A DNA stretch of 64,000 bases from Robertmurraya massiliosenegalensis JC6 (GTDB taxonomy: Bacteria > Bacillota > Bacilli > Bacillales > Cytobacillaceae). The notes beneath the pieces were generated by a model. That model was not told the origin of the DNA, did not search any database, and was given only the letters and a program-made list of their open reading frames with translations. Position numbers and translations under genes: made by a program. Location of the stretch: positions 324,293-388,292 of the forward strand of contig NZ_HE978512.1 of assembly GCF_000311725.1 (NCBI RefSeq), read 5' to 3'. Positions 1-64,000 of this stretch are shown in pieces; within the stretch, counting starts at the first letter, position 1, and every line of letters starts with the position of its first letter.

Positions 1-717
1 GTCGACATCACAAAGGAAAAAGAAAATGAGGGTCTACTGATTCGCTCTGAGAAGATGAATATCGCTGGGGAACTAGCAGCCAGCATTGCCCATGAATTGC
101 GGAATCCACTGACTTCTATTAAAGGTTTCTTTCACATGCTGAAAAATTCTGGAGAGGAAAAAGAACTCTATTACAACATTATTGAAGATGAGCTATCACG
201 AATCGAACTAATTTCAAGTGAATTACTTTCACTAGCAAAACCACATTCAGAGAACCGAAAGAGTCATAACATTGTACAAATCATTGAAGAAGTAAAACTA
301 TTGCTTACCTCTGAAACCAATATGAAGAACATTGAATTACATCTCGATTATAGCAATAGAGAACTGTATATATGTTGTGAGGATACAAAGATCAAGCAAG
401 TTTTTATCAATTTAATAAAAAATGCCATTGACGCGATGGAAGGTGGAGGAACGATCATCCTTCAAATCACTGAAATGAAAGAATCCGTTCAAATTCAGGT
501 TATCGATCAGGGGTGCGGAATTCCTGAAGATTTAATCGATAAAATCGGTGAGCCTTTCTATACAACGAAGGAAAAAGGAACTGGTATTGGATTAATGGTT
601 TGTTATCAAATTATTGAAAATTACGATGGAACGATTGAAATGGATAGCACCGAGGGAATTGGTACTACCTTCACGATTACTCTTCCTACCTCAGCTAAAT
701 GCTTACCCGTTCGATAA
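1..717 (+). CDS. Sensor histidine kinase, C-terminal part (5' truncated by window edge)
   Basis: The reading frame is open from base 1, so only the catalytic half is present. An H-box (HELRNPL, the His being the expected phosphorylation site) is followed by an HATPase domain with N (NLIKNAIDA), G1 (DQGCGIP) and G2 (GTGIGL) motifs. The protein would phosphorylate itself and pass the phosphate to a response regulator or to Spo0F. The layout, a short linker and then HisKA and HATPase, resembles PAS-type sporulation kinases (KinA/KinE class), but the sensor region lies outside the window, so the signal and partner cannot be named. A terminator follows directly. Confidence 0.93.
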   Translation, partial: VDITKEKENEGLLIRSEKMNIAGELAASIAHELRNPLTSIKGFFHMLKNSGEEKELYYNIIEDELSRIELISSELLSLAKPHSENRKSHNIVQIIEEVKLLLTSETNMKNIELHLDYSNRELYICCEDTKIKQVFINLIKNAIDAMEGGGTIILQITEMKESVQIQVIDQGCGIPEDLIDKIGEPFYTTKEKGTGIGLMVCYQIIENYDGTIEMDSTEGIGTTFTITLPTSAKCLPVR

Positions 718-725
718 TCAATCTT

Positions 726-759
726 GGGAGTAAATGGTGCACATTCACTCCCTTTTTTT
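726..759 (+). terminator. Rho-independent terminator of the histidine kinase gene
   Basis: Inverted repeat GGGAGT...ACTCCC with an extended inner stem (AATG/CATT), followed by seven T residues. It starts 9 bp past the kinase stop codon. Confidence 0.8.
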
Positions 760-804
760 CAGGATATTCACACGGCGCCAGCTCTTTAGTGACTTTCCAA
801 ATTT

Positions 805-820
805 GATCAAACGTTTGATC
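805..820. promoter_or_regulatory. Palindromic operator-like site, copy 1
   Basis: Perfect 16-bp palindrome GATCAAACGTTTGATC. A 20-bp version of the same palindrome occurs at 1769-1788, on the other side of the alkylation repair gene. Size and symmetry fit a dimeric repressor of the TetR or LacI type, but the cognate protein is not in this window. Confidence 0.5.
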
Positions 821-854
821 TAGGAGCAAAGATTTATTTTTTGTATATGCAATG

Positions 855-876
855 GAACGAGGGACCTGTCCCTAAC
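855..876 (-). repeat. Dispersed gene-end element, short copy
   Basis: On the minus strand it reads GGGACAGGTCCCTCGTT right after the alkylation repair stop codon. It shares the GGGACAGG core with copies at about 12434, 14523 and 21824, all next to stop codons. Confidence 0.5.
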
Positions 877-883
877 ATCTTAC

Positions 884-1591
884 TTAACATCTTACATATT
901 TTCGCTTAAAGCCCAGTCTTCCTTTGTCTAGATCCTTTTGAATGTTTTCAGCAGCGTGAAGGATGCTATTTTTTTTCTTGTCTCGCTTCATTTCAACTGG
1001 TCCGACCGCTTTTGCTGTTTCTAGTGCTTTTTCAGAAAGTGGTACATAAGAAATTCCGACCGTATAGACAAAATTATTCATCGCCGATTTCGTTCGTTCA
1101 GGAGCATCACGAATCGTCTTTTCTACTTTTTCAAGCATTGCTTCAATTTTGGATTCACTGAACTCATGGTCTTTACGATTGCCTAAGAGCCAGCAATAAC
1201 AGCTCCATCCAGCTGACATCTTCAGCTCTTCACCGCTTTTAATCCATTTATCAGCCACTTCCTGAGCAATGGGTGATTCAGATAAGGTGACTGCAACGAC
1301 ATAGTCGGAAATCATATAGAAATAAGCATCATCAATCCAACGGTCAAAATCCTCTTCCGTCATTGCGTTTGGATCAGCGATTACTCCGGCAAAATACATG
1401 GCATCGTAGTTTCCAGTTGCATATAGCTTTTCAGCCAATTTTTGATCTTTTTTAATGGCCTTTCTCATGGGCTTCATCGCACCTGTTGCCACGCCAAAAA
1501 GAGGCTCTTTTGCCCCATTGCCGATGTACATTTTTTTCAGTCGTTCCTTACCGAGCGCTTCAAGCTCTTGCATCACCGTTTCGAAATCCAT
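884..1591 (-). CDS. DNA alkylation repair protein (AlkD-like HEAT-repeat family)
   Basis: About 235 residues, matching DNA alkylation repair proteins (PF08713) in length and in conserved stretches such as EPLFGVATGAMKP, YFAGVIADP, SAGWSCYCWLLGNR and MNNFVYTVGISY. Characterised relatives (AlkD) are monofunctional glycosylases that remove N3- and N7-alkylated purines. Whether this branch keeps that activity is not shown by the sequence. The ATG at 1591 is preceded by AAAAGGAAG at good spacing; a longer in-frame extension to 1660 lacks such a site. The gene stands alone between convergent and divergent neighbours. Its 3' end runs into a copy of the dispersed GGGACAGG element (about 855-876), and it is flanked by the two GATCAAACGTTTGATC palindromes. 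Confidence 0.85.
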   Translation of the reverse strand: MDFETVMQELEALGKERLKKMYIGNGAKEPLFGVATGAMKPMRKAIKKDQKLAEKLYATGNYDAMYFAGVIADPNAMTEEDFDRWIDDAYFYMISDYVVAVTLSESPIAQEVADKWIKSGEELKMSAGWSCYCWLLGNRKDHEFSESKIEAMLEKVEKTIRDAPERTKSAMNNFVYTVGISYVPLSEKALETAKAVGPVEMKRDKKKNSILHAAENIQKDLDKGRLGFKRKYVRC

Positions 1592-1768
1592 CGTTTTACA
1601 CTTCCTTTTTCTTTTCATTATAACCAACTGGATTATCTCTTTAATAGCAGAGTATCCCATTTTTTATTATTTATTGCTCCCATAAATTTTTTATTACTTT
1701 ATGAAAATATCAATATGAAAATTTTACTTTTGGAATATTGGTGCTAACCCTTATTTGACGTTACAGAT

Positions 1769-1788
1769 TTGATCAAACGTTTGATCAA
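1769..1788. promoter_or_regulatory. Palindromic operator-like site, copy 2
   Basis: Perfect 20-bp palindrome TTGATCAAACGTTTGATCAA. It lies about 180 bp upstream of the alkylation repair start and about 450 bp upstream of comK, so it could serve either direction. Its sister copy at 805-820 is 964 bp away. Confidence 0.55.
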
Positions 1789-1876
1789 GGGACATTTTTT
1801 TGCTTTATTAATATAGCGTTCTTCTTAAATCGGCTTATAGTAGGTATATTTCCCCTATCACCATACAGTTTTTAAC

Positions 1877-1925
1877 AAAAATTACTTTTATTGTCACATT
1901 TTTCTTTGGATCTTTTCGGTATGAT
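1877..1925 (+). promoter_or_regulatory. Candidate ComK AT-box and promoter upstream of comK
   Basis: AAAA-ATTAC-TTTT at 1877-1889 fits the ComK half-site AAAA-N5-TTTT. A possible -10 TATGAT follows at 1920-1925, with no good -35, as is usual for activator-dependent promoters. Only one AT-box is clear, and the site is about 350 bp before the comK start, so a long leader (1926-2237) would be needed. That leader holds a weak TACTA...TAGTA hairpin near 2128-2149 and nothing else I can support. Confidence 0.3.
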
Positions 1926-2237
1926 GGAGTTAAGACAATCATTCTTTTTCAAAAGTAGGAAATACAGCACAATAACACGGTTAAACTCTATCATGTATTG
2001 AAAGAAATAGAATTACATTTTAACGCACGTTTCTCCATCGACATCTCACTTGAAAAGACACCCTTTCTTTCTAGATTTCATCAAGGATAAACCCGACATC
2101 CCATTACTTTATCCTTAGCTACTTTTACTACTAGATATTTTTAGTAGGTGTTTTATAAAGTAAATCGAAAATTGAAAGGTGGTCGATACATTTGTTGCAA
2201 GGAATGATTAAACAAATTTTAAGGAAGAGGTGTTAGT

Positions 2238-2771
2238 ATGGTAAGAAATTTTTACATTTTGTCCCCACGTTTCATGTCAATGGTTGGTTTTTTTGACCGT
2301 CAAGGGAATATCAATACACTAGTACGAGAAACAGGAAAGATTTTTGTTGTTCATAAAGGACCTTTAGAAATACTGGATGATACGATAAAACGTAAAGGCT
2401 TTAATCTAAATAGTGCCCTTAAAACATCCAGAGAATTAAACCCTACCACCTATTTTCGTCCTATTGTGGCAGATCCTGTAGCGCAAATTGTTATTTTCCC
2501 AACTAGATCCCTTACTAGTATAGATAATATTTGGTTCAATCCGGTACATATTAATCGAACGTTCAACCACAAGAGTCAGACCATCATTTTATTCAGCAAT
2601 GAATCATCTATGATTTTCTCATCCGGATTATCTTCATTTAATACTAAACTCACAACTGCTGACCAATTTAGAAAGTATATCTTTGGAGACGTAAATCATT
2701 TCTTTATTTTAGATCCAAAAAAGAGACCTAATCCACCAGACGCAGGAAGCAAGAAAAAGCGTAAGAAGTAA
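2238..2771 (+). CDS. comK: Competence transcription factor ComK
   Basis: 177 residues, slightly shorter than B. subtilis ComK. The family signature is clear in the centre: RPIVADPVAQIVIFPT followed by IWFNPVHI, corresponding to the PIMVDPxNQIFLFPT...CxWIxxxHV region of ComK. ComK binds AT-boxes and activates DNA uptake and recombination genes, and it normally activates its own promoter. The C-terminus is unusual: a Pro/Lys-rich tail ending in KKKRKK. The ATG follows GGAAGAGGTG. A strong ComK-type box lies upstream of ssbB in the same window (35468-35512), which supports a working regulon. Some Bacillaceae carry two comK paralogues, and I cannot tell which this is. Confidence 0.85.
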   Translation: MVRNFYILSPRFMSMVGFFDRQGNINTLVRETGKIFVVHKGPLEILDDTIKRKGFNLNSALKTSRELNPTTYFRPIVADPVAQIVIFPTRSLTSIDNIWFNPVHINRTFNHKSQTIILFSNESSMIFSSGLSSFNTKLTTADQFRKYIFGDVNHFFILDPKKRPNPPDAGSKKKRKK

Positions 2772-2867
2772 TATCGTCCTTTATCTAAATTCATTCCTTT
2801 GACATCTTCATAACTTGCCGATTTTGGCAGATAATATCCATTGATGATTAAGGAAAGGATGTTTTGG

Positions 2868-3230
2868 ATGGAACAAACATTGTTTGAAAGAATCGGCGGG
2901 GAAGAGGCAGTCGCCAAAGTAGTGGATTATTTCTACGAAGAACTGGTACTAAAGGACGAAACTGTTAATCATTTTTTCAAGGATACTGATATGAAAAAGC
3001 AGCGACGTCACCAAACAAAATTTATCAGCTATGCTTTAGGCGGTCCCAATCAGTATTCAGGGGCATCCATGGCAAAGGCCCATGAAGGAATGAATTTGCA
3101 ACCAGAACATTTCAATGCAATCGCAAAGCACCTCGACCAGGCCCTTGCTCATTTTGGAGTTAACGACACTGACATCGATGCTGCTTTATCAAAAGTTTCA
3201 TCGCTAAAGGATGATATTCTGTATAAATAG
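2868..3230 (+). CDS. Group I truncated hemoglobin (2-on-2 globin)
   Basis: 120 residues. The start MEQTLFERIGGEEAVAKVV and the later AHEGMNLQPEHFNAI (His as proximal haem ligand) are typical of trHbN/GlbN-type globins, and GG-P and Y-x-G-x-x-M motifs lie between. Family members bind haem and handle O2 or NO. The ATG at 2868 is chosen because AAGGAAAGG lies about 9 bp upstream; an earlier in-frame ATG at 2841 lacks a site. Single gene, closed by a hairpin at 3235. Confidence 0.92.
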   Translation: MEQTLFERIGGEEAVAKVVDYFYEELVLKDETVNHFFKDTDMKKQRRHQTKFISYALGGPNQYSGASMAKAHEGMNLQPEHFNAIAKHLDQALAHFGVNDTDIDAALSKVSSLKDDILYK

Positions 3231-3234
3231 TAAA

Positions 3235-3258
3235 GAAGGTTGCTGATGAGCAACCTTC
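3235..3258 (+). terminator. Terminator of the truncated hemoglobin gene
   Basis: Ten-bp perfect stem GAAGGTTGCT/AGCAACCTTC with a GATG loop, 5 bp after the stop. The T tract is short (CTTATTAT). Confidence 0.65.
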
Positions 3259-3271
3259 CTTATTATGTATA

Positions 3272-3317
3272 ACCCTTTCGTGAAACAAGATTTTTCGAGG
3301 AGTGACAGACACCCAAC
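3272..3317 (-). repeat. Dispersed gene-end element, GAAAAATCTTGTTTCAC type
   Basis: It shares the block GTGAAACAAGATTTTTCG-GGAGTGACAG with 21796-21826 and abuts the stop codon of the SEC-C gene, as the other copy abuts a penicillin-binding protein gene. Confidence 0.6.
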
Positions 3318-5438
3318 CTACTTTGGAAATACTTTTTCAACACTATATAGCTTCCAGTTTGATTTTTTAGTTAACGCCCCGCAAATGACCATTCCTGAGC
3401 TCATCAGTGGCAGGACATCTTTTCGAACGGTCGTTTTAAAGACTTCGCCATCTTCATCTACCTTCACCAGATTTACATACGATGAAGTAACTGATTTTAT
3501 GCGAAAACATCCTTTCACTAAATGTCCAGGAAGTTCTCCATTTTTGATAATCCGGCGAAATTCTCCTATATTTCGGGATGTCTCGTATCTTCTTTCGCGA
3601 TAAGGTGTATAAGCTTCGAGAATCATGATTGCCTGAAATACAAGCATGTCCATTTCTTTCAAATGCCCTTTCACGACAGATGCATAAGCGGTCCCATATC
3701 TTTTATCGAGCCAAGCAGCAAAGTTTTTGACCACCGTCATAAATCCCTTTGCCTGATTATCCGTTGCATCTCGATTATATTCTAGATAATAGTAGCTGAT
3801 CAGTTTCTCCCAATGCTCCGGTAGAATCCCCGTCATGTGCCTAATCTCTTCCTCTTCAAAGAAAAAGGAAAGCACTTGTACCCCAAGTCGGTATTTATAA
3901 TAGGTATTAGGGGATCTCCCCGCTCCCTTTTCCTGAAAAAACAGCAACAGATCACGGGCATATTCGCTCTTGATTTCTTGAACAGGCATACCCATTTCAT
4001 CCCATAACTCCAGTTCTTCTTGTGTCCAGTTATCCTCATTGTTCACCGGATTTTCCATCAGGGTAATAGCTGTTTTGCGCTGTTCTCGAAGAGTCGTAAA
4101 GGGAGAAAACGGCAGATTCAACGCTTTCCTTACCGAATTAAAATCGGCCGTCCACTTCTCCTTTGTTTGACTCCTCGTATTCACATAGCTTTGGTATTCA
4201 AGTTCTCTAAGCCATTGTTCAAGTTCAACCTGTTTCCCTAATGACACCATTTCTGCTGGTGTTTTATCATTAAATTGCGGTAGTGGTAAATGTAATTCAA
4301 GCGTGTGCAAAGCCTGTTGGGCAAAGGCTCCAAATACAGGTGGAACACCTTTTTCTAGTCCCATCCCAAAGGAACTAACTTGAATTCCTGCCGGCGCCTT
4401 CTTGATGATTTTCTCTTCTTTCATTAAAACAGCTTGCGGGAGATCCATTAATAGCCCTTTGAATTTAGCTACCGATGCTTGATCAATCGATTGATATATC
4501 AGCTGATCTCCATTTATTTCAAGGAGTCCTTCCATTTCATACATATACACGGAGCCCTCTGCCAAATTATCATCATAACGATAGCGTTTTTTTATAAGAC
4601 TTCCATTTCCGCGATTTCCATCCCACTCCTCCATCTCAAGATTCCCCGTTTGATGAATCGCTGTCATTACTTCATTCACATCACCTATCGAGTACACGAG
4701 TGATGTATGTGTCCACTCACACTCTTTCCTATCTAACCTTTCCTCATTTCGAATTAAAGCACCGGTCATTTCTGGATAAAGGTCGAACGCTGATTTTTCA
4801 TACGAATTTCCTGTTTCTTTCAAGTGGTTTTTAAGAAACTCCTCAGCTTTCTTTAATTTCTCAGGTCCAACAATAACCGCCACTCCATTCATGTAGTAAC
4901 CGCCATCTCTTTCTTCTAGCAAACAAAAAGCCCCTGCCCAAGGTTGTGGTTCCAATAGTGTTTCACAATACGGCATATGAAAGCGTTCATGCGTAAACAA
5001 ATCTTCCACCAAAACCCCTTGTTCATCAAAATCAACATGCTGAATTAATCGAGGAACAAGTGTCTCCCAAACCTTTGCCAAGCGCTGCAAAGCCGGATCA
5101 TCTCGCTTCCCATGCTTTCGGTTATACCATTCTATCCCACGTAATCCATCAAACACCGAATGTCGATAAAAAAACATCAGCCAATGGTGGCCATACCCGT
5201 CCATTAGATCACGCACACCTGTCCGTTCCCTAAACTCTTTCATAAGCGACTGATAATCTAATAAAGAATAAGAACCAATCACTTCCTCCGCCAGCCGTCC
5301 ACTCAGCCTCTGCTTCATTTGAAAAAAATGTTCTTGCTTTGCTTGTCCCAATTCAACTACTTTTCCTTTTTTCAAACAGCACTGCTTATACTTCTTGCCG
5401 CTACCACACGGACAAGGTTCATTCCGTCCAATCATCAT
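3318..5438 (-). CDS. SEC-C metal-binding motif protein, large
   Basis: About 706 residues. The N-terminus carries a SEC-C zinc-binding motif (GRNEPCPCGSGKKYKQCC), first known from SecA C-termini, where it binds zinc and SecB. The rest is largely unassigned: an acidic/aromatic mixed region with no membrane segment or signal peptide, so it is probably cytosolic. Function is unknown. A TTG lies two codons upstream, but the ATG at 5438 has GGAGG at 7-bp spacing and is the better start. The gene faces the hemoglobin gene; its 3' end touches a dispersed repeat. Confidence 0.8.
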   Translation of the reverse strand: MMIGRNEPCPCGSGKKYKQCCLKKGKVVELGQAKQEHFFQMKQRLSGRLAEEVIGSYSLLDYQSLMKEFRERTGVRDLMDGYGHHWLMFFYRHSVFDGLRGIEWYNRKHGKRDDPALQRLAKVWETLVPRLIQHVDFDEQGVLVEDLFTHERFHMPYCETLLEPQPWAGAFCLLEERDGGYYMNGVAVIVGPEKLKKAEEFLKNHLKETGNSYEKSAFDLYPEMTGALIRNEERLDRKECEWTHTSLVYSIGDVNEVMTAIHQTGNLEMEEWDGNRGNGSLIKKRYRYDDNLAEGSVYMYEMEGLLEINGDQLIYQSIDQASVAKFKGLLMDLPQAVLMKEEKIIKKAPAGIQVSSFGMGLEKGVPPVFGAFAQQALHTLELHLPLPQFNDKTPAEMVSLGKQVELEQWLRELEYQSYVNTRSQTKEKWTADFNSVRKALNLPFSPFTTLREQRKTAITLMENPVNNEDNWTQEELELWDEMGMPVQEIKSEYARDLLLFFQEKGAGRSPNTYYKYRLGVQVLSFFFEEEEIRHMTGILPEHWEKLISYYYLEYNRDATDNQAKGFMTVVKNFAAWLDKRYGTAYASVVKGHLKEMDMLVFQAIMILEAYTPYRERRYETSRNIGEFRRIIKNGELPGHLVKGCFRIKSVTSSYVNLVKVDEDGEVFKTTVRKDVLPLMSSGMVICGALTKKSNWKLYSVEKVFPK

Positions 5439-5608
5439 TCCCAATCCTCCGTACCTTTATCTTTTCTATAAAAATTGTATCACGAAGAAGAGGGAAATTT
5501 GAAGTCTAGGTATATTCTAGGCTGTAGACATCGCTTCACTATTGAAAATGCATTCCACGGAATTCCTTGTCTACTTAGAACTTCTAATTTTCAACCAAAT
5601 TACCAATA

Positions 5609-5703
5609 CATCATGATGAAAACGGTTAAAATATTCACTTGTGTTTATATTCATCATGATGTATTATAAAAATATAATCATAATACCCAAAAACATCATG
5701 ATG
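5609..5703. promoter_or_regulatory. Three phased operator copies (CATCATGATG) before the GntR regulator
   Basis: The palindrome CATCATGATG occurs at 5609-5618, 5652-5661 and 5694-5703. Centres are 43 and 42 bp apart, about four helical turns, so all three face the same side of the DNA. The third is a 16-bp palindrome, AAACATCATGATGTTT. The second fills the end of the spacer of the predicted promoter, which suggests repression with looping or cooperative binding, most simply by the adjacent GntR protein. Confidence 0.7.
5639..5667 (+). promoter_or_regulatory. SigA-type promoter of the gntR-PTS operon
   Basis: -35 TTGTGT (5639-5644), 17-bp spacer, -10 TATTAT (5662-5667). The spacer contains operator copy 2. 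A second AT-rich hexamer TATAAT at 5673-5678 is an alternative -10. Confidence 0.5.
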
Positions 5704-5744
5704 TTTAAACTAATAATCAAATAAAAATGGAGGCGATAAGAACA

Positions 5745-6500
5745 GTGCAAACAAACGAATTAGATAAGCATTCAAAAGTACCTTTGTACAAACAGTTGAA
5801 GCTTTTGTTAATGAGGTATATCGAGGAAAACCTTTCCGAAGGGGACTCACTTCCAATCGAAACTGAAATAGAAAAGCTTTATGGTGTAAGCAGAGCGACT
5901 GTAAGAAAGACAATTGATGAACTTGTATCAGATGGAATCGTTAAAAGGATTCAAGGAAAAGGTACCTTTGTACAATCGAAAAAAATTGTTCAAACCGCAG
6001 GTACCATCACGAGCTGGACAGAAGAAATGCGGCTTAAAGGCAAAAAAATTCACACCGAAAATACCCTGCTAGTTGAAATGGAACCCTCTCGAAAAATAAG
6101 TGAAGAATTGAAGTTAGCACCTAACGAGAAAGTCATTTGCTTGAAAAGGACTCGATTTGCAGATGGTGAGCCCATTGCCATTATGATTAACTATTTGCGG
6201 GCTAAATTTGTCCCGGGGTTCATAGAGGAAGGTCTACAAAAAGAATCGCTATATGAAACTCTTGAAGAAGGCTATAATATTCGGCTTAAGAAAGCGGATG
6301 AGAGAATTCAAGCAAGAAGTGCAACTGACTTGGAGGCAATCGAATTACGAATTCCTCCCCAATCTGCTTTACTTCACTTAACAAGGGTTTCTTATTTAAC
6401 TGACGGGACTCCTTTTGAATTAGTTGAGATGTCTAATAGAGGGGATCGTTATCACTACCATATAGAACTAGATGGAAGAAATAAGCTGAAATCATTTTAA
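5745..6500 (+). CDS. GntR-family regulator, HutC/UTRA type
   Basis: About 251 residues. An N-terminal winged helix-turn-helix (PLYKQLKLLLMRYIEENL, then LYGVSRATVRKTIDELVSDG and the wing RIQGKGTFV) is followed by a UTRA effector domain (INYLRAKFVPG, LLHLTRVSYLTDGTPFELVE). Such proteins usually repress the neighbouring sugar operon until a phosphorylated sugar binds. The GTG at 5745 is preferred because GGAGG lies 11 bp upstream; the ATG at 5727 overlaps that site. First gene of the operon, with three CATCATGATG operators ahead of it. Confidence 0.88.
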   Translation: MQTNELDKHSKVPLYKQLKLLLMRYIEENLSEGDSLPIETEIEKLYGVSRATVRKTIDELVSDGIVKRIQGKGTFVQSKKIVQTAGTITSWTEEMRLKGKKIHTENTLLVEMEPSRKISEELKLAPNEKVICLKRTRFADGEPIAIMINYLRAKFVPGFIEEGLQKESLYETLEEGYNIRLKKADERIQARSATDLEAIELRIPPQSALLHLTRVSYLTDGTPFELVEMSNRGDRYHYHIELDGRNKLKSF

Positions 6501-6521
6501 TGAAAAGAAGAGGTGGCGAAC

Positions 6522-6953
6522 ATGCTCACACTAACTGAAGGTTTAATCGAACTAGCCGTAAAAGCCAAAGATGCAGAAGATGCCATTAGACAAGCAGGGC
6601 AACTCTTAGTGAATGAAGGATTAGCAGAAGAAAGCTATGTAGAAGCAATGGTTAAGGGCTATAAAGATGTAGGTCCATATATCGTGGTCGCCCCTAATAT
6701 TGCCTTTCCTCATGCCAGACCAGAATTTGGTGCAAAGAAAAAAGGAGTCTCTATCATTAGGCTTAGTGAGCCTGTTGTATTTGGACACCCAACGAATGAT
6801 CCAATCCAACTTGTTTGTGCTCTTTGTGGAACAGACAGTACCAGTCATATTGAAATGCTTCAGTCTCTTGCCGATTTACTGAGGGATGAAGAAAAGTTAA
6901 CAGTCATCATGAATCCAGCAACATCAAAACAAGAAATTCTTTCACTAATATAA
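6522..6953 (+). CDS. PTS EIIA component (fructose/mannitol-type fold, ascorbate-like system)
   Basis: 143 residues of a PTS EIIA type-2 domain. The phosphorylated histidine is in NIAFPHARPE. It takes phosphate from HPr and passes it to the EIIB encoded next door. The ATG at 6522 has AAGAGGTGG upstream; the in-frame GTG at 6513 lies inside that site. Second gene of the operon, 21 bp after gntR and 23 bp before the EIIB gene. Confidence 0.88.
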   Translation: MLTLTEGLIELAVKAKDAEDAIRQAGQLLVNEGLAEESYVEAMVKGYKDVGPYIVVAPNIAFPHARPEFGAKKKGVSIIRLSEPVVFGHPTNDPIQLVCALCGTDSTSHIEMLQSLADLLRDEEKLTVIMNPATSKQEILSLI

Positions 6954-6976
6954 AATCTGAAAAGAAGTGTTAATCA

Positions 6977-7261
6977 ATGAAAGTTGTAACTGTTTGTGGA
7001 ATGGGTTTTGGTACAAGTTTAATGTTACTTATGGATATTCAGTCTATCGCTAAAAGTTACGGATATGAGGTAGATGGTGAAGCAGTTGATTTAGGCTCTG
7101 CTAAAGGAAAGACTTGCGATTTTATGGTGGCTTCCAGCGAAATATCTGCAGAGTTAAGTGATGAATCCGTTGAGGTTATTTCAATTAATAACTTATTAGA
7201 TAAACAGGAAATTGAACAGAAAGTCATGCCTGTCATTCAAAAGCTACAACAAAGGGGGTAG
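6977..7261 (+). CDS. PTS EIIB component (ascorbate/lactose-type)
   Basis: 94 residues. The active-site cysteine sits in the P-loop-like VTVCGMGFGTSLML near the N-terminus, the pattern of UlaB/SgaB-type EIIB proteins. It carries phosphate from EIIA to the incoming substrate held by EIIC. Six bp separate it from the EIIC gene, as expected for a three-part permease. Confidence 0.88.
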   Translation: MKVVTVCGMGFGTSLMLLMDIQSIAKSYGYEVDGEAVDLGSAKGKTCDFMVASSEISAELSDESVEVISINNLLDKQEIEQKVMPVIQKLQQRG

Positions 7262-7267
7262 GGAAAA

Positions 7268-8536
7268 ATGTTAGATATCATTGTTTCGATATTAAGTAAC
7301 CCAGCAATCATACTTGGTATCATTGCCCTAGTTGGATTAGTTGCTTTGAGAAAATCAACTTCCGACGTTATAAAAGGGACCTTGAAAACCATATTTGGCT
7401 TTATCATTTTACAACAAGGTTCAAACATTATTGTAAACGCTCTCGTTCCATTCAGCACGATGTTTACAGAGGCATTTGGATTGACGGGCATCGTAGCGGA
7501 AGATAATGCATTAGTCGCAGCAGTTCAAACAGTATTAGGAAAAGAAACAGCGCTTATTCTTGTATTCTCGTTCTTAATTAACTTATTAATTGCTAGGGTT
7601 ACCAAATGGAAGTATATCTTCTTAACAGGACACATGATGTTCTCTTTTGCCGGAACAATGGCAATTGTATTTAACCAAATGGGACTGTCTAGTACAATGA
7701 CAATTTTACTAGGTTCCATTATTCAAGGGATATCAATGGTATTATTCCCTGCCATTTCCCAGCGATTTGTTCGTAAAATTACAGGGAAGGATGATATTGC
7801 TTTCGGTTTCTGGGGGAGTTCTTGGATCAGCTTATCTGGATGGGTTGGCGGTCTCGCTGGAAACAAAGAAAAATCATCAGAAGATGTTAAAGTGCCAAAA
7901 TCTTTAGACTTCCTGAAAGATATGAGCGTACTCATGGGTATTGTCATGATTGTCATCTATTTAGTTACCTCTTTATTTGTAGACAAAGAAGTAATGGCTG
8001 AGATTTCAGGAGGACAAGATATTATTCAGTTCTCTCTTATGAACGCACTTACCTTTGTTGCAGGGATTCTAGTTTTACTACAAGGTGTGCGAATGTTCCT
8101 TGGAGAAATTGTCCCCGCTTTTAAAGGAATTGGAGAAAAAATTGTTCCAGGTGCGAAGCCAGCACTTGATGTACCTATCTTTTTCGCTTTTGCACCAATT
8201 GCCGTAACGCTTGGATTCCTTTCAGCTTTAGTCGGAAGCTTACTAGTAACCTTTATCTCTACTATTTTACCAGTTGTTGTTCTACCTTCAGTCATCGGAT
8301 TATTCTTCATGGGTGGTGCAGCGGGAGTATTCGGTAATGCGTCAGGTGGGAGACGCGGAGCGATCATTTCTGGTTTCTTTCTAGGAGTGTCATGGACATT
8401 ACTAGTAGCTCTTGCCTACCCATTAGTAGATATGAACGCATACGGTGTGGAAGGACTTTGGTTTGCTTCACCAGATGCCATTATTGTTGTTGTTGTGATT
8501 CGCTTGATTGGTTCATTATTTGGGATTGGTCTATAA
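7268..8536 (+). CDS. PTS EIIC permease, UlaA/SgaT (ascorbate) family
   Basis: 422 residues, about ten to twelve hydrophobic segments, and the UlaA-family N-terminus (LSNPAIILGIIALVGLVALR, GFIILQQGSNIIV) with GGAAGVFGNASGGRRGA near the C-terminus. UlaA carries L-ascorbate in and is the model for this family, but many relatives move other lactones or sugar acids. The downstream lactonase and aldolase genes suggest a phosphorylated sugar-acid lactone as product. L-ascorbate itself is less likely, because no UlaD/E/F/G-type enzymes are present. Confidence 0.88.
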   Translation: MLDIIVSILSNPAIILGIIALVGLVALRKSTSDVIKGTLKTIFGFIILQQGSNIIVNALVPFSTMFTEAFGLTGIVAEDNALVAAVQTVLGKETALILVFSFLINLLIARVTKWKYIFLTGHMMFSFAGTMAIVFNQMGLSSTMTILLGSIIQGISMVLFPAISQRFVRKITGKDDIAFGFWGSSWISLSGWVGGLAGNKEKSSEDVKVPKSLDFLKDMSVLMGIVMIVIYLVTSLFVDKEVMAEISGGQDIIQFSLMNALTFVAGILVLLQGVRMFLGEIVPAFKGIGEKIVPGAKPALDVPIFFAFAPIAVTLGFLSALVGSLLVTFISTILPVVVLPSVIGLFFMGGAAGVFGNASGGRRGAIISGFFLGVSWTLLVALAYPLVDMNAYGVEGLWFASPDAIIVVVVIRLIGSLFGIGL

Positions 8537-8603
8537 GACTTAAAAGATGGAGAGTAGATGAGTTATCTAAAATTATCTACTCTTAAAAAAGGAGGAAAAT
8601 ACA

Positions 8604-9524
8604 GTGGGAAAAGTTAGAACATTATTAGGAGATATTGACGCAAAAGACTTAGGATTTACTTACAGCCATGAACATTTATGGACTTGCCCACCACCGAGTC
8701 AAAAAGATCGGGATTTAGAATTAACAGATTATGAGGCCTCTGTAAGTGAATTATTTAGATTTAAAAGAGCCGGAGGACAGGCGCTTGTTGATGCCACTAC
8801 ACTTGATTACGGAAGAAACGCCTCAAAGATGAAACAAATGTCGATTGAAACAGGTGTACATGTTGTTGCAACTTCAGGCTTTAACAAGCATATATACTTT
8901 CCTGCATGGGTGAATGCACTGACCATTGAAGAAATTCAGCAGAAACTAGTGAGAGATGTGACGATTGGAATGGATGGAACGGATGCAAAAGCAGGCTTTC
9001 TAAAGGCTGGCTCTTGGGATCAATACATTCATCCACTTGAGGAAAAAGTAACAAGAGCAGTGGCGCGTGCCCAAAGGGAAACTGGTGCTCCTATTTGGTT
9101 GCATACTGAAGCAGGTACTATGGGTGAAGAAATGCTCGATATTCTAGAAGAAGAAGGCGTCGATTTAACTAAAGTAGCCGTGGGACACAGTGATCGAAAT
9201 GCAGATCCATATTACCACCTACAGCTTGCAAAAAGAGGAGCATATGTTCAATTTGATGGTGCAAGTAAAATTAAGTACTATCCTGATAGTGTACGTGTCG
9301 ATCTTATAAAAAATATGATTAATCATGGCTTTGTGAAGCAATTACTAATCTCTGCAGATATGGGCAGACAAAGCTATTTACATGCTTATGGTGGTGGACC
9401 TGGATTCGAATATATCCTCAAAAAGTATATCCCACGTTTAAAAAATGAAGGGATTAGTGAAGAAGATATTCATACCATTTTTGTAGAAAATCCAGCACGT
9501 TGGTTAGCACAATTTGAAGGGTGA
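8604..9524 (+). CDS. Phosphotriesterase-family lactonase (phosphorylated sugar lactone type)
   Basis: 306 residues of the PTE (COG1735) TIM barrel. Metal ligands are visible: HEH (residues about 22-24), HTEAG (barrel strand 5 region), GHSDRNAD, and SADMGR (final Asp). The usual bridging carboxylated Lys is not obvious; the strand-4 region reads AGFLKAG, where Lys could serve. Homologues from Listeria and B. halodurans were reported as hydrolases of phosphorylated sugar lactones, as I recall, which would fit the product of the PTS upstream. GTG start with AAAGGAGG upstream. Confidence 0.82.
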   Translation: MGKVRTLLGDIDAKDLGFTYSHEHLWTCPPPSQKDRDLELTDYEASVSELFRFKRAGGQALVDATTLDYGRNASKMKQMSIETGVHVVATSGFNKHIYFPAWVNALTIEEIQQKLVRDVTIGMDGTDAKAGFLKAGSWDQYIHPLEEKVTRAVARAQRETGAPIWLHTEAGTMGEEMLDILEEEGVDLTKVAVGHSDRNADPYYHLQLAKRGAYVQFDGASKIKYYPDSVRVDLIKNMINHGFVKQLLISADMGRQSYLHAYGGGPGFEYILKKYIPRLKNEGISEEDIHTIFVENPARWLAQFEG

Positions 9525-9531
9525 TGAGAGT

Positions 9532-10155
9532 ATGACAGTCAAAAAAGGAACGATTATCGCCATTCTTCGAGGAATTCAACCTGAAGATGCTAGTTCAATC
9601 GTAGAAGTACTCCTTAATAACGGAATTTCCTGGGTAGAGGTTTCCTTAAGTGATGAAGAAAATGGGCTTCGTTGTATTCAAAATATCCATTCCGCTTTTC
9701 AGGATTCCGTACAACTAGGTGCGGGCACAGTGGTCCACCCCTACCAAGTGAATAAGGTATTGGAAGCCGGTGGACAATATATCATTACCCCAGGATGGGA
9801 CCGTGAACTTGTCAGATATATAAAAACAAAGCAAGTGGCTACTTTCCCAGGTGTCTTCTCACCTGGAGAGATTGCCCAAGCCATACAAGAAGGAATTAAT
9901 GTTGTGAAGCTATTCCCGGCCAATGAACTTGGTCTATCCTATGTAAGAAGTCTACAAGGTCCTTTCCCAAATGTACACATCATGGGAGTAGGCGGTGTGG
10001 ATCTACACAACTTAAAAGACTATTATGAGGCAGGCTGTTCTTCCTTTGCTATTGGCAGTGATTTAGTTCCAAGAGGAGCGACGAAAATGGATCTCAATGC
10101 CATTGAACAAAAGGCAAAACAGTATGTAGAGCTCATTCAGAGATTGGGGAGTTGA
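9532..10155 (+). CDS. KDPG/KDGal-P aldolase-like protein
   Basis: About 207 residues of the class I KDPG aldolase family: AILRG (E. coli-type N-terminal strand), GAGTV, ATFPGVFSP, and the Schiff-base lysine in NVVKLFPANELG. The family cleaves 2-keto-3-deoxy-6-phospho sugar acids to pyruvate and a triose phosphate. The Glu of EVTLRT-type motifs appears here as WVEVSLSDEE, a small deviation. The ATG at 9532, 7 bp past the preceding gene, has AGGGTGATGAG upstream. It would act last in the proposed pathway. Confidence 0.85.
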   Translation: MTVKKGTIIAILRGIQPEDASSIVEVLLNNGISWVEVSLSDEENGLRCIQNIHSAFQDSVQLGAGTVVHPYQVNKVLEAGGQYIITPGWDRELVRYIKTKQVATFPGVFSPGEIAQAIQEGINVVKLFPANELGLSYVRSLQGPFPNVHIMGVGGVDLHNLKDYYEAGCSSFAIGSDLVPRGATKMDLNAIEQKAKQYVELIQRLGS

Positions 10156-10159
10156 TGGT

Positions 10160-10906
10160 ATGTCAATGGTAAAAGCAGCTATTAATATGACAAGAGATGA
10201 AGTAAAAACAGCAATTGAAGAATATCCAGTAGCTATTTTACCTATTGGAGCAACAGAACAACACGGACATCACCTTCCTTTAGGTGTTGACATCTATTTA
10301 GCAGAAGGCATTTCAAAGAGAATCTGCGAAAAAACAGGTGCTCTCCTTCTCCCAACCTTACCGTTTGGCTACTCTTGGGTTTGGCGTGATATTCCTGGCA
10401 CAGTTTCCCTTCAGCAGCACCACGTAGAAGCCGTTATTAAGGACGTCGCCCATAGTGTAAGCAGGTACGGAGTAAAGACTCTTATTATTGTGAATGGTCA
10501 TGATGCCAATAATGCAAGTATGAAGTATGCTACTAGAGAGTTAGTCGATGAGCTAGATATGAATGTTGTCTACCTGTTTTACCCAGACTTTGGAGCAGTT
10601 ATAGACCAATATTGCGAATCCAAACCATGGCATGGAATGATTCATGCATGTGAATTTGAAACGTCACTCATGCTCGCTTTAAAGCCGGAACTCGTCGATA
10701 TGTCTAAAGCTGTTAGAGAATATCCAGAGAAGCCAGCTTTATATGGAAAATCTACAATTTCACTAGGAGACCTTAGTAAAAGTGGGGTATATGGCGATGC
10801 CACATTAGCTAGTAAAGAAAAAGGAGAAAAACTACTAGAAATCTTCGTGGAAAAAATGGTGGGGTTGGTTGAACTCGCCACGCAAAATCACAAGAATAAG
10901 GAATAA
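10160..10906 (+). CDS. Creatininase-family amidohydrolase
   Basis: 248 residues with the creatininase metal motifs: GATEQHGHHLPLGVD (His and Asp ligands), VNGHDANN, and the late Glu in CEFETS. The family includes creatinine amidohydrolase, the riboflavin-pathway FAPy hydrolase ArfB and hydrolases of cyclic keto compounds, so the substrate cannot be read from sequence. As last gene of the lactone operon it may hydrolyse a ring intermediate or isomerise it between lactonase and aldolase steps. GGGGAG ribosome site 8 bp before the ATG. Confidence 0.82.
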   Translation: MSMVKAAINMTRDEVKTAIEEYPVAILPIGATEQHGHHLPLGVDIYLAEGISKRICEKTGALLLPTLPFGYSWVWRDIPGTVSLQQHHVEAVIKDVAHSVSRYGVKTLIIVNGHDANNASMKYATRELVDELDMNVVYLFYPDFGAVIDQYCESKPWHGMIHACEFETSLMLALKPELVDMSKAVREYPEKPALYGKSTISLGDLSKSGVYGDATLASKEKGEKLLEIFVEKMVGLVELATQNHKNKE

Positions 10907-10987
10907 AAATCAGAATTCAGATGAAACAATGGAACAATTTGAGTAGCCACATCAATCAAATGAGTAATTAACTGAACCAATGAAAAG

Positions 10988-11022
10988 GCAATCGGTCACT
11001 AAACTGGCCGATTGCTTTTTTT
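10988..11022 (+). terminator. Terminator of the GntR-PTS-lactonase operon
   Basis: Stem GCAATCGG/CCGATTGC, 12-nt loop, seven T residues. It closes the operon 82 bp after the creatininase stop. Confidence 0.9.
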
Positions 11023-11043
11023 CAGTATATTTTCTATAAAAAA

Positions 11044-11187
11044 CTATTTTTCATTTAAACTCTTTAAATTCATTTTCAATTCTTCTACTAAATCTTTAAG
11101 GGTCGTTTCATCATGCTGTCCTTTTTCAAAGGCTTTATATAACACTTGAAAAAATTCATTTTGTTTCGTTTCATCAACTTGATTCAA
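11044..11187 (-). CDS. Small acidic/amphipathic protein, 47 aa, unknown
   Basis: A TTG-started frame of 47 codons with AGGGAGC 8 bp upstream. The product begins MNQVDETKQNEFFQVLY and ends LKSLNEK; it is rich in Glu and Lys and predicted to be two short helices (FFQVLYKAFEKG and LKDLVEELKMNLKSL). No cysteines, no membrane segment. It resembles the many small Bacillus proteins of unknown role. The clean ribosome site and coding-like composition support it; no family is recognised. No terminator was seen downstream on its own strand. Confidence 0.5.
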   Translation of the reverse strand: MNQVDETKQNEFFQVLYKAFEKGQHDETTLKDLVEELKMNLKSLNEK

Positions 11188-11372
11188 TTCTACCGCTCCC
11201 TTTAGCTAATTACAGAAATAATCTTACCATCATCTATCATTTATTGTAAATTGTTTTCCAGTAGTATTTTCTTCATTTTTTGACAATATTTCATAGTTAG
11301 AGAGAAAAAATGGAATTCTTGTGTTAAAATAATGCTAGAATATTAGCTTATTTTTGTAAGGGAGGATATATT

Positions 11373-12422
11373 TTGAAGAAAAAAGTCGCTGCTCTGACGT
11401 CTGTTGCTCTTTTGTCCACATCATTCGCCTCGACAGCTTTTGCCGATACATATAAAGTCGAAAAGGGAGACACACTCTCACATATCGCAATAAAGTATAA
11501 TACGAGTGTCTCAAACCTGAAAACATTGAATAAACTGAGCTCTGATATGATTTATATTAATCAGATTCTCCAAATTAATGCGAGTGCGACAACTGAAGTA
11601 AAAGCACCTACTAAGACAGAGAAAGCTCCAACCACTGTTACTAGTTATACGGTAGTAAAAGGAGATACGTTATCAAAAATTGCTAAACAACACAATATTA
11701 CTCTGTCTGACTTAATGAAGTGGAATAATCTTGATCATCATATTATTTATCCTGATCAAAAGCTAAAAGTCTCTAACTCTACTCCTACAACTGAGACAAA
11801 ACCTCAACCTGCGCAAAGCACGGAAAAGAAAGAAACGACAGTTGAGACTGCTACTTCCACTTATTTAGTGCAAAAGGGTGATACCCTCAGCCATATTAGT
11901 AAAAAATTTGGCACTTCGGTTAGCCAGTTAAAAAGCTTAAATGGTCTAAAGTCAGATTTGATTTTTGTCGGTCAAACTTTAAAGGTATCTGGGAAAGAAA
12001 CGGTTGTTAAAGAAGAGAGTAAAAAAGAAACCACAGAGAATGTTGTCACGATTCCAGCATCCACCCAAAAGGTGATTGATGAATCGAAAAAGCTTCTTGG
12101 GGTTTCCTATGTGTGGGCAGGAAGTACGCCTGCTGGATTTGATTGTAGTGGATTCATTTACTACGCATTTAAATCTGCTGGGGTTAGTGTCAGCCGCCTA
12201 TCAACGGAAGGCTATTACAGCCGTTCCTATTATGTCGACGCTCCGCAACCTGGTGATTTAGTATTCTTTGAGAATACATATAAGAGCGGAATCTCTCATA
12301 TGGGGATTTATTTAGGAGATAATCAGTTTATCCATGCAAGCTCTTCAAAAGGAGTTACCATTTCTTCTTTAAACGAAGCATACTTCAAACAACGATTTGA
12401 TGGATTTAAGCGATTCTATTAA
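11373..12422 (+). CDS. Secreted LysM x3 - NlpC/P60 cell-wall endopeptidase
   Basis: 349 residues. Signal peptide ending near AFA-DTY (residue 25), three LysM domains (about 25-69, 91-133, 164-207; each with the KGDTLS motif) joined by Thr/Lys-rich linkers, then an NlpC/P60 domain (about 230-349) with catalytic Cys in GFDCSGF (about residue 258), His in SHMGIY and His in FIHASS. Such D,L-endopeptidases (LytE/LytF/CwlS type) cut D-Glu-mDAP bonds and separate daughter cells. TTG start with GGGAGG upstream. The last 387 bp recur at 13818-14205 with four silent changes. Confidence 0.93.
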   Translation: MKKKVAALTSVALLSTSFASTAFADTYKVEKGDTLSHIAIKYNTSVSNLKTLNKLSSDMIYINQILQINASATTEVKAPTKTEKAPTTVTSYTVVKGDTLSKIAKQHNITLSDLMKWNNLDHHIIYPDQKLKVSNSTPTTETKPQPAQSTEKKETTVETATSTYLVQKGDTLSHISKKFGTSVSQLKSLNGLKSDLIFVGQTLKVSGKETVVKEESKKETTENVVTIPASTQKVIDESKKLLGVSYVWAGSTPAGFDCSGFIYYAFKSAGVSVSRLSTEGYYSRSYYVDAPQPGDLVFFENTYKSGISHMGIYLGDNQFIHASSSKGVTISSLNEAYFKQRFDGFKRFY

Positions 12423-12423
12423 A
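12036..12423 (+). repeat. 387-bp direct repeat, copy 1 (3' end of the LysM/NlpC-P60 gene)
   Basis: Aligned base for base with 13818-14205 (offset 1782). Only four differences were found by reading: GGA/GGG, ATC/ATT, AAC/AAT and GCA/GCC. All fall in third codon positions and are silent. Confidence 0.95.
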
Positions 12424-12460
12424 ACGGGTCACGGGGACAGGTCCCCTGACCCGTTTTTTT
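12423..12460 (+). terminator. Terminator of the LysM/NlpC-P60 gene, built on the dispersed element
   Basis: AACGGGTCA-C-GGGGAC/GTCCCC-TGACCCGTT stem followed by seven T residues. The top of the stem, GGGGACAGGTCCCC, is the same core found in the other gene-end elements. Confidence 0.92.
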
Positions 12461-12647
12461 ATTTTGGGACGAGGTACCATTTCACCTTCACCACAATCAC
12501 TTTCACCCGCCACTATATTCTACTCCCTCTACCATTGAGTGAACCAAGAGCAGGACGTTCTATGTTATACACAATAAACAAATAGCTTTCTTTCCCAGAT
12601 TCCCCTTGAGACCAACTATGAAAGTTAAAAGGAAAAGTTACTTGCAC

Positions 12648-13583
12648 TTACTCAGTATCGAGAACTATTTCTTTATTCTTAAGAAGCTTCGACACAAAGT
12701 AAGATAGAAAGAATCCGATAATTACTACATTAAAGAGAAAACCAATTAGATATTCACCAATTAAAATTAATGTAATCGGAGTTTCTAATGTTATTCCGCT
12801 ATTAGTATATGTATAGAACGGGATAAGACCTTTATACATAATAAATAAATATGAGCTGACACCCGAATCAAAATGAAACATAATTTTATTATATTCTTCA
12901 GTAGTATAGAGGTTAAATATCTCATTATTCCATAAATAAAATAATCCAAATCCCATCCCAACTACACTTAATATAACCACGAATAAAAACACAAAATTTA
13001 ACAATTGGAAAAATACATTATTAAAATTGCTCAAGACATTCAAGACTAATAAAACGGCAAATACAATTGAAAACACTATCAACACCATTAAAAACGGGAG
13101 ATTTTCCGGGTTTTCTATATAACTTAATAAAAAGCTCAAAATATATATAACTAGAATTAATACACACATAAACCAATTTTGATAATTTATAGCAATGTTA
13201 CTTGTTGTGTGTAAAAAATATTTGCCAATCCCTATAAAAACGATTAATATCATTACTAGATTAATAAATACAGGAATTTTATTTTGTATCGGTGTATCTA
13301 CAAATAGCCCCATAAATGAAACTGTGAATAAACATATTAATATAAATAGTACACGGCCATTTTTAATTAATAAAATTTTAGGTAATGATAATTTTAAAAA
13401 TAATGATCTTATCATTTTTTTATTTATCTTGAAATTCCCTTTAACATTACTTTTCCATTCGTTTGTTTTACTTAAATAATTGTGAAATTTTGCATATGTT
13501 TTTCTTATCCAAACAAACATAGTGTAAGTAATCGGAACAATAGTTACAATCAGAATAACTAATGCTAGTATTTTCCCATACAA
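12648..13583 (-). CDS. Orphan polytopic membrane protein, AT-rich, unknown
   Basis: 311 residues with about eight hydrophobic segments (first at residues 5-27, a pair near 80-120, the rest to the C-terminus) and a basic cytosolic stretch (about 28-75, rich in Lys and Asn). No recognised family. The DNA is visibly AT-richer than its neighbours, with many ATA/AAT codons, which suggests acquisition. TTG start; GGAG lies about 11 bp upstream. It points against both flanking genes and sits exactly between the two copies of the 387-bp direct repeat, so it may have arrived with the event that made the repeat. Confidence 0.7.
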   Translation of the reverse strand: MYGKILALVILIVTIVPITYTMFVWIRKTYAKFHNYLSKTNEWKSNVKGNFKINKKMIRSLFLKLSLPKILLIKNGRVLFILICLFTVSFMGLFVDTPIQNKIPVFINLVMILIVFIGIGKYFLHTTSNIAINYQNWFMCVLILVIYILSFLLSYIENPENLPFLMVLIVFSIVFAVLLVLNVLSNFNNVFFQLLNFVFLFVVILSVVGMGFGLFYLWNNEIFNLYTTEEYNKIMFHFDSGVSSYLFIMYKGLIPFYTYTNSGITLETPITLILIGEYLIGFLFNVVIIGFFLSYFVSKLLKNKEIVLDTE

Positions 13584-13817
13584 TTCAACATCATCTCCAC
13601 CAATATTTTGACTTATATTACGTGTTTATATGGAAAAAGTTTCATAAGCTGAAGCGTAAATAGGTCCGTTTCAAGTATTATCTAACTACTATTACTTAAT
13701 ACTCCATATAGGAGGATAGACTTTGACGAAAATTCACTGTTTATACTTATGTCACTCTGACAACATTCACCAAAACATCTTTTATAGGTAAATGTAATCT
13801 CGAACAAGAACGCAACT

Positions 13818-14204
13818 GAGAATGTTGTCACGATTCCAGCATCCACCCAAAAGGTGATTGATGAATCGAAAAAGCTTCTTGGGGTTTCCTATGTGTGGGC
13901 AGGAAGTACGCCTGCTGGGTTTGATTGTAGTGGATTCATTTACTACGCATTTAAATCTGCTGGGGTTAGTGTCAGCCGCCTATCAACGGAAGGCTATTAC
14001 AGCCGTTCCTATTATGTCGACGCTCCGCAACCTGGTGATTTAGTATTCTTTGAGAATACATATAAGAGCGGAATTTCTCATATGGGGATTTATTTAGGAG
14101 ATAATCAGTTTATCCATGCAAGCTCTTCAAAAGGAGTTACCATTTCTTCTTTAAATGAAGCCTACTTCAAACAACGATTTGATGGATTTAAGCGATTCTA
14201 TTAA
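13818..14204 (+). pseudogene. Orphan NlpC/P60 domain fragment (duplicate of the LysM hydrolase C-terminus)
   Basis: The frame encodes the same final residues as the intact gene at 12036-12422, identical at protein level, including the catalytic Cys and both His. It lacks the signal peptide and LysM domains, and no normal start with a ribosome site was found; the first possible GTG (13854) has only AAAAG beside it. The frame is open back to 13788 but no further. As it stands it should not yield a secreted enzyme. It is more likely a recombination scar or a donor for gene conversion. Confidence 0.8.
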
Positions 14205-14205
14205 A
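13818..14205 (+). repeat. 387-bp direct repeat, copy 2
   Basis: Partner of 12036-12423. Left similarity stops at GAGAATG; right similarity stops at TTAAA, just past the stop codon. Confidence 0.95.
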
Positions 14206-14223
14206 GGGCTCTATCTACAAAAG

Positions 14224-14455
14224 TCCGCCTTTATCTGATGATGACGTAGGTTAATCTACCAACCTGAAAAATAGACGGAGGAATTCCGCTTAATTAGCAA
14301 TTATCATCCAAAGAGGCTTAAATAGCAGGAAAATTTCCGCCTATCGACCCGATAAACTCGAAAATAAGCGTTTTTGGTCTCCACAAGCGGAAAAACTTCC
14401 CTTATTTGCCCAGAAACAAGCCCCATGAGGCCAATAGCAGGAAAATTTCCGCTTA
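14224..14455. repeat. Intergenic array of CGGAAA-TTTCCG motifs, about 112-bp higher-order period
   Basis: Five units of the near-palindrome AGCRGGAAAATTTCCGCYTA. The TCCGC element starts at 14224, 14285, 14336, 14398 (as TCCC) and 14448: steps of 61, 51, 62 and 50 bp, which sum to 112 and 112. The long and short steps differ by about one helical turn. The array lies between the NlpC/P60 fragment and the terminator of the converging M20 gene and codes for nothing I can support. Confidence 0.75.
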
Positions 14456-14480
14456 ATCGGATTATGGATGGAGCGTATAA

Positions 14481-14517
14481 AAAAGGTCAGGGGCTCAAAC
14501 TCCCCTGACCTTTTTTT
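14481..14517. terminator. Bidirectional terminator overlapping the M20 gene end
   Basis: Thirteen-bp stem AAAAGGTCAGGGG/CCCCTGACCTTTT with A tract on the left and T tract on the right. The M20 stop codon (14495-14497) lies inside the hairpin. Confidence 0.88.
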
Positions 14518-15718
14518 GCGTTGGGACGGGGGACCTGTCCCCACGTCCCGCTAAATACTTCAATGCAAATGAACTCATGGTGATAATACCAGTTGAAATG
14601 GCTTGTTCGTCAAAAATGATGCCGGGATTATGCAAACCTTTTTGCGTTGCTGGATTTTTGTTTCTGGTTCCTAGTCTAAATAACATTCCATCTACATGCT
14701 GCAGATAATAGGAGAAATCCTCTCCCCCTAGTGAAGGCTCTAATAAGTAATCTAAGTTTTCCTCACCGAGCGTTTCTTTGACAGATTCAGCTAATAAATC
14801 TACTAACTGATTGTTGTTTGTAACTGGATAGGAACTTAGCACATAATTCACTTTGGCATTTGCTTTAAAGGCCTTCGCGATGTTTTCGGAAATATCCTCC
14901 ATTGTTTCCTTAATTTTTTCACTTACTTCTGTCTTTAACGTTCTTACCGTTCCAGAGATCGTCACTTTATTTGCAATGACATTGTTAGCAGTTCCGCCGT
15001 GGATCTGTCCAATTGTTACAACCGCAGAATCTAATGGTGATAAGGTTCTGGAAACGATTTGTTGCAGCGCACTTATAATTTGTGCTGCAACTGGGATAGG
15101 ATCGACACTTTTGTGAGGATGGGCTGCATGACCGCCCGTTCCCGTCACTTCAATCTCAAAACTGTTTGCCGACGCCATGATCACATCATGTTTAACTCCG
15201 ATTTTACCTGCATCAGTAAAAGGCCATACATGCAAACAAACGATATGGTCCACCTTTGGCTCCGTTAACACTCCTTGTTCAATCATTTCCTGTGCACCAT
15301 TCAGTGTTTCTTCTGCTGGTTGAAAAATGAATTTTATCGATCCTTTAAGATCGGCTCGCATTCTATCTAGTACAATGGCAGTCCCTAATAAAACCGACGT
15401 ATGAATATCGTGTCCACAAGCATGCATAACTCCTTTGTTGTGCGAAGTAAATTCTAGTCCTGTTTCTTCGTGAATGGGTAAGGCATCTATATCCGCTCGT
15501 AAGCCTAACGTTGGCCCTTCTTCCTCTCCTTTTAAAAGCCCGATTATTCCTGAGCCTTTCGCACATCGTTGTAACTCTATATTCGTATGTTTCAAAGTGT
15601 CATAGATTAGGTCCGTTGTTTTAAATTCATGAAAGCTCAACTCAGGATTTTTATGTAAATGTCGGCGTATTTCGATGATTTGATCTTCAATTTCAGCAGT
15701 TATTTTTTTAACATCCAT
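14495..15718 (-). CDS. M20-family amidohydrolase (N-acyl-amino-acid / hippurate hydrolase type)
   Basis: 407 residues. Dinuclear metal site: HACGHD (Cys, His), FQPAEE (general base and ligand Glu), the HVWP His, and the late His in KGLHNPG. The family removes acyl groups from amino acids or similar amides in the cytosol. It is the last gene of a TRAP-transporter operon, 66 bp after dctM, so the imported carboxylate may be an N-acyl compound. The last 19 or so residues (AGRGDRSPVPTQ...) are encoded by the dispersed gene-end element and the terminator stem, and are probably a recent C-terminal extension. GAGGGAGG upstream of the ATG. Confidence 0.88.
   Translation of the reverse strand: MDVKKITAEIEDQIIEIRRHLHKNPELSFHEFKTTDLIYDTLKHTNIELQRCAKGSGIIGLLKGEEEGPTLGLRADIDALPIHEETGLEFTSHNKGVMHACGHDIHTSVLLGTAIVLDRMRADLKGSIKFIFQPAEETLNGAQEMIEQGVLTEPKVDHIVCLHVWPFTDAGKIGVKHDVIMASANSFEIEVTGTGGHAAHPHKSVDPIPVAAQIISALQQIVSRTLSPLDSAVVTIGQIHGGTANNVIANKVTISGTVRTLKTEVSEKIKETMEDISENIAKAFKANAKVNYVLSSYPVTNNNQLVDLLAESVKETLGEENLDYLLEPSLGGEDFSYYLQHVDGMLFRLGTRNKNPATQKGLHNPGIIFDEQAISTGIITMSSFALKYLAGRGDRSPVPTQKKVRGV
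14523..14553 (-). repeat. Dispersed gene-end element
   Basis: On the minus strand TAGCGGGACGTGGGGACAGG then TCCCCCGTCCCA. The first 20 bases match the copy after the PBP gene (21824-21853). Here the M20 frame reads through it. Confidence 0.8.
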
Positions 15719-15760
15719 TCGATAATCCTCCCTTATTTGATGCCATACGTAAGCAATCAG

Positions 15761-15791
15761 GGATTAAGGTATTTGAAGATTACCTTAATCC
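15761..15791. other. Intercistronic hairpin between dctM and the M20 gene
   Basis: Perfect 11-bp inverted repeat GGATTAAGGTA/TACCTTAATCC with a 9-nt loop. It overlaps the dctM stop codon and has no T tract, so it is more likely an mRNA stability or processing element than a terminator. Confidence 0.6.
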
Positions 15792-17068
15792 TTCACTAAT
15801 AGATCCGGAAGCCATGTACTTAATTCTGGGATAAAGGTAACAATTAATAAACAAATAATTAAAGAGATAATATATGGGATTGTGGCTGGTACAATTTGTT
15901 CTATTTTTATCTTACTAATATTACTTATTACAAACAGTCCTACTCCGATTGGTGGCGTTACAACCCCAATCGCTAATGCCACACACATCACGACGCCAAA
16001 ATGAATAGGGTCGATTCCGTAATTTGTAATTACTGGTACAAGAATTGGAGCCAAAATGATGAGAGCTTCAGTCCCAGACATAATCGTACCGGCAAATAGT
16101 AAAATAACGAGAATAATAATTAATACTAAAAAGTGGCTATCCGTAAGAGATAAAAAGAAATTGGTTAATGTTTCCCCGACTCGTTCATAGGTGACGATCC
16201 AGCCTAACATTCCAGCAATGGCCACTAAAAATATCACATGTGAAGTAAGCAAAGCAGATTCCTTAAATACTTCCACCAGCTTGTTCCATGTTAACTCTCT
16301 GTAGATAAATCCAATAATAATCGTGTAAACGACCGCAAGAATTCCAGCTTGCGTTGGAGTCACTAATCCTCCAACCATTCCATAAAGAACGATAATAGGC
16401 GTTCCTAATGTAAGAAGAGCTGCTTTAAATGTTTTCCACTTATAAGATAATGGAGAAGGTGGATCAACAGGGCATACCTCTCTGCCCGATTTCACTTGGA
16501 TATAGATCGTAACCATTAAAACAAGGGTCATCAGTATGGCAGGAATAATCCCTGCTATAAATAACTTAGCAACTGATACTTCGGCAATTACGGCATAGAT
16601 GATCATAAAGATACTCGGTGGCATGATCGGGCCGATGCATCCGGACACAGCTGTAATCGCAGCACTAAAGGCATTGCGATAACCAGCCTCCTTCATCGCT
16701 TTGTACTCGATCACCCCAAGCCCTGCTATATCAGCGACGGCAGAACCGGATATTCCTGCAAAAAGGGTACTTGCTACTACATTGACATGGGCTAATCCAC
16801 CGGCAATGCGCCCAACTAACGCTCGAGCGAAATTGAAAATTCTTTCTGTTAATCCTGCTGTATTCATTAAGTTTCCAGCCAATATAAAAAAGGGAACAGC
16901 CAGTAATGTAAAGTTAAACACTGCCCCTGTCAAAGCTTGTGGAATAATTCTAAGTGGGAAACCACCAACCCAGAAGGTAATTAAGGCCGATATTCCTAAC
17001 GTCATCGAAATGGGGGTTCGAATGACAACTAATACAATAAGTAAAGCAACCGTTAACAAGGACATCAT
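15785..17068 (-). CDS. dctM: TRAP transporter large permease (DctM)
   Basis: 427 residues, about twelve hydrophobic segments, with DctM-family stretches such as PFFILAGNLMN, GSAVADIAGLGVIEYKAM, SGCIGPIMPPSI and the late PPIGVGLFV. It forms the ion-driven transport channel with DctQ and receives substrate from DctP. Its ATG overlaps the dctQ stop (ATGA), showing translational coupling. A second hairpin-bearing junction leads to the M20 gene. Confidence 0.93.
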   Translation of the reverse strand: MMSLLTVALLIVLVVIRTPISMTLGISALITFWVGGFPLRIIPQALTGAVFNFTLLAVPFFILAGNLMNTAGLTERIFNFARALVGRIAGGLAHVNVVASTLFAGISGSAVADIAGLGVIEYKAMKEAGYRNAFSAAITAVSGCIGPIMPPSIFMIIYAVIAEVSVAKLFIAGIIPAILMTLVLMVTIYIQVKSGREVCPVDPPSPLSYKWKTFKAALLTLGTPIIVLYGMVGGLVTPTQAGILAVVYTIIIGFIYRELTWNKLVEVFKESALLTSHVIFLVAIAGMLGWIVTYERVGETLTNFFLSLTDSHFLVLIIILVILLFAGTIMSGTEALIILAPILVPVITNYGIDPIHFGVVMCVALAIGVVTPPIGVGLFVISNISKIKIEQIVPATIPYIISLIICLLIVTFIPELSTWLPDLLVKD

Positions 17069-17559
17069 AGTCTATCTTTCCCCCTTGTTTGGAGTATGGA
17101 ATCTAACAATTCCCTGATTGTGACGATAATCATATAGATAAAGGAAAACACAACGGGTAAAGAAAAGAACATATAATTGATTGGAATATAGTTTGCTTTT
17201 CTCAACGATTGGACCTGTAAATAATCAATCATAATAACCAATACAGTTGAAAGGAAAACGATAATGAAAATATTGACGACAATATCAAAAAATGGATGGA
17301 ATTTCTTTGAAACAAATCGCTCTAAAAAAAGGGTAATTTTCGGATCCAAATTTCTTTTTAACACAACGGCCATTCCTAAAAAAACCATCCAAGAAAAGCA
17401 AAGAATCGATAATTCTTGAGTTGCTGTAATCGAACTTCCTACAATTAAGCGAAAGGCAATATCAATGATATTAATGAGAATAAGAAGTGCGAAAATTAAG
17501 GTAGCAAGAAATAAGTATATTTTTTCAATTCGTGTAATCATCGAATCAATGAATCTCAA
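17065..17559 (-). CDS. dctQ: TRAP transporter small permease (DctQ)
   Basis: 164 residues with four hydrophobic segments, the usual DctQ topology, and the conserved LSILCFSWMVFLGMAVVLKR segment. It pairs with DctM in the membrane. TTG start with GGGGGGA at 5-bp spacing; it overlaps dctM by 4 bp and follows dctP by about 70 bp. Confidence 0.9.
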   Translation of the reverse strand: MRFIDSMITRIEKIYLFLATLIFALLILINIIDIAFRLIVGSSITATQELSILCFSWMVFLGMAVVLKRNLDPKITLFLERFVSKKFHPFFDIVVNIFIIVFLSTVLVIMIDYLQVQSLRKANYIPINYMFFSLPVVFSFIYMIIVTIRELLDSILQTRGKDRL

Positions 17560-17629
17560 TCATATCCCCCCAATTAGGAAAAACATTACAGTAAAGAATG
17601 TGGCTTCCTTACTGCAAAATTTATCTATA

Positions 17630-18664
17630 TTATTGTTGTGCCTTCCATTCCTGTATGTCATTAAGCACCTCTTCGTTTAGGAAACCACTTTGAACTAGAT
17701 CTTGGTATACTTCTTCCATTTTTTCTTGCCATGGACTCAAGTCTACTTCATAAACTTGAACGTCTGCTTCTTTTAGTTCAGCCAATACCCCTTCTGTTTC
17801 CTCATTTATATATTTAGTGCCTATTTCACCTGCTTCATTAGCAGCTTCGACAAGGGCTGTCTGTAAATCTTCCGGTAATGATTGGAATTTACTTTCATTC
17901 ATCGCCATAACAAGAGATTGAGGATATTCATACGTTACCGTTACATGCTTCGTCACTTCATGGAAATTCATGCTTGTCACCGTAGAAATGGGCGATGTAG
18001 CGGCGTCCACTACTCCTTGCTTTAAGGCTAGATAGGTTTCTGACCAAGGGATAATGGTCGTATTCGCCCCTAAAGCAGACCATGCTTTAATTGCTGTTTC
18101 TGATTCAGCTAGTCGTAAATTTAATCCTTTAATATCTTCTAATTTTTCAACTGGTTTTGTACTTACCAACACTCGATACGGTCCTCTTATAAAGTTCTTC
18201 TTCGTATTGATAAAACGAAGGCCTACTTTATCAATCAATTCATCTTCCATTTTCTTCTGAATATCTGACTGCAAGAACTCTTGATACTCTTCATTATCTT
18301 TAAAAAGGAATGGTAAACTATGAATATTAAAATCTTTTACGTAAGGAAGGTAATAGGTCATAGTCTCAAAATAAATATCTTGAGCTCCAGAGATGACATT
18401 CTCAATTTGTTCAGATTCAGTTCCTAATTGTTCATGGAAATATACATCAACCTTCAATCTGCCATCTGTTTTTTCCTCTACGAGTTTCATAAACTCTTTA
18501 ACGCCTTCACTCTCCACATTGTTTTCTGGCATCTTCGTGCCCATCGTTAAAACAATGGGTTCATCACTTGTTCCAGAACTAACTTCATTCGCTCCGGCTC
18601 CGCCACAAGCAGCTAGCATAACGATAAACACCGATAATAGAATACAGAGACCTACCTTCTTCAT
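17630..18664 (-). CDS. dctP: TRAP transporter solute-binding lipoprotein (DctP family)
   Basis: 344 residues. Lipoprotein signal ending LAACGG, so the mature protein is anchored through Cys outside the membrane. DctP-fold motifs follow, including the conserved Arg region LNLRLAESETAIKAWSALGANTTIIPWSE, which in TRAP receptors contacts the substrate carboxylate. The ATG at 18664 has GAGGGGA upstream; an upstream in-frame extension lacks a signal sequence. A conserved element (18812-18857), also found before the rraA-like gene, lies about 150 bp upstream and probably holds the control site for dctPQM and the M20 gene. Confidence 0.92.
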   Translation of the reverse strand: MKKVGLCILLSVFIVMLAACGGAGANEVSSGTSDEPIVLTMGTKMPENNVESEGVKEFMKLVEEKTDGRLKVDVYFHEQLGTESEQIENVISGAQDIYFETMTYYLPYVKDFNIHSLPFLFKDNEEYQEFLQSDIQKKMEDELIDKVGLRFINTKKNFIRGPYRVLVSTKPVEKLEDIKGLNLRLAESETAIKAWSALGANTTIIPWSETYLALKQGVVDAATSPISTVTSMNFHEVTKHVTVTYEYPQSLVMAMNESKFQSLPEDLQTALVEAANEAGEIGTKYINEETEGVLAELKEADVQVYEVDLSPWQEKMEEVYQDLVQSGFLNEEVLNDIQEWKAQQ

Positions 18665-18811
18665 TACGAATTCCCCTCTCAAAATAGATTTATAGTTAGC
18701 CAAATGAGTCGATTTCAAAATGTTCGAGCGTACATTAAAAAAACGAATAGGTTTAGCGTTTTTCATTCAATAGCCCATTTGAAATTCTAATCTTTATATG
18801 GTTTCGAGTTA

Positions 18812-18857
18812 TTTTCGTTCGTTTTTTAACTTGAGAAGCAAAATTATGAAATGGATT
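18812..18857 (-). promoter_or_regulatory. Shared upstream element, copy A (before dctP)
   Basis: Plus-strand CGTTCGTTTTTTAACTTG...AAATTATGAAAT closely matches 21235-21277 before the rraA-like gene. In both places an AACGAA-rich second half-site follows about 60 bp closer to the gene. This suggests one regulator for both transcription units. Confidence 0.55.
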
Positions 18858-18865
18858 ACTCTCGC

Positions 18866-19216
18866 CTACATTTGTAGAAAAAGAACTCCATTATCTTCAA
18901 AAACGGTATAGGTTTTAAGTTTTGACTTGGTAACACCAAAAAGCGGTCTCCCAGATTCAATATCAAATTCATAGCCATGCCAAGGACATACTAGAACCTT
19001 GTCTTCCAAATCATAGTGAATCTCACTTGGTTCAGAAGGAATCATCGTTCCCCGAACATCCCCATGACACATGTTCGCCCCTTTATGAGGACATCTGTTT
19101 GATAAAGCATAAAAGGTTCCATTTGAATACAATACCGCAATACTTTTACCGTTTATTTCAAAATTCTGACAACGATTTGCAGCTAATTCCGATATTTCTC
19201 CGAGCCGATAATTCAA
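18866..19216 (-). CDS. Rieske [2Fe-2S] ferredoxin-like protein
   Basis: About 116 residues, a single Rieske domain with both cluster motifs: CPHKG (C-x-H) and CPWHGYEFD (C-x-x-H). Such small proteins usually pass electrons to a ring-hydroxylating oxygenase, but no oxygenase is encoded nearby. TTG at 19216 is preferred because GGGAGGG lies 7-8 bp upstream and it avoids overlap with the previous gene; a longer frame reaches 19279. It is the last gene of the rraA-amidohydrolase unit. Confidence 0.9.
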   Translation of the reverse strand: MNYRLGEISELAANRCQNFEINGKSIAVLYSNGTFYALSNRCPHKGANMCHGDVRGTMIPSEPSEIHYDLEDKVLVCPWHGYEFDIESGRPLFGVTKSKLKTYTVFEDNGVLFLQM

Positions 19217-19235
19217 CAGATTTCCCTCCCTTGTA

Positions 19236-20348
19236 TTAAACTCTGATCTTTGAACCAAATAACTTGGCGGCATTATCATGTAAAATCTTCTTTTTTAATT
19301 CCTGCGATGAAAATAAGCGATGAAAGATTTCGTCAGGCATATCATTATCCCAATGTGGATAATCGCTGCTAAAGAGGAGATTGTGCTCTGCATCAATCAT
19401 ATCTAGCATACTATCAAATTGTTTCTTCGGCATTTCATCAATTGGTTGCGTTGTAAAAAAGACATTTTCTTTCACGTAATCACTAGGCTTTTTCTTCACC
19501 CATGGGGTTTCAATTCGTAAATTTCTCCATGACTGATCCATTCTAGTTAAAACGGATCCTAACCAACTGAACGCATATTCTACAAAAACAAGTTTCAACT
19601 CTGGATATCGTTCAAATACGCCTTCAAAAATAAGGTTAACAAGCATTGATTGAGCAATTTGCGGATATGTTATATATCTTTCGACGTAATATTTTGTTAC
19701 TCCCCCTGCGAGCGGTGCAGCTCCAATATACGTCCCTTCTGCCCCAGTCACATGAGTCATGATCGGTAAGTTTTCTTCGATTGCTGCCTCATAAATGGGA
19801 TAAAAGTATCGATCACCTAGCAAGATGTTCATTAAAGGCAAGTTTATTCCGATAACCCCTTTTACTTTTGCCAATCTTTTAATTTCTTTTACAGCTAGGA
19901 TTGGATCTTGCGGGGTAATGTTTATAACAAAATGATAGCGCGGGTCCACACTTAACCATTTATCAATAAAATAATCATTATAGGCCGATGTCATCGTATG
20001 AACCATATCTGCGTTCGTCCAAACAAGCGATAATTGCGATGGTTGCATGGCTATTAAGACCGCACATTTGGGATCGTAGACATCTAAATAATGTTCTTTT
20101 GTAAAGACCGGATCAGAACCAGCAACTTTCCCATCTGGTGCGATCGCATCCTTTCTTGTAACACTTCCCCTCGGATTAACATGTCGGTTGGAATGAGGAA
20201 CAAGTCCAGACATTTGAAACTTCTTTTTCCATGAGCTTTCCATATAAGGGTATAGTTGCTCTAGTCCCCCTTCAACAACTGGGTGGACGTCACAGTCAAT
20301 TGGTTTAATGATTTCTTCACTTAATTTTGTTTCCTCTGTATGACTCAC
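19236..20348 (-). CDS. Amidohydrolase-2 family protein (ACMSD-like TIM barrel)
   Basis: 370 residues. It has the DCDVHP metal motif near the N-terminus, a central MTHVTG (His) and SSDYPHWD (Asp ligand) near the C-terminus, the pattern of amidohydrolase_2 proteins. Relatives include ACMSD, gamma-resorcylate decarboxylase and 4-oxalomesaconate hydratase, so decarboxylation or hydration of an aromatic or ring-cleavage product is as likely as hydrolysis. GTG start with GGGGGAAAC upstream; 14 bp after the rraA-like gene. Confidence 0.87.
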   Translation of the reverse strand: MSHTEETKLSEEIIKPIDCDVHPVVEGGLEQLYPYMESSWKKKFQMSGLVPHSNRHVNPRGSVTRKDAIAPDGKVAGSDPVFTKEHYLDVYDPKCAVLIAMQPSQLSLVWTNADMVHTMTSAYNDYFIDKWLSVDPRYHFVINITPQDPILAVKEIKRLAKVKGVIGINLPLMNILLGDRYFYPIYEAAIEENLPIMTHVTGAEGTYIGAAPLAGGVTKYYVERYITYPQIAQSMLVNLIFEGVFERYPELKLVFVEYAFSWLGSVLTRMDQSWRNLRIETPWVKKKPSDYVKENVFFTTQPIDEMPKKQFDSMLDMIDAEHNLLFSSDYPHWDNDMPDEIFHRLFSSQELKKKILHDNAAKLFGSKIRV

Positions 20349-20362
20349 TCAAGTTTCCCCCT

Positions 20363-21034
20363 TTAACGTATTATTCCATTTTCTCTTAAAAGCTGATCAG
20401 CCTTTGTAATCGAAGCAAGCGGCAAGCCTTCGTCGATCTTCTCTTTCATGATTTGTTCGATCGCTTCTTTTTCCTCCGCTTTCAATAACCATTCCTCAAT
20501 ATCGATGTCTTTACTCAATACCAATACTCCATTTTCATCAGCCAAAATTGTATCGCCAGGCTCTACGGTCACCCCACCACATTGAATGGTCGTATTAATT
20601 TCGCCTGTATTTCCAACTAATCTTGTAGTCACTGGAGAGAGTCCTGTTGCATAAATAGGAAAATCCAGCTCCCTAACAGATGTAATATCTGTGATCGGGC
20701 CGTCGACAATAATCCCTGCTAGATTCTTTTTCTTTGCCGTATAGACAATGATCTCCCCTACACAGGCATATTTTTCATCTCCATTCCGGTCAATGACAAG
20801 TACATCTCCCTCTTCTGCTAGACTTACAGCTTTATGAACCATTACCGAATCGACTGAAGTGGTTTTTACCGTAAACGCAGATCCAACCACTTTTATATTT
20901 TGGAGCATAGCTTTGATCCTAGATTGCATAAAGCCAAATTGGAGCCAATGTCCAATTGTGGCAGGATCGATTTTTAACAGTCTGTTTTTCAAATCCACCG
21001 TAAGTTCCTTTTCTTTGCGGGGCAATACCTTCAT
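20363..21034 (-). CDS. RraA-like / CHA-HMG aldolase family protein
   Basis: About 223 residues of the RraA fold. RraA-type aldolases (4-hydroxy-4-methyl-2-oxoglutarate/4-carboxy-4-hydroxy-2-oxoadipate aldolase) carry a DGxxRD motif that binds Mg and pyruvate; here the site reads VDGPITDI, so Thr replaces the Arg while the Asp remains. A changed reaction, such as oxaloacetate decarboxylation or something new, is possible. The ATG at 21034 has GAGGAGG upstream. First gene of a unit with the amidohydrolase and the Rieske protein, behind shared element copy B. Confidence 0.85.
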   Translation of the reverse strand: MKVLPRKEKELTVDLKNRLLKIDPATIGHWLQFGFMQSRIKAMLQNIKVVGSAFTVKTTSVDSVMVHKAVSLAEEGDVLVIDRNGDEKYACVGEIIVYTAKKKNLAGIIVDGPITDITSVRELDFPIYATGLSPVTTRLVGNTGEINTTIQCGGVTVEPGDTILADENGVLVLSKDIDIEEWLLKAEEKEAIEQIMKEKIDEGLPLASITKADQLLRENGIIR

Positions 21035-21068
21035 GTAAACTCCTCCTCTAAAAAAGTTAAAATAAAAA

Positions 21069-21114
21069 ACCAGTAGTAAATAAGCACACAAAAAAAGTGC
21101 CTATTACTACTGGT
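21069..21114 (-). terminator. Terminator after the DUF3870 gene
   Basis: On the minus strand ACCAGTAGTAATAGGCAC pairs (with one bulge) with GTGCTTATTTACTACTGGT, then TTTTTTATTTT. It separates the DUF3870 gene from the rraA-like gene. Confidence 0.8.
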
Positions 21115-21234
21115 TTATATCCATTTAAAAAAATTGATTTTTGGTCAATCCCTCATAGATACCCAGTGGATTCGATTTCGTAAATGTACGAAGGTTAATT
21201 ACAAAACGAACATTCTAGCCATGTTTCCCATTGA

Positions 21235-21277
21235 TATCGTTCGTTTTTTACTTGAAACGTACAATTATGAAATTCAT
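21235..21277 (-). promoter_or_regulatory. Shared upstream element, copy B (before the rraA-like gene)
   Basis: Plus-strand TATCGTTCGTTTTTTACTTG...CAATTATGAAATTCATT, similar to 18812-18857 upstream of dctP. It lies about 200 bp before the rraA-like start, just after the DUF3870 stop. Confidence 0.55.
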
Positions 21278-21598
21278 TCAGTTATATAATTGATCTTTAA
21301 ACCGTTCATACGCTGCACGTACTGCTTGAATAATTGCCCCTTGTGAAGGCATCAAACATAGTCTTTTTATTCGATTTAGTAACGGATCAATTCCTTGATG
21401 TAAATCATAGCCAATCACTAAATTGCTTAAAAAATCATTAGAAAGGGTTGTTATTAACGTAAATTCAGCTTTTTCAATGATTTGACTCTCTTTATTAATG
21501 ACCAGAACTGCCCCAATAAATTTCTTTTCTTCATGAAGCGCTATTCCTTTTGGAACTTGTGCATGTCCTGATACGATCAAACAGCTGTCATTACCCAT
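21278..21598 (-). CDS. DUF3870-domain protein
   Basis: 106 residues, matching DUF3870 in length and motifs (HAQVPKGIALHEEKK, VLVINKES, AEFTLITTLSNDFLSNLVIGYDL, AYERF). Function is unknown. Proteins of this family often sit beside catabolic operons, as here next to the rraA-amidohydrolase-Rieske-TRAP cluster. It has its own promoter with an operator over the -10 box and its own terminator. Confidence 0.85.
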   Translation of the reverse strand: MGNDSCLIVSGHAQVPKGIALHEEKKFIGAVLVINKESQIIEKAEFTLITTLSNDFLSNLVIGYDLHQGIDPLLNRIKRLCLMPSQGAIIQAVRAAYERFKDQLYN

Positions 21599-21622
21599 AT
21601 GAACCTCTCCAAACTTTTTATA

Positions 21623-21657
21623 AGCACTATTATAACAGTGCTAAAATGATTTTTCAA
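21623..21657 (-). promoter_or_regulatory. Promoter and operator of the DUF3870 gene
   Basis: Minus-strand -35 TTGAAA (21652-21657), 17-bp spacer, -10 TATAAT (21629-21634). The inverted repeat AGCACT-N8-AGTGCT (21623-21642) encloses the -10 box, a position expected for a repressor site. Confidence 0.75.
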
Positions 21658-21795
21658 TATTATTTATAATCAGAATTTTCTTGGTGGTTTTTGGAGTGGG
21701 CATGGCTCCAGCCTCTTCAAATTCACGAGTGTCTTAAAAAGATGTAGCACCGCAAGATAAATCGGTATTACACACGCAAAATCCCGTACCTGTGA

Positions 21796-21851
21796 AACAA
21801 GATTTTTCGGGGAGTGACAGGCACCACTAAAGTGCCTGTCCCCACGTCCCG
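21796..21851 (-). repeat. Dispersed gene-end element, long hairpin copy
   Basis: On the minus strand, starting at the PBP stop: CGGGACGTGGGGACAGGCAC, loop, GTGCCTGTCACTCCCC, then GAAAAATCTTGTTTCAC. The stem GACAGGCAC/GTGCCTGTC is perfect. It combines the motif seen at 14523 and the one seen at 3272. Confidence 0.8.
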
Positions 21852-23843
21852 CTATTTTTCAAATATTGCTTTCACTTTTGCTACAGCTGCTTTTGAGCCG
21901 CCACTGTCTTCAACGCCTTCGACCATTAAGGCGATGAGGAGCTCTGGGTGTTCTGGGTTGTATGCAACAAACCAGCCATTTTCTTTTCCTGATTCTCCTT
22001 GGGCTTGTTTCAATTCAGCTGTCCCTGTTTTTCCTGCTAATATGTAGCCGTCAATTTTGCCTGAGTGTGCTGTACCTTGTGGGTCTTGAACGACCTTTGT
22101 CAGTACATTATTCAATTTCTCTGCTTCGCTCGCAGGAAGAAGGTTTTCCTTCCACACCTGACTCTTTTCTTCCTCTGCGAATAGAATTGGTTTAATTAGA
22201 TTTCCTTGATTGATCAGTGTCGTATAGGTGCTCGCTAAGTGGATGACGCTCATCTCCACCTGTCCTTGACCGTAGCCAGAGTCAGCTAATGTAACTTCCT
22301 TCTCTAATCCACCAAAATGGGAGGTTTCAATCGGGTATGAGTATGGAAAATCCTCTCCAAATCCGTAACTCTCGAGCCCGGTAGCAAAGCCGTCTTCCCC
22401 AATATCAAGAGCCGCTTGAGCAAAGTAAATATTGTCAGAATACAATAAGGCATCTTCTAAGTTCACCGGTTTATTTGGGTCCTTCACACGAGTTACCTGG
22501 TAACTTCCCCATGATGCATCTTTTTGCCATTTGAGACCGTCCACATTGATTGTTTTTTCCCAATCAACCTTCCCTGTTGCTAACCCGATGGACGCTGTAA
22601 TTGGTTTAATGACAGAACCTGGAGCATAGGTCGACTTGAAGCGATTCAGTAACGGATTTTTCGGATTCTCTTCTAATGCTTTCCACTGCTCAGAAGTTGC
22701 TCCTAGCGCTAAAATATTGGGATTAAAACTTGGACTACTCACTAATGCATGCGTTTCTCCTGTTAATGGGTCAATCGCTGCGGCCATCCCTGCTTCTCCG
22801 TTAAATTGTGCATATGCCTTTTCTTGCAGACTTCCATCAATCGTAAGTTGAACATTTTCCCCATGCTTCACTTCCTTTTCAGCAAGGATTACTTCTGTTC
22901 CATCTTCTTTATTAATATAGATTTTTATGCCATTTTCCCCTTTAAGCCGCTTCTCTAATACTTGCTCTAATCCTCTTTTGCCAATCAAATCTGTACTGCT
23001 ATATCCTTCATTTTTCTCCATCTCTTCTGCCGTAATTGGTCCAACATAGCCAATTAAATGCCCGGTCGCTTCACCATAAGGATAGATTCTTCCTTCGGCA
23101 TCTTGCTTCAGGACTGATGGAATCGCAAATAGTTTTTCCAATAGTTCTGTATCGTCCGGTGAGACCTTTTTAATCGGAACAAAATAATCTGGTTGGACCC
23201 AAGAAGCATTTAAGGCGTTTTCGATTTGCTCTGTGCTCATGCCCAATAACTCTGATACCTGCTTCATAATTTCCGTTTCCTTGCCTTCCATTTTGGCTGG
23301 AACAATTCCGATTTCATAAACAGTTCCCGTTATCGCCAATGGGTCCCCATCCCTGTCAAGAATTTCTCCTCGTTTTGCTGGAATGGTTGAAAGACCAATC
23401 TTATCTGCCTCTTCAAGTTCTGGAAAAATAAAGGTCGTATCCCAGTTCACATACCAGCCTGTTTCCTCATTGCGCTCTTCTTTGACCAATGTTGCTTCGT
23501 GGTCAAAAGAAATCGTACCGGCAACACTATCCATTGCTACCGAAAAAGGAAAGCTGATATTCTCTGCTTTTTTGTCCGTTTCCTCTTCAGGTGGGGTGAA
23601 TTCCACCTTCAAATTGTTAATCTCTAAATCTTCATATATTTTGGCATAGCGTCCTGTAAAATCCTCTTTTGTAATACTTTCCTGAGCTTCAGAAGATAGC
23701 TGCTCATACATCTCAGCAAATTTCTGTTCATTCCAAAGCTTCACATAGTCTGTGAATGTATCCTCAGGCATTGGCTCTTTGTTACAACCAGCAAGCGTGA
23801 TCGATACAATAAATAAGAAACCGATTGCAAGAAACTTTTTCAT
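21852..23843 (-). CDS. pbpC: Class B penicillin-binding protein (PBP3/PbpC type, MecA N-terminal domain)
   Basis: 663 residues, the usual size of B. subtilis PbpC. A lipoprotein-like signal (ITLAGCNKEP), a MecA_N/NTF2-like domain (about 25-145), a dimerisation domain (about 150-330), then the transpeptidase with SxxK (GSVIKPI, about residue 408), SxN (YSDNIYFA) and KTG (AGKTGTAE, about 602). It crosslinks peptidoglycan outside the membrane; the MecA-like group often has low beta-lactam affinity. Single gene; its stop codon abuts a dispersed element. Confidence 0.93.
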   Translation of the reverse strand: MKKFLAIGFLFIVSITLAGCNKEPMPEDTFTDYVKLWNEQKFAEMYEQLSSEAQESITKEDFTGRYAKIYEDLEINNLKVEFTPPEEETDKKAENISFPFSVAMDSVAGTISFDHEATLVKEERNEETGWYVNWDTTFIFPELEEADKIGLSTIPAKRGEILDRDGDPLAITGTVYEIGIVPAKMEGKETEIMKQVSELLGMSTEQIENALNASWVQPDYFVPIKKVSPDDTELLEKLFAIPSVLKQDAEGRIYPYGEATGHLIGYVGPITAEEMEKNEGYSSTDLIGKRGLEQVLEKRLKGENGIKIYINKEDGTEVILAEKEVKHGENVQLTIDGSLQEKAYAQFNGEAGMAAAIDPLTGETHALVSSPSFNPNILALGATSEQWKALEENPKNPLLNRFKSTYAPGSVIKPITASIGLATGKVDWEKTINVDGLKWQKDASWGSYQVTRVKDPNKPVNLEDALLYSDNIYFAQAALDIGEDGFATGLESYGFGEDFPYSYPIETSHFGGLEKEVTLADSGYGQGQVEMSVIHLASTYTTLINQGNLIKPILFAEEEKSQVWKENLLPASEAEKLNNVLTKVVQDPQGTAHSGKIDGYILAGKTGTAELKQAQGESGKENGWFVAYNPEHPELLIALMVEGVEDSGGSKAAVAKVKAIFEK

Positions 23844-23937
23844 ATTTGTCGGATACCCCCTATACTTTCAGTGTATCATGGTGAATATTTTTTTACGAAA
23901 ATGCCGTATCTCATTATCATGACTTTTTCAAGAGAAT

Positions 23938-24492
23938 TTACTCCCCTTGAAAAATGGTAATCTGAAAGGTTTGATTGTAATCATAGCCATTCAGATAGAT
24001 ATCGAGGTCATGGAAGTAACGATGTAACTTTCTCATCGCCTCTCGATCATCTTTGCTTGCGACAATTTCAGCTAACTCTTTGATTTTATCAAAATCCATC
24101 TGCACTGCTGCGTCCATCACATCTACGTTTTCCAATGCATCAATAATTAATTCTGCCTTCTGCTGTTGCTCCGTGTAGCTTGCTGTATCAATTCGGCCCC
24201 ACCCTAATGTTTCATTGTAAAAGTTATGTAGTTGGCCGATAAAATCATGTCCATTTCGAAATCCAAGTTCATCATTTTTAAAGACAATGATCGCTTCCGA
24301 TACTGGTGTATTGACGACTTCTGTTGAGAAATCATCACCTTCCTGGGTGACAGATGGACCATTGCTGGTTGCTTCAATCGATTTTTGGTTATTTGTATTT
24401 GATGCACCTAATAATGTCCATCCACCCCACACACCTAAGCCTACTGTGATAATCAAAAGAGGGGTTAGCCATAACCAAATTTTCAGTTTCAT
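23938..24492 (-). CDS. Membrane-anchored protein of unknown function
   Basis: 184 residues. One N-terminal hydrophobic segment (about 6-29), a Thr/Ser/Asn linker (30-60), then a soluble helical domain (about 65-184) that would face outside. The domain has no family I recognise; it contains DFIGQLHNFYNETLGWGR and MRKLHRYFHDLDIYLNGYD. The gene follows the YknX-like gene by about 110 bp and precedes pbpC. AAGGAGTGG ribosome site. It could be a partner of the adaptor protein upstream, but that is inference. Confidence 0.65.
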   Translation of the reverse strand: MKLKIWLWLTPLLIITVGLGVWGGWTLLGASNTNNQKSIEATSNGPSVTQEGDDFSTEVVNTPVSEAIIVFKNDELGFRNGHDFIGQLHNFYNETLGWGRIDTASYTEQQQKAELIIDALENVDVMDAAVQMDFDKIKELAEIVASKDDREAMRKLHRYFHDLDIYLNGYDYNQTFQITIFQGE

Positions 24493-24603
24493 TTTTCCAC
24501 TCCTTACTTGTTCAGGTATATCATTATAGATTCTCTTTTAAATATAGAAATCCTTTTTGTTTTTGAGAACCTAAGGTAGGAAAAATGGGGACAAAGCAGG
24601 AGA

Positions 24604-25866
24604 TTATCTGCTTAATAATCCTCTTCCCAAATACTTCAATATCTCCGTTTTGTCCATTTCTTTCAACTCTTGAGTACTCATGTGGCTTAAATCAAGTGGC
24701 GTAAAAAAGGAAATGTTATTTCGGATTCTAGTCGGCTCATAGACGACTAGCTCTCCTTCCTCCGCTTCACTTGTAATCTCGTAAACACCATTTATCGTGA
24801 TCCCCATTTGAACAGGACGCTTCTCGATCGTGCCATTACTTTTTAACACATAAATATCGCCCAGACGATTCGTCTCACGTGGCAGAGTTAAGGCATCGAC
24901 AACTTCTTCTGTAATGATCTTGACCGAAACATGGGATCCGGTGTAAATGGTTGCTTGCGAAGCCTCTTCTGTTTCAGTTTCGTTTAAATTCTCTTCTGAA
25001 AGATCTTCAGTTACATTTTCTTCCGGTTCCTGTAACTGCACGACAAATTCATACTCGCTCTTCACTCCCACCTGTGGATCGTCTTCAGGGGTTACAGAGA
25101 CCTTTGAAATGACTCCATCCATTTTTCCAAATGAACCTGAAACAATGGCCTTCATCCCTTCTTGTATCTCCTGTAGATCTTCTTCTGCAAGAAGTCCTTT
25201 TACATGCTGGTCAGTAGAAGTAATGGTTACGACCGGATTTTGGAGATTATGGGATATTTCTTTTACCATCCCTGTGATCGGGCTCTCCACCGTTAAGGAT
25301 CCTAAGTGGCTATTAGAATTGGCAATGAGTTCTTCAAATTTATCCATTTCTGCTTCAATTCTACTTAACTGTAATTCTTTTTCATAGATTTGTGCTTCAA
25401 TCGTGCTTGCGACAGCCTTGTTGGACGAGTTTTCATGTTCTCCCTCTTCCACCTCTACTTGACGCAAGCTTTGTTCAACACTTTCAAGATTACGGATGTT
25501 TTCCTGAAGTCCAAATTGTTCTGATTGCAGTTTCGTGATTTCCGCTTCAAACTGCTCAATCGTAGCCTCAAGATTACGTGGCGAATATTCAAATAGAGGT
25601 GTACCAGTTGAAACTTGATCGCCCACTTTTACGAAAAATTGCTCGAAGTCTCCAGCCCCTTGCTGGAAATACACATATTCTTCTTCTGCCGGCGCTACAA
25701 CTCCTGCTCTTTCTGTCGATAAAACAAGATTCTGCTTTTGCACTGTTCTCCACTCATGTATGTATTCCGACCTAGCTATTTCACTATCTTTCATTAAAAT
25801 TAAATAAACGTTCACAGCAACAAAGAGCGCAATGAAGATTATGGCTGTCCACTTTTTCCCGTTCAT
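24604..25866 (-). CDS. HlyD/YknX-like membrane fusion (adaptor) protein
   Basis: 420 residues. One N-terminal membrane segment (about 6-26), a split biotinyl-lipoyl domain (first half near VGDQVSTGTPLFEYSP, second near GSLTVESPITGMVKEI), a coiled-coil hairpin between them (about 95-185, rich in Glu and Gln), then beta domains. This is the architecture of adaptors that join ABC exporters, such as YknX. The last residues (GRGLLSR) and an acidic insert near 285-310 are unusual. It follows a Yip1-family gene by 15 bp; no ABC ATPase or permease follows. Confidence 0.82.
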   Translation of the reverse strand: MNGKKWTAIIFIALFVAVNVYLILMKDSEIARSEYIHEWRTVQKQNLVLSTERAGVVAPAEEEYVYFQQGAGDFEQFFVKVGDQVSTGTPLFEYSPRNLEATIEQFEAEITKLQSEQFGLQENIRNLESVEQSLRQVEVEEGEHENSSNKAVASTIEAQIYEKELQLSRIEAEMDKFEELIANSNSHLGSLTVESPITGMVKEISHNLQNPVVTITSTDQHVKGLLAEEDLQEIQEGMKAIVSGSFGKMDGVISKVSVTPEDDPQVGVKSEYEFVVQLQEPEENVTEDLSEENLNETETEEASQATIYTGSHVSVKIITEEVVDALTLPRETNRLGDIYVLKSNGTIEKRPVQMGITINGVYEITSEAEEGELVVYEPTRIRNNISFFTPLDLSHMSTQELKEMDKTEILKYLGRGLLSR

Positions 25867-25881
25867 CCTTGCTGCCCCCTT

Positions 25882-26544
25882 TTAAAATAGAACCTCAAAT
25901 TTTATATAAGAAAAGACTGCCGTAAAAATCCAGATTAATAGATGAATAGAGATGATTATTAATAGAATTAGTTTTGGACTCTTCTCTGTGATAACGCGCA
26001 AATATTTATATTGTATGATCATCGCCCAAATGGAAAAGAGCGAAATTTCACCAAAGAAATGGGCAATTAACTGGTAATCCGTTATGTATTGTGTGAGCAC
26101 CCCTAATGCAAATGGTGAAGAAGCCGAATCTAGTCCAAAATAGAATTGCATCGGGAGCGTGATCATTTTTTCGATCATAAAAATGGCTGTAACAAAGAGC
26201 TGTACGACGACGAGCTTACCGTATTCGATATCCGTAAATACCCAAAATATGAGAGCCGGTAGAAAAATTAATATCGCTGTCGCAAGTGTGGATTGAATTA
26301 CTTGTCCTATCGCAAATAAACCTTTAATCGTTTGGAATTCTGACGAAGTCGTATCATAGATGAGCTTTGATAATGCGTCATTTCCAATTCCAAAATAAGC
26401 GGCAATTCCCGAGAGAATGAGGGAAATCACCAATAACCATGTGGTCCATTTCCAAATACCAGTTAGTTTTTCTGCTTTATTGATCTGATGTGCACTTATA
26501 TAAGGAGTCCTTAACCCCTTCCAAATATGAACCTGGTAATACAT
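25882..26544 (-). CDS. Yip1-family (YknW-like) membrane protein
   Basis: 220 residues with five or six hydrophobic segments, starting after an amphipathic N-terminus (HIWKGLRTPYISAHQINKAEK). In B. subtilis, YknW (Yip1 family) stands before YknX and helps assemble the YknXYZ exporter that protects against the SDP toxin. Here the same order, Yip1 then adaptor, is seen without YknYZ. The ATG at 26544 has GGGGGAC upstream; a GTG- or ATG-started extension to 26568 has no better site. Confidence 0.7.
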   Translation of the reverse strand: MYYQVHIWKGLRTPYISAHQINKAEKLTGIWKWTTWLLVISLILSGIAAYFGIGNDALSKLIYDTTSSEFQTIKGLFAIGQVIQSTLATAILIFLPALIFWVFTDIEYGKLVVVQLFVTAIFMIEKMITLPMQFYFGLDSASSPFALGVLTQYITDYQLIAHFFGEISLFSIWAMIIQYKYLRVITEKSPKLILLIIISIHLLIWIFTAVFSYIKFEVLF

Positions 26545-26707
26545 GTGACGTCCCCCAACATATGTCATAATCTGTCTCTTCCATTTTACAACAATATATG
26601 GAAATCGGCACGTAATTGCTAGAATTGATGGAAATTAGTTCGAAGGATGTGGAGCTATGTCATATTTAAGGGAAGATTGGGGAAAAACGACTACTGATTT
26701 TGGGAGG

Positions 26708-26875
26708 ATTGCGGGCGTTTCGGGGGTAATTGCGGGCGTTCTAGCCATGATTGCGGGCGTTTATGGGATAATTGCGGGGGTTCTAGCCGCGATTGCGGGC
26801 GTTTCGGTGTTTATTGTGCACCTTCTCGACGTAATTGCGGGGGTTTCGGTGTTTATTGCGGATCCCGCAGATGCT
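26708..26875. repeat. Eight-unit intergenic array, exact 21-bp period
   Basis: ATTGCGGGCGTT or close variants start at 26708, 26729, 26750, 26771, 26792, 26813, 26834 and 26855: exactly 21 bp each, two helical turns. Units 6 and 8 are degraded (ATTGTGCA, ATTGCGGATCC). Because 21 is a multiple of three, a plus-strand frame (26657-26944) reads through as heptads of IAGVxxx, with GGATGTGGAG before its ATG; this frame runs into the glutamate symporter gene on the other strand, and I do not call it a gene. Confidence 0.85.
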
Positions 26876-26894
26876 CATTGGACCATTTTCCCCC

Positions 26895-26926
26895 AAAAAA
26901 AAGAAACCCAGCAACATCGCCAGGTT
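26895..26926 (-). terminator. Terminator of the glutamate symporter gene
   Basis: On the minus strand AACCTGGC/GCTGGGTT (two G-U pairs), 6-nt loop, then TCTTTTTTTT. Confidence 0.8.
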
Positions 26927-26936
26927 TTCCTAAAAA

Positions 26937-28298
26937 TCAACTAATTTTCTTATCTGTTTCTTTTCGTGACAGACCCCATAGTCCGAAGTATTTGTAGGCA
27001 GCGATAATCACGGCGGCTCCGATTAGGAGGATGATCGGCATGATCCACGGTTGTCCAGCGGTGACGAGGATTGGACCAAAGGTGATGATTAAGATTTCGA
27101 CTGGTACCATTCCTATGTAAGCAAGTGCGTAATCATCCATCGTTTTACTTTTCAGCTCTGGGTCAACGATGCGAAGAAGCGATAGTCCCATCGCCACTGT
27201 ACCTGTACTCCAGCCCCAGCCAAATAATGATTTCTCAAACCAAAACGTTTGGAAAATGTTTGGACCGAGAACCTTGAAGATGAGATAAGCCCAGATGGTA
27301 CCAAACACGAATAAAACGATTAGAGGGACAGCATAATCCATAACGACAGTAATATTAATAGAAGCAATTCCGATCGCCACTAAATAATCCGTTGCACTCC
27401 CACCAATGCGCTCCATTACTCGCCCATCGACATATTTATCGGCTTTCACTTTTCTCAATACAAATTGAAAAACGAGACCCACAACGAAAGCAATACTTAG
27501 TAGTGGCACGGAAATCCCTGGCAAAAGAGTGCCTAACATTTCTGTTACCCAATAAGCGGCACCCACGACAAAAGCAGCAATAGATAAGTGCAAAACAAGT
27601 GGATCAATTGAGCTTGGTGAAACTGTTTCATTTCCCATATTTTTGCGGGATTGGCTTGGGACTAATCCTGAACGGACCTCTGTTGGTAATGCTTTGAAGC
27701 TTGCGATAAAATTGGTATGGCCTTTTTCCGTTCCTCTTTTGACAAGGATAAGACCGCCTAACACGGCAATCAAAATGCCGACAGTAGCTGAAGTCATGCC
27801 AAGCGTCATCGCATCTTCCCAACCATATTGATTGAACGCATCCCCAATGGCTGCAGCGGTTCCATGTCCACCTACAAAACCAGCACCTAGAATGAGGCCA
27901 AATCCACTAGGAAGATCGGTGAATATTTGATTGATAACAGCAAGTCCGAAAAAGGCACCCCCACCCCACATGAGGAGAGTTATAAGCATAGAGTAGGACC
28001 ACATATTGCGGACCCTCGTGATAATGGTACGAATATTAACCTTTGCTTGGCCGATTGGAATCGTTCCAAAGATAACGGCGATGAATAGGCCAGGATATGC
28101 GGAAAATTGGCTGGAGAATGGGAGAATATTCACTCCACTCGGACCTAACGCGAGTCCGATAAAACCGGCAATAATACTTGCGGGGAGAAAAAGGGCTTGG
28201 ATCCACCTTATTTTTGCTCGTAAAACCGTTCCCACTAAAAGCAATCCTGAAATAATACTGATGTCAATTAACAAAGACCAAATTGAAAATTCGTTCAT
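26937..28298 (-). CDS. gltS: Sodium/glutamate symporter family protein (GltS/ESS type)
   Basis: 453 residues, about twelve hydrophobic segments in two inverted halves. It shows the ESS-family glycine-rich re-entrant motif (GFVGGHGTAAAIGDAF) and the related second one (FGWGWSTGTVAMGL). Characterised members import glutamate with Na+. The stretch between the halves (about 185-225) is longer and more polar than usual. Single gene; GGGGGAAAAAT ribosome site before the ATG. Substrate is by family only. Confidence 0.87.
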   Translation of the reverse strand: MNEFSIWSLLIDISIISGLLLVGTVLRAKIRWIQALFLPASIIAGFIGLALGPSGVNILPFSSQFSAYPGLFIAVIFGTIPIGQAKVNIRTIITRVRNMWSYSMLITLLMWGGGAFFGLAVINQIFTDLPSGFGLILGAGFVGGHGTAAAIGDAFNQYGWEDAMTLGMTSATVGILIAVLGGLILVKRGTEKGHTNFIASFKALPTEVRSGLVPSQSRKNMGNETVSPSSIDPLVLHLSIAAFVVGAAYWVTEMLGTLLPGISVPLLSIAFVVGLVFQFVLRKVKADKYVDGRVMERIGGSATDYLVAIGIASINITVVMDYAVPLIVLFVFGTIWAYLIFKVLGPNIFQTFWFEKSLFGWGWSTGTVAMGLSLLRIVDPELKSKTMDDYALAYIGMVPVEILIITFGPILVTAGQPWIMPIILLIGAAVIIAAYKYFGLWGLSRKETDKKIS

Positions 28299-28405
28299 AT
28301 TTTTCCCCCTTCAATAAATTAACAGTTATATATTGTTATCGTTTCTATTTTTTACTGCTGAATACGATTATACACCTTTTTTGGAAAATTTAGAATTTAC
28401 CCTTT

Positions 28406-28435
28406 AAAAAAAGGCACTCCGCATAACCGGAGTGC
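28406..28435 (-). terminator. Orphan minus-strand terminator
   Basis: GCACTCCG/CGGAGTGC stem, 6-nt loop, then seven T residues on the minus strand. It would end leftward transcription coming from 28436-28990, where I see no convincing gene. Confidence 0.75.
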
Positions 28436-28813
28436 AAACAATGGAGATTGATTGGATTGTTCAATGGTAATGGTGGTTCATTGAACAATGGCCGCAAACC
28501 AACGTAGAAAATCAGAATGCAGTTTCATACATTCATTAAAGCACATATTCAAACTTCGTGATTTCGTCAATTTCAGGCATTTACTCCAGGTTTTCCATTG
28601 TTTACTCTAGATTTCGACCATTTTCATTTCAAAATATAACAATAGGAATATTTATCGCAGGGAAGTTTTGGAAGATTCATTTCATTTAGAAGTTTTCGTA
28701 CTTATTTTTATAGATTTCGCAAAAACTTGATGGTTTTCGCTTGATTGTGGTGGAAATATCGACATGCATTTCATCAATAGCAACACCGGCTATCGCAAAG
28801 GTTTTTTTGATAA
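28436..28813. other. Non-coding stretch with an inverted repeat and decayed 21-bp repeats
   Basis: It holds a perfect 11-bp inverted repeat ATTGTTCAATG/CATTGAACAAT (28456-28489, 12-nt loop). It also has two poorly kept 20-21-bp periodic stretches: TTTACTC at 28580 and 28601, and TTCG at 28696, 28717 and 28737. A minus-strand frame of about 46 codons near 28685-28825 has no usable start. No gene is called. Together with the orphan terminator at 28406 it could be a small RNA locus. Confidence 0.4.
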
Positions 28814-28854
28814 TTGACTTCCCTCTCCTAACTCCTTATAAATTTTGGTATAAT
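28814..28854 (+). promoter_or_regulatory. SigA promoter(s) of ywqBA
   Basis: -35 TTGACT (28814-28819), 17-bp spacer, -10 TATAAA (28837-28842). A second candidate is the extended -10 TGGTATAAT ending at 28854. Either gives a leader of about 150 bases before ywqB. Confidence 0.65.
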
Positions 28855-29011
28855 ATAGGAATACGTTATTTTTCTGATTGATTACCAAATCTAAAGCTAA
28901 CATCGTTCAGACGTACATATTATTTTTGCGCATGGAGAAACCGTTCTTTTCAAATCCAAAAATGGTTACGAAAAGAGCTTAAATTAAAGAATCATTTTGG
29001 GGGTGTCGATC

Positions 29012-30634
29012 TTGTCATCGATTCCAGATAAATATAGAGAATTGTTGCAAGCAGCAGCACAGGATTTAAAAGCCATTTTGTGGTCAGAACGAGAGGAAGA
29101 CGCCAAACTTGTTCAAAAAGGATTACTTTTATACCGACAAGGACTTGTTTACAAAGTCCGCCTCGAGAACGACAATGTCATGGCGAGTGTTCAAGATGTA
29201 ACCCCAGTTCAAGTAGAACTGAATCTTCATTTTATCCAAACAAGCGAATGTAGTTGTCCAGCTGAAGGGATTTGTCGTCACCAGCTCGCAGTCTTTTTCC
29301 ATGCCTATGCTCAAGTTGGAAGTGTAATGGAATGGATTGAAGAATGGAGGCAGCCGATTCAAGAGAGAAAAGTTGCCAAAGATCTCGGTATTCAACGAGC
29401 AAAAGATTTATTAAAGGTGACAGGATCAACCAAGCCTGACTACGACAGATGGGTGGAAGCTTTTAGGTCCAGCTTCACTTCGATTATGAATGGTCAAAAA
29501 GGGACGAAGCCTTATCTCGTCTCCGAACTATTTCATGTGTATGAACGAAAAATTCGTGCGAGTGCCCCTGTTGAGCAAGAATGGAAACAGCTTTATAACT
29601 TGATTGCCACTGTTCATTCTTTTCAAAGTCTGATGCAATTTAGTGAGGAGCGGCGGTTTTCCATAGATGACATTAATCGTTATTACAGCAATCTTTTTTA
29701 TCAATTGATCGATGATGTCGATGACTTAGTTGAAAAGCTTAATGTTCATGCCCTTCCCTTTGCTTTTGACAACTTTATGGAAAAGCTAAAAAACGATGCA
29801 TACTTACTAGTATCTGAAGAGCCTATATTTGAATTTGAAGCCACCCATCTATATATCATTCTATGGACAAAACTTTTTCGAAAAAAACAATGGCATGAAG
29901 AGGAGCTTCCAAAGATCCATGAAGCCTATCAGAAAAAGGCAACCTTACCTACTATTATCGCCTATATTCACCAGCACATCATGTTAAGGGAGGATGAAGA
30001 AGCATTAAGGATTCTATCCCTTTTAAATGAGGATGCTACACCATTTATGGTCTATTGGCTCGAGAGGTTAACTTCAGGGAAGGAATGGAAACGGATGGGC
30101 GCCTATGTCGATGCTTTCGCCCAACTAATCAGACCTTATATTCAAACGCTTAACGATCATTATGCGCGAATGGATTTCACCCGTGTAGTGTCGAAAACGA
30201 TCGGTACATATGCCTCAGAAACGAAAAAATACGATATGTATGAAAAAATTTTGATTCAAGCCCTTCCCTACAGCTATCGGGGCTATGATGAATTTCTGTT
30301 TGACCAAGGCTCTTATGAAAAATGGTGCGATCTGCAAGGATATATCGGCTTTGATATTAATTCGATTCCAACCGAAAAAATTCGTTTGCTTCAAAAAGAA
30401 CGGCCAGATGTCCTCCTTCCCCTTTACCATCAATCGATTCAGCAGCATATCGACATGAAGAATCGGGGCAATTACCGTGAAGCGGTAAAGCAGTTAAAGA
30501 AATTAAGGACATTATACAAAAAATTAAAACGTCCAGATGATTTTCAAGAATTTCTTAAGATCCTTTTTGATAAAACAAGACGGCTCAGGGCTTTTCACCA
30601 AGAGTGCGAAAGGGGAAAATTAACCCATGCTTAA
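29012..30634 (+). CDS. ywqB: SWIM zinc-finger protein YwqB
   Basis: About 540 residues. The SWIM motif (C-x-C...C-x-H: CSCPAEGICRHQLA) lies near residues 79-92; the rest is helical and repeat-like (DEEALRILSLLNEDATP). SWIM domains bind DNA or protein and often accompany SNF2 helicases, as here. TTG at 29012 with GGGGGTG upstream is preferred over an earlier TTG at 28997. The 3' end overlaps ywqA by 8 bp, so the two are translated together. Confidence 0.88.
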   Translation: MSSIPDKYRELLQAAAQDLKAILWSEREEDAKLVQKGLLLYRQGLVYKVRLENDNVMASVQDVTPVQVELNLHFIQTSECSCPAEGICRHQLAVFFHAYAQVGSVMEWIEEWRQPIQERKVAKDLGIQRAKDLLKVTGSTKPDYDRWVEAFRSSFTSIMNGQKGTKPYLVSELFHVYERKIRASAPVEQEWKQLYNLIATVHSFQSLMQFSEERRFSIDDINRYYSNLFYQLIDDVDDLVEKLNVHALPFAFDNFMEKLKNDAYLLVSEEPIFEFEATHLYIILWTKLFRKKQWHEEELPKIHEAYQKKATLPTIIAYIHQHIMLREDEEALRILSLLNEDATPFMVYWLERLTSGKEWKRMGAYVDAFAQLIRPYIQTLNDHYARMDFTRVVSKTIGTYASETKKYDMYEKILIQALPYSYRGYDEFLFDQGSYEKWCDLQGYIGFDINSIPTEKIRLLQKERPDVLLPLYHQSIQQHIDMKNRGNYREAVKQLKKLRTLYKKLKRPDDFQEFLKILFDKTRRLRAFHQECERGKLTHA

Positions 30635-33425
30635 AACAAATGCCTTAACGATCGTGATCGAGCCTGTCGAAAATGATCGGTTTTTTCTTACTGTTAATAG
30701 TGAAGATGAACTTCTCCCACCCTCTGAATGGAAAGGTCTTTTGTTTAACCGCCATGAGGAAAGCTATTACGGCACATTGATTGAAGATGGCGCAAGTGGC
30801 GTTACCGTTGATGGTTGGCAGCTCGTCACTCTCCTCGCCAAAGAACAATTTAATCGCCTCATTGAGTGGGAATGGGATGAAACGGGAGAAATTTGTTTAG
30901 CAGCCGCCCATCCTTTATATGAATCCATTTTAGAAAAAGATTGGTTCCCTGACTTTGAGGCCCTTGAATCAAAAGAGTTCAAATGGAGATTACCTGAACG
31001 AGTAATAAAAGAATTTGCCCCCGCTTTTTGGGAGCAATCGATCGGAAATCAGCCACTTCCTGCCTTTATGACGGACTGGTTCAATACTTCCTTAAATACT
31101 TTTTTTGAGAAAAATCGTGAGTGGAAAGCCCGGGTTGGCGATAAACTTCATGCTTTGCGTAATCAATCCGTTTCACCTGAAGCGTTGTCCGCTTATTTCG
31201 ATGAGGATACATGGAGTGAATGGATTGGTCTTAAAGAAAACAACTGTCCGTTCACGATTGGCCTTCGCTTAGAAGAGCCAGAAGATTTGGACGGAGTTTG
31301 GGATCTACAAATCTTTTTACGAGGAAAAGCGGAACCAGATTTAATCGTCGATGCACGTGATGATTCGAATATGCCAAGCGAATGGCTCCAATTTCTTGAG
31401 CAAGTGGAACGTGAAGAAGAGCGCTGGGTCAGACTTTTCCCAATGTTGAAAGGAAAAAAAGGCATTGCGAAAGAACTAACCGAAGATGAAGCATGGATGT
31501 TTTTAACAGAAGCAAGTGAAATTCTCCTTGCCATTGGCGTCGAAATCCTGCTCCCATCATGGTGGCAAGCGATGAAAAATGCCAGTATGAAAGTGAAGGC
31601 AAAGTTAAAAGGAACAGCCAATAACCGCCCATCATTCGTTGGATTGCAAGCAATGCTCGATTATAATTGGCGTTTCTCGATGAATGGTGTCGACCTTTCA
31701 GAAGATGAATTTAATCAGCTTGTCGAGGAAAATCGGCGCCTCGTTAAAATTCGCGGACGTTGGATTAAGCTTGATCATGGGTTTATCCATCAAATTCAGG
31801 ATTTAATGAAGCGGGCAGAAAAAGAAGGGCTCCATGTACGTGATTTAATTGAACAAGAGCTCCTTTCTGACGGCTCTGAAAAGTCCGCTTCTGAAGATGA
31901 TAAAGCATTTGCCCGTGTTCAAATTGAATTGAACCGCCAATGGAAGCAGATGATAAAACAGCTTCGTGATGTCAATTCGATTCCGATTGAACCTGTACCC
32001 GCTAGTTTCCATGGTGAATTGCGACCATATCAAACACTTGGCATGAGCTGGCTCCTATTTTTACGTAAATACGGATTTGGTGCTTGTTTAGCAGATGATA
32101 TGGGACTTGGGAAAACGATTCAGCTTATTTCCTACTTGCTTTCAGTCAAGGAAAATGAAGGAGCTGGACCAGCGCTGATTATTTGTCCGACCTCTGTATT
32201 AGGAAATTGGCAAAAAGAAGTGGAGAAATTCGCACCCGACCTTCAAGTTCACTTACATTATGGGCCAGGACGATTAAAGGATGAGGCATTTGTCGAAACG
32301 GTAAACAATTCGGATATTGTCCTTACCTCGTACGGCTTAACCCATCTTGACCTCCCGCAATTTGAGGAGGTACAGTGGAGCACGATTGCTATTGATGAAG
32401 CACAAAATATTAAAAATGCTCATACGAAGCAATCTCGGGCTGTCCGTCAGTTAAAAGGCAAACATCATATCGCATTAACGGGGACCCCGATGGAAAACAG
32501 GCTTACTGAGCTTTGGTCTATTTTTGATTTTACCAATCACGGTTTCTTAGGAAGTTTAAATCAATTCCAAAGAAATTACGTTCTTCCAATTGAAAAAGAG
32601 GATGAAAAGGAAAAGATCCAACAGCTGCAAGCGTTAATCCGACCATTTTTATTAAGAAGGACGAAGAAAGATGAAGAGGTCGCTCTCAACTTACCGGATA
32701 AACAAGAGCAAAAAGAGTATTGCCCGTTAACCGCAGAACAGGCTTCACTATACGAACAGCTTGTTCAAGATACATTTGCTCAAATTGAGGCGTTAACTGG
32801 GTTTGAAAGGAAAGGCCTAATTCTTCAATTACTAGGTCGATTGAAGCAGCTTTGCAATCACCCTGCCCTCTACTTAAAGGAAGCGAAGCCAAAAGATGTT
32901 CTTGGACGTTCGGTTAAAATGGAGAAGCTTGCGGAATTAGTTGATTCCATTATCGACCAAGAAGAAAGCTGCCTGATCTTTACGCAATATATTGAAATGG
33001 GTGAAATGATTCGGACGTTATTGAAAGAAAAGTTTAAGATTGATGCACCGTTCTTGAACGGAAGTGTTCCTAAAGGAAAACGGGATGAACTAATCACTCG
33101 CTTCCAAAATCGAGAATTTCCAATCTTTATTTTATCGTTAAAAGCTGGTGGAACTGGGTTAAATTTAACAGCCGCCAATCATGTTATCCACTATGACCGC
33201 TGGTGGAATCCCGCTGTTGAAAACCAAGCCACAGACCGTGCTTATCGCATCGGTCAAAAGCGGTTTGTGCATGTTCATAAATTCATTAGCACTGGTACAC
33301 TTGAGGAAAAAATTGATGCGATGCTAGAGAAAAAGCAATCTCTGAATGATCAGATCATCCAAAGTGATAGCTGGATTACCGAGCTTTCTACAAATGAACT
33401 GCGTGAACTCATCCATTTAGGGTGA
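30627..33425 (+). CDS. ywqA: SNF2-family DNA helicase YwqA
   Basis: 932 residues. The N-terminal half (about 1-460) is the bacterial SNF2 helicase-associated region. The ATPase core starts at about 460: Walker A DDMGLGKT (about 490), DEAQ box (about 589), ALTGTPMENRLTELWSI, then the C-terminal helicase lobe with LKAGGTGLNL and DRAYRIGQ (about 838-880). It would translocate on double-stranded DNA and remodel bound proteins. It is co-translated with the SWIM protein YwqB. Its biological role is not established to my knowledge. Confidence 0.95.
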   Translation: MLKTNALTIVIEPVENDRFFLTVNSEDELLPPSEWKGLLFNRHEESYYGTLIEDGASGVTVDGWQLVTLLAKEQFNRLIEWEWDETGEICLAAAHPLYESILEKDWFPDFEALESKEFKWRLPERVIKEFAPAFWEQSIGNQPLPAFMTDWFNTSLNTFFEKNREWKARVGDKLHALRNQSVSPEALSAYFDEDTWSEWIGLKENNCPFTIGLRLEEPEDLDGVWDLQIFLRGKAEPDLIVDARDDSNMPSEWLQFLEQVEREEERWVRLFPMLKGKKGIAKELTEDEAWMFLTEASEILLAIGVEILLPSWWQAMKNASMKVKAKLKGTANNRPSFVGLQAMLDYNWRFSMNGVDLSEDEFNQLVEENRRLVKIRGRWIKLDHGFIHQIQDLMKRAEKEGLHVRDLIEQELLSDGSEKSASEDDKAFARVQIELNRQWKQMIKQLRDVNSIPIEPVPASFHGELRPYQTLGMSWLLFLRKYGFGACLADDMGLGKTIQLISYLLSVKENEGAGPALIICPTSVLGNWQKEVEKFAPDLQVHLHYGPGRLKDEAFVETVNNSDIVLTSYGLTHLDLPQFEEVQWSTIAIDEAQNIKNAHTKQSRAVRQLKGKHHIALTGTPMENRLTELWSIFDFTNHGFLGSLNQFQRNYVLPIEKEDEKEKIQQLQALIRPFLLRRTKKDEEVALNLPDKQEQKEYCPLTAEQASLYEQLVQDTFAQIEALTGFERKGLILQLLGRLKQLCNHPALYLKEAKPKDVLGRSVKMEKLAELVDSIIDQEESCLIFTQYIEMGEMIRTLLKEKFKIDAPFLNGSVPKGKRDELITRFQNREFPIFILSLKAGGTGLNLTAANHVIHYDRWWNPAVENQATDRAYRIGQKRFVHVHKFISTGTLEEKIDAMLEKKQSLNDQIIQSDSWITELSTNELRELIHLG

Positions 33426-33543
33426 GTTTTGCGGAGTTTTTTTGTGAGTTGTTTGTGGAAATTGACATAAGGCTCACTCATTAAGACATTTTTCCAGGCT
33501 ACCTCAACCCAATATAATTGTGATAATTTATGTCATGAATATT

Positions 33544-33579
33544 GTTCTTATTACAGTAAAAAACCACTGTTATAAGAAC
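33544..33579. repeat. Imperfect 14-bp inverted repeat downstream of ywqA
   Basis: GTTCTTATTACAGT and ACTGTTATAAGAAC with one mismatch and an A-rich 8-nt loop. There is no T tract at the expected place. Nothing else is supported between 33426 and 33652. Confidence 0.5.
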
Positions 33580-33652
33580 TCGTTTATCATTTTTTGAAGC
33601 AAAGCAGCCTATAGTTTAATTATTGGAGTGCACTCACTCTTATTAACAATAG

Positions 33653-33690
33653 AAGAAGGCTATTTTATTTTTGGAAGAGCCTTCTTTTAT
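33653..33690. terminator. Probable terminator between ywqA and the signal peptidase gene
   Basis: Nine-bp stem AAGAAGGCT/AGCCTTCTT with a 16-nt loop and a short T run. It lies between two convergent genes and may serve both. Confidence 0.6.
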
Positions 33691-33770
33691 CAACTGAAAA
33701 GACCCCAACCAAATTGGTTAAGACTACAAATATCTTGAATTCTCGTCACGGATACTAATACACTCTCATA

Positions 33771-34301
33771 TTATTTAGGTATAGTAATTTCATCAATAGG
33801 ATAAAAACGCAGTTTAACTTCTCCTATTACAGAAGATTCTTTTATAACCCCGAATTCCCGGCTATCACTACTATTTCTTCGATTATCGCCCAAAACATAT
33901 AAATAACCATTAGGTACCACGACTTTAAGATTTTCTGTTAATAGAGCACCTGAGGGAACATCCTCTTTATTAGTATTCAAATAATTCTCATTAACCTCTT
34001 TGGAGTTAATGTACAGAATATCATTCTCTATTTCAACAGTGTCTCCAGGGAGACCAATTACCCTTTTTATATACTGGGTATCCTCGGAGTAAGGAGAGCG
34101 AAAGACAATTAAATCAAACCTCTCTACCTTACTAATCTTTGAAATCATAACCCGATTGTTATTCTCAAACGTTGGCATCATAGATTTTCCATCAACCTTC
34201 ACTGGTGCAAATATAAATTCTCTGCAAATCAAAACCATAATTAAAGCAAATAGAATAGACTTAATCCAAGAAAAAGCTTCTCTCAATGCAGTATTATTCA
34301 C
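33771..34301 (-). CDS. sip: Type I signal peptidase
   Basis: 176 residues. One N-terminal membrane segment (about 13-32), catalytic Ser40 in GKSMMPTF and Lys79 in QYIKRVIGLPGD, and the GDNRRNSSDSR box near the C-terminus. This Ser/Lys form (SipS/SipT type, unlike sporulation SipW) removes signal peptides outside the membrane. GTG start with GGAGGG upstream. Single gene; the reason for its location is not evident. Confidence 0.93.
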   Translation of the reverse strand: MNNTALREAFSWIKSILFALIMVLICREFIFAPVKVDGKSMMPTFENNNRVMISKISKVERFDLIVFRSPYSEDTQYIKRVIGLPGDTVEIENDILYINSKEVNENYLNTNKEDVPSGALLTENLKVVVPNGYLYVLGDNRRNSSDSREFGVIKESSVIGEVKLRFYPIDEITIPK

Positions 34302-34358
34302 ATTTACCCTCCTAACAGAATCATGAAAAACTACGCTATTATCTGTAATATTAACATA

Positions 34359-34460
34359 TTACCTTTTACTTGAATGCCTTATGACTTCCTTAAACAGGAT
34401 AGGTTCAGATTCGTTTACAACTTCACCATGAACAAGCCCATCCAGCATTTCAACAGCGCG
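34359..34460 (-). pseudogene. Remnant of a LacI-family regulator C-terminus
   Basis: A 33-codon frame with no start reads RAVEMLDGLVHGEVV... and ends IRHSSKR, which resembles the very end of LacI/PurR-type regulators (R-A-V-E-M-L...ELIVRxSS). An in-frame stop lies right upstream, and nothing recognisable continues, so a deleted gene is the best reading. The stretch is short and the match is by eye. Confidence 0.4.
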
Positions 34461-34756
34461 CTACCAAATATTACTATATTTCAACAAATTATTAAACTAT
34501 TAAATGGATTTTTTGCTATTTTTTTGTAAAAAAGGTATATAGTCCTGATATTTTACTTAAAAGCAAAAATATGAATATATTTAAAATTTCTTATAAGGCG
34601 TAAATATTCTTGGTTTATTTATGATTAATATTGGATTAAAACCTCTTGCCTTTTTGATGTTTAGTAAAAGTCTAATTTCAAATCTATTTGTAAGTTCTCT
34701 TTATTATTCAGCTTAATTTTCGGAACCTTTTTCACATCAAATCTACATATGAAAAA

Positions 34757-34780
34757 ATACGGCGGGTGCTACCGCCGTAT
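34757..34780 (-). terminator. Terminator of the ssbB operon
   Basis: Nine-bp stem ATACGGCGG/CCGCCGTAT with a 6-nt loop, then TTTTTT on the minus strand. It follows the small gene at 34863. Confidence 0.92.
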
Positions 34781-34862
34781 AAGTGTGGGGTTTGAGGATT
34801 TAATTGATTTTTTCTATTGTAGGCCTTACGGAGAAATGTGGGGAAAGTGTTCGAATTGGGAA

Positions 34863-35042
34863 TCATATGATGAATGTCTTTTTCTCTGGAGTGTCTTTCG
34901 AGGCTTCCTCTAGGAGCATGCGTTCAAGTTGGAGGACGCGTTCGTGAAGATGTTCAGCTCTTTCATTTGATTTTCCCACCATCATGATGAGGCGTTCAAG
35001 TAGAATTTCTAAGCTTTTCTCACGGCTTATCGTCTCGCTCAA
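34863..35042 (-). CDS. Small helical protein co-translated with ssbB, 59 aa
   Basis: A 59-codon frame whose TTG start overlaps the ssbB stop (TTGA), a typical coupled junction, with AGAGGTG inside the end of ssbB as ribosome site. The product starts [18 protein letters not shown] and contains [22 protein letters not shown]; leucines at heptad spacing suggest a coiled coil. No family recognised. The operon terminator follows at 34780, so the pair forms one unit, and the upstream ComK box would place the small protein in the competence regulon. Confidence 0.65.
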
Positions 35043-35398
35043 GGCATTAGCACCTCTTTTTCCACATGGGCTACTTCACTCTTTCTACTATCAAGAAATC
35101 TAACGGATTCTGCGATTACCTCTGTAACATATTTTCTGCCATCATGACTTTCATATGTCCGAGTTTGGATTCGCCCCGTAATTCCAATGAGGGCCCCTTT
35201 TTTACAATAAAGAGAAAGGTTTTCGGCATTCTTGCGCCAAATGGTGCATTGCACAAAATCGGCATCAATCTCCCCCTTTTGATTGCGAAAGTTGCGATTG
35301 ACTGCCAGTGTTACATTGACCACCGAATTCCCTTCTGGTGTCACTCTTAACTCCGGATCCCTCGTCAACCTCCCTACTAAAGTTACTTGATTGATCAT
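35039..35398 (-). CDS. ssbB: Competence-type single-stranded DNA-binding protein SsbB
   Basis: 119 residues with one OB fold ([18 protein letters not shown]..., [27 protein letters not shown]). It lacks the long linker and acidic DDDIPF-type tail of the main SSB, as does B. subtilis SsbB (YwpH), which coats incoming DNA during transformation. A two-part ComK box lies just upstream of its promoter. Followed by an overlapping small gene. Confidence 0.92.
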
Positions 35399-35432
35399 TT
35401 TTTTAAAAACTCCTTTCTATTGTGATGCCCTC

Positions 35433-35461
35433 ATCATAAACAAAGTTGCATATTTGGTAAA
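35433..35461 (-). promoter_or_regulatory. Promoter of ssbB
   Basis: Minus-strand -35 TTTACC (35456-35461), 17-bp spacer, -10 TATGAT (35433-35438). The weak -35 fits an activator-dependent promoter. Confidence 0.6.
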
Positions 35462-35467
35462 ACAAGG

Positions 35468-35512
35468 AAAATGTAATTTTCAGGTGGGAAATCGATATAA
35501 AATGATCCTTTT
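35468..35512 (-). promoter_or_regulatory. ComK K-box upstream of ssbB
   Basis: AT-box 1, AAAA-TGTAA-TTTT (35468-35480), and AT-box 2, AAAA-N6-TTTT (35499-35512), are 18 bp apart, one of the spacings reported for K-boxes. They end 6 bp before the -35. A third exact AT-box, AAAA-CCTCA-TTTT, lies at 35533-35545. Confidence 0.7.
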
Positions 35513-35746
35513 CTATATCATAACCTGCCGGTAAAACCTCATTTTCCATTTTGATTTATGAGAAAAAAGAATATTTGCTTTTTCGACAAGAATCGATCGA
35601 CATAATTCGACACATATTTTTATTTATTTGTCATTAGGTAATTATTGGGATTTTCACCACCTAAAAAGCCTGTATTTGTACTCTTTTTATGTTCATTCTT
35701 ATCTTCCCTTTCGTTTATCGTTTTGCAGAATTTGACAAAAGCTACG

Positions 35747-35774
35747 TTTGCAGAAAGGGTCTATATGTTATAAT
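35747..35774 (+). promoter_or_regulatory. Promoter of ywpF
   Basis: TTTGCA (35747-35752), 16-bp spacer, -10 TATAAT (35769-35774) with an extended TG. It is about 45 bp before the ywpF start. Confidence 0.6.
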
Positions 35775-35817
35775 TTCATAGAAGATTTTTAAAGGAGCTT
35801 TGATGGGAGGATGAATG

Positions 35818-36246
35818 ATGAAGACATTTAAGTTAATATCGTTGCAACTCGTGAAAAAAAACGAATGGCTTGATATCCCCTTAGTGGACGGTCTGATTAT
35901 TAATAAAGAAGACGATCACAGTACATGGCTGATCGAAGGATACATAGACAAATCTTTTTACGATGTATTCCGTGAGGCTGGAGCAGAGGAGAAAGAGCTC
36001 TTAGTTCAGGTCGTCATTACGAAAAAGGAGAATGAGCCTGCCCCTTTTAAAGTGAAAGTTCGCTCATTACAATCTTTTGAAAACCACATCAGTGTTCTCC
36101 TAGAAGGAACCTTGAAAAAATCAACCAATCGTTATGCAGAGATTCTGTTGGATAGTCTCATCCAAAGAGGATTATCCGGCGATGAGCTAATGACCGAATT
36201 CAAAAGCGGAATGGTCAGCAAGCCGAAATTTAATCATTCGAAGTAA
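35818..36246 (+). CDS. ywpF: YwpF-like protein
   Basis: 142 residues, matching YwpF in size and in its start MKTFKLISLQL and the middle DGLIINKEDD-STWLIEGYI. Cytosolic, function unknown. It lies next to ssbB (ywpH) as in B. subtilis, here divergently transcribed. GGGAGG lies 7 bp before the ATG at 35818; an ATG one codon earlier is closer to the site. Confidence 0.85.
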   Translation: MKTFKLISLQLVKKNEWLDIPLVDGLIINKEDDHSTWLIEGYIDKSFYDVFREAGAEEKELLVQVVITKKENEPAPFKVKVRSLQSFENHISVLLEGTLKKSTNRYAEILLDSLIQRGLSGDELMTEFKSGMVSKPKFNHSK

Positions 36247-36306
36247 TAAGTAGTACGTTTTTCCTTACACCCAAGACATGACATCATAGATTTAGGAGGA
36301 ACAACA

Positions 36307-37527
36307 TTGTTAAAAAAATTCATATTACCTGCAACTCTAGGAATCATTCTTTTACTAGGGGTTAGTTTCTTTATGCTTTCAAGTAAAGACGGACAAACAA
36401 AACTTGCTGGAGAAGCAAAGGTGGAAGAGGCTGAAGAGAAAGCATTTCCAACTGAAGAACCTCAGGCAGAACAAGCCAGTGCCTCTGCGACAGAAAGCGA
36501 GAAAGAGGAAGCAGTAGCTGAAGCAAAAGAAACATCCGATGATACAGAAAAAGCCAAGAAGCCAGAAGAAGAAAAAGCGGATGAAGAAATCCCTAGCATA
36601 AAAAAATATATTAATGTTTCAACTTTAAATGTTCGTTCTGGACCAGAAACGACTCATGGCGTCGTGACAGTATTAGCTATCAATGAGGAAGTTAAAGCAT
36701 CATCTGAGGTTTCCAAAGACGGTTGGGTGAAAATCTCATTCAAAAATTCAACAGGATATGTTAATAGCAAGTATCTAGCAGATCAACAAGTAGTCGTGAA
36801 AGAAGAAATAAAAGAGGAAAAAGTCGTAAGTACCACAAATAATACGTCTGAGAAAAAAGAACCTGCGGCGACTCAAACTGAACGTAAAAAACCAGCAGCA
36901 ACTGCACCAACAGTGCCTGCTAAACCTAAAAATGATGCGATGAACTTAAAGACAGTAGGTTCAAACAATCAATTGATTCTCGTGACTACGAGTGGATATG
37001 GAACGAACTCAGCCAAAATCCAAACATTTGAACGCAATTCAAATGGCGATTGGGTAAAAGTGTTAGATACATCAGGGCATATCGGGAAAAACGGTTTTGC
37101 GAAGAAAAAGGTAGAAGGAGATGGGAAATCTCCACGAGGAAAATATAGTATCGGAACAGCTTTTGGTCAAAAAGGAAACCCTGGTACTAAGCTCCCTTTC
37201 AAAGCGATTACAAGTGATGATGTGTGGGTAGATGACCCGAAATCATCTTTATATAACACATGGCAATCAAGAAAAGCAACAGAAGGTCAGTGGTCAAGCG
37301 CTGAAAACATGGCCATTTCCGCTTATAACTATGGTTTTGTCATCAATTACAACACTCAACGTGTACCTGGAAATGGAAGTGCGATTTTCTTCCATATTTC
37401 TAGTGGGGCCACTCTAGGATGTGTTGGTACTTCTCAATCAAATGTCGTGTCCATTTTAAAATGGCTCAATCCTGCGAAAAGTCCAACAATCATTATGACT
37501 CCATCAAACGAATTGGGAAGTTATTAA
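36307..37527 (+). CDS. Membrane-anchored SH3b - L,D-transpeptidase (YkuD-type catalytic domain)
   Basis: 406 residues. One N-terminal membrane segment (about 5-25), a Glu/Lys/Ala-rich linker (about 35-98), a bacterial SH3 domain (about 100-158, starting TLNVRSGPE), a second linker, then the catalytic domain with the HxxxGxxxGCVG-like site HISSGATLGCVG (Cys nucleophile). It would modify or crosslink the wall, or anchor a protein. TTG start with TAGGAGG upstream. Short gap after ywpF; own terminator. Confidence 0.85.
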   Translation: MLKKFILPATLGIILLLGVSFFMLSSKDGQTKLAGEAKVEEAEEKAFPTEEPQAEQASASATESEKEEAVAEAKETSDDTEKAKKPEEEKADEEIPSIKKYINVSTLNVRSGPETTHGVVTVLAINEEVKASSEVSKDGWVKISFKNSTGYVNSKYLADQQVVVKEEIKEEKVVSTTNNTSEKKEPAATQTERKKPAATAPTVPAKPKNDAMNLKTVGSNNQLILVTTSGYGTNSAKIQTFERNSNGDWVKVLDTSGHIGKNGFAKKKVEGDGKSPRGKYSIGTAFGQKGNPGTKLPFKAITSDDVWVDDPKSSLYNTWQSRKATEGQWSSAENMAISAYNYGFVINYNTQRVPGNGSAIFFHISSGATLGCVGTSQSNVVSILKWLNPAKSPTIIMTPSNELGSY

Positions 37528-37534
37528 GTAAAAC

Positions 37535-37575
37535 AAAGCAAGAGGAGAAAAGAGACTTTTTTCCTCTTGCTTTTT
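37535..37575 (+). terminator. Terminator of the L,D-transpeptidase gene
   Basis: Twelve-bp stem AAAGCAAGAGGA/TCCTCTTGCTTT and a following T run. Confidence 0.85.
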
Positions 37576-37633
37576 GGTTGGTTCCTTTTAAGCGGAATTT
37601 TTCCCGTTTCCGTTCTCCCAACTTAATACATAA

Positions 37634-37671
37634 TGAAAAGGGGGCTGATTTTCGGACAGCCCCTTTCATTT
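37634..37671. terminator. Bidirectional terminator after the acidic lipoprotein gene
   Basis: AATGAAAAGGGGGCTG pairs with CAGCCCCTTTCATT (one bulge), loop of 9 nt, in convergent orientation to the L,D-transpeptidase gene. Confidence 0.75.
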
Positions 37672-37948
37672 ATTGATCTTTGTTGTCCTCGTCTTGAACA
37701 TCACGATCATCTTCAATGATTTCCTCGTCTGGAGTGTTGTTGTCTTCTACAACATCCCCATCGTTATTGGTGTTTGTATCATCAGTCGTGCCCGTTGTTC
37801 CATCGTTATTCGTGATGTTATCATCCACCGGATCTTCCACATTTACATCGTCTTCTGGCGGTGGATCTTGTTCATTATTCGCACAACCAGCAAAGACTAA
37901 TACGGATAAAAGGGAACAACTAAGAAATGCTAAAAGCTTTTTCTTCAT
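37670..37948 (-). CDS. Small acidic lipoprotein of low complexity
   Basis: 92 residues. Lipoprotein signal ending VFAGCANN, then about 70 residues almost wholly Asp, Glu, Asn and Thr (VEDPVDDN, TTGTTDDTNTNNDG). Such a tail is disordered and could bind Ca2+ or other cations, though no EF-hand loop is seen. Function unknown. Clean start (GGAGC before ATG) and a terminator support the gene. Confidence 0.75.
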   Translation of the reverse strand: MKKKLLAFLSCSLLSVLVFAGCANNEQDPPPEDDVNVEDPVDDNITNNDGTTGTTDDTNTNNDGDVVEDNNTPDEEIIEDDRDVQDEDNKDQ

Positions 37949-38191
37949 AAGTAAAAGCTCCTTTCAAGTATTTTGGAATTTGACCTCAATTACGGTCTGA
38001 TGTTAACATGCCCAAAAAATAGAAAAAACTTGCATCCTCATTTGAAAATTTTATTGCATCACGATAAGGACACTCCCAAAAAAGACTTATATTCATTTAT
38101 TATCGGAATTTTGGGTCCAAAATCTCTTACAATCGGAGTACCTAGGGGGTACTGGCGCCAAACTTCTTCTTAAATAAGACCTCTGATTTAG

Positions 38192-38305
38192 ATATATCGG
38201 CGATTTTTGAGATATATCGGCGAAAATTGGATTTTATCGGCGAAAAACGAGATATATCGGCGATATTCTGATTATATCGGCGAAAAAACAAATATATCGG
38301 CGAAA
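38192..38305. repeat. Six-unit intergenic array, exact 20-bp period
   Basis: ATATATCGGCGA-type units with TATCGG at 38195, 38215, 38235, 38255, 38275 and 38295, exactly 20 bp apart. The core TATCGGCGATA is an interrupted palindrome. It lies about 26 bp past the fabZ terminator. The rest of 37949-38191 shows no gene or clear signal. Confidence 0.85.
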
Positions 38306-38330
38306 CGCCAAATCACCCAAAAACCCCACA

Positions 38331-38356
38331 AAAAAAAGCCCTTAAACAGAAGGGCT
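38331..38356 (-). terminator. Terminator of fabZ
   Basis: AGCCCTT/AAGGGCT, 6-nt loop, long T run on the minus strand. Confidence 0.85.
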
Positions 38357-38367
38357 CTTCACTCAAC

Positions 38368-38802
38368 TTATTCTTGCTTCTCACCAAGGGCGAACATAAT
38401 TTCAGCTTCAAGTGCGATTTCCCCGTCCACGGTTGCCGTCGCTTTCCCTTTACCAAAGGAACCACGAACTCGAGTCATTTCAACCTCTAGGCGGAGTTGA
38501 TCGCCAGGCTTTACTTGACGCTTAATGCGACAATTATCGATTCCAGTAAAAAACGCCAAACGTCCTTTATTCTCTTCTTTCTTCAGTACAGCAACTGCTC
38601 CAACTTGTGCCAATGCCTCAACAATGAGGACTCCTGGCATCACTGGATAGTCTGGGAAATGTCCATTAAAAAACTCTTCATTCGCCGTTACATTTTTAAT
38701 TCCAACCGCTCTTTTTCCTTCTTCAATTTCTAGAATTTTATCAACAAGTAAAAAAGGATAGCGATGGGGGATGATTTGTTTGATTTCATTAATATCAAGC
38801 AT
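38368..38802 (-). CDS. fabZ: (3R)-hydroxyacyl-ACP dehydratase FabZ
   Basis: 144 residues, the usual FabZ length. Catalytic His48 in [12 protein letters not shown] and Glu62 in VEALAQ; N-terminal [11 protein letters not shown]. It removes water from 3-hydroxyacyl-ACP in fatty acid elongation in the cytosol. It stands at the end of the mbl-flhO-flhP region, as in relatives, and has its own terminator and ribosome site (GTAGGAGGTA). Confidence 0.96.
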
Positions 38803-38884
38803 ACTAATTAGTACCTCCTACTAACACTAGGTTTCATATATCTATTTCCATTGTATGAGAACCCATCCATTAAAGCAAGCAAAA

Positions 38885-38914
38885 CAAAAAACCGACTGTA
38901 CGAATACGGTCGGC
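38885..38914 (-). terminator. Terminator after the EpuA-like gene
   Basis: CCGACCG/CAGTCGG (one G-U pair), then TTTTTTG on the minus strand. Confidence 0.75.
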
Positions 38915-38926
38915 TTCATGGGAAAT

Positions 38927-39214
38927 TTATTCGTGTTCAATTAAATCTAAAATATGAGTCCATGTTGATTTTTCAAAGACGTCTTTGGCTTCACCATTGC
39001 CGATGACGCTATAACCAAACATCGCACCAAGAATGACAGATGCCACCAACAATAAGGCGATCAATAGAATTCTAAGCCATAACGGAATAAGACGAATGCG
39101 AATTCTTTTTCTTTTTCCTCCGCTTACCGTCTCTGTTTTCGCTTTTTCCTTCTTTTCTTGCCTTACTTGTTCTCTTGTTTCTGCTACCTTTTGGTTACTG
39201 TTATTTAACGACAT
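38927..39214 (-). CDS. EpuA-type small membrane protein
   Basis: 95 residues. A charged cytosolic N-terminus (Lys/Arg/Glu-rich, about 1-38), one membrane segment (LWLRILLIALLLVASVILGAM, about 43-66) and a short outer tail with NGEAKDVFEKSTWTHILDLI. The family (EpuA) is often labelled RNA polymerase subunit beta in databases; nothing in it resembles RpoB, and that name should not be used. Its role is unknown. It follows flhP by 13 bp and may be in that operon. Confidence 0.8.
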   Translation of the reverse strand: MSLNNSNQKVAETREQVRQEKKEKAKTETVSGGKRKRIRIRLIPLWLRILLIALLLVASVILGAMFGYSVIGNGEAKDVFEKSTWTHILDLIEHE

Positions 39215-39227
39215 GTTCTTTCTCCTT

Positions 39228-40070
39228 CTAACGAATTCCGTTCACAAGTCCCATCATTTGATCTGCTATGCTAACGGATCTGGATTGGAATTGATAGGCA
39301 CGCTGAGCATTCATAAGATCAGTCATTTCCTTTGCCATATCCACATTGGATGATTCTAATGCTCTTTGTTGAATCCCAATTTCTGTACGAAGTGGCCCTG
39401 CTAGATCAGTGAGAATTTCATCTAATCCCACATTTAGCTCGTCAAAATTTGGTGGGAGACCGAATAAATTATTCCCTTTTGCCACTAAGAATTGAGGCTT
39501 GTCCACTTGTACAACACCAAGATTGAAAATTTGAGTTGCCCCATCATTCATCAATACGGTCAATTGACCCGAGCTATCAATCGTGAAATCTTTAGCATCG
39601 CCATTGATATAAATAGGGTTATTATTTTCATCGACAATCGAATGACCATCTGCATTCACAAGAGCTAATTCATTTTCTCCAATTGGTGATAAATAAAGCG
39701 CTCCATTACGAGTATATTGCATTTCGTTGCCTGCATCTGTTTGAACCAACACCTTGTACATTTGACCTTCTTTCACAAAAGCTGTATCAAGCGCACGATC
39801 GGTTCCTTTAATACTACCTTGCGTCATAACTAGCTGCGCCTGAGCGAGCTTTGCCCCTGTACCTTGACGTACCCCATTTGGAGTTAAACGCCCCACTTCA
39901 TCTTGAGCATTTCTTTGATTATTAAACTGCTGATACATCAATTCTGTGAAGGTTGCATCTCTTCTTTTATATCCGTTCGTATCAATATTGGCGATATTAT
40001 TTGAAATAATGTCCATTTGCTTTTGGAGCTGCGCCAAAGTATTCGTTGCTGTTACCATTGTACGATTCAT
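39228..40070 (-). CDS. flhP: Flagellar basal-body rod protein FlhP
   Basis: 280 residues of the FlgF/FlgG family: N-terminal QLQKQMDIISNNIANIDTNGYKR (rod signature) and C-terminal ESSNVDMAKEMTDLMNAQRAYQ. Bacillus FlhO and FlhP are paralogues that complete the distal rod. It is exported by the flagellar type III system, hence no signal peptide. 38 bp after flhO. Confidence 0.94.
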   Translation of the reverse strand: MNRTMVTATNTLAQLQKQMDIISNNIANIDTNGYKRRDATFTELMYQQFNNQRNAQDEVGRLTPNGVRQGTGAKLAQAQLVMTQGSIKGTDRALDTAFVKEGQMYKVLVQTDAGNEMQYTRNGALYLSPIGENELALVNADGHSIVDENNNPIYINGDAKDFTIDSSGQLTVLMNDGATQIFNLGVVQVDKPQFLVAKGNNLFGLPPNFDELNVGLDEILTDLAGPLRTEIGIQQRALESSNVDMAKEMTDLMNAQRAYQFQSRSVSIADQMMGLVNGIR

Positions 40071-40108
40071 ACGTCAGCCTCCTTTCTTATGGGAATGATA
40101 TGAAGTAA

Positions 40109-40948
40109 TTAGCCAATTCTTCCTACTTCATTGGCTGCCTTTTCCATACTTTTATCATAAGCTTGTAAAATCTTTTGGTTCGCTTCAAATGCACGGTACG
40201 CTGTTAGCATATCCGTCATTGTACGACTCACGTCCACATTGGAACCTTCAAGAAAACCTTGTTGGAGTGAAAATTCCGCTCCAGCTATTCCTCTTGCATC
40301 CGCAAGCTGTCCACCTGCTTCATTACGTAAAAGGCCATCGCCTTCCTTCACCAATTGGAAAGGATCTGCAGCATAACCGATTCCTAAAGTCGCTGTCTCT
40401 CCTGCTGCACCAATAAGCACTCCATTAGCATCGACCGAAAAATCTTCACTTGAAAGTTGAATTCGATTTCCTGTTGTATCAAGAACGTAATGACCAGCGG
40501 ATGTCGTCAAGTACCCTTGTCCATCTAAAGTAAAGTCACCATTTCTAGTATAACGTGTTTCTCCAGTTGCATTTTGAACAGTAAAAAAGATCGAGCCAGC
40601 ATATCCGGTTTCTTCATTCTGTGGCATGACGACATCAACTAATGCTAGATCTGTTTTTTGTCCGGTTTCACGCAAATCACCTTGGATAAATTTTGGCATC
40701 ACGTCTTGCATGTAGACGCCTGTGTTAATCGAGCCAACTACATTATTTACAGGAAGATTTATTCCTTTTTCAGTTGGAATCTGCTGCTCATCAAAACGTT
40801 GCAATAGCATTTCAGGAAAAGCACGTAATGATGACTGGTCCGCTTTAAAACCTGGCGTATTGGCATTGGCCATATTATTCGTCAACATTTCTGTTCTTCG
40901 TTGTTGAGCAAGCATCCCTGAAGCTACAGTGTAAAAACCTCTGAACAT
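40109..40948 (-). CDS. flhO: Flagellar basal-body rod protein FlhO
   Basis: 279 residues, with MFRGFYTVASGMLAQQRRTEMLTNNMANANTPGFK at the start (rod signature, given here from positions 40948 down) and EGSNVDVSRTMTDMLTAYRAFE at the end. Paralogue of FlhP downstream; both follow mbl, as in B. subtilis. Role as for rod proteins: it links the MS ring to the hook. Confidence 0.94.
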   Translation of the reverse strand: MFRGFYTVASGMLAQQRRTEMLTNNMANANTPGFKADQSSLRAFPEMLLQRFDEQQIPTEKGINLPVNNVVGSINTGVYMQDVMPKFIQGDLRETGQKTDLALVDVVMPQNEETGYAGSIFFTVQNATGETRYTRNGDFTLDGQGYLTTSAGHYVLDTTGNRIQLSSEDFSVDANGVLIGAAGETATLGIGYAADPFQLVKEGDGLLRNEAGGQLADARGIAGAEFSLQQGFLEGSNVDVSRTMTDMLTAYRAFEANQKILQAYDKSMEKAANEVGRIG

Positions 40949-41192
40949 TCAATCTCACCTCTCATTTGAAACCTTCTATTTCATTTATGATTAATATCTA
41001 CTATTTTTATTAGAAAATGATTCATCTTCTATTATAAGAAAAAATTGACGAATAAACAGTATAATTTTGTAGAAAAAAGGCAAAAACACGAAAATGGTGA
41101 CAAGTACCAGCATTTCCACTGATTCTCATCACCATTTTTGACAGGCGATAGAGCTAGTTTGCTTCTAACGTTGGAAGCCCCATCTACTCTTT

Positions 41193-42194
41193 TTAGGCAA
41201 ATCGATAGCCTTTAATTTTGTCGATATTGTCAAGCATGATTCCTGTTCCGATCGCTACACAGTCCATTGGATTTTCTGCTACTAGAACTGGTACTTTTAA
41301 TTCTTCTGCTAAAAGCAGATCGAAACCATGTAAAAGTGCGCCCCCACCAGTTAAAATAACGCCACGGTCGATAATATCCGCTGATAATTCAGGTGGAGTT
41401 CTTTCAAGAACACTCTTTGCCGCTTGTACAATGACAGATACAGATTCACGTAGAGCCAATTCAATCTCTTCAGAATTAACTGTAATCGTTCTTGGTAATC
41501 CAGAAACCATATCACGTCCGCGAATTTCCATTGTTTCGCTACGTGCTCCAGGGAAAACCGTACCGATTTGGATTTTGATGTTTTCAGCTGTACGTTCCCC
41601 GATTAAAAGCTTATATTGGCGCTTGATATAATGAAGAATTTCACTGTCAAATTTGTCACCAGCCATTTTAATGGAAGAAGATGTGACAATATCGCCCATT
41701 GATAAAACAGCTACATCTGTTGTACCTCCACCAATATCAACGACCATATTTCCACTTGGTTGGAAAATATCCATCCCTGCACCGATCGCTGCTACTTTTG
41801 GTTCTTCTTCTAAGTACACTTTCTTTCCACCGCTTTTTTCTGCTGCTTCTTTAATCGCCTTTTGCTCAACACTTGTAATATTCGTTGGGCAACAGATTAA
41901 AATGCGTGGTTTTGAAAGGAAACCTTTAACATTGAGCTTGTTAATAAAGTGCTTAAGCATTGCTTCTGTTACATCGAAGTCTGCAATGACCCCATCCTTT
42001 AATGGACGAATCGCCACAATATTTCCAGGTGTACGTCCGACCATGCGTCTAGCTTCTTCACCGACAGCCAACACCTTATTGTTATTCTTGTCGATCGCTA
42101 CGACAGATGGCTCATTTAATACGATGCCTTTTCCTTTTACGTGAATCAATACATTCGCTGTTCCTAAATCAATTCCAATATCCCTAGCAAGCAT
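41193..42194 (-). CDS. mbl: MreB-like cell-shape protein Mbl
   Basis: About 333 residues, nearly identical in pattern to Mbl: ARDIGIDLGTANVLIHVKG (phosphate 1), VVDIGGGTTDVAVLS (phosphate 2), ILTGGGALLHG (adenosine motif) and PMDCVAIGTG. It forms ATP-dependent membrane-bound filaments that guide wall synthesis along the cell side. The ATG at 42194 has AAGGAGG at 9 bp; a GTG two codons earlier is too close to it. Follows spoIIID, as in Bacillus. Confidence 0.97.
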   Translation of the reverse strand: MLARDIGIDLGTANVLIHVKGKGIVLNEPSVVAIDKNNNKVLAVGEEARRMVGRTPGNIVAIRPLKDGVIADFDVTEAMLKHFINKLNVKGFLSKPRILICCPTNITSVEQKAIKEAAEKSGGKKVYLEEEPKVAAIGAGMDIFQPSGNMVVDIGGGTTDVAVLSMGDIVTSSSIKMAGDKFDSEILHYIKRQYKLLIGERTAENIKIQIGTVFPGARSETMEIRGRDMVSGLPRTITVNSEEIELALRESVSVIVQAAKSVLERTPPELSADIIDRGVILTGGGALLHGFDLLLAEELKVPVLVAENPMDCVAIGTGIMLDNIDKIKGYRFA

Positions 42195-42410
42195 TCCCAC
42201 AAATCCTCCTTGAAAAAATGATTCCTATCTATTTCTAAAAGTGCTAAATTACGTACACTATTTATACGTTTTTCATGATGTCAATTTCTTTTTTAATTGT
42301 AGTCTACCCTAATTTTTAATTCTATCATATTTGGTTCAAATAGCGTAGTAATTTGTCAAATTTTGATGGAATTTTATCGAATTTGTCATGATTTCAAGGA
42401 GTTCATGTAA

Positions 42411-42683
42411 CTATTTTATCGGCTCGCTTTCTAGTTCCTCCTTTTTATACTTCATTTTTGTTGCTTCACCACCACGTAAATGGCGAATTGATTTATGATA
42501 ATCTAAGATTTCTTTCACTTCATTTGCAAGCTCTGGGTTTATTTCAGGTAGCCTCTCCGTTAAATCCTTATGGACTGTACTTTTGGATACGCCAAACTCT
42601 TTCGCAATTACGCGAACCGTTTTTTTCGTCTCCACGATATACTTTCCAATCTTGATAGTTCTCTCTTTGATGTAATCGTGCAC
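42411..42683 (-). CDS. spoIIID: Sporulation transcription factor SpoIIID
   Basis: 90 residues, almost identical to SpoIIID: VHDYIKERTIKIGKYIVE, helix-turn-helix TVRVIAKEFGVSKSTVHKDL and the basic tail IRHLRGGEATKMKYKK. It acts in the mother cell as activator and repressor of SigE and SigK genes. GTG start at 42683 with GGGAGGG 8 bp upstream; an upstream extension is not supported. Confidence 0.96.
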   Translation of the reverse strand: MHDYIKERTIKIGKYIVETKKTVRVIAKEFGVSKSTVHKDLTERLPEINPELANEVKEILDYHKSIRHLRGGEATKMKYKKEELESEPIK

Positions 42684-42864
42684 ACCACTCGCCCTCCCTA
42701 AATTGGATGTGAGAAGTGTGAAATGAGACTCGCTTTCTCGCTTCATCAAGTACTACTAATCCGCACCCTCCAAAACAGGTACGTCAGAAAGTCATTTGCC
42801 TTCTGGTTATCAGGAAATAAACATGACCCCAACTATATATCCATTCTCATCCTCAAACGATTGC

Positions 42865-42987
42865 TCACCTCAAACACTCTCTTTGTAAGGTTTGTAACAG
42901 TTTATTAGCTTGGATAACGGAATATGCACGAAAACCACAATAGGGACAAGGTATCGCATTATTTTTTTGAAAAATTTGACTAATCAC
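42865..42987 (-). CDS. Small Cys-motif protein, 40 aa, uncertain
   Basis: A 40-codon GTG-started frame with AGAGGAG 10 bp upstream. The product contains CPYCGFRAY, a C-x2-C knuckle, and one more Cys near its end (ECLR). It could be a half zinc ribbon. No homologue is recognised. It lies 36 bp after the exonuclease gene on the same strand and before spoIIID. The motif and ribosome site favour a real gene, but the length makes it uncertain. Confidence 0.4.
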   Translation of the reverse strand: MISQIFQKNNAIPCPYCGFRAYSVIQANKLLQTLQRECLR

Positions 42988-43023
42988 TGGTTATTCACTC
43001 CTCTTTACCCGTATTTTTCTATT

Positions 43024-43677
43024 TCAAAGAAACTTATTCTCTACCGCTTTAATTAAGTCTCCCCAAGTGTTATTCCCTCTTTGCTTAAATTGCCATAACA
43101 ACTCTGTAAATAAATAGGCTGTCGTTAAAGCATCTCCTACAGCATGATGGCGTTCATAAATTCTCGTGCCAAAGATGCGTGCGTATTTTTCTAAGTCTCG
43201 CATATCAAAGGATGGAGCAATTGTACTAATGACATCTAATGTATCAATGGTATAAAAGTTTTTGAGGTTCAGCTTTTCTCTCTTTAGTTCACTCTTAAAA
43301 ACAAGTGTATCAAAGCTGATGTAATGGCCAACCATACAAACTGTTTCCCACTCTTCGACAAAGTCAAAAAAACGCCGGATTGCTTCTAATGAACCCGGCG
43401 CATTCTGAACAATTTCGTTTGATATCGACGTTAGTTCCGTTATTTCCCGAGAAATTTGTCGTTTAGGATTCACGTAGCAATGGAATATTTCCTTTTCAAA
43501 AACTTGAAATCCTTCGACTGGGACGGCCCCTATTTCAATCAAACGATCTATGGACGAGACATGAAAACCAGTTGTCTCTGTATCAACCACGATAAACCGG
43601 AGTTTCTCAAGAGGTGTCGCAAGGGGAATATTTGCATACATTAATGGACAGGAAATAACTCTTTTTTGAAAAAACAT
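43024..43677 (-). CDS. DnaQ-like DEDDh 3'-5' exonuclease
   Basis: 217 residues. Exo I VVDTETTG, Exo II GHYISFD and Exo III with HHAVGDA give the full DEDDh set. It would degrade DNA or RNA from the 3' end. It is next to the cNMP/CBS/DUF294 gene and the acetate-type symporter; the same set of neighbours is known in gamma-proteobacteria around the VC_2705-type symporter, so the link may be functional (nucleotide signal handling) rather than repair. Confidence 0.88.
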   Translation of the reverse strand: MFFQKRVISCPLMYANIPLATPLEKLRFIVVDTETTGFHVSSIDRLIEIGAVPVEGFQVFEKEIFHCYVNPKRQISREITELTSISNEIVQNAPGSLEAIRRFFDFVEEWETVCMVGHYISFDTLVFKSELKREKLNLKNFYTIDTLDVISTIAPSFDMRDLEKYARIFGTRIYERHHAVGDALTTAYLFTELLWQFKQRGNNTWGDLIKAVENKFL

Positions 43678-43688
43678 ATATCCTCCTT

Positions 43689-44456
43689 TTAAATCGAAAA
43701 CCGTGAAAATACGATATTCTGAAGCTCCTTTATCGTTTTTATACTTAAAAGAAATTCCTCTTTTTCCCGCGTCGTCATTCTCGTGAATTGGACAATAGAA
43801 CTACCCTCATGTTTCCAACGTTGCTTTACATACAAGGTTAATAGCTGACTAGCAGCCTCCTTTAAGTCTTGAGCAAAGTTCTTTGAAAAGGCTCCCTTTG
43901 CTTCAAGGGCATTAATTTTTGCCAAAGGGGTACCAGAAGGAATACCGTGCAGCAAAGCTAGAATTTGTAAGCTGTGGTGATAAGGAAAGAGAATCGCTTT
44001 TTTCATATCGATGCTTTTTTTCTCAAGTCGAAATAGAGATCGGATTGGATGATCGAGTGTAGGAATCGGGTGTTCTCGTTCCGCTTGTGCGAGTCGGTAC
44101 AAAAATATTTTCGACCTATCCAGCATGGCAAGAATTATATTTTCCAACTGCTCATGAATGTCCTTGCTTCCAACAATAAAACGATAAGAGAAAAAGTTTT
44201 GTGCCAGTAGTAGATTTTCTCGAGTCGATTGGAGGCTCCATGTTCGCAGACGGTCTTCCCAATCAAGAAGACTACCGCGCCATTGCTTTTCACTGCACAT
44301 CATCAAACCTTTACACCGTGCATAACCGGCACTCTCCATCAGCCTCGTAATCTCAGTACCTAATCTCTGAAAGTACGCTTCAGCGCCTGTTTTATAAACG
44401 AGGAAATGGTCCTGATCCGTTAGCATAAATTGTTCACCACGACCACTGCTCCCCAT
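43689..44456 (-). CDS. C-terminal part of a frameshifted cNMP/CBS/DUF294 protein
   Basis: 255 residues from a nominal ATG at 44456. The motif MGSSGRGEQFMLTDQDHFLVY is the GSxGRxEQ...DxDxxL core of the DUF294 nucleotidyltransferase domain, normally in the middle of one protein with the cNMP and CBS domains encoded just upstream. The frame is open past 44456 to an A7 run at 44494-44500, reading K-G-D-D-Q-P-T-E-F-A-F-Y-Q before MGSS; so 44456 is unlikely as a natural start and has no good ribosome site. A helical C-terminal domain (DUF294_C) follows. Confidence 0.75.
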   Translation of the reverse strand: MGSSGRGEQFMLTDQDHFLVYKTGAEAYFQRLGTEITRLMESAGYARCKGLMMCSEKQWRGSLLDWEDRLRTWSLQSTRENLLLAQNFFSYRFIVGSKDIHEQLENIILAMLDRSKIFLYRLAQAEREHPIPTLDHPIRSLFRLEKKSIDMKKAILFPYHHSLQILALLHGIPSGTPLAKINALEAKGAFSKNFAQDLKEAASQLLTLYVKQRWKHEGSSIVQFTRMTTREKEEFLLSIKTIKELQNIVFSRFSI

Positions 44457-45559
44457 TTGATAAAAGGCGAATTCAGTTGGCTGATCATCCCCCTTTTTTT
44501 AAGGTTCTCTACGGCGAGGTGGACAATTCGAACAACTAAACGATCATAGAGATTCGTAATGATATCCAAGGTTTTATCAATGGGAATGTTCTCTTGCAGG
44601 AGCGTATCGACAATGGAATACACAGCCCTTTTAACAGTTGGTAGACCCATTTCATCCGCTTCTTCAATTTGCTTAATCGTCTTCATAACATTCTCATTCT
44701 TTTTCCGCAGTAGATCAGATAAAGTGACAATCCCCACGATTTCCCCGTCTTCGACAACCGGCAAGTGCTTGATCCCATTAGTAAAGATACTCCCGATTGC
44801 GTCATAATAATAGGCAAGTCTTGATATCGTAATCGGGTTTTTCGTCATAATGAGGCTGACTGAATCTGTTAACAGCATACCTTTTGCTACAACGCGGCCT
44901 ACGATGTCTCGCTCGGTGATGATGCCCTTTAGAGCGCCATCCTCCATGACAAGAATCGAACTTGTGTGGTGCTCATGCATTTTCTTAGCTGCTTCCATAA
45001 CAGTTGCATGCGAATCAATTGTGATTACCTTTTCTGTCATCATGTCTTGCACTCGAAGCATGAATACTTCGTTTTCTCCAAATTCACGAGCCAGTTGAAC
45101 TTGTTCAGCTAATGAACCATATACATCCCTTAGTCTGACAGCAACCTGCGTTAACAAATAATCACGAACAAACGGGTCCTCCCATCTCCGAGCCATAACC
45201 TGAAAAGGAATATACATCACCTTAACTTTGCTAGCGGCTCTCGATTCGACCGTCACTTCATCCTTTGTCCTACGGGGAAACCCAAGAAAATCAGCAATGC
45301 TTGAAAAGCCTAGCATTTCCCCCTTTTGGACAACCTCTAATACTTCATTTTCAACGTATACCTCTACAAAGCCCTCCAAAATTAGGATTAGACCTTCTCG
45401 TTGTCTATCCTTGTACAAAAGAATTTCGTTTTTATCATACTGTTTGAACTGACAGTCTTTAAGAAGGGAAAGGGCCGTTCCAACCTCCACCCCATGAAAA
45501 AAGGGGTGGGATTGCACAGCCTCAAGCAACGCTTTATCCTTGTTTTGATTCTCCATCAT
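44420..45559 (-). CDS. N-terminal part of a frameshifted cNMP-binding / CBS-pair / DUF294 protein
   Basis: About 379 residues. A cyclic-nucleotide-type domain (about 15-130), two CBS domains (from VQDMMTEKVITI, about 171-285), then a linker helix. The last 15 or so residues (SQLNSPFIKWGAVVVVNNLC) are out of frame; moving one frame at the A7 run (44494-44500) restores a standard DUF294 sequence. The full protein is a presumed nucleotide or cAMP-like sensor linked to the symporter. ATG at 45559 with GAGG 9 bp upstream; it overlaps the symporter gene by 26 bp. Confidence 0.8.
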   Translation of the reverse strand: MMENQNKDKALLEAVQSHPFFHGVEVGTALSLLKDCQFKQYDKNEILLYKDRQREGLILILEGFVEVYVENEVLEVVQKGEMLGFSSIADFLGFPRRTKDEVTVESRAASKVKVMYIPFQVMARRWEDPFVRDYLLTQVAVRLRDVYGSLAEQVQLAREFGENEVFMLRVQDMMTEKVITIDSHATVMEAAKKMHEHHTSSILVMEDGALKGIITERDIVGRVVAKGMLLTDSVSLIMTKNPITISRLAYYYDAIGSIFTNGIKHLPVVEDGEIVGIVTLSDLLRKKNENVMKTIKQIEEADEMGLPTVKRAVYSIVDTLLQENIPIDKTLDIITNLYDRLVVRIVHLAVENLKKRGMISQLNSPFIKWGAVVVVNNLC

Positions 45560-47204
45560 GCATCCAAACCTCGCCATCTTTATAGACCATTTGCTCTGGA
45601 TATCGTAAATTGATGACTTCATCCTGAAGCTTTTGTGGTGGTGCTTCAGTTGCGAGAGAAACGATGATATTAGCTAAGAATCCTGCAGCCGCACCAAAAA
45701 CTCCTGCACCTGTGTCAATGATTCCTAAGATCGTGAAGCCACCATATTTTGCGACAAATATATACGTTAATGTCACCGCTAATCCGATTAATAGACCAGA
45801 GATAACTCCTTTCGTATTGGAGCGTTTCCACCATACTCCAAGCACAAGTGCCGGGAAGAACGTTCCGGACGCAATCGCAAAGGCCCATGCGACGATTTGT
45901 GTAATAACGCCTGGTGGATTGAGTGCGATAAGTCCCGCAAATAATGTTGCAATAACAATCGACCAACGAGCCACTGCAAGACGATTTTTCTCTGAAGCTT
46001 GTGGCTTCCAGACACGATAGTAAATATCATGTGCGAAGGAAGAAGATAAAGAAATCATTAATCCTCCTGCTGTTGAAAGCGCTGCTGCCATCGCTCCTGC
46101 CGCTACAAGCCCAATGACGAACACACCTAGATTTGCAATTTCTGGTGTTGCCATAACGACGATATCATTGGCAATAACCAGTTCACTCCATTGTAATACG
46201 CCGTCACTATTTGTATCCGCTACTTGAAGCATCCCTGTATCAACCCATGATTTCGTCCAAGCTGGAAGTTGAGCAATTTGGCTACCAGCAACTTGTGTCA
46301 TTAAAATGAAGCGAGAGAATGCCGCATAAGCAGGTGCAGATAAGTAAAGAAGACCGATAAATAGTAACGCCCATGCTCCTGACCAACGAGCCGCTTTCAT
46401 CGTTGACACCGTATAGAAACGGACAATCACGTGCGGCAACCCAGCTGTACCTGCCATTAATGTGAACATTAAGGCAAGGAATTGCCACTTCGTCCCATTT
46501 GTAAATGGAGCAAAATATTCAGAAATACCTAGCTCTCGATCCAACTCCCCTAATGTGCTGACAACTTCGCCATAAGATATCCATGGAATTGGATTTCCGG
46601 AAATTTGTAAGGACATAAAGATAATCGGAACTAAATACGCCGTGATCAAAATTAAGTATTGAGCCACCTGCGTCCATGTAATCCCTTTCATTCCACCAAA
46701 AGCGGCATATATCGCAATGAGTACAACTCCGATCATCGTGCCAACCTTAGCATCAATTTCAAAAAGTCGTCCAATAACAACCCCTGAACCAGAAAGCTGC
46801 CCAATCGAGTACGTAAAACTGATGATGATTGTACATATTGCGGCAATAACACGTGCAGAATGACTGTCATAACGATCACCAATAAACTCTGGCACTGTGT
46901 ATCGACCAAATTTCCGTAACTGTGGTGCTAATAAAAAGGTAAGGAATAAATACCCTCCAGTCCAACCCATGATATAGGCTAGCCCATCATAACCGAGAAC
47001 CATGACCGTTCCAGCCATCCCAATAAAGGAAGCAGCACTCATCCAGTCTGCACCGATGGCCATCCCGTTGAAAATCGGTGGTACACCTCGACCTGCTACA
47101 TAAAAGTCCGACGTCGCCTTTGCCGTGTTATAGACCGCAATCCCAATGTATAAAGCAAAGGTAGCAAGAATAATCGCTAATGAAACAATGAATTGTCCAT
47201 CCAA
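45534..47204 (-). CDS. Sodium:solute symporter, acetate-permease (VC_2705) subfamily
   Basis: 556 residues, about thirteen hydrophobic segments. SSS-family signatures include ADWMSAASFIGMAGT near the N-terminus, GRYTVPEFIGDRYDS, and GAMAAALSTAGGLMISLSSSFAHDIYY in the middle. It is the large subunit of a two-part system whose small subunit (DUF4212) is encoded upstream. Likely substrate is acetate or a similar short carboxylate, by family. TTG start with GGGGGGAAA upstream. Confidence 0.9.
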   Translation of the reverse strand: MDGQFIVSLAIILATFALYIGIAVYNTAKATSDFYVAGRGVPPIFNGMAIGADWMSAASFIGMAGTVMVLGYDGLAYIMGWTGGYLFLTFLLAPQLRKFGRYTVPEFIGDRYDSHSARVIAAICTIIISFTYSIGQLSGSGVVIGRLFEIDAKVGTMIGVVLIAIYAAFGGMKGITWTQVAQYLILITAYLVPIIFMSLQISGNPIPWISYGEVVSTLGELDRELGISEYFAPFTNGTKWQFLALMFTLMAGTAGLPHVIVRFYTVSTMKAARWSGAWALLFIGLLYLSAPAYAAFSRFILMTQVAGSQIAQLPAWTKSWVDTGMLQVADTNSDGVLQWSELVIANDIVVMATPEIANLGVFVIGLVAAGAMAAALSTAGGLMISLSSSFAHDIYYRVWKPQASEKNRLAVARWSIVIATLFAGLIALNPPGVITQIVAWAFAIASGTFFPALVLGVWWKRSNTKGVISGLLIGLAVTLTYIFVAKYGGFTILGIIDTGAGVFGAAAGFLANIIVSLATEAPPQKLQDEVINLRYPEQMVYKDGEVWMHDGESKQG

Positions 47205-47309
47205 ATGATTTCCCCCCTAAAATAGCTCTATGGCTATTCGTTTTTAATACTTTCTTTTTTCCGAATCCCAATCGACCATCCCCGTTTTTAAATAAATCGG
47301 AAAAGTATA

Positions 47310-47612
47310 TTAGTGCTCTAATGTCGTACCCGTGCTAATTTGCTCATTCTTACTTTCATCAATGCCATACTTTTGATCAATTTTATCCCCTAGTTTGGCA
47401 TTTACGAACAGCAAGATGATAAAGGTAAGCACTGCTCCTTGAGCTCCCATATAGTAGTGAAGCGGGAAGCCAATAAAGGTAACCGAACTCAACGGCTCTG
47501 CAAACAGAACCACCCCATAGGAAACGATAAACCACACAATAAAGTAAATAATGATATTACGGTTTTTCTCACGAAAATAACGATCGGCAACATCCTTATC
47601 AATTTTCTTCAT
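47310..47612 (-). CDS. DUF4212 small symporter subunit
   Basis: 100 residues with two hydrophobic segments and the DUF4212 stretch FREKNRNIIIYFIVWFIVSYG...FAEPL. It precedes the large symporter gene by about 105 bp. A cre-like site lies about 115 bp upstream, so carbon catabolite control by CcpA is likely. Confidence 0.9.
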   Translation of the reverse strand: MKKIDKDVADRYFREKNRNIIIYFIVWFIVSYGVVLFAEPLSSVTFIGFPLHYYMGAQGAVLTFIILLFVNAKLGDKIDQKYGIDESKNEQISTGTTLEH

Positions 47613-47724
47613 TTTTCCACCTCCAAGATTATCTCCCCTTATGCATTAGCAACGTCACATGCATCCTTCTCCCCTATGTTCATCCCTCCTTCATCGTTTG
47701 CTATTTATAATTCTTTAAAAGCTT

Positions 47725-47740
47725 ATTAAAGCGCTTTCAA
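47725..47740 (-). promoter_or_regulatory. cre site (CcpA) upstream of the symporter operon
   Basis: Minus-strand TTGAAAGCGCTTTAAT matches the consensus WTGNNARCGNWWWCAW at all but one position. Confidence 0.65.
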
Positions 47741-47764
47741 AGGAATTACTTTTTTTAAAAACCT

Positions 47765-47944
47765 TTAATTCAAACTAAAAATAAATTTTACTGTCTCGAT
47801 AAAGGGTAAGGGGACTAGGGCGACTTGGATGATGAAATAGACGATCATAGATAGGAATGGAATGACTAAGAAGATTGGTTTTTTCTTACGTAGCGCGAGT
47901 ATTAAGCAAATAGCAGTTACGGTAACAAACAAATAAAAGACCAT
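47765..47944 (-). CDS. Small two-helix membrane protein, 59 aa
   Basis: Two hydrophobic segments (FYLFVTVTAICLILAL and FLVIPFLSMIVYFIIQVALV) joined by RKKKP. AAAGGGGGAA before the ATG at 47944. It lies upstream of the symporter operon and downstream of the spoIIQ terminator and array. No family recognised. Confidence 0.6.
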   Translation of the reverse strand: MVFYLFVTVTAICLILALRKKKPIFLVIPFLSMIVYFIIQVALVPLPFIETVKFIFSLN

Positions 47945-48127
47945 CAAATTCCCCCTTTGCATTTTACATTTTGTTCATATCATTGACCTTCAGTTCAATA
48001 TAAATTTAATATTGAGAAAATTTCGTAATATCATTATCTATTTAAATGGTTTCAAGGTCAAGCAAAAACTTGTAAAAAAATTGTCAATTTTTACGAAAGG
48101 GGTTTTTGCGGAACTACTACTATTTGG

Positions 48128-48326
48128 ATGAGGACTTTGGGGGGACAGTTGGCAGCCAGGAGGCAGGATTGATTTATATGATGGCTGATTTTGATGGGAG
48201 TCTAGCTTTGTTTGTCCTCATGAACGCTTTGTGAGGACTGATTTTGACAAGAACCTGGCTCACTTTGTCCTCATCAACCCTCTATGAGGACTGATTTTGA
48301 GAGAGCCTACCATAGTTTGCCCTCAT
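48128..48326. repeat. Intergenic array of GTCCTCAT...ATGAGGAC hairpins, 52-53-bp period
   Basis: Left arms at 48214, 48267 and 48319 (last as GCCCTCAT); right arms at 48128, 48231 and 48284. Steps are 53 and 52 bp; the first right arm is about two periods away, with a decayed unit near 48178. Spacers share TGATTTTGA...CTTTG. The sequence differs from the 54-kb array but the design is the same. The rest of 47945-48396 has no gene I can support. Confidence 0.75.
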
Positions 48327-48396
48327 GAACACCGAATTTCTCTCTCCAAATTCTTAGACAAATAGAGATATTTTTCAATAAAACTCAATCACAAAC

Positions 48397-48417
48397 AAAA
48401 AACCCGCCTAGGCGGGT
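48397..48417 (-). terminator. Terminator of spoIIQ
   Basis: ACCCGCC/GGCGGGT with a very short loop, then TTTTTTG on the minus strand. Confidence 0.85.
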
Positions 48418-48434
48418 CACAATGACAAATCATA

Positions 48435-49313
48435 TTAAGCGTCAGAAGAGTCTGTTGAATCTGCGTCTTCTTCGTCAGAAGTGGTATCGTCTTCTTCTGT
48501 TTCATCTTCGCTTGAACCATCAGTAGTGTCTTTTTCTTCGTCTTGATCAGGAGTAGCTTCTTCCTCAGTACCAGTTGATTCATCAGCTTTACCGCTGTCA
48601 TCAACTTCCTCAGTTAAATTTGCTTCCTGCAGATCACTTAATGGCTTGTTAAAATAGTCAAGCGGATTTACAGCAATTCCATCTTTGCGAATTTCAAAAT
48701 GTACATGAGTACCAGCTTCTTCGTTATATAAGCTTTTTCCTGCTTTTGCTAGTACTTGTCCTTGGTCTACTTGGTCCCCAGCCTTAACATCAATATCAGC
48801 TACAGATTGATATTGTGTTACAATACCTTTGTCATGTTCAATTTCGATTACGTTCCCTAAAAGAGAATCTTCTGCAACATTGGTTACTGTACCACTTAAT
48901 GCTGCAACAACATCAAATGCTTCACCGTTTTCCATTGCAATGTCAACACCCGTGTTCGGATAATATGAATTATTGTAGAACACTAAAGCTGCTTCCTGTT
49001 TATCTTCAGGCGCATCGTATTCATAGAATTCTTTTTGAATCACGACAGAATCTGGATCAACAACAGGCATTGCAAAGTTTTCTAAAGAACGGTTAACCTC
49101 TAAAGCAGGCTCATCATGTCTGCCTGAAAGATCTGTAGCCTCGTAATCGATTTGATCATCAGTTGCACTATTGTTACTGTTTTGGAACCAAAGAACCGCG
49201 GTTAGAATGATTGCAGCACTTGCAATGTAAACGGTTGGGTATACCCAACGCTTTTTCATGAAGCGCTTCAACTTTGAATCTTGAGAAGATCGTTTCTTTT
49301 CTTCCTCTCTCAT
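48435..49313 (-). CDS. spoIIQ: Stage II sporulation protein SpoIIQ (M23-like)
   Basis: 292 residues. One membrane segment (about 26-46), an M23-like domain (about 110-225) and a very acidic Ser/Thr/Asp tail (about 230-292). The first metal-binding His of active M23 enzymes is missing (NTGVDIA in place of HxGxD) while HVHFEI is kept, as in SpoIIQ proteins that no longer cut peptidoglycan. It binds SpoIIIAH across the septum in the forespore-mother cell channel. A SigF-type promoter lies upstream. Confidence 0.93.
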   Translation of the reverse strand: MREEEKKRSSQDSKLKRFMKKRWVYPTVYIASAAIILTAVLWFQNSNNSATDDQIDYEATDLSGRHDEPALEVNRSLENFAMPVVDPDSVVIQKEFYEYDAPEDKQEAALVFYNNSYYPNTGVDIAMENGEAFDVVAALSGTVTNVAEDSLLGNVIEIEHDKGIVTQYQSVADIDVKAGDQVDQGQVLAKAGKSLYNEEAGTHVHFEIRKDGIAVNPLDYFNKPLSDLQEANLTEEVDDSGKADESTGTEEEATPDQDEEKDTTDGSSEDETEEDDTTSDEEDADSTDSSDA

Positions 49314-49387
49314 TTATCATCACCTCAGCAATCATTCTGAACAGATCATGATAAATATATACATTTCTTAAAAAAATTTTTTTATCT

Positions 49388-49417
49388 TATTTTTCGACAA
49401 AGGCAATAAAATTATGC
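49388..49417 (-). promoter_or_regulatory. Candidate SigF promoter of spoIIQ
   Basis: Minus-strand -35 GCATA (49413-49417), 15-bp spacer, -10-like TCGAAAAATA (49388-49397). The -35 fits GYATA exactly; the -10 lacks the leading GG. Confidence 0.45.
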
Positions 49418-49455
49418 AAAGAAATGAAAAAAAGTTTTAAAAAGGGGATTTTTTC

Positions 49456-49866
49456 TTGCGAAGTTTATTAAAATGGTTCATCCGAGTTTTACCTTTTATC
49501 TATATGGGCATGATTTGGCTCATGTCCAGCATGCCCGCAAATGCGATTGTAGAGCTGCCAGACCTATCACTTGATCGTTTCATCAAAGAGTCTCTTCACC
49601 TCGTGGAATTTGCCATCCTTTATTTACTATTGGTTGCTGCGCTCCTGACAACAGGAAAGTTCTCTTTAGCGTTGAGCATTGTTTGCGCCGTGATCGCTTC
49701 CTTATATGGGTTGCTAGATGAAATTCATCAATCCTTCGTTCCTGCCCGCTCAGCGACTGTCATCGATTTTGTCAAAGATGTAACCGGAGTTATTGTCGCT
49801 ACCTATTTCGTTCATCGTGCTTATCGTAAACATCAATTTGAACGAGTTCAGAAATACTTTAGGTAA
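49456..49866 (+). CDS. VanZ-family membrane protein
   Basis: 136 residues with four hydrophobic segments and the VanZ signature ESLHLVEFAILYLLL...LYGLLDEIHQSFVPARSATVIDFVKDVTG. VanZ proteins can give low-level teicoplanin resistance; most chromosomal members have unknown roles. TTG start with AAAAGGGG upstream. It is the only plus-strand gene between spoIIQ and spoIID. Confidence 0.88.
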   Translation: MRSLLKWFIRVLPFIYMGMIWLMSSMPANAIVELPDLSLDRFIKESLHLVEFAILYLLLVAALLTTGKFSLALSIVCAVIASLYGLLDEIHQSFVPARSATVIDFVKDVTGVIVATYFVHRAYRKHQFERVQKYFR

Positions 49867-49873
49867 AAAAATG

Positions 49874-49901
49874 CCGAGCACCCCTTCATTTGAGTGCTCG
49901 G
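49874..49901. terminator. Bidirectional terminator between vanZ-like gene and spoIID
   Basis: Eight-bp stem CCGAGCAC/GTGCTCGG with A7 on the left and a T run on the right. Confidence 0.85.
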
Positions 49902-49907
49902 TACTTT

Positions 49908-50927
49908 TTATTTACTCGCTGTTATTTTTGTCAGAAGCGTCTGTGTTGTGTCAATCTGGGCTCCACTGTAATAATGCTCGACGATTTCTTTATAGGTCTT
50001 TCCGCCTTTCGCCAATTCATTTGCACCGTATTGACTCATTCCTACTCCATGACCAAAGCCTTTTGTATTAATAATTATGTTGTCTTCTTTTCTTTCCCAT
50101 GTAAAATCAGATGATTTTAAGCCCAGCTTTTCTCTTATATCCTTACCAGTCAACACCTTACCATTTATATCAACCTTACCGACACGATTTCCTTTTGTTC
50201 GTTCAATTATTTTACCTACTTCGGCTGCCTCTGTCAGCTTGACCCCTAGCTTTTCCTCAAAGTCTGTGACAGCTATAACCTCTTGACCATTAAATTTCTC
50301 TGTGTTGACATCCCAAGGGCTTTCCACACTTTTTAAATACGGAAGCGGGCTGCTCCAGTAATCTTCTGAGTTCTCAGTAAATCCATTACTTGTGGAAAAG
50401 AAGGCGGCATAAATCGGTTCACCGTCATATGTTAGCACTTGACCGCTCGTCGCGGCGACAGCTTCTTTGATCTTGTTCATTTTCCACTGGTAATCCTTCC
50501 CCCAAGCTTTTCTTAGTTCTTCATCGCTTTTATATACTTGGTGATCTTCTGTATCTGATACATTTGCTTCTTTAGGGATTTTGTCACTTTTTTCGCCACT
50601 CATGAGGTAATAAAGATAATAAGTTCTGGCCGTAAGTGCTTGTGCCTTTAGTGCTTCAAGTTCAAATTCAGAAGGCATTTCTGCTGCAACAACGCCAGCA
50701 ATATAGTCCTCTAAAGGAAGTTTCTCAATTTTGTCAAGGCTATCTCGATAGATAGCTACCTCAACTGCAGGCTGGTCTACAGCTGCTTCTATTTCTTTAG
50801 AAGCTAGCTCTTCACCGAGTTTCCCCGTTGTTTTTTCCATAAAAGGGAGGACGAGTAGTGTTGGAATCATGATTGTAACAACAAATAGTACGGCAGATAA
50901 AACGACGATTGGTTTCATTTTAAGCAT
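49908..50927 (-). CDS. spoIID: Stage II sporulation protein SpoIID (lytic transglycosylase)
   Basis: 339 residues. N-terminal membrane segment (about 5-28), then the SpoIID domain with the catalytic Glu in AAEMPSEFELEALKAQALTARTY and the late FGHGVGMSQYGANELA. It cuts glycan strands during engulfment, with SpoIIP and SpoIIM. GGAGG 7 bp before the ATG at 50927. Upstream CATATG...TATAAGTA could be part of a SigE promoter but the match is weak. Confidence 0.95.
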   Translation of the reverse strand: MLKMKPIVVLSAVLFVVTIMIPTLLVLPFMEKTTGKLGEELASKEIEAAVDQPAVEVAIYRDSLDKIEKLPLEDYIAGVVAAEMPSEFELEALKAQALTARTYYLYYLMSGEKSDKIPKEANVSDTEDHQVYKSDEELRKAWGKDYQWKMNKIKEAVAATSGQVLTYDGEPIYAAFFSTSNGFTENSEDYWSSPLPYLKSVESPWDVNTEKFNGQEVIAVTDFEEKLGVKLTEAAEVGKIIERTKGNRVGKVDINGKVLTGKDIREKLGLKSSDFTWERKEDNIIINTKGFGHGVGMSQYGANELAKGGKTYKEIVEHYYSGAQIDTTQTLLTKITASK

Positions 50928-51103
50928 TCTTAAGCCTCCATATGTAAGTATCGTTCGAGTACTTATACTCTCCTTTCATACATATGGGGATGGACAAGCT
51001 AATATGTACAAAATTAAAAATCAGGGAAAAAAATGCATAACTTTTTCACTCCTAAACCAAAATAGTCTATGTTGGTGTTTCCTCTAGTTTGATCTCTAAA
51101 GAA

Positions 51104-51146
51104 CGCAAAAAAACCGCAAAAATGGGAATCCATTTCACGGTTTTTC
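51104..51146 (-). terminator. Terminator of murAA
   Basis: Minus-strand AAAAACCGTGAAATGG pairs with CCATTTTTGCGGTTTTT (internal bulge), then a T run. Confidence 0.8.
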
Positions 51147-51153
51147 ACGTTCA

Positions 51154-52464
51154 TTATGCATTTAAATCTGCGACAAATGTTTTCGGAAAAGATGCTGTTT
51201 CTTCTACTTCAGAAATTCGTTCAATATCTGCTCCTAAAGCAGCTAATTTATGGTGGAAATCCACATATCCACGATCAAGATGCTTTAATTCTGTCACTCG
51301 AGTGACACCGTCTGCCACTAAGCCTGTTAAAATTAAGGCAGCTGCGGCTCTTAAATCAGTAGCAGCCACTTCTGCACCTTGTAAGTTACTAGGTCCATTT
51401 AAAATGACAGAACGACCCTCAATTTTGATATCAGCATTCATTCTGCGGAATTCTTCCACATGCATGAAGCGATTTTCAAATACGGTCTCCGTAATCATAC
51501 TTGTTCCATTGGCATGCAATAGTAAAGCCATCATTTGCGATTGCATATCAGTTGGAAAACCAGGGTGTGGCATGGTCTTAATGTCCACAGCTTTCAAGTT
51601 ATCAGGACCAATGACCCTTAAACCTTCTGCTTCCTCTTCAAAGATAACACCCATTTCTTCCATTTTCGCAATAAGTGAAGTTGAATGTTCCGGAACGGCA
51701 CCTTTGACTAAAACATTTCCACCCGTAATCGCTGCTGCAACCATGAATGTTCCAGCTTCGATTCGATCAGGAATAATATTATGGTCAGCACCAAACAGAA
51801 CGTCAACTCCTTCAATACGAATCGTTCCAGTTCCAGCGCCACGTACCTTTGCACCCATTTTATTTAAGAAATTAGCCAAATCAACAATTTCTGGTTCTTT
51901 GGCAACATTCTCTAATATCGTCGTTCCTTGTGCTAAAGTAGCGGCCATCATAATATTTTCTGTAGCACCAACACTTGGGAAGTCCAAGTAAATTTTGGCA
52001 CCATGTAATCGACCATTTGATTCTGCTTCGATAAAGCCATTTCCTACTTTAACCGTTGCCCCCATCGCTTCAAAACCTTTTAAATGCTGATCAATTGGTC
52101 TCGATCCAATCGCACATCCTCCAGGAAGTGCTACACGGGCACGGCCATTTCTTGCAAGTAATGAGCCCATTACTAATACGGAAGCACGCATTTTACGAAC
52201 ATATTCGAATGGTGCTTCTACTTTTAACTCTCTAGATGCATCGACAGTGACTTCATTATTTTTAAACGTCACATCGGCGTTTAAATAGCGTAATACCTCA
52301 TTGATCGTGTATACATCGGAGAGAGTTGGCACATCACGAATTACGCTTTTTCCGTCACTTGCTAATAATGATGCGGCAATAACCGGCAAAACTGCATTCT
52401 TTGCTCCTTCTACTTTAACAGAACCGCTCAGCCTTCTACCGCCGCGGACGATGATTTTTTCCAA
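51154..52464 (-). CDS. murAA: UDP-N-acetylglucosamine 1-carboxyvinyltransferase MurAA
   Basis: 436 residues, standard MurA length. Catalytic Cys (about 116) in [18 protein letters not shown], KxxxxN start GAKNAVLP, and RxxD motifs near the C-terminus. It transfers enolpyruvate from PEP to UDP-GlcNAc, the first step of peptidoglycan synthesis, and is the fosfomycin target. The active-site Cys is present. TTG start with GGAGGGG upstream. Location next to ywmB and spoIID points to MurAA rather than MurAB. Confidence 0.95.
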
Positions 52465-52496
52465 GTGTATTCCCCTCCGCGTCCAATTTCTCTATA

Positions 52497-53243
52497 TTAA
52501 TATTCAATCGTTATGATTGGTGTGCCAACTACAAGGGTAGTCTTTGCGCCCAATCCTGTTGTTCGGATTCCAAGTTGTAAATTCATATCTTGATTTTTCG
52601 TCATTAACCCATTGGAAAATAATGGTGAGTAAGCTGACGTCGAGATAAAATCTTCTTCAATAAGTGATTCAATTTCTTCTGCCTCAAACTTATCAAGCAA
52701 CTGATTTACAGTAAAAGGCAAAGACGTATTCATCTTATCATTGATTTCACCTTTTACACAAGTGAAAATTGTGGTATTTTCTCGAAATATGTCAGATAGT
52801 AGTTCATTAAGATCCTCATTTATAAATTGCTCTGTTTCTTGCGTAAAATTCTTACCTCGGATTTCATAAATAATGTAAGTTTGTGGGTTGTGATCTGTGA
52901 GGGTAGATAGTATTTGAATGCTCTCTTCCATTCCCTGATTAGATATTTGGCTCGCTTTTGCTTCCCATTTTTCAGAATCAGAACTGAGCTCCCATGTCCA
53001 GTTTGGAAAAATGCTTTGGAGTTGCTGCACATAATTCTGAATTTCCTCTGGGCTGTCAGCCTCTAATTTTTCTCTTGCATGTAAAGACCATTCATTGATA
53101 TCTATATTCTCACCTTTTAAAACTGTCACTATTGATAAAAGGTCGTGCTTATTTTTGGTATTTGCCAATTTTTCTCCTGCGTGAACAAATAAAACTCCCA
53201 TGATTACAACTACGGTAATTACTGCCAACCAATTTTTCTTCAT
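52497..53243 (-). CDS. ywmB: YwmB family protein
   Basis: About 248 residues. N-terminal membrane segment or signal (NWLAVITVVVIMGVLFVHAG), then an outside domain typical of YwmB (TATA-box-binding-like fold). Ends TTGLGAKTTLVVGTPIITIEY, the usual conserved C-terminus. Function unknown; it lies upstream of murAA in most Bacillaceae. GGGGAGGAG before the ATG at 53243. Confidence 0.88.
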   Translation of the reverse strand: MKKNWLAVITVVVIMGVLFVHAGEKLANTKNKHDLLSIVTVLKGENIDINEWSLHAREKLEADSPEEIQNYVQQLQSIFPNWTWELSSDSEKWEAKASQISNQGMEESIQILSTLTDHNPQTYIIYEIRGKNFTQETEQFINEDLNELLSDIFRENTTIFTCVKGEINDKMNTSLPFTVNQLLDKFEAEEIESLIEEDFISTSAYSPLFSNGLMTKNQDMNLQLGIRTTGLGAKTTLVVGTPIITIEY

Positions 53244-53591
53244 CTCTATAACTCCTCCCCTTAGTACCATTGTTACCAAGAAGAGAAGAAGCATACTGAC
53301 GAGTTGTCGTCACTTTTTGACAAATATGCAAGCTTTTAAAAATGAATGAAACTAGAGCGCTTTTTTATCACACAAAAAGAATTGTATCGAATAATTCCAG
53401 AAATATAAAAGGTACGATGACCTATCTTTCTTATGTTTATTTCCCCATTTATCCAAGCCCTAAGCTTGCTTTTAAAGAAAATTTTCCAATTTGATAGCCT
53501 TCAGTCATAGTTTCGGTTATTTCTGAATTTGAACTTTTTTCACATTTTATAGTGCTGTTTTCTCGGTTGGCCTGAAAAACATTACACAACA
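53244..53591. other. Intergenic region without a supported gene
   Basis: Between the ywmB start and the ywzB stop. I see no convincing open frame, hairpin with T tract or clear promoter; a 25-codon frame near 53419 is too short to support. Confidence 0.6.
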
Positions 53592-53828
53592 TTATTGAAA
53601 AATCATTGGTAGTTGTTGTGACCATAAAAGGTACTCGAGGAAAAAATTACTTACGGTTGAACCAATGACAATAGACAATAATATAAACAATACTCGTGCT
53701 TCAAATATGCGGTTAGCTCGTAAAAATTTATCAAAGTTTAAGCTTTGTAAAGCCCACCAAGCCAAAGCAATAAAGCCCAGATGTGACAAAATACTAATGA
53801 GTGCTTGGTGCCCAAATCCTGCAGTCAT
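53592..53828 (-). CDS. ywzB: DUF1146 membrane protein YwzB
   Basis: 78 residues with two hydrophobic segments, matching DUF1146 (ALISILSHLGFIALAWWALQSLNFDKFLR, ARVLFILLSIVIGSTVSNFFLEYL). Function unknown. It stands between nuo and ywmB, as in relatives. ATG at 53828 has AAGGAGG 9 bp upstream; the ATG at 53834 is only 3 bp from it. Confidence 0.88.
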   Translation of the reverse strand: MTAGFGHQALISILSHLGFIALAWWALQSLNFDKFLRANRIFEARVLFILLSIVIGSTVSNFFLEYLLWSQQLPMIFQ

Positions 53829-54052
53829 GGACATACTCCTCCTTTTTCACGCTAACACATATTATAGCATTCGTAAGTTCACCTTTCTATTTGACGTATA
53901 AGTAGCAAAAAGGTTTCATTTGGTTTTATTTTTTTATTTTATTGGGAGCGATTATCGCTGTTGGTTAGGAATTGGTAAGGTACTCATTGGGTTATGGTTT
54001 TTGTTAGGATGGATGCTTAATTTGGAGTGAAATCCCTTGGGTTTTTTGTTTT

Positions 54053-54632
54053 GTCCGAATAAGTGTTCTATTCGGACTGACATCCCTTAAAGTTTGCTCG
54101 TTTTGTCCGAATGCCCTCTCTATTCGGACTTGAACCACTTGGTGCTCACGCCTCTTGTCCGAATAAACCTTCTATTCGGACTTGAACCACTTGGTGCTCC
54201 CTCTTCTTGTCCGAATAACCTTTCTATTCGGACTAAATCCACTTTGTGCTTCCGCCTCTTGTCCGAATAACCCTCCTATTCGGACTTGAACCTCTTGGTG
54301 CTTCCGTCTCTTGTCCGAATAACCCTTCTATTCGGACTTGAACCACTTGCTGCTCCCTCTTCTTGTCCGAATAAACCTTCTATTCGGACTAAAACCATTT
54401 GCTGCTTCCGCCTCTTGTCCGAATAAACCTTCTATTCGGACTAAAACCACTTGGCGCTTCCGTCTCTTGTCCGAATAAACCTTCTATTCGGACTTGAACC
54501 ACTTGGCCTTTGCTCGTTTTGTCCGAATGCTCTCTCTATTCGGACTAAATCCATTTGCTGCTTCCGCCTTTTGTCCGAATAACCCTTCTATTCGGACTAA
54601 ATCCACTTGGCCATTCCTCGTTTTGTCCGAAT
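54053..54632. repeat. Twelve-unit intergenic hairpin array, exact 52-bp period
   Basis: GTCCGAAT starts at 54053, 54105, 54157, 54209, 54261, 54313, 54365, 54417, 54469, 54521, 54573 and 54625, always 52 bp apart (close to five helical turns). In units 1-11 the complement ATTCGGAC follows 17 bp later, giving an 8-bp stem with a 9-nt loop. Unit 12 lacks the right arm. The 27-nt linkers are related (TGAACCACTTGGTGCT type) but vary. It lies between nuoN and ywzB, about 80 bp past the nuo terminator. No gene is supported in 53829-54712. Confidence 0.95.
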
Positions 54633-54712
54633 GCACATTATACTCTTGTGTCTATGGGCATTCCCCTTAATCATGATCTGCATTATTCAGCGCACATGCA
54701 CACTATTCTCAC

Positions 54713-54747
54713 AAAAAAAGAAGGGGCTCCCTTTCCCCTTCTTTTTC
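54713..54747 (-). terminator. Terminator of the nuo operon
   Basis: AAGAAGGGG/CCCCTTCTT, 8-nt loop, T7 on the minus strand. It lies about 65 bp past the nuoN stop. Confidence 0.9.
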
Positions 54748-54809
54748 TCGTTCTTCTATTAAAATCCCCTTGTTGGTCCGTTCTGATTCCCCCAAATCAG
54801 AAAATCCCT

Positions 54810-56330
54810 TTATTGAAATCCTCCGAAGTTCGTGTGGAAGAAGTCGAGGGCGATGTTTGGAAAGAGTCCAAATACGATCGTTGCCACGACACAAATTCCA
54901 ATCGCTATGCCAACGCCAACCGGTATTTTCATTTTCTCTACTTCCCCTTCTTCTGGAGATGGTCTAAAGAACATTTGCGTTAAAATGCCGAAGTAGTAGA
55001 AATAAGATACCACGGTTGTGGCAATCATAAGTGATGCTAGAATATAGTGCGCTGGTTCAGATACTAATGCGCCGATGAAAATGTTTAGCTTTCCGATGAA
55101 TCCGGCTGTTCCCGGAATCCCTGCTAATGAGAGGATAAAGATTCCCATTGTCACCGCAAGCAATGGCGTCCGTTTGTACATTCCAGCAAACTGACCAATA
55201 TCCTCGATGTCATTTTTAGCAGTCATCAATTGAATGACAGCAAAAGCTCCAACGTTCATGAAGAGATACGCTCCTAAGTAGAACCATACCGTTTCAAACA
55301 TAAAGGCTGACATCGTCGTTACAGCAACTAACAAATAACCTGCATGAGCAATACTAGAATAAGCAAATAAGCGTTTTATGTTTCGCTGTCTTAAAGCAAC
55401 AACATTTCCAATTACCATTGTTACACCTGCTAAAACAGCGATATAATCTTGCAATTTGAATAGGAGTGGTGTAACTGAATCGACACCAGTCGCTCCAGAT
55501 TGTGTATTGGCAAAAACGACAACGACAATTCGGATTAAAATGACAAATCCTGCTGTTTTCGACACAACGCTTAAGAATGCAGTAACTGGAGTTGCGGCTC
55601 CTTGGTACACGTCTGGTGCCCACATATGAAATGGAGCGGTTGCCAGTTTAAAGGAAAGACCGACCAAGATCATGAAAAAGGCAAGACCCATTAAATAGCT
55701 AAACTGAGAATTATTCAATTGCGGTAGAATATTCGTCATTTCCGCTAAATTGGTTGTCCCCGTAATTCCGTAAAGATAACTCATCCCAAATAATGTGACC
55801 GCTGTGGCAATACTGCCATTAATGACGTATTTCATTGCTGATTCATTGGAAGGAAGATGCTTTTTCCGAATTCCAGCTAATATATAGGAGGACAAGGAAA
55901 GCAACTCTAAGCCCACAAATAAAGTAATTAAGTCGCCACTTGAAGCCATGATCATCGTTCCGAGCAAGCCTGCTAATAAAAGATAGTAGAATTCCCCTTT
56001 AAACTCTTCCATCCCTTCTTTTGGCTTGTAGCTTATGGCAAGGAGCAAAATTAAGGCTGCCCCGATGAGTAAGAGAAGCTTAAACACTTTGGCAAATGGA
56101 TCAAGTTTAAACGTATCGTATAGAATGGAAACCGTATCTAAAGCCAATAAATTCAGTAATGCGGCAATTGCTGCAAGGATACCTGCGAACCCTACCCAAC
56201 CGAGAATTCTTCGGTCAAAATGCTTTGGTGCAAAAAGGTCTACAATTGATAAAATGGTCGCCACTCCAAGGATGATAAACTCTGGTGCCATTGCTCCCCA
56301 TTGAAATGATAAAAGTGTATCTAGATCCAT
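54810..56330 (-). CDS. nuoN: NADH-quinone oxidoreductase subunit N
   Basis: 506 residues, about fourteen hydrophobic segments, antiporter-like (proton_antipo_M) fold with the conserved lysines in YVINGSIATAVTLFG and HMWAPDVYQGAATPVTAFLSVVSKTAGF. It forms one proton channel of complex I. Last gene of the operon, 4 bp after nuoM, followed by a terminator. Confidence 0.96.
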   Translation of the reverse strand: MDLDTLLSFQWGAMAPEFIILGVATILSIVDLFAPKHFDRRILGWVGFAGILAAIAALLNLLALDTVSILYDTFKLDPFAKVFKLLLLIGAALILLLAISYKPKEGMEEFKGEFYYLLLAGLLGTMIMASSGDLITLFVGLELLSLSSYILAGIRKKHLPSNESAMKYVINGSIATAVTLFGMSYLYGITGTTNLAEMTNILPQLNNSQFSYLMGLAFFMILVGLSFKLATAPFHMWAPDVYQGAATPVTAFLSVVSKTAGFVILIRIVVVVFANTQSGATGVDSVTPLLFKLQDYIAVLAGVTMVIGNVVALRQRNIKRLFAYSSIAHAGYLLVAVTTMSAFMFETVWFYLGAYLFMNVGAFAVIQLMTAKNDIEDIGQFAGMYKRTPLLAVTMGIFILSLAGIPGTAGFIGKLNIFIGALVSEPAHYILASLMIATTVVSYFYYFGILTQMFFRPSPEEGEVEKMKIPVGVGIAIGICVVATIVFGLFPNIALDFFHTNFGGFQ

Positions 56331-56334
56331 TTCA

Positions 56335-57840
56335 TCAACCCCCTAACCCAAGCATGATTGTCTCAAGTGTGGAATGTAGCAGTTCGCTTAGTACACTTGG
56401 GTATACACCAATTAACACAATTAACGCTAATAATGTAACGACTGGAATAAATTCCACTGACTTTAAATCAGACACAGCAGCAAACTCTCGGTTCGCCTTT
56501 CCATAAGTAATGCCTAGAACTGCTCTTAGTAAGTAGACTGCGGTCATAATAATTCCGATACAGCCGATAGCAGCCAGCACCGGCATCTCTTCAAATAATC
56601 CAAGGAAAGCCATGAACTCACTAACAAAGCCGGACATTCCAGGCAAGCCAAGAGACGCTAGGGCTCCAGCTAATAGGAAACCTGCTGTAAGCGGCATTCC
56701 TTTTGCCATCCCACCAAGATTTCCAATCGCGGATGTATGGAACCTTTCGTAAAACACTCCCACTAAGAAGAAAAGAAGAGCGGAAATTAACCCATGTGAA
56801 ACGACTTGGAAAATGGCGCCCTGAATGCCAGCCTCGTTCAATGCCCCTAAACCAATGAGGACAATTCCCATATGGGATATCGACGAGTAGGCAAGAACCA
56901 TTTTAAAATCGGTCTGCTTAAATGCTAGAAATGCTCCGTATAAAAGATTGATAACCCCTAGTACTGCAAGCAATACGGCAATTGATTGGAACTGTTCTGG
57001 GAAGATTCCCATTCCGAAACGGATTAAACCGAAGGCACCAATTTTTAATAAAATCCCTGAGTGAAGCATGACGATGGATGGTGGTGCTTGCACGTGAACA
57101 CGGAGCATCCACGTATGTAATGGAAAAATTGGCAGCTTCACACCGAACGCAATAAGAAGGGCAATCAATAATCCAAATTTCAAGGACTCAGAGAAAGGTG
57201 AAACCGTATTTGGATTCTCGATCGTCATGAGCTGTGCGAGGGCGTCAATATTTGACGTACCTGTTCTCGCAAACAAAACCATGATGACGATTAAAAGTAT
57301 CGCAGACCCTAAGCCATTATAAATTAAATAGCTGTAAGCCGCTTTTTCTTTTTCAAAATATCCCCATTTTCCAATTAAGAAGAACATTGGAATCATCGTA
57401 ATTTCGAAAAAGATAAAGAAGAGAATTAAGTTTTGGGCGGCAAATACTCCGAGCATCCCTACTTCAAGTAAAAGGAATAGCATGAAGTAGCCCTTCCATT
57501 CTTTTTTAATATGAACAGAAGCAACAGCTGCAAGTGTAGAAATAACCGCTGTTAGCACGATTAACACTAACGAGAAACCATTTAAGCCTAATTCATAATC
57601 GATTTTAAATAAATCGAAGACAGCATAATCTCCAAAGCGAATCCATTCAACATGCACATCGTATTTCTGTAAATTGTCGCTCCCGCCAATAAAGGCGATT
57701 AGCGCTAACAGAAGAGCAGGTAACGTTGCGATGAATCCGACTGCTTTAATCGCCGTTTCTTGTGTTTTTGGCAAAAGAGCGAGCACAGCTATTCCTAAAA
57801 GAGGGGAGAACACTAGGATCGATAAAAAGTATTCGTTCAT
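56335..57840 (-). CDS. nuoM: NADH-quinone oxidoreductase subunit M
   Basis: 501 residues, fourteen hydrophobic segments. Motifs FFEITMIPMFFLIGKWG, FGVKLPIFPLHTWMLRVHVQAPPSIVMLHSGILLKIG and YSSISHMGIV identify NuoM. Second antiporter-like subunit of the membrane arm. Overlaps nuoL by 4 bp. Confidence 0.96.
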   Translation of the reverse strand: MNEYFLSILVFSPLLGIAVLALLPKTQETAIKAVGFIATLPALLLALIAFIGGSDNLQKYDVHVEWIRFGDYAVFDLFKIDYELGLNGFSLVLIVLTAVISTLAAVASVHIKKEWKGYFMLFLLLEVGMLGVFAAQNLILFFIFFEITMIPMFFLIGKWGYFEKEKAAYSYLIYNGLGSAILLIVIMVLFARTGTSNIDALAQLMTIENPNTVSPFSESLKFGLLIALLIAFGVKLPIFPLHTWMLRVHVQAPPSIVMLHSGILLKIGAFGLIRFGMGIFPEQFQSIAVLLAVLGVINLLYGAFLAFKQTDFKMVLAYSSISHMGIVLIGLGALNEAGIQGAIFQVVSHGLISALLFFLVGVFYERFHTSAIGNLGGMAKGMPLTAGFLLAGALASLGLPGMSGFVSEFMAFLGLFEEMPVLAAIGCIGIIMTAVYLLRAVLGITYGKANREFAAVSDLKSVEFIPVVTLLALIVLIGVYPSVLSELLHSTLETIMLGLGG

Positions 57841-59702
57841 TTTAAGTACCCCCCTGTTAATGCGAAAATCACAATTAAAAGAGCCAATCCAACAAATGCC
57901 ACTGTCCCATATGCTTGAACTTGACCGTTTTGAAGTTTGGATCCCATGATTCCAAGACCATGAACGATGGCAGTCACGAGCTTGACAATTCCTTCGACAA
58001 TAAAGGTTTCTATAAAGCTAAGTATCGCTGTAAAGCCTTTCGTTGCCTTTACGACTGTTAGTTGATAAAACTCATCGATATAGTATTTATTGTACAAAAT
58101 GTTATACATAATCGGTGCTCTTGTTGTCAGCCACTCTCTTTGGAGCGATTTCTTTCCATACATGAGCCATGCCAAGTAAATTCCGAGTAAAGACACCACT
58201 GTCGCCACAATCATAATCCATGCCGGTCCTTCGATATGACCATGACCTAAAGCTTCATTTCCATCGACAAGCCAGTCACCGAGGAAGGTGCCAAACCATG
58301 GCGTGTTCACATAACCGGCAACGACTGCTAGAATCCCAAGCACAATCATTGGAAAAGTCATCACAGATGGTGACTCGTGAACGTCTTTCTGCTTGCTGCG
58401 GGCATCACCTGTAAAGACCATAAAGAAAAGGCGGAACATATAGAATGCTGTAAAGAAAGCGGCAATGACAGCTAACCAGAATAGGCCGGTATTCCCGTGA
58501 ACCCAAGTTGAAATCAAAATTTCATCCTTACTAAAGAATCCAGAGAATAACGGAACCCCACTAATGGCAAGCGTTCCGATTAAAAACAATGGTCCTGTCA
58601 CTTTAAGCTTTTTCCACAAACCGCCCATCTCTTCAATATTTTGAGTGTGGACAGCGTGAATGACACTACCAGCCGCCAAGAATAACAATGCTTTAAAGAA
58701 AGCATGTGTCATTAAGTGGAAGACGCCTGCTACATAGCCGGCTGAACCGAGAGCTAACATCATATAGCCAAGCTGACTGACGGTTGAGTATGCTAGTACT
58801 CTTTTAATATCTTTTTGTACTAAACCAATGCTTGCTGCAAAGATGGCCGTGAATGCACCGATAACAGCCACTGTCATTAAAGCTGCTTCACTTGCTGCAA
58901 AGAGCGGGAATACTGCGGCAACTAAGTACACACCAGCCGCTACCATTGTGGCAGCATGGATTAACGCAGAAACTGGTGTCGGACCTTCCATCGCATCAGG
59001 CAACCAAGTGTGTAATGGAAACTGACCTGATTTTCCCACTGCCCCGATAAAAATCAGGATCGCGGTTAGGGTAATCATCCCTGCGGAAATACTTCCTTCT
59101 TCCACGGCAAGGAAAATCGCATCGTACTCAAAGCTTCCCACTTGCCAGAATAATAGAATCATCCCGATGAGGAGGCCAACATCTCCGATACGAGTCATGA
59201 TAAACGCTTTTTTGGCAGCGGCCTTTGCCTCCTCTTTGTAAAAGTAGAATCCGATTAAGAGGAAGGAACCAGCCCCGACAAGTTCCCAGAAAATATACGT
59301 TTGCAAAAGGTTAGGCGATACGACGAGTCCTAACATTGCAAAAGTAAATAACCCTAAATAGGCATAAAAAATATGAAATCGCCCGTCTCCATGCATGTAG
59401 CCTTTTGAATAAGTATGTACGAGAAAGCTAACAAGCGATACGATGACGAGCATTAACGCATTTAATTGATTGATTTCAAAACCCGCTGTTAATTGAACAT
59501 CCCCTATTGTAAGCCATGTCGCTTCGGCTTTATAAGTCGGGTGGCTGAAGCGGTCAAACAACACCACCAATGAGTAGACTAAGGAGGCTAGCGTAAGCAC
59601 CATTCCGATGTACGCACTATTTTCCTTTAATCTCCTCCCAAATAGAAGAAGGAACAAAAATGATAAAAGCGGGAAAAGCGGTATGATCCATGCATTCTCC
59701 AT
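57837..59702 (-). CDS. nuoL: NADH-quinone oxidoreductase subunit L
   Basis: About 621 residues. FWELVGAGSFLLIGFYFYKEEAKAAAKKAFI, GKSGQFPLHTWLPDAMEGPTPVSALIHAATMV and YSTVSQLGYMMLALG are NuoL signatures; a long amphipathic helix and two hydrophobic segments close the C-terminus. Distal antiporter subunit. The ATG at 59702 gives the expected MENAW start; a GTG at 59711 is closer to the GGGG site and is an alternative. Confidence 0.95.
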   Translation of the reverse strand: MENAWIIPLFPLLSFLFLLLFGRRLKENSAYIGMVLTLASLVYSLVVLFDRFSHPTYKAEATWLTIGDVQLTAGFEINQLNALMLVIVSLVSFLVHTYSKGYMHGDGRFHIFYAYLGLFTFAMLGLVVSPNLLQTYIFWELVGAGSFLLIGFYFYKEEAKAAAKKAFIMTRIGDVGLLIGMILLFWQVGSFEYDAIFLAVEEGSISAGMITLTAILIFIGAVGKSGQFPLHTWLPDAMEGPTPVSALIHAATMVAAGVYLVAAVFPLFAASEAALMTVAVIGAFTAIFAASIGLVQKDIKRVLAYSTVSQLGYMMLALGSAGYVAGVFHLMTHAFFKALLFLAAGSVIHAVHTQNIEEMGGLWKKLKVTGPLFLIGTLAISGVPLFSGFFSKDEILISTWVHGNTGLFWLAVIAAFFTAFYMFRLFFMVFTGDARSKQKDVHESPSVMTFPMIVLGILAVVAGYVNTPWFGTFLGDWLVDGNEALGHGHIEGPAWIMIVATVVSLLGIYLAWLMYGKKSLQREWLTTRAPIMYNILYNKYYIDEFYQLTVVKATKGFTAILSFIETFIVEGIVKLVTAIVHGLGIMGSKLQNGQVQAYGTVAFVGLALLIVIFALTGGYLK

Positions 59703-59778
59703 CAATATCACAATCCCCTTTTTAGAACACGCTTGTTCTCACGCGTTTGATTGAGGCCCGCAACTTTGGCGGGTCGTT

Positions 59779-60093
59779 TTAGTTTTTCATCGTGTCCATT
59801 TCATCAATATTGACTGTTTTACGGTTGCGGTAAAGAGCGATTAAGATCGCTAAACCGACCGCAGCCTCTGCAGCAGCAATGGCAATCGTAAAGAGGGCGA
59901 ATACTTGCCCATCAATTGAAGGAGCCATGCCGAACTTACTAAAGGCTACAAGGTTAATATTGACCGCATTAAGCATAAGCTCGATGGAAATTAACACGAT
60001 GACGGTATTGCGCTTCGTTAGTGCACCATATAAACCGATACAAAATAACACTAAAGCAAGCGTAAGGTAGGCAGAAATGGGAACTCCACTCAT
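59779..60093 (-). CDS. nuoK: NADH-quinone oxidoreductase subunit K
   Basis: 104 residues, three hydrophobic segments, with [17 protein letters not shown] (membrane Glu) and [20 protein letters not shown] (second Glu), the usual NuoK proton-path residues. Overlaps nuoJ by 4 bp. A 76-bp gap to nuoL contains a GACCCGCC/GCGGGCC hairpin without T tract. Confidence 0.96.
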
Positions 60094-60611
60094 TCCTTTT
60101 TCGCCTCCTCTTCATTGTCTTTTTTTGCTAGAATAATAGCACCAATTAAGGCTACTAAAAGGACAACGGATGTTAATTCAAACGGGATAATGTACTTTGA
60201 GTAAAGGGCTATCCCAATTTGTTCCGTATTATTTTCATGAAGAGCGACTGGTTGTGCGTTGAAGTCTAAGTTATAAATGCCAATGTAGACTGCAAAGGCA
60301 AAGCCCAGAACGCCTAAAAAGAGGAGAATTTTTCTCAATCTTCCTCCCTGCTCTTCACTGTGATCATTATGACGCGTCAGCATGATTCCAAAGAGCATAA
60401 TAATCGTAATCGCACCTGAATAGATCAGAATTTGTACAACGGCTACAAATTCAGCTGACAAGAGGATGTAAATCCCCGCCAGGCTGACAAATGTGAAGAC
60501 AAGCGCCACGACCATATGAACAACCTTTGTTAAATGGAGTAAGAGCACGCCGCCCATGACCGCAACAATGGCTAGAATAAGGAATGCTAGTAGTTCACCT
60601 GAAAATGTCAT
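60090..60611 (-). CDS. nuoJ: NADH-quinone oxidoreductase subunit J
   Basis: 173 residues, five hydrophobic segments, conserved [24 protein letters not shown] helix. Part of the E-channel region of complex I. Overlaps nuoI by 4 bp and nuoK by 4 bp, so the three are coupled. Confidence 0.95.
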
Positions 60612-61027
60612 GCTTTATTCACCTTCCGAACATTCTCATCATTTTCGTCCAACCATTCAAGGTTTTTAAAAAGATCATCGCGGCTATACTCAGCAAGTTC
60701 AAAATTATTGGTCATGACGATCGCTTCTGTCGGACAAACCTCTGTACATAAATCGCAGAGGATACAAATTTCAAAATTGATATCATACGTATCAATGATT
60801 TTTCCCTTTTTCGTTGGATCAGGATGCTTTTTCCCCGTTAATTGAATGCAATCTGTCGGACAAATATTGGCACATTGGTTACAAACAATACATTTTTCCG
60901 GGTAAAATTTCTGGATCCCTCGAAATCGGTCTGGCAAAGGAATCGGCTTTTTCGGATAATCGTAGGTTGGTTTTTCCTTTGTTAAGTTTTTCAGGGTATA
61001 CTTTAAACCTTTCGCTAATCCAAGCAT
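60608..61027 (-). CDS. nuoI: NADH-quinone oxidoreductase subunit I (two [4Fe-4S])
   Basis: 139 residues with two ferredoxin motifs, CIVCNQCANICP and CILCDLCTEVCP, for clusters N6a and N6b that lead electrons toward quinone. Peripheral arm. It follows nuoH after an unusually long gap for this operon (156 bp, 61028-61183), in which I see no gene. Confidence 0.96.
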   Translation of the reverse strand: MLGLAKGLKYTLKNLTKEKPTYDYPKKPIPLPDRFRGIQKFYPEKCIVCNQCANICPTDCIQLTGKKHPDPTKKGKIIDTYDINFEICILCDLCTEVCPTEAIVMTNNFELAEYSRDDLFKNLEWLDENDENVRKVNKA

Positions 61028-61183
61028 GTATTTTCACCTCTTATATAAAAGTGATACTTCTTTTAAAAAGGCTCATATCGCAAACATAGCTGCTGTTAGG
61101 AATAAGAGTTAGTCCATCTCTTAATATATAGCAGTCGTTAAAGTATTTAGCGTTAAAAACCATATTTTTTACCGAAACAGCTT

Positions 61184-62194
61184 TTAAAACAGGCGTAAGA
61201 GTTCCTTAATAATGGCCGTTAAGAAGATATTTGCAAGTGCCACCGGCAAAAGTACCTTCCATCCAAATTCCATCAATTGGTCCGCTTTAATACGTGGGAA
61301 CGTGCTGCGGAACCAAAGCAATATGAACACGACGAAGCTGAACTTTAAGGCAAACCAGACGGCTCCTGGAATAAAATCTAGGAATGAAAAGATTGGCAGC
61401 CAGCCTCCTAAGAATAACACTGTCGTCAATGATGCCATCGCAAACATATAGACATATTCTGCAAGCATGAAAAACGCCCAACGGAAGCCTGAATACTCAA
61501 CAAAATACCCGGCAATCAGTTCGTTTTCTGCTTCAGGAAGGTCAAATGGAATTCGGTTTAACTCTGCCACAGACGCAATGAAAAACACTAAAAATCCGAT
61601 TGGCTGGAGAAGAATGTACCAAACATTTTCCTGGGCTGCAACAATTTCATTTAAATTCATGCTTCCTGTTAAAAGGATAACACCAAGAACAGACATGACA
61701 AGCGGAATTTCATATGAAATCATCTGTGCTGCTGCACGCATTCCACCAAGTAAGGCATATTTATTATTTGATGACCAACCTGCCATGACAACCCCAATTG
61801 TCGTTAAACCTGAAACGGCAATATAATAGAGGAGACCTACACCGATATCGGCAAATTGCAATTTATCCGTAAAGGGAATGGTGGCAATGACGATAAAGGA
61901 AGGAGCAAATGCAATGACAGGTGCTAATATAAATAACGGTCTGTCTGCTAGCTTTGGAATCGTATCTTCTTTTAGCAAAAGTTTGAGTACGTCTGCCACG
62001 GTTTGCAGCAATCCCCATGGACCGCCAACTTGATTGGGACCGTAGCGCATTTGCATAAAACCCATTACTTTTCGCTCTGCCAAAATGGCGTATGTAACAA
62101 ATCCGAGTATGACAAAAAGAAGAACGACGGCTAGCAAAAAGAAAATCCCAAAGTTTAATAGTCCCGGCTGTGATTGTAATAAATCCTGTACCAT
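61184..62194 (-). CDS. nuoH: NADH-quinone oxidoreductase subunit H
   Basis: 336 residues, eight or nine hydrophobic segments. AERKVMGFMQMRYGPNQVGGPWGLLQTVADVLKLLLKED and ELNRIPFDLPEAENELIAGYFVEYSG are NuoH hallmarks. It lines the quinone pocket and joins the two arms. Shares a base with the end of nuoD (62194). Confidence 0.97.
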   Translation of the reverse strand: MVQDLLQSQPGLLNFGIFFLLAVVLLFVILGFVTYAILAERKVMGFMQMRYGPNQVGGPWGLLQTVADVLKLLLKEDTIPKLADRPLFILAPVIAFAPSFIVIATIPFTDKLQFADIGVGLLYYIAVSGLTTIGVVMAGWSSNNKYALLGGMRAAAQMISYEIPLVMSVLGVILLTGSMNLNEIVAAQENVWYILLQPIGFLVFFIASVAELNRIPFDLPEAENELIAGYFVEYSGFRWAFFMLAEYVYMFAMASLTTVLFLGGWLPIFSFLDFIPGAVWFALKFSFVVFILLWFRSTFPRIKADQLMEFGWKVLLPVALANIFLTAIIKELLRLF

Positions 62195-63294
62195 TAGCCA
62201 TCCACCTCCCCTAGGATAATGTCAACTGCTCCTAGAATGGCAATTAAATTCGAGATGCTTTCTCCTTCCAAAAGTTTCGGGAGAATTTGCAGATTATAAA
62301 ATGATGGTCTTCTAAATTTCAGGCGGTACGGTTCTTTCTTTCCATCACTTGCGATGTAGCATCCTATTTCACCACGTGGAGATTCAATTCGTACAAATGC
62401 CTCTCCTTTTGGCGCTTTAATAATTTTCGGTACTTTCGCGATAACCGGTCCTTCTTCTGGAAACTGTTCCACACATTGCTCTAATATTTTCAACGATTCT
62501 TCAATCTCAGCAAAGCGAATATGATAGCGAGATAGTACATCTCCCTCTTCCCTTGTTGGTACATCAAAATCGAATTTGTCATAAATGGAGTATGGTTCAT
62601 TTTTACGAAGATCCCATTTGACACCTGTACAACGAAGATTTGCCCCACTTAACGAATAATTGAGCGCATCTTCTTTTGTATATTTTCCAATTCCTTTTAC
62701 ACGATTAAGAAAGATTTCATTTCCTGTCACAAGGTCATGATACCCTTTGATCTGCTCACGCATATGAGGAATGAATTCTCTTACTTTATCAACCCAACCC
62801 TCCGGCGCATCCCATTTGACTCCACCAACACGCATATAGTTAAAGGTTAAACGGGCACCAGACAGTTCGTTTAATAGATTAAGAATCATTTCTCTTTCGC
62901 GGAATGCATAAAGGAGTGGACTTGTTGCTCCTAAATCGAGTACGAATGTCCCCCACCATAAAAGGTGACTGGACACGCGGCCAAGTTCCATCGCCATGAC
63001 CCGTAGATATTCAGCACGCTCAGGGATTTCGATTCCCATCATCGTTTCCACGGCATGACAGATGACATAATTGTTTGTCATGGCGGAAACATAGTCCATC
63101 CGGTCTGTATATGGAATAATTTGTGTGTATTGAAGGTCTTCTGCCAGCTTCTCCGTACCACGATGAAGGTAGCCGATTACCGGTTTCGCTTCTTTAATGG
63201 TTTCCCCATCAATTTTTAAAATCAACCGAAAGACACCGTGTGTACTAGGATGCTGAGGTCCTACATTCAAAAGCATTTCTTCTGTTCTGAGCAT
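62194..63294 (-). CDS. nuoD: NADH-quinone oxidoreductase subunit D
   Basis: 366 residues. NVGPQHPSTHGVFRLILKIDGE and GYLHRGTEKLAE (quinone-site His) at the N-terminus and YDKFDFDVP...GDVLSRYHIRFAEIEESL in the middle identify NuoD. It forms the quinone-binding site with NuoB. GAGGTG ribosome site, 2 bp after nuoC. Confidence 0.97.
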   Translation of the reverse strand: MLRTEEMLLNVGPQHPSTHGVFRLILKIDGETIKEAKPVIGYLHRGTEKLAEDLQYTQIIPYTDRMDYVSAMTNNYVICHAVETMMGIEIPERAEYLRVMAMELGRVSSHLLWWGTFVLDLGATSPLLYAFREREMILNLLNELSGARLTFNYMRVGGVKWDAPEGWVDKVREFIPHMREQIKGYHDLVTGNEIFLNRVKGIGKYTKEDALNYSLSGANLRCTGVKWDLRKNEPYSIYDKFDFDVPTREEGDVLSRYHIRFAEIEESLKILEQCVEQFPEEGPVIAKVPKIIKAPKGEAFVRIESPRGEIGCYIASDGKKEPYRLKFRRPSFYNLQILPKLLEGESISNLIAILGAVDIILGEVDG

Positions 63295-63296
63295 GT

Positions 63297-64000
63297 CTAC
63301 ACCTCCACATCATACGGTTCATAGTCTTTTCTAAGTGGATGACCGACCCAATCTTCACCAAGCATAATGCGGTGTAAATTCGGATGATTGAGGAACTTGA
63401 TTCCCAACAAGTCATATGCCTCACATTCAGGCCAATTCGCTCCCGCCCAGAGAGGACATAATGATTCAATGACTGGTTCATCCCGATCTAGCTTCACTTT
63501 TACAGCGACTGATTGACTATTTTTATAGGAGTATAGGTGAACATATACTTCCATATGGGTCTCATAATCGACGCCATGTAACTCTGATAAATAATCAAAG
63601 CCTAATTGTTCATTATATTTGAGGAATTGTACGACTTTATAATAGGTATCCCGTTTCACAACGAGGGTAGGAACATCCTTGGAAAGCCTATTAATATAGG
63701 ATTCTTCTAAAACTTCATTTCCAAGATGCTGTTCGATTACTTTCACATATTTATCAAGATAAGACTGATTTGCTGAAGGCTTTTCCTCTTCAACTGGGGC
63801 AGTAGCAGTCTTTCCACCCGCTTTTGCTCTAGCTGCAGCGGCTGCGGAGGCTTTTGCTTTTGCGGCGGCAATAGCCTTCGCTTTCGCATCATCGCCTCCT
63901 GCGTCTCCACCTTCTTGTTTTGCTTTCGCTGCGGCTTTTGCTTTCGCAGCTGCTGCAGCCTTTGCCTTTGCGGCTGCAATTGCTTTCGCCTTCGCATCAT
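63297..64000 (-). CDS. nuoC: NADH-quinone oxidoreductase subunit C with Ala/Lys-rich N-terminal extension (5' end outside window)
   Basis: The conserved NuoC domain (from YLDKYVKVIEQ to the end; LSELHGVDY, WAGANWPECEAYDLLGIKF, HPNLHRIMLGEDWVGHPLRKDYEPYDVEV) is preceded in the same frame by at least 75 residues of low-complexity sequence that runs off the window. It holds two copies of a unit beginning DAKAKAIAAAKAKA and the spacer QEGGDAGGDD. Similar extensions occur in Bacillus NuoC. An internal ATG at 63746 could be taken as a start, but the frame stays open and coding upstream, so the longer protein is preferred. Confidence 0.88.
   Translation of the reverse strand, partial: DAKAKAIAAAKAKAAAAAKAKAAAKAKQEGGDAGGDDAKAKAIAAAKAKASAAAAARAKAGGKTATAPVEEEKPSANQSYLDKYVKVIEQHLGNEVLEESYINRLSKDVPTLVVKRDTYYKVVQFLKYNEQLGFDYLSELHGVDYETHMEVYVHLYSYKNSQSVAVKVKLDRDEPVIESLCPLWAGANWPECEAYDLLGIKFLNHPNLHRIMLGEDWVGHPLRKDYEPYDVEV

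Follow-up and report, generated by a model that had tools for sequence, protein, structure and literature searches.

Within the window, the whole 64,000-nucleotide stretch of DNA analysed here, a tandem array of inverted arms lies in the gap between nuoN-like and ywzB-like genes (Table 1). The array is flanked by the nuo operon terminator and a promoter-like site before ywzB, in agreement with the placement given in the first-pass annotation, and the gap should be transcriptionally quiet. The left arm, GTCCGAAT, begins at positions 54053, 54105 and so on to 54625, with every spacing equal to 52 bp by direct reading and by script, while the right arm, ATTCGGAC, stands 17 bp after the start of GTCCGAAT in the first 11 units, the 12th consisting of a left arm alone. 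Both the 12 evenly spaced left arms without slippage and the 11 right arms had been claimed previously, and we confirm them; TRF likewise calls the array (54103-54632) with 0% indels. When the 11 full units are aligned, 25 of the 52 columns carry substitutions, 0 of the 16 arm columns vary, and there are 0 indels. The stem is 8 bp long, as had been stated, because its outer pair is T/T (TGTCCGAAT...ATTCGGACT), whereas relatives usually end in GACA and form a stem of 9-10 bp. The array thus reads GACT where the anchor shared by its relatives is GACA, and agrees with that anchor at 7 of its 8 letters. It is intergenic, its period is not divisible by three, and the ORFs inside it are all shorter than 60 aa.

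Table 1. Features of the nuo-ywzB locus and of the 52-bp array (window coordinates).
Feature	Position	Strand	Remarks
ywzB-like flanking gene, 80 aa	53592..53834	-	Name from the first-pass annotation; orthologues adjoin the nuoN relative in 7/7 congeners
Promoter-like site before ywzB, TAGAAA-17-TATAAT	53861..53889	-	About 160 bp from the array; consensus match only
Probable degenerate right half-dyad, ATTTGGAG	54020..54027	.	Tentative; at the other array end, before the first unit, and 2 bp off the register
First complete 27-bp dyad, TGTCCGAATAAGTGTTCTATTCGGACT	54052..54078	.	Followed by ten more in 52-bp steps, ending with 54572-54598
Array: left arm GTCCGAAT x 12, right arm ATTCGGAC x 11	54053..54632	.	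Exact 52-bp period; a terminal left half-dyad after 11 full dyads
First 25-bp linker	54079..54103	.	Linkers variable, length constant
Terminal left half-dyad, TGTCCGAAT	54624..54632	.	Array stops at a dyad centre
Intrinsic terminator of the nuo operon	54715..54746	.	T-runs on both strands; between nuoN and the array; kept in all 7 congeners
nuoN-like flanking gene (NADH dehydrogenase subunit)	54810..56330	-	Name from the first-pass annotation and place in the cluster

Subirana and Messeguer described the 52-nt tandem repeats of Bacillus as having a constant size, a "species specific" sequence and an unknown function (PMC8161180), and the window array is a member of this known, unexplained class. 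The class is recognised by four or more units of constant length (51-53 nt), by a non-coding location, by several arrays per genome of equal length and differing sequence, and by short signals that occur with their reverse in one repeat. Correspondingly, the window array has 12 arms at exactly 52 bp, is non-coding, is one of about ten in the source genome, and pairs GTCCGAAT with ATTCGGAC. Both the sister arrays and the published class had been overlooked in the first-pass annotation. In the 4.96-Mb source genome, the window-type dyad occurs 83 times, versus 0 for a reversed control pattern, mostly in the roughly ten arrays, which share the 52-bp period and have other loops and linkers. Two arrays at separate loci (G000:C3:146589-147081 and G000:C3:585765-586101) have a nearly identical unit, a sign of recent dispersal.

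Across the 193 genomes of the family, the window arms occur in tandem in 36 genomes from 11 genera, nearly always at 52 bp (among the cases measured, 52 in 166, 53 in 13 and 51 in 1). The TGTC/GACA palindrome is common to the window array and several supposedly unrelated published repeats, which leads to the prediction of TGTC-N19-GACA tandems. With a core pattern consisting of TGTC-N19-GACA, then 15-35 bases, then TGTC-N19-GACA again, we find such repeats in 138 of the 193 genomes and 17 of the 25 genera, a single genome giving up to 632 matches; the reversed pattern gives 3 in total. The core matches listed have, with few exceptions, a span of 79, equivalent to a period of 52. The published species specificity, which is an observation in that paper rather than part of the definition, therefore does not hold for either the arms or the core. 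Three-unit arrays appear, among the matches listed, in Mesobacillus, Neobacillus, Cytobacillus, Litchfieldia, Evansella, Ureibacillus, Heyndrickxia, Trichococcus and other Bacillota, and in a phylum-wide sample 2 of 398 genomes match, both of the source's own family. Arrays are also present in records named Chryseobacterium sp. ISL-80 (L110, L160, L180 and L181) and Sedimentibacter sp. SX930 (L142), genus names unlike Bacillaceae, and these records are probably mislabelled or contaminated. One complete genome of genus g15 (G081) has zero TGTC dyad arrays, compared with 60-632 matches in most of its complete congeners, and is a natural knockout for a partner-gene search. A phage origin of the arrays was rejected, as the three-unit pattern matches 1 viral contig among 2.9 million; that contig (IMGVR_UViG_3300007759_000741, L101 3519-3649) carries AAAATGTCTA...TAGACATTTT dyads at 52 bp and could be of phage origin or host flank.

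Beneath sequence that appears variable, the arrays share a dyad of 27 bp, bounded by TGTC and GACA, with inverted arms of 10 bp forming the stem and a 7-nt centre or loop. The anchor letters are demanded by the search pattern and were hence excluded as evidence of pairing. Among 46 arrays represented by one consensus each, covariation is seen in the arm pairs that lie 4-9 bp away from the dyad centre (z 3.2-7.6 versus shuffled columns), although z-scores against shuffles are upper limits, since the arrays have common ancestry and their independence is overstated. In 127 arrays, the arms pair exactly, beyond the A/T-G/C class, with AT, TA, GC and CG all in use, and the central seven bases are unpaired.

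Covarying arms with stems of 8-10 bp and loops of 7-9 nt are what would be seen if the arrays were transcribed as hairpin RNAs and acted as a sponge, a small-RNA precursor or a scaffold for RNA and protein, a role proposed for the B. coagulans satellites, which are reported to be transcribed and have reads in RNA-seq (PMC8625621). Against this, the mismatches give no sense-strand G.U signature (106 G.T versus 89 A.C; 20 versus 15 arrays), the absence of strand preference being what a role at the DNA level predicts. Many arrays lie beyond a terminator, the window array is held between a terminator and a promoter-like site, the window has no Rfam match at gathering score, and the linker rhythm described below would be left without a reason. 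We consider an RNA role quite improbable. A tRNA identity was rejected, none being found.

The A/T content of the arrays oscillates with a period of 52/5 = 10.4 bp. Over 127 array consensuses, measured at the 44 positions left free by the search pattern, harmonic 5 reaches z=14.6 per array and z=32 coherently, compared with 3.1 and 7.2 for the next-highest harmonic. Linkers taken alone give a coherent z of 15-17 at 10-10.8 bp, and 80 non-redundant linkers (<60% identity) fall in one common phase (resultant 0.61, p about 2e-13). An independent set of 27 published consensus repeats from other species peaks at the same 10.4 bp (z=10.8, other periods at most 2.6). The signal is far weaker in non-coding DNA outside the arrays, where its power is 0.262 versus 0.217 when shuffled, as against 0.629 versus 0.250 within them. 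Relative to the dyad, A/T-rich positions lie at about 5-7, 16 and 26 bp and G/C at 0, 9-10 and 20-23, and the linker centre is A/T-rich across relatives. By itself, the window array is borderline for this rhythm (p=0.061, top harmonic 6), and the linkers of the source genome alone show a weak phase (n=9, resultant 0.54). The 10.4-bp period implies that 52 bp corresponds to five helical turns. Static curvature from A-tracts was rejected, as the intrinsic curvature barely exceeds that of shuffles (36.5 versus 31.7 degrees per unit in a wedge model); with so little curvature predicted, the rhythm reflects bendability rather than a static bend, and any bending must be protein-induced.

Two further tandem arrays in the window belong to the published 20-21-nt class: one at 26707-26861 with a 21-bp unit (ATTGCGGGCGTTT...) and an A/T rhythm peaking at 10.4 bp, and one at 38186-38305 with a 20-bp unit (ATATATCGGCGAAAA core) and an A/T rhythm at 10 bp. 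As a separate feature, the linkers of the 127 arrays are strongly skewed between the strands in purine/pyrimidine content (sd 0.19 versus 0.10 expected), in a direction independent of the flanking genes.

The proposition that length is held more tightly than sequence proves to be general: in a set of 82 arrays, the spacing is exactly 52 in 513 of 539 cases and the dyad measures 27 bp in 592 of 599, alongside 3030 substitutions from the array consensus. In the flanks of orthologous loci, we count 43 substitutions versus 7 gap events. The ratio of substitutions to indels is thus about 117:1 within the arrays, against about 6:1 in the flanks, a rough comparison in which the flank sample is small and duplicated units are counted repeatedly. 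The arrays nonetheless turn over quickly. The same locus in two close species may hold 9 versus 17 dyads, or similar counts with interior units swapped; interior units are homogenised by species and end units are older, while some orthologous loci are empty. When seven congeners are compared at the nuoN-ywzB locus, the array is intact solely in the window genome; three congeners have none, one is doubtful, and the two nearest retain decayed remnants only. An array is therefore not needed at this locus, and single arrays are dispensable. Frequent indels in related strains, which the first-pass annotation had named as a refuting observation, do not occur in intact arrays.

Such turnover is as expected if the arrays were a non-functional satellite spread by unequal exchange, in which 52 bp persists through whole-unit copying without selection on spacing; the variable unit numbers, the species-wise homogenisation with older ends, and the decayed or bare loci all fit. 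A satellite does not account for the sharing of 52 bp, 27 bp, TGTC/GACA and the A/T phase by arrays with unrelated linkers and different arms, for the compensatory changes in the arms, or for the same rhythm in published repeats of other genera. The excess of substitutions over indels relative to flanks also weighs against a satellite, within the limits of the small flank sample and the recounting of copied substitutions. On balance, we regard this reading as possible but somewhat unlikely. Of the two explanations offered in the first-pass annotation, selection on a spacing of about five turns is supported, well past what the window alone could show, by the recurrence of 52 with unrelated linkers and loops and by the 10.4-bp A/T period, and "very regular copying" occurs too.

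The boundaries of the arrays are informative about the unit. Moving outward from the last complete dyad, similarity is 0.70 of the interior level in the linker and 0.60 in the near arm of the next dyad, and then falls at the dyad centre (0.53 at position 38, 0.36 at position 39 and 0.30 in the far arm), on both sides of the array. Arrays thus tend to stop at dyad centres on both sides, and the window array likewise ends in a half-dyad, which points to a structural unit running from dyad centre to dyad centre with the linker in its middle. Such a unit fits, as expected, a footprint spanning adjacent dyad centres.

Tyrosine-recombinase and attC sites consist of inverted arms of 9-13 bp around a core of 6-8 bp, and attC sites are variable in sequence and yet foldable, which the arrays recall. 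With its 10-bp arms and 7-bp centre, the dyad falls within this geometry, and its role as a core site, with the arrays being tandem insertions joined at dyad centres, would agree with where the arrays end. None of the four filled/empty orthologous pairs, however, has a precise join at a dyad centre: in three, extra flanking DNA is lacking as well, and one retains about one unit, so that precise insertion is not supported in these four pairs. With no recombinase or other gene recurring beside the arrays, and their near-absence from viral contigs (1 match), a recombination site is highly improbable.

With respect to gene orientation, the 60 arrays for which both flanks are known occupy 38 tandem, 18 convergent and 4 divergent gaps, versus 153, 46 and 63 in the comparison set. 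Divergent gaps, which hold promoters, are avoided (4/60 versus 63/262, p=0.002) and convergent gaps are mildly enriched (p=0.047), and in a crude scan a terminator precedes the array at 50 of the 83 gene ends that face one. A location after gene 3' ends combined with avoidance of divergent gaps could suit a transcription insulator, in which back-to-back hairpins block read-through both ways. We find this very unlikely: the hairpins are without a regular T-run, a fixed 52 bp would be unneeded, and the nuo operon has its own terminator, conserved in congeners that have no array.

We propose instead that the arrays are helically phased platforms of double-stranded DNA for wrapping, a reading that we place at about even chances, because a fixed phase, a symmetric anchor, a location on the 3' side of genes and a free sequence are combined in them. 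That they act at the level of double-stranded DNA through phased bending is, in our estimation, an equally balanced matter. In such an arrangement, each 52-bp unit would make five turns of B-DNA, and the 27-bp dyad and A/T-rich linker centre would come to lie on fixed faces of the helix, giving a continuous one-way bend around a protein. This putative protein would be widespread, would wrap one unit per 52 bp, and would read TGTC/GACA directly and the remainder by shape. A shape-reading protein alone would not demand exact complementarity of the arms, which counts against wrapping. The likely role would be chromosome-wide, either in handling supercoils or in the architecture of the nucleoid behind transcription units, and not in regulation of nuo or ywzB.

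Candidates for the wrapping protein would be DNA gyrase first and an abundant nucleoid protein second. The E. coli gyrase motif has a phased 10-bp G/C rhythm with 35-52 bp wrapped per GyrA C-terminal domain, and gyrase is enriched in BIME-2 palindrome arrays (PMC6379681). By this analogy gyrase in particular may be the binder, an assignment that we nevertheless judge unlikely. Extra HU paralogues were rejected in this role, with genomes of the array-rich genus g15 having one HU gene each and those of the array-free g21 having 1-7, and HU copy number does not track array number. No recurrent partner gene was found beside the arrays, where the recurring ORF clusters are array-derived ORFs, common enzymes and transporters. 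Gyrase and HU are near-universal and the arrays are patchy, so some other factor must govern gain and loss.

More broadly, and more tentatively, with the balance somewhat against it, the 52-nt and 20-21-nt satellites of Bacillota may share one structural code, in which DNA keeps phase with the helical repeat (5 x 10.4 and 2 x 10.4 bp), is anchored by TGTC-N19-GACA in the 52-bp class, and is wrapped by protein, one unit after another, into an ordered body like a nucleosome array behind transcription units. On this view, wrapping reads helical phase, which would keep length conserved, and it reads shape, which would leave sequence free. If a wrapping protein exists, many soil Bacillaceae would carry architectural elements at hundreds of sites per genome, comparable to enterobacterial BIME-2. 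Even without wrapping, TGTC-N19-GACA with a 52-bp period serves as a simple signature for cataloguing arrays, and the shared dyad and helical rhythm make the 52-bp class testable.

Among known systems, CRISPR arrays resemble the window array in their evenly spaced palindromic repeats; they have unique spacers, whereas window-type arrays have linkers that are near-copies within an array and number about ten per genome, and a CRISPR identity was rejected on this ground. The BIME-2/REP elements of enterobacteria, which have a partner RAYT transposase in the genome, resemble the window arrays in being intergenic palindrome arrays close to the 3' ends of genes. PMC3733652 defines the REP/BIME tag as GTAG or CGTC at the hairpin foot; the window arrays have TGTC/GACA as the conserved foot instead, and differ further in their fixed 52-bp period and in phylum. 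BIME-2 is bound by gyrase, and the presence of gyrase at window-type arrays would follow by analogy only. The 20-21-nt repeats of Bacillus, two of which lie in the window, are close to whole turns (2 x 10.4) and share a strong 10-10.4-bp A/T rhythm with the 52-nt class, from which they differ in core sequences and in having a shorter unit. The closest likeness is to the 52-nt Bacillus repeats, which match the window arrays in the 51-53 nt unit, the non-coding location, the multiple differing arrays, the signal with its reverse, and the fast turnover between strains. GTCCGAAT is missing from the text of PMC8161180, although the B. oceanisediminis consensus given there holds part of it. The papers on this class describe no cross-species conservation and give no reason for 52, and the shared anchor, helical phasing and dyad-centred ends appear to be undescribed in its literature, a J Bacteriol 2020 paper aside; here, in contrast, the arrays are united by shared arms, a common core, a 10.4-bp rhythm and ends at dyad centres.
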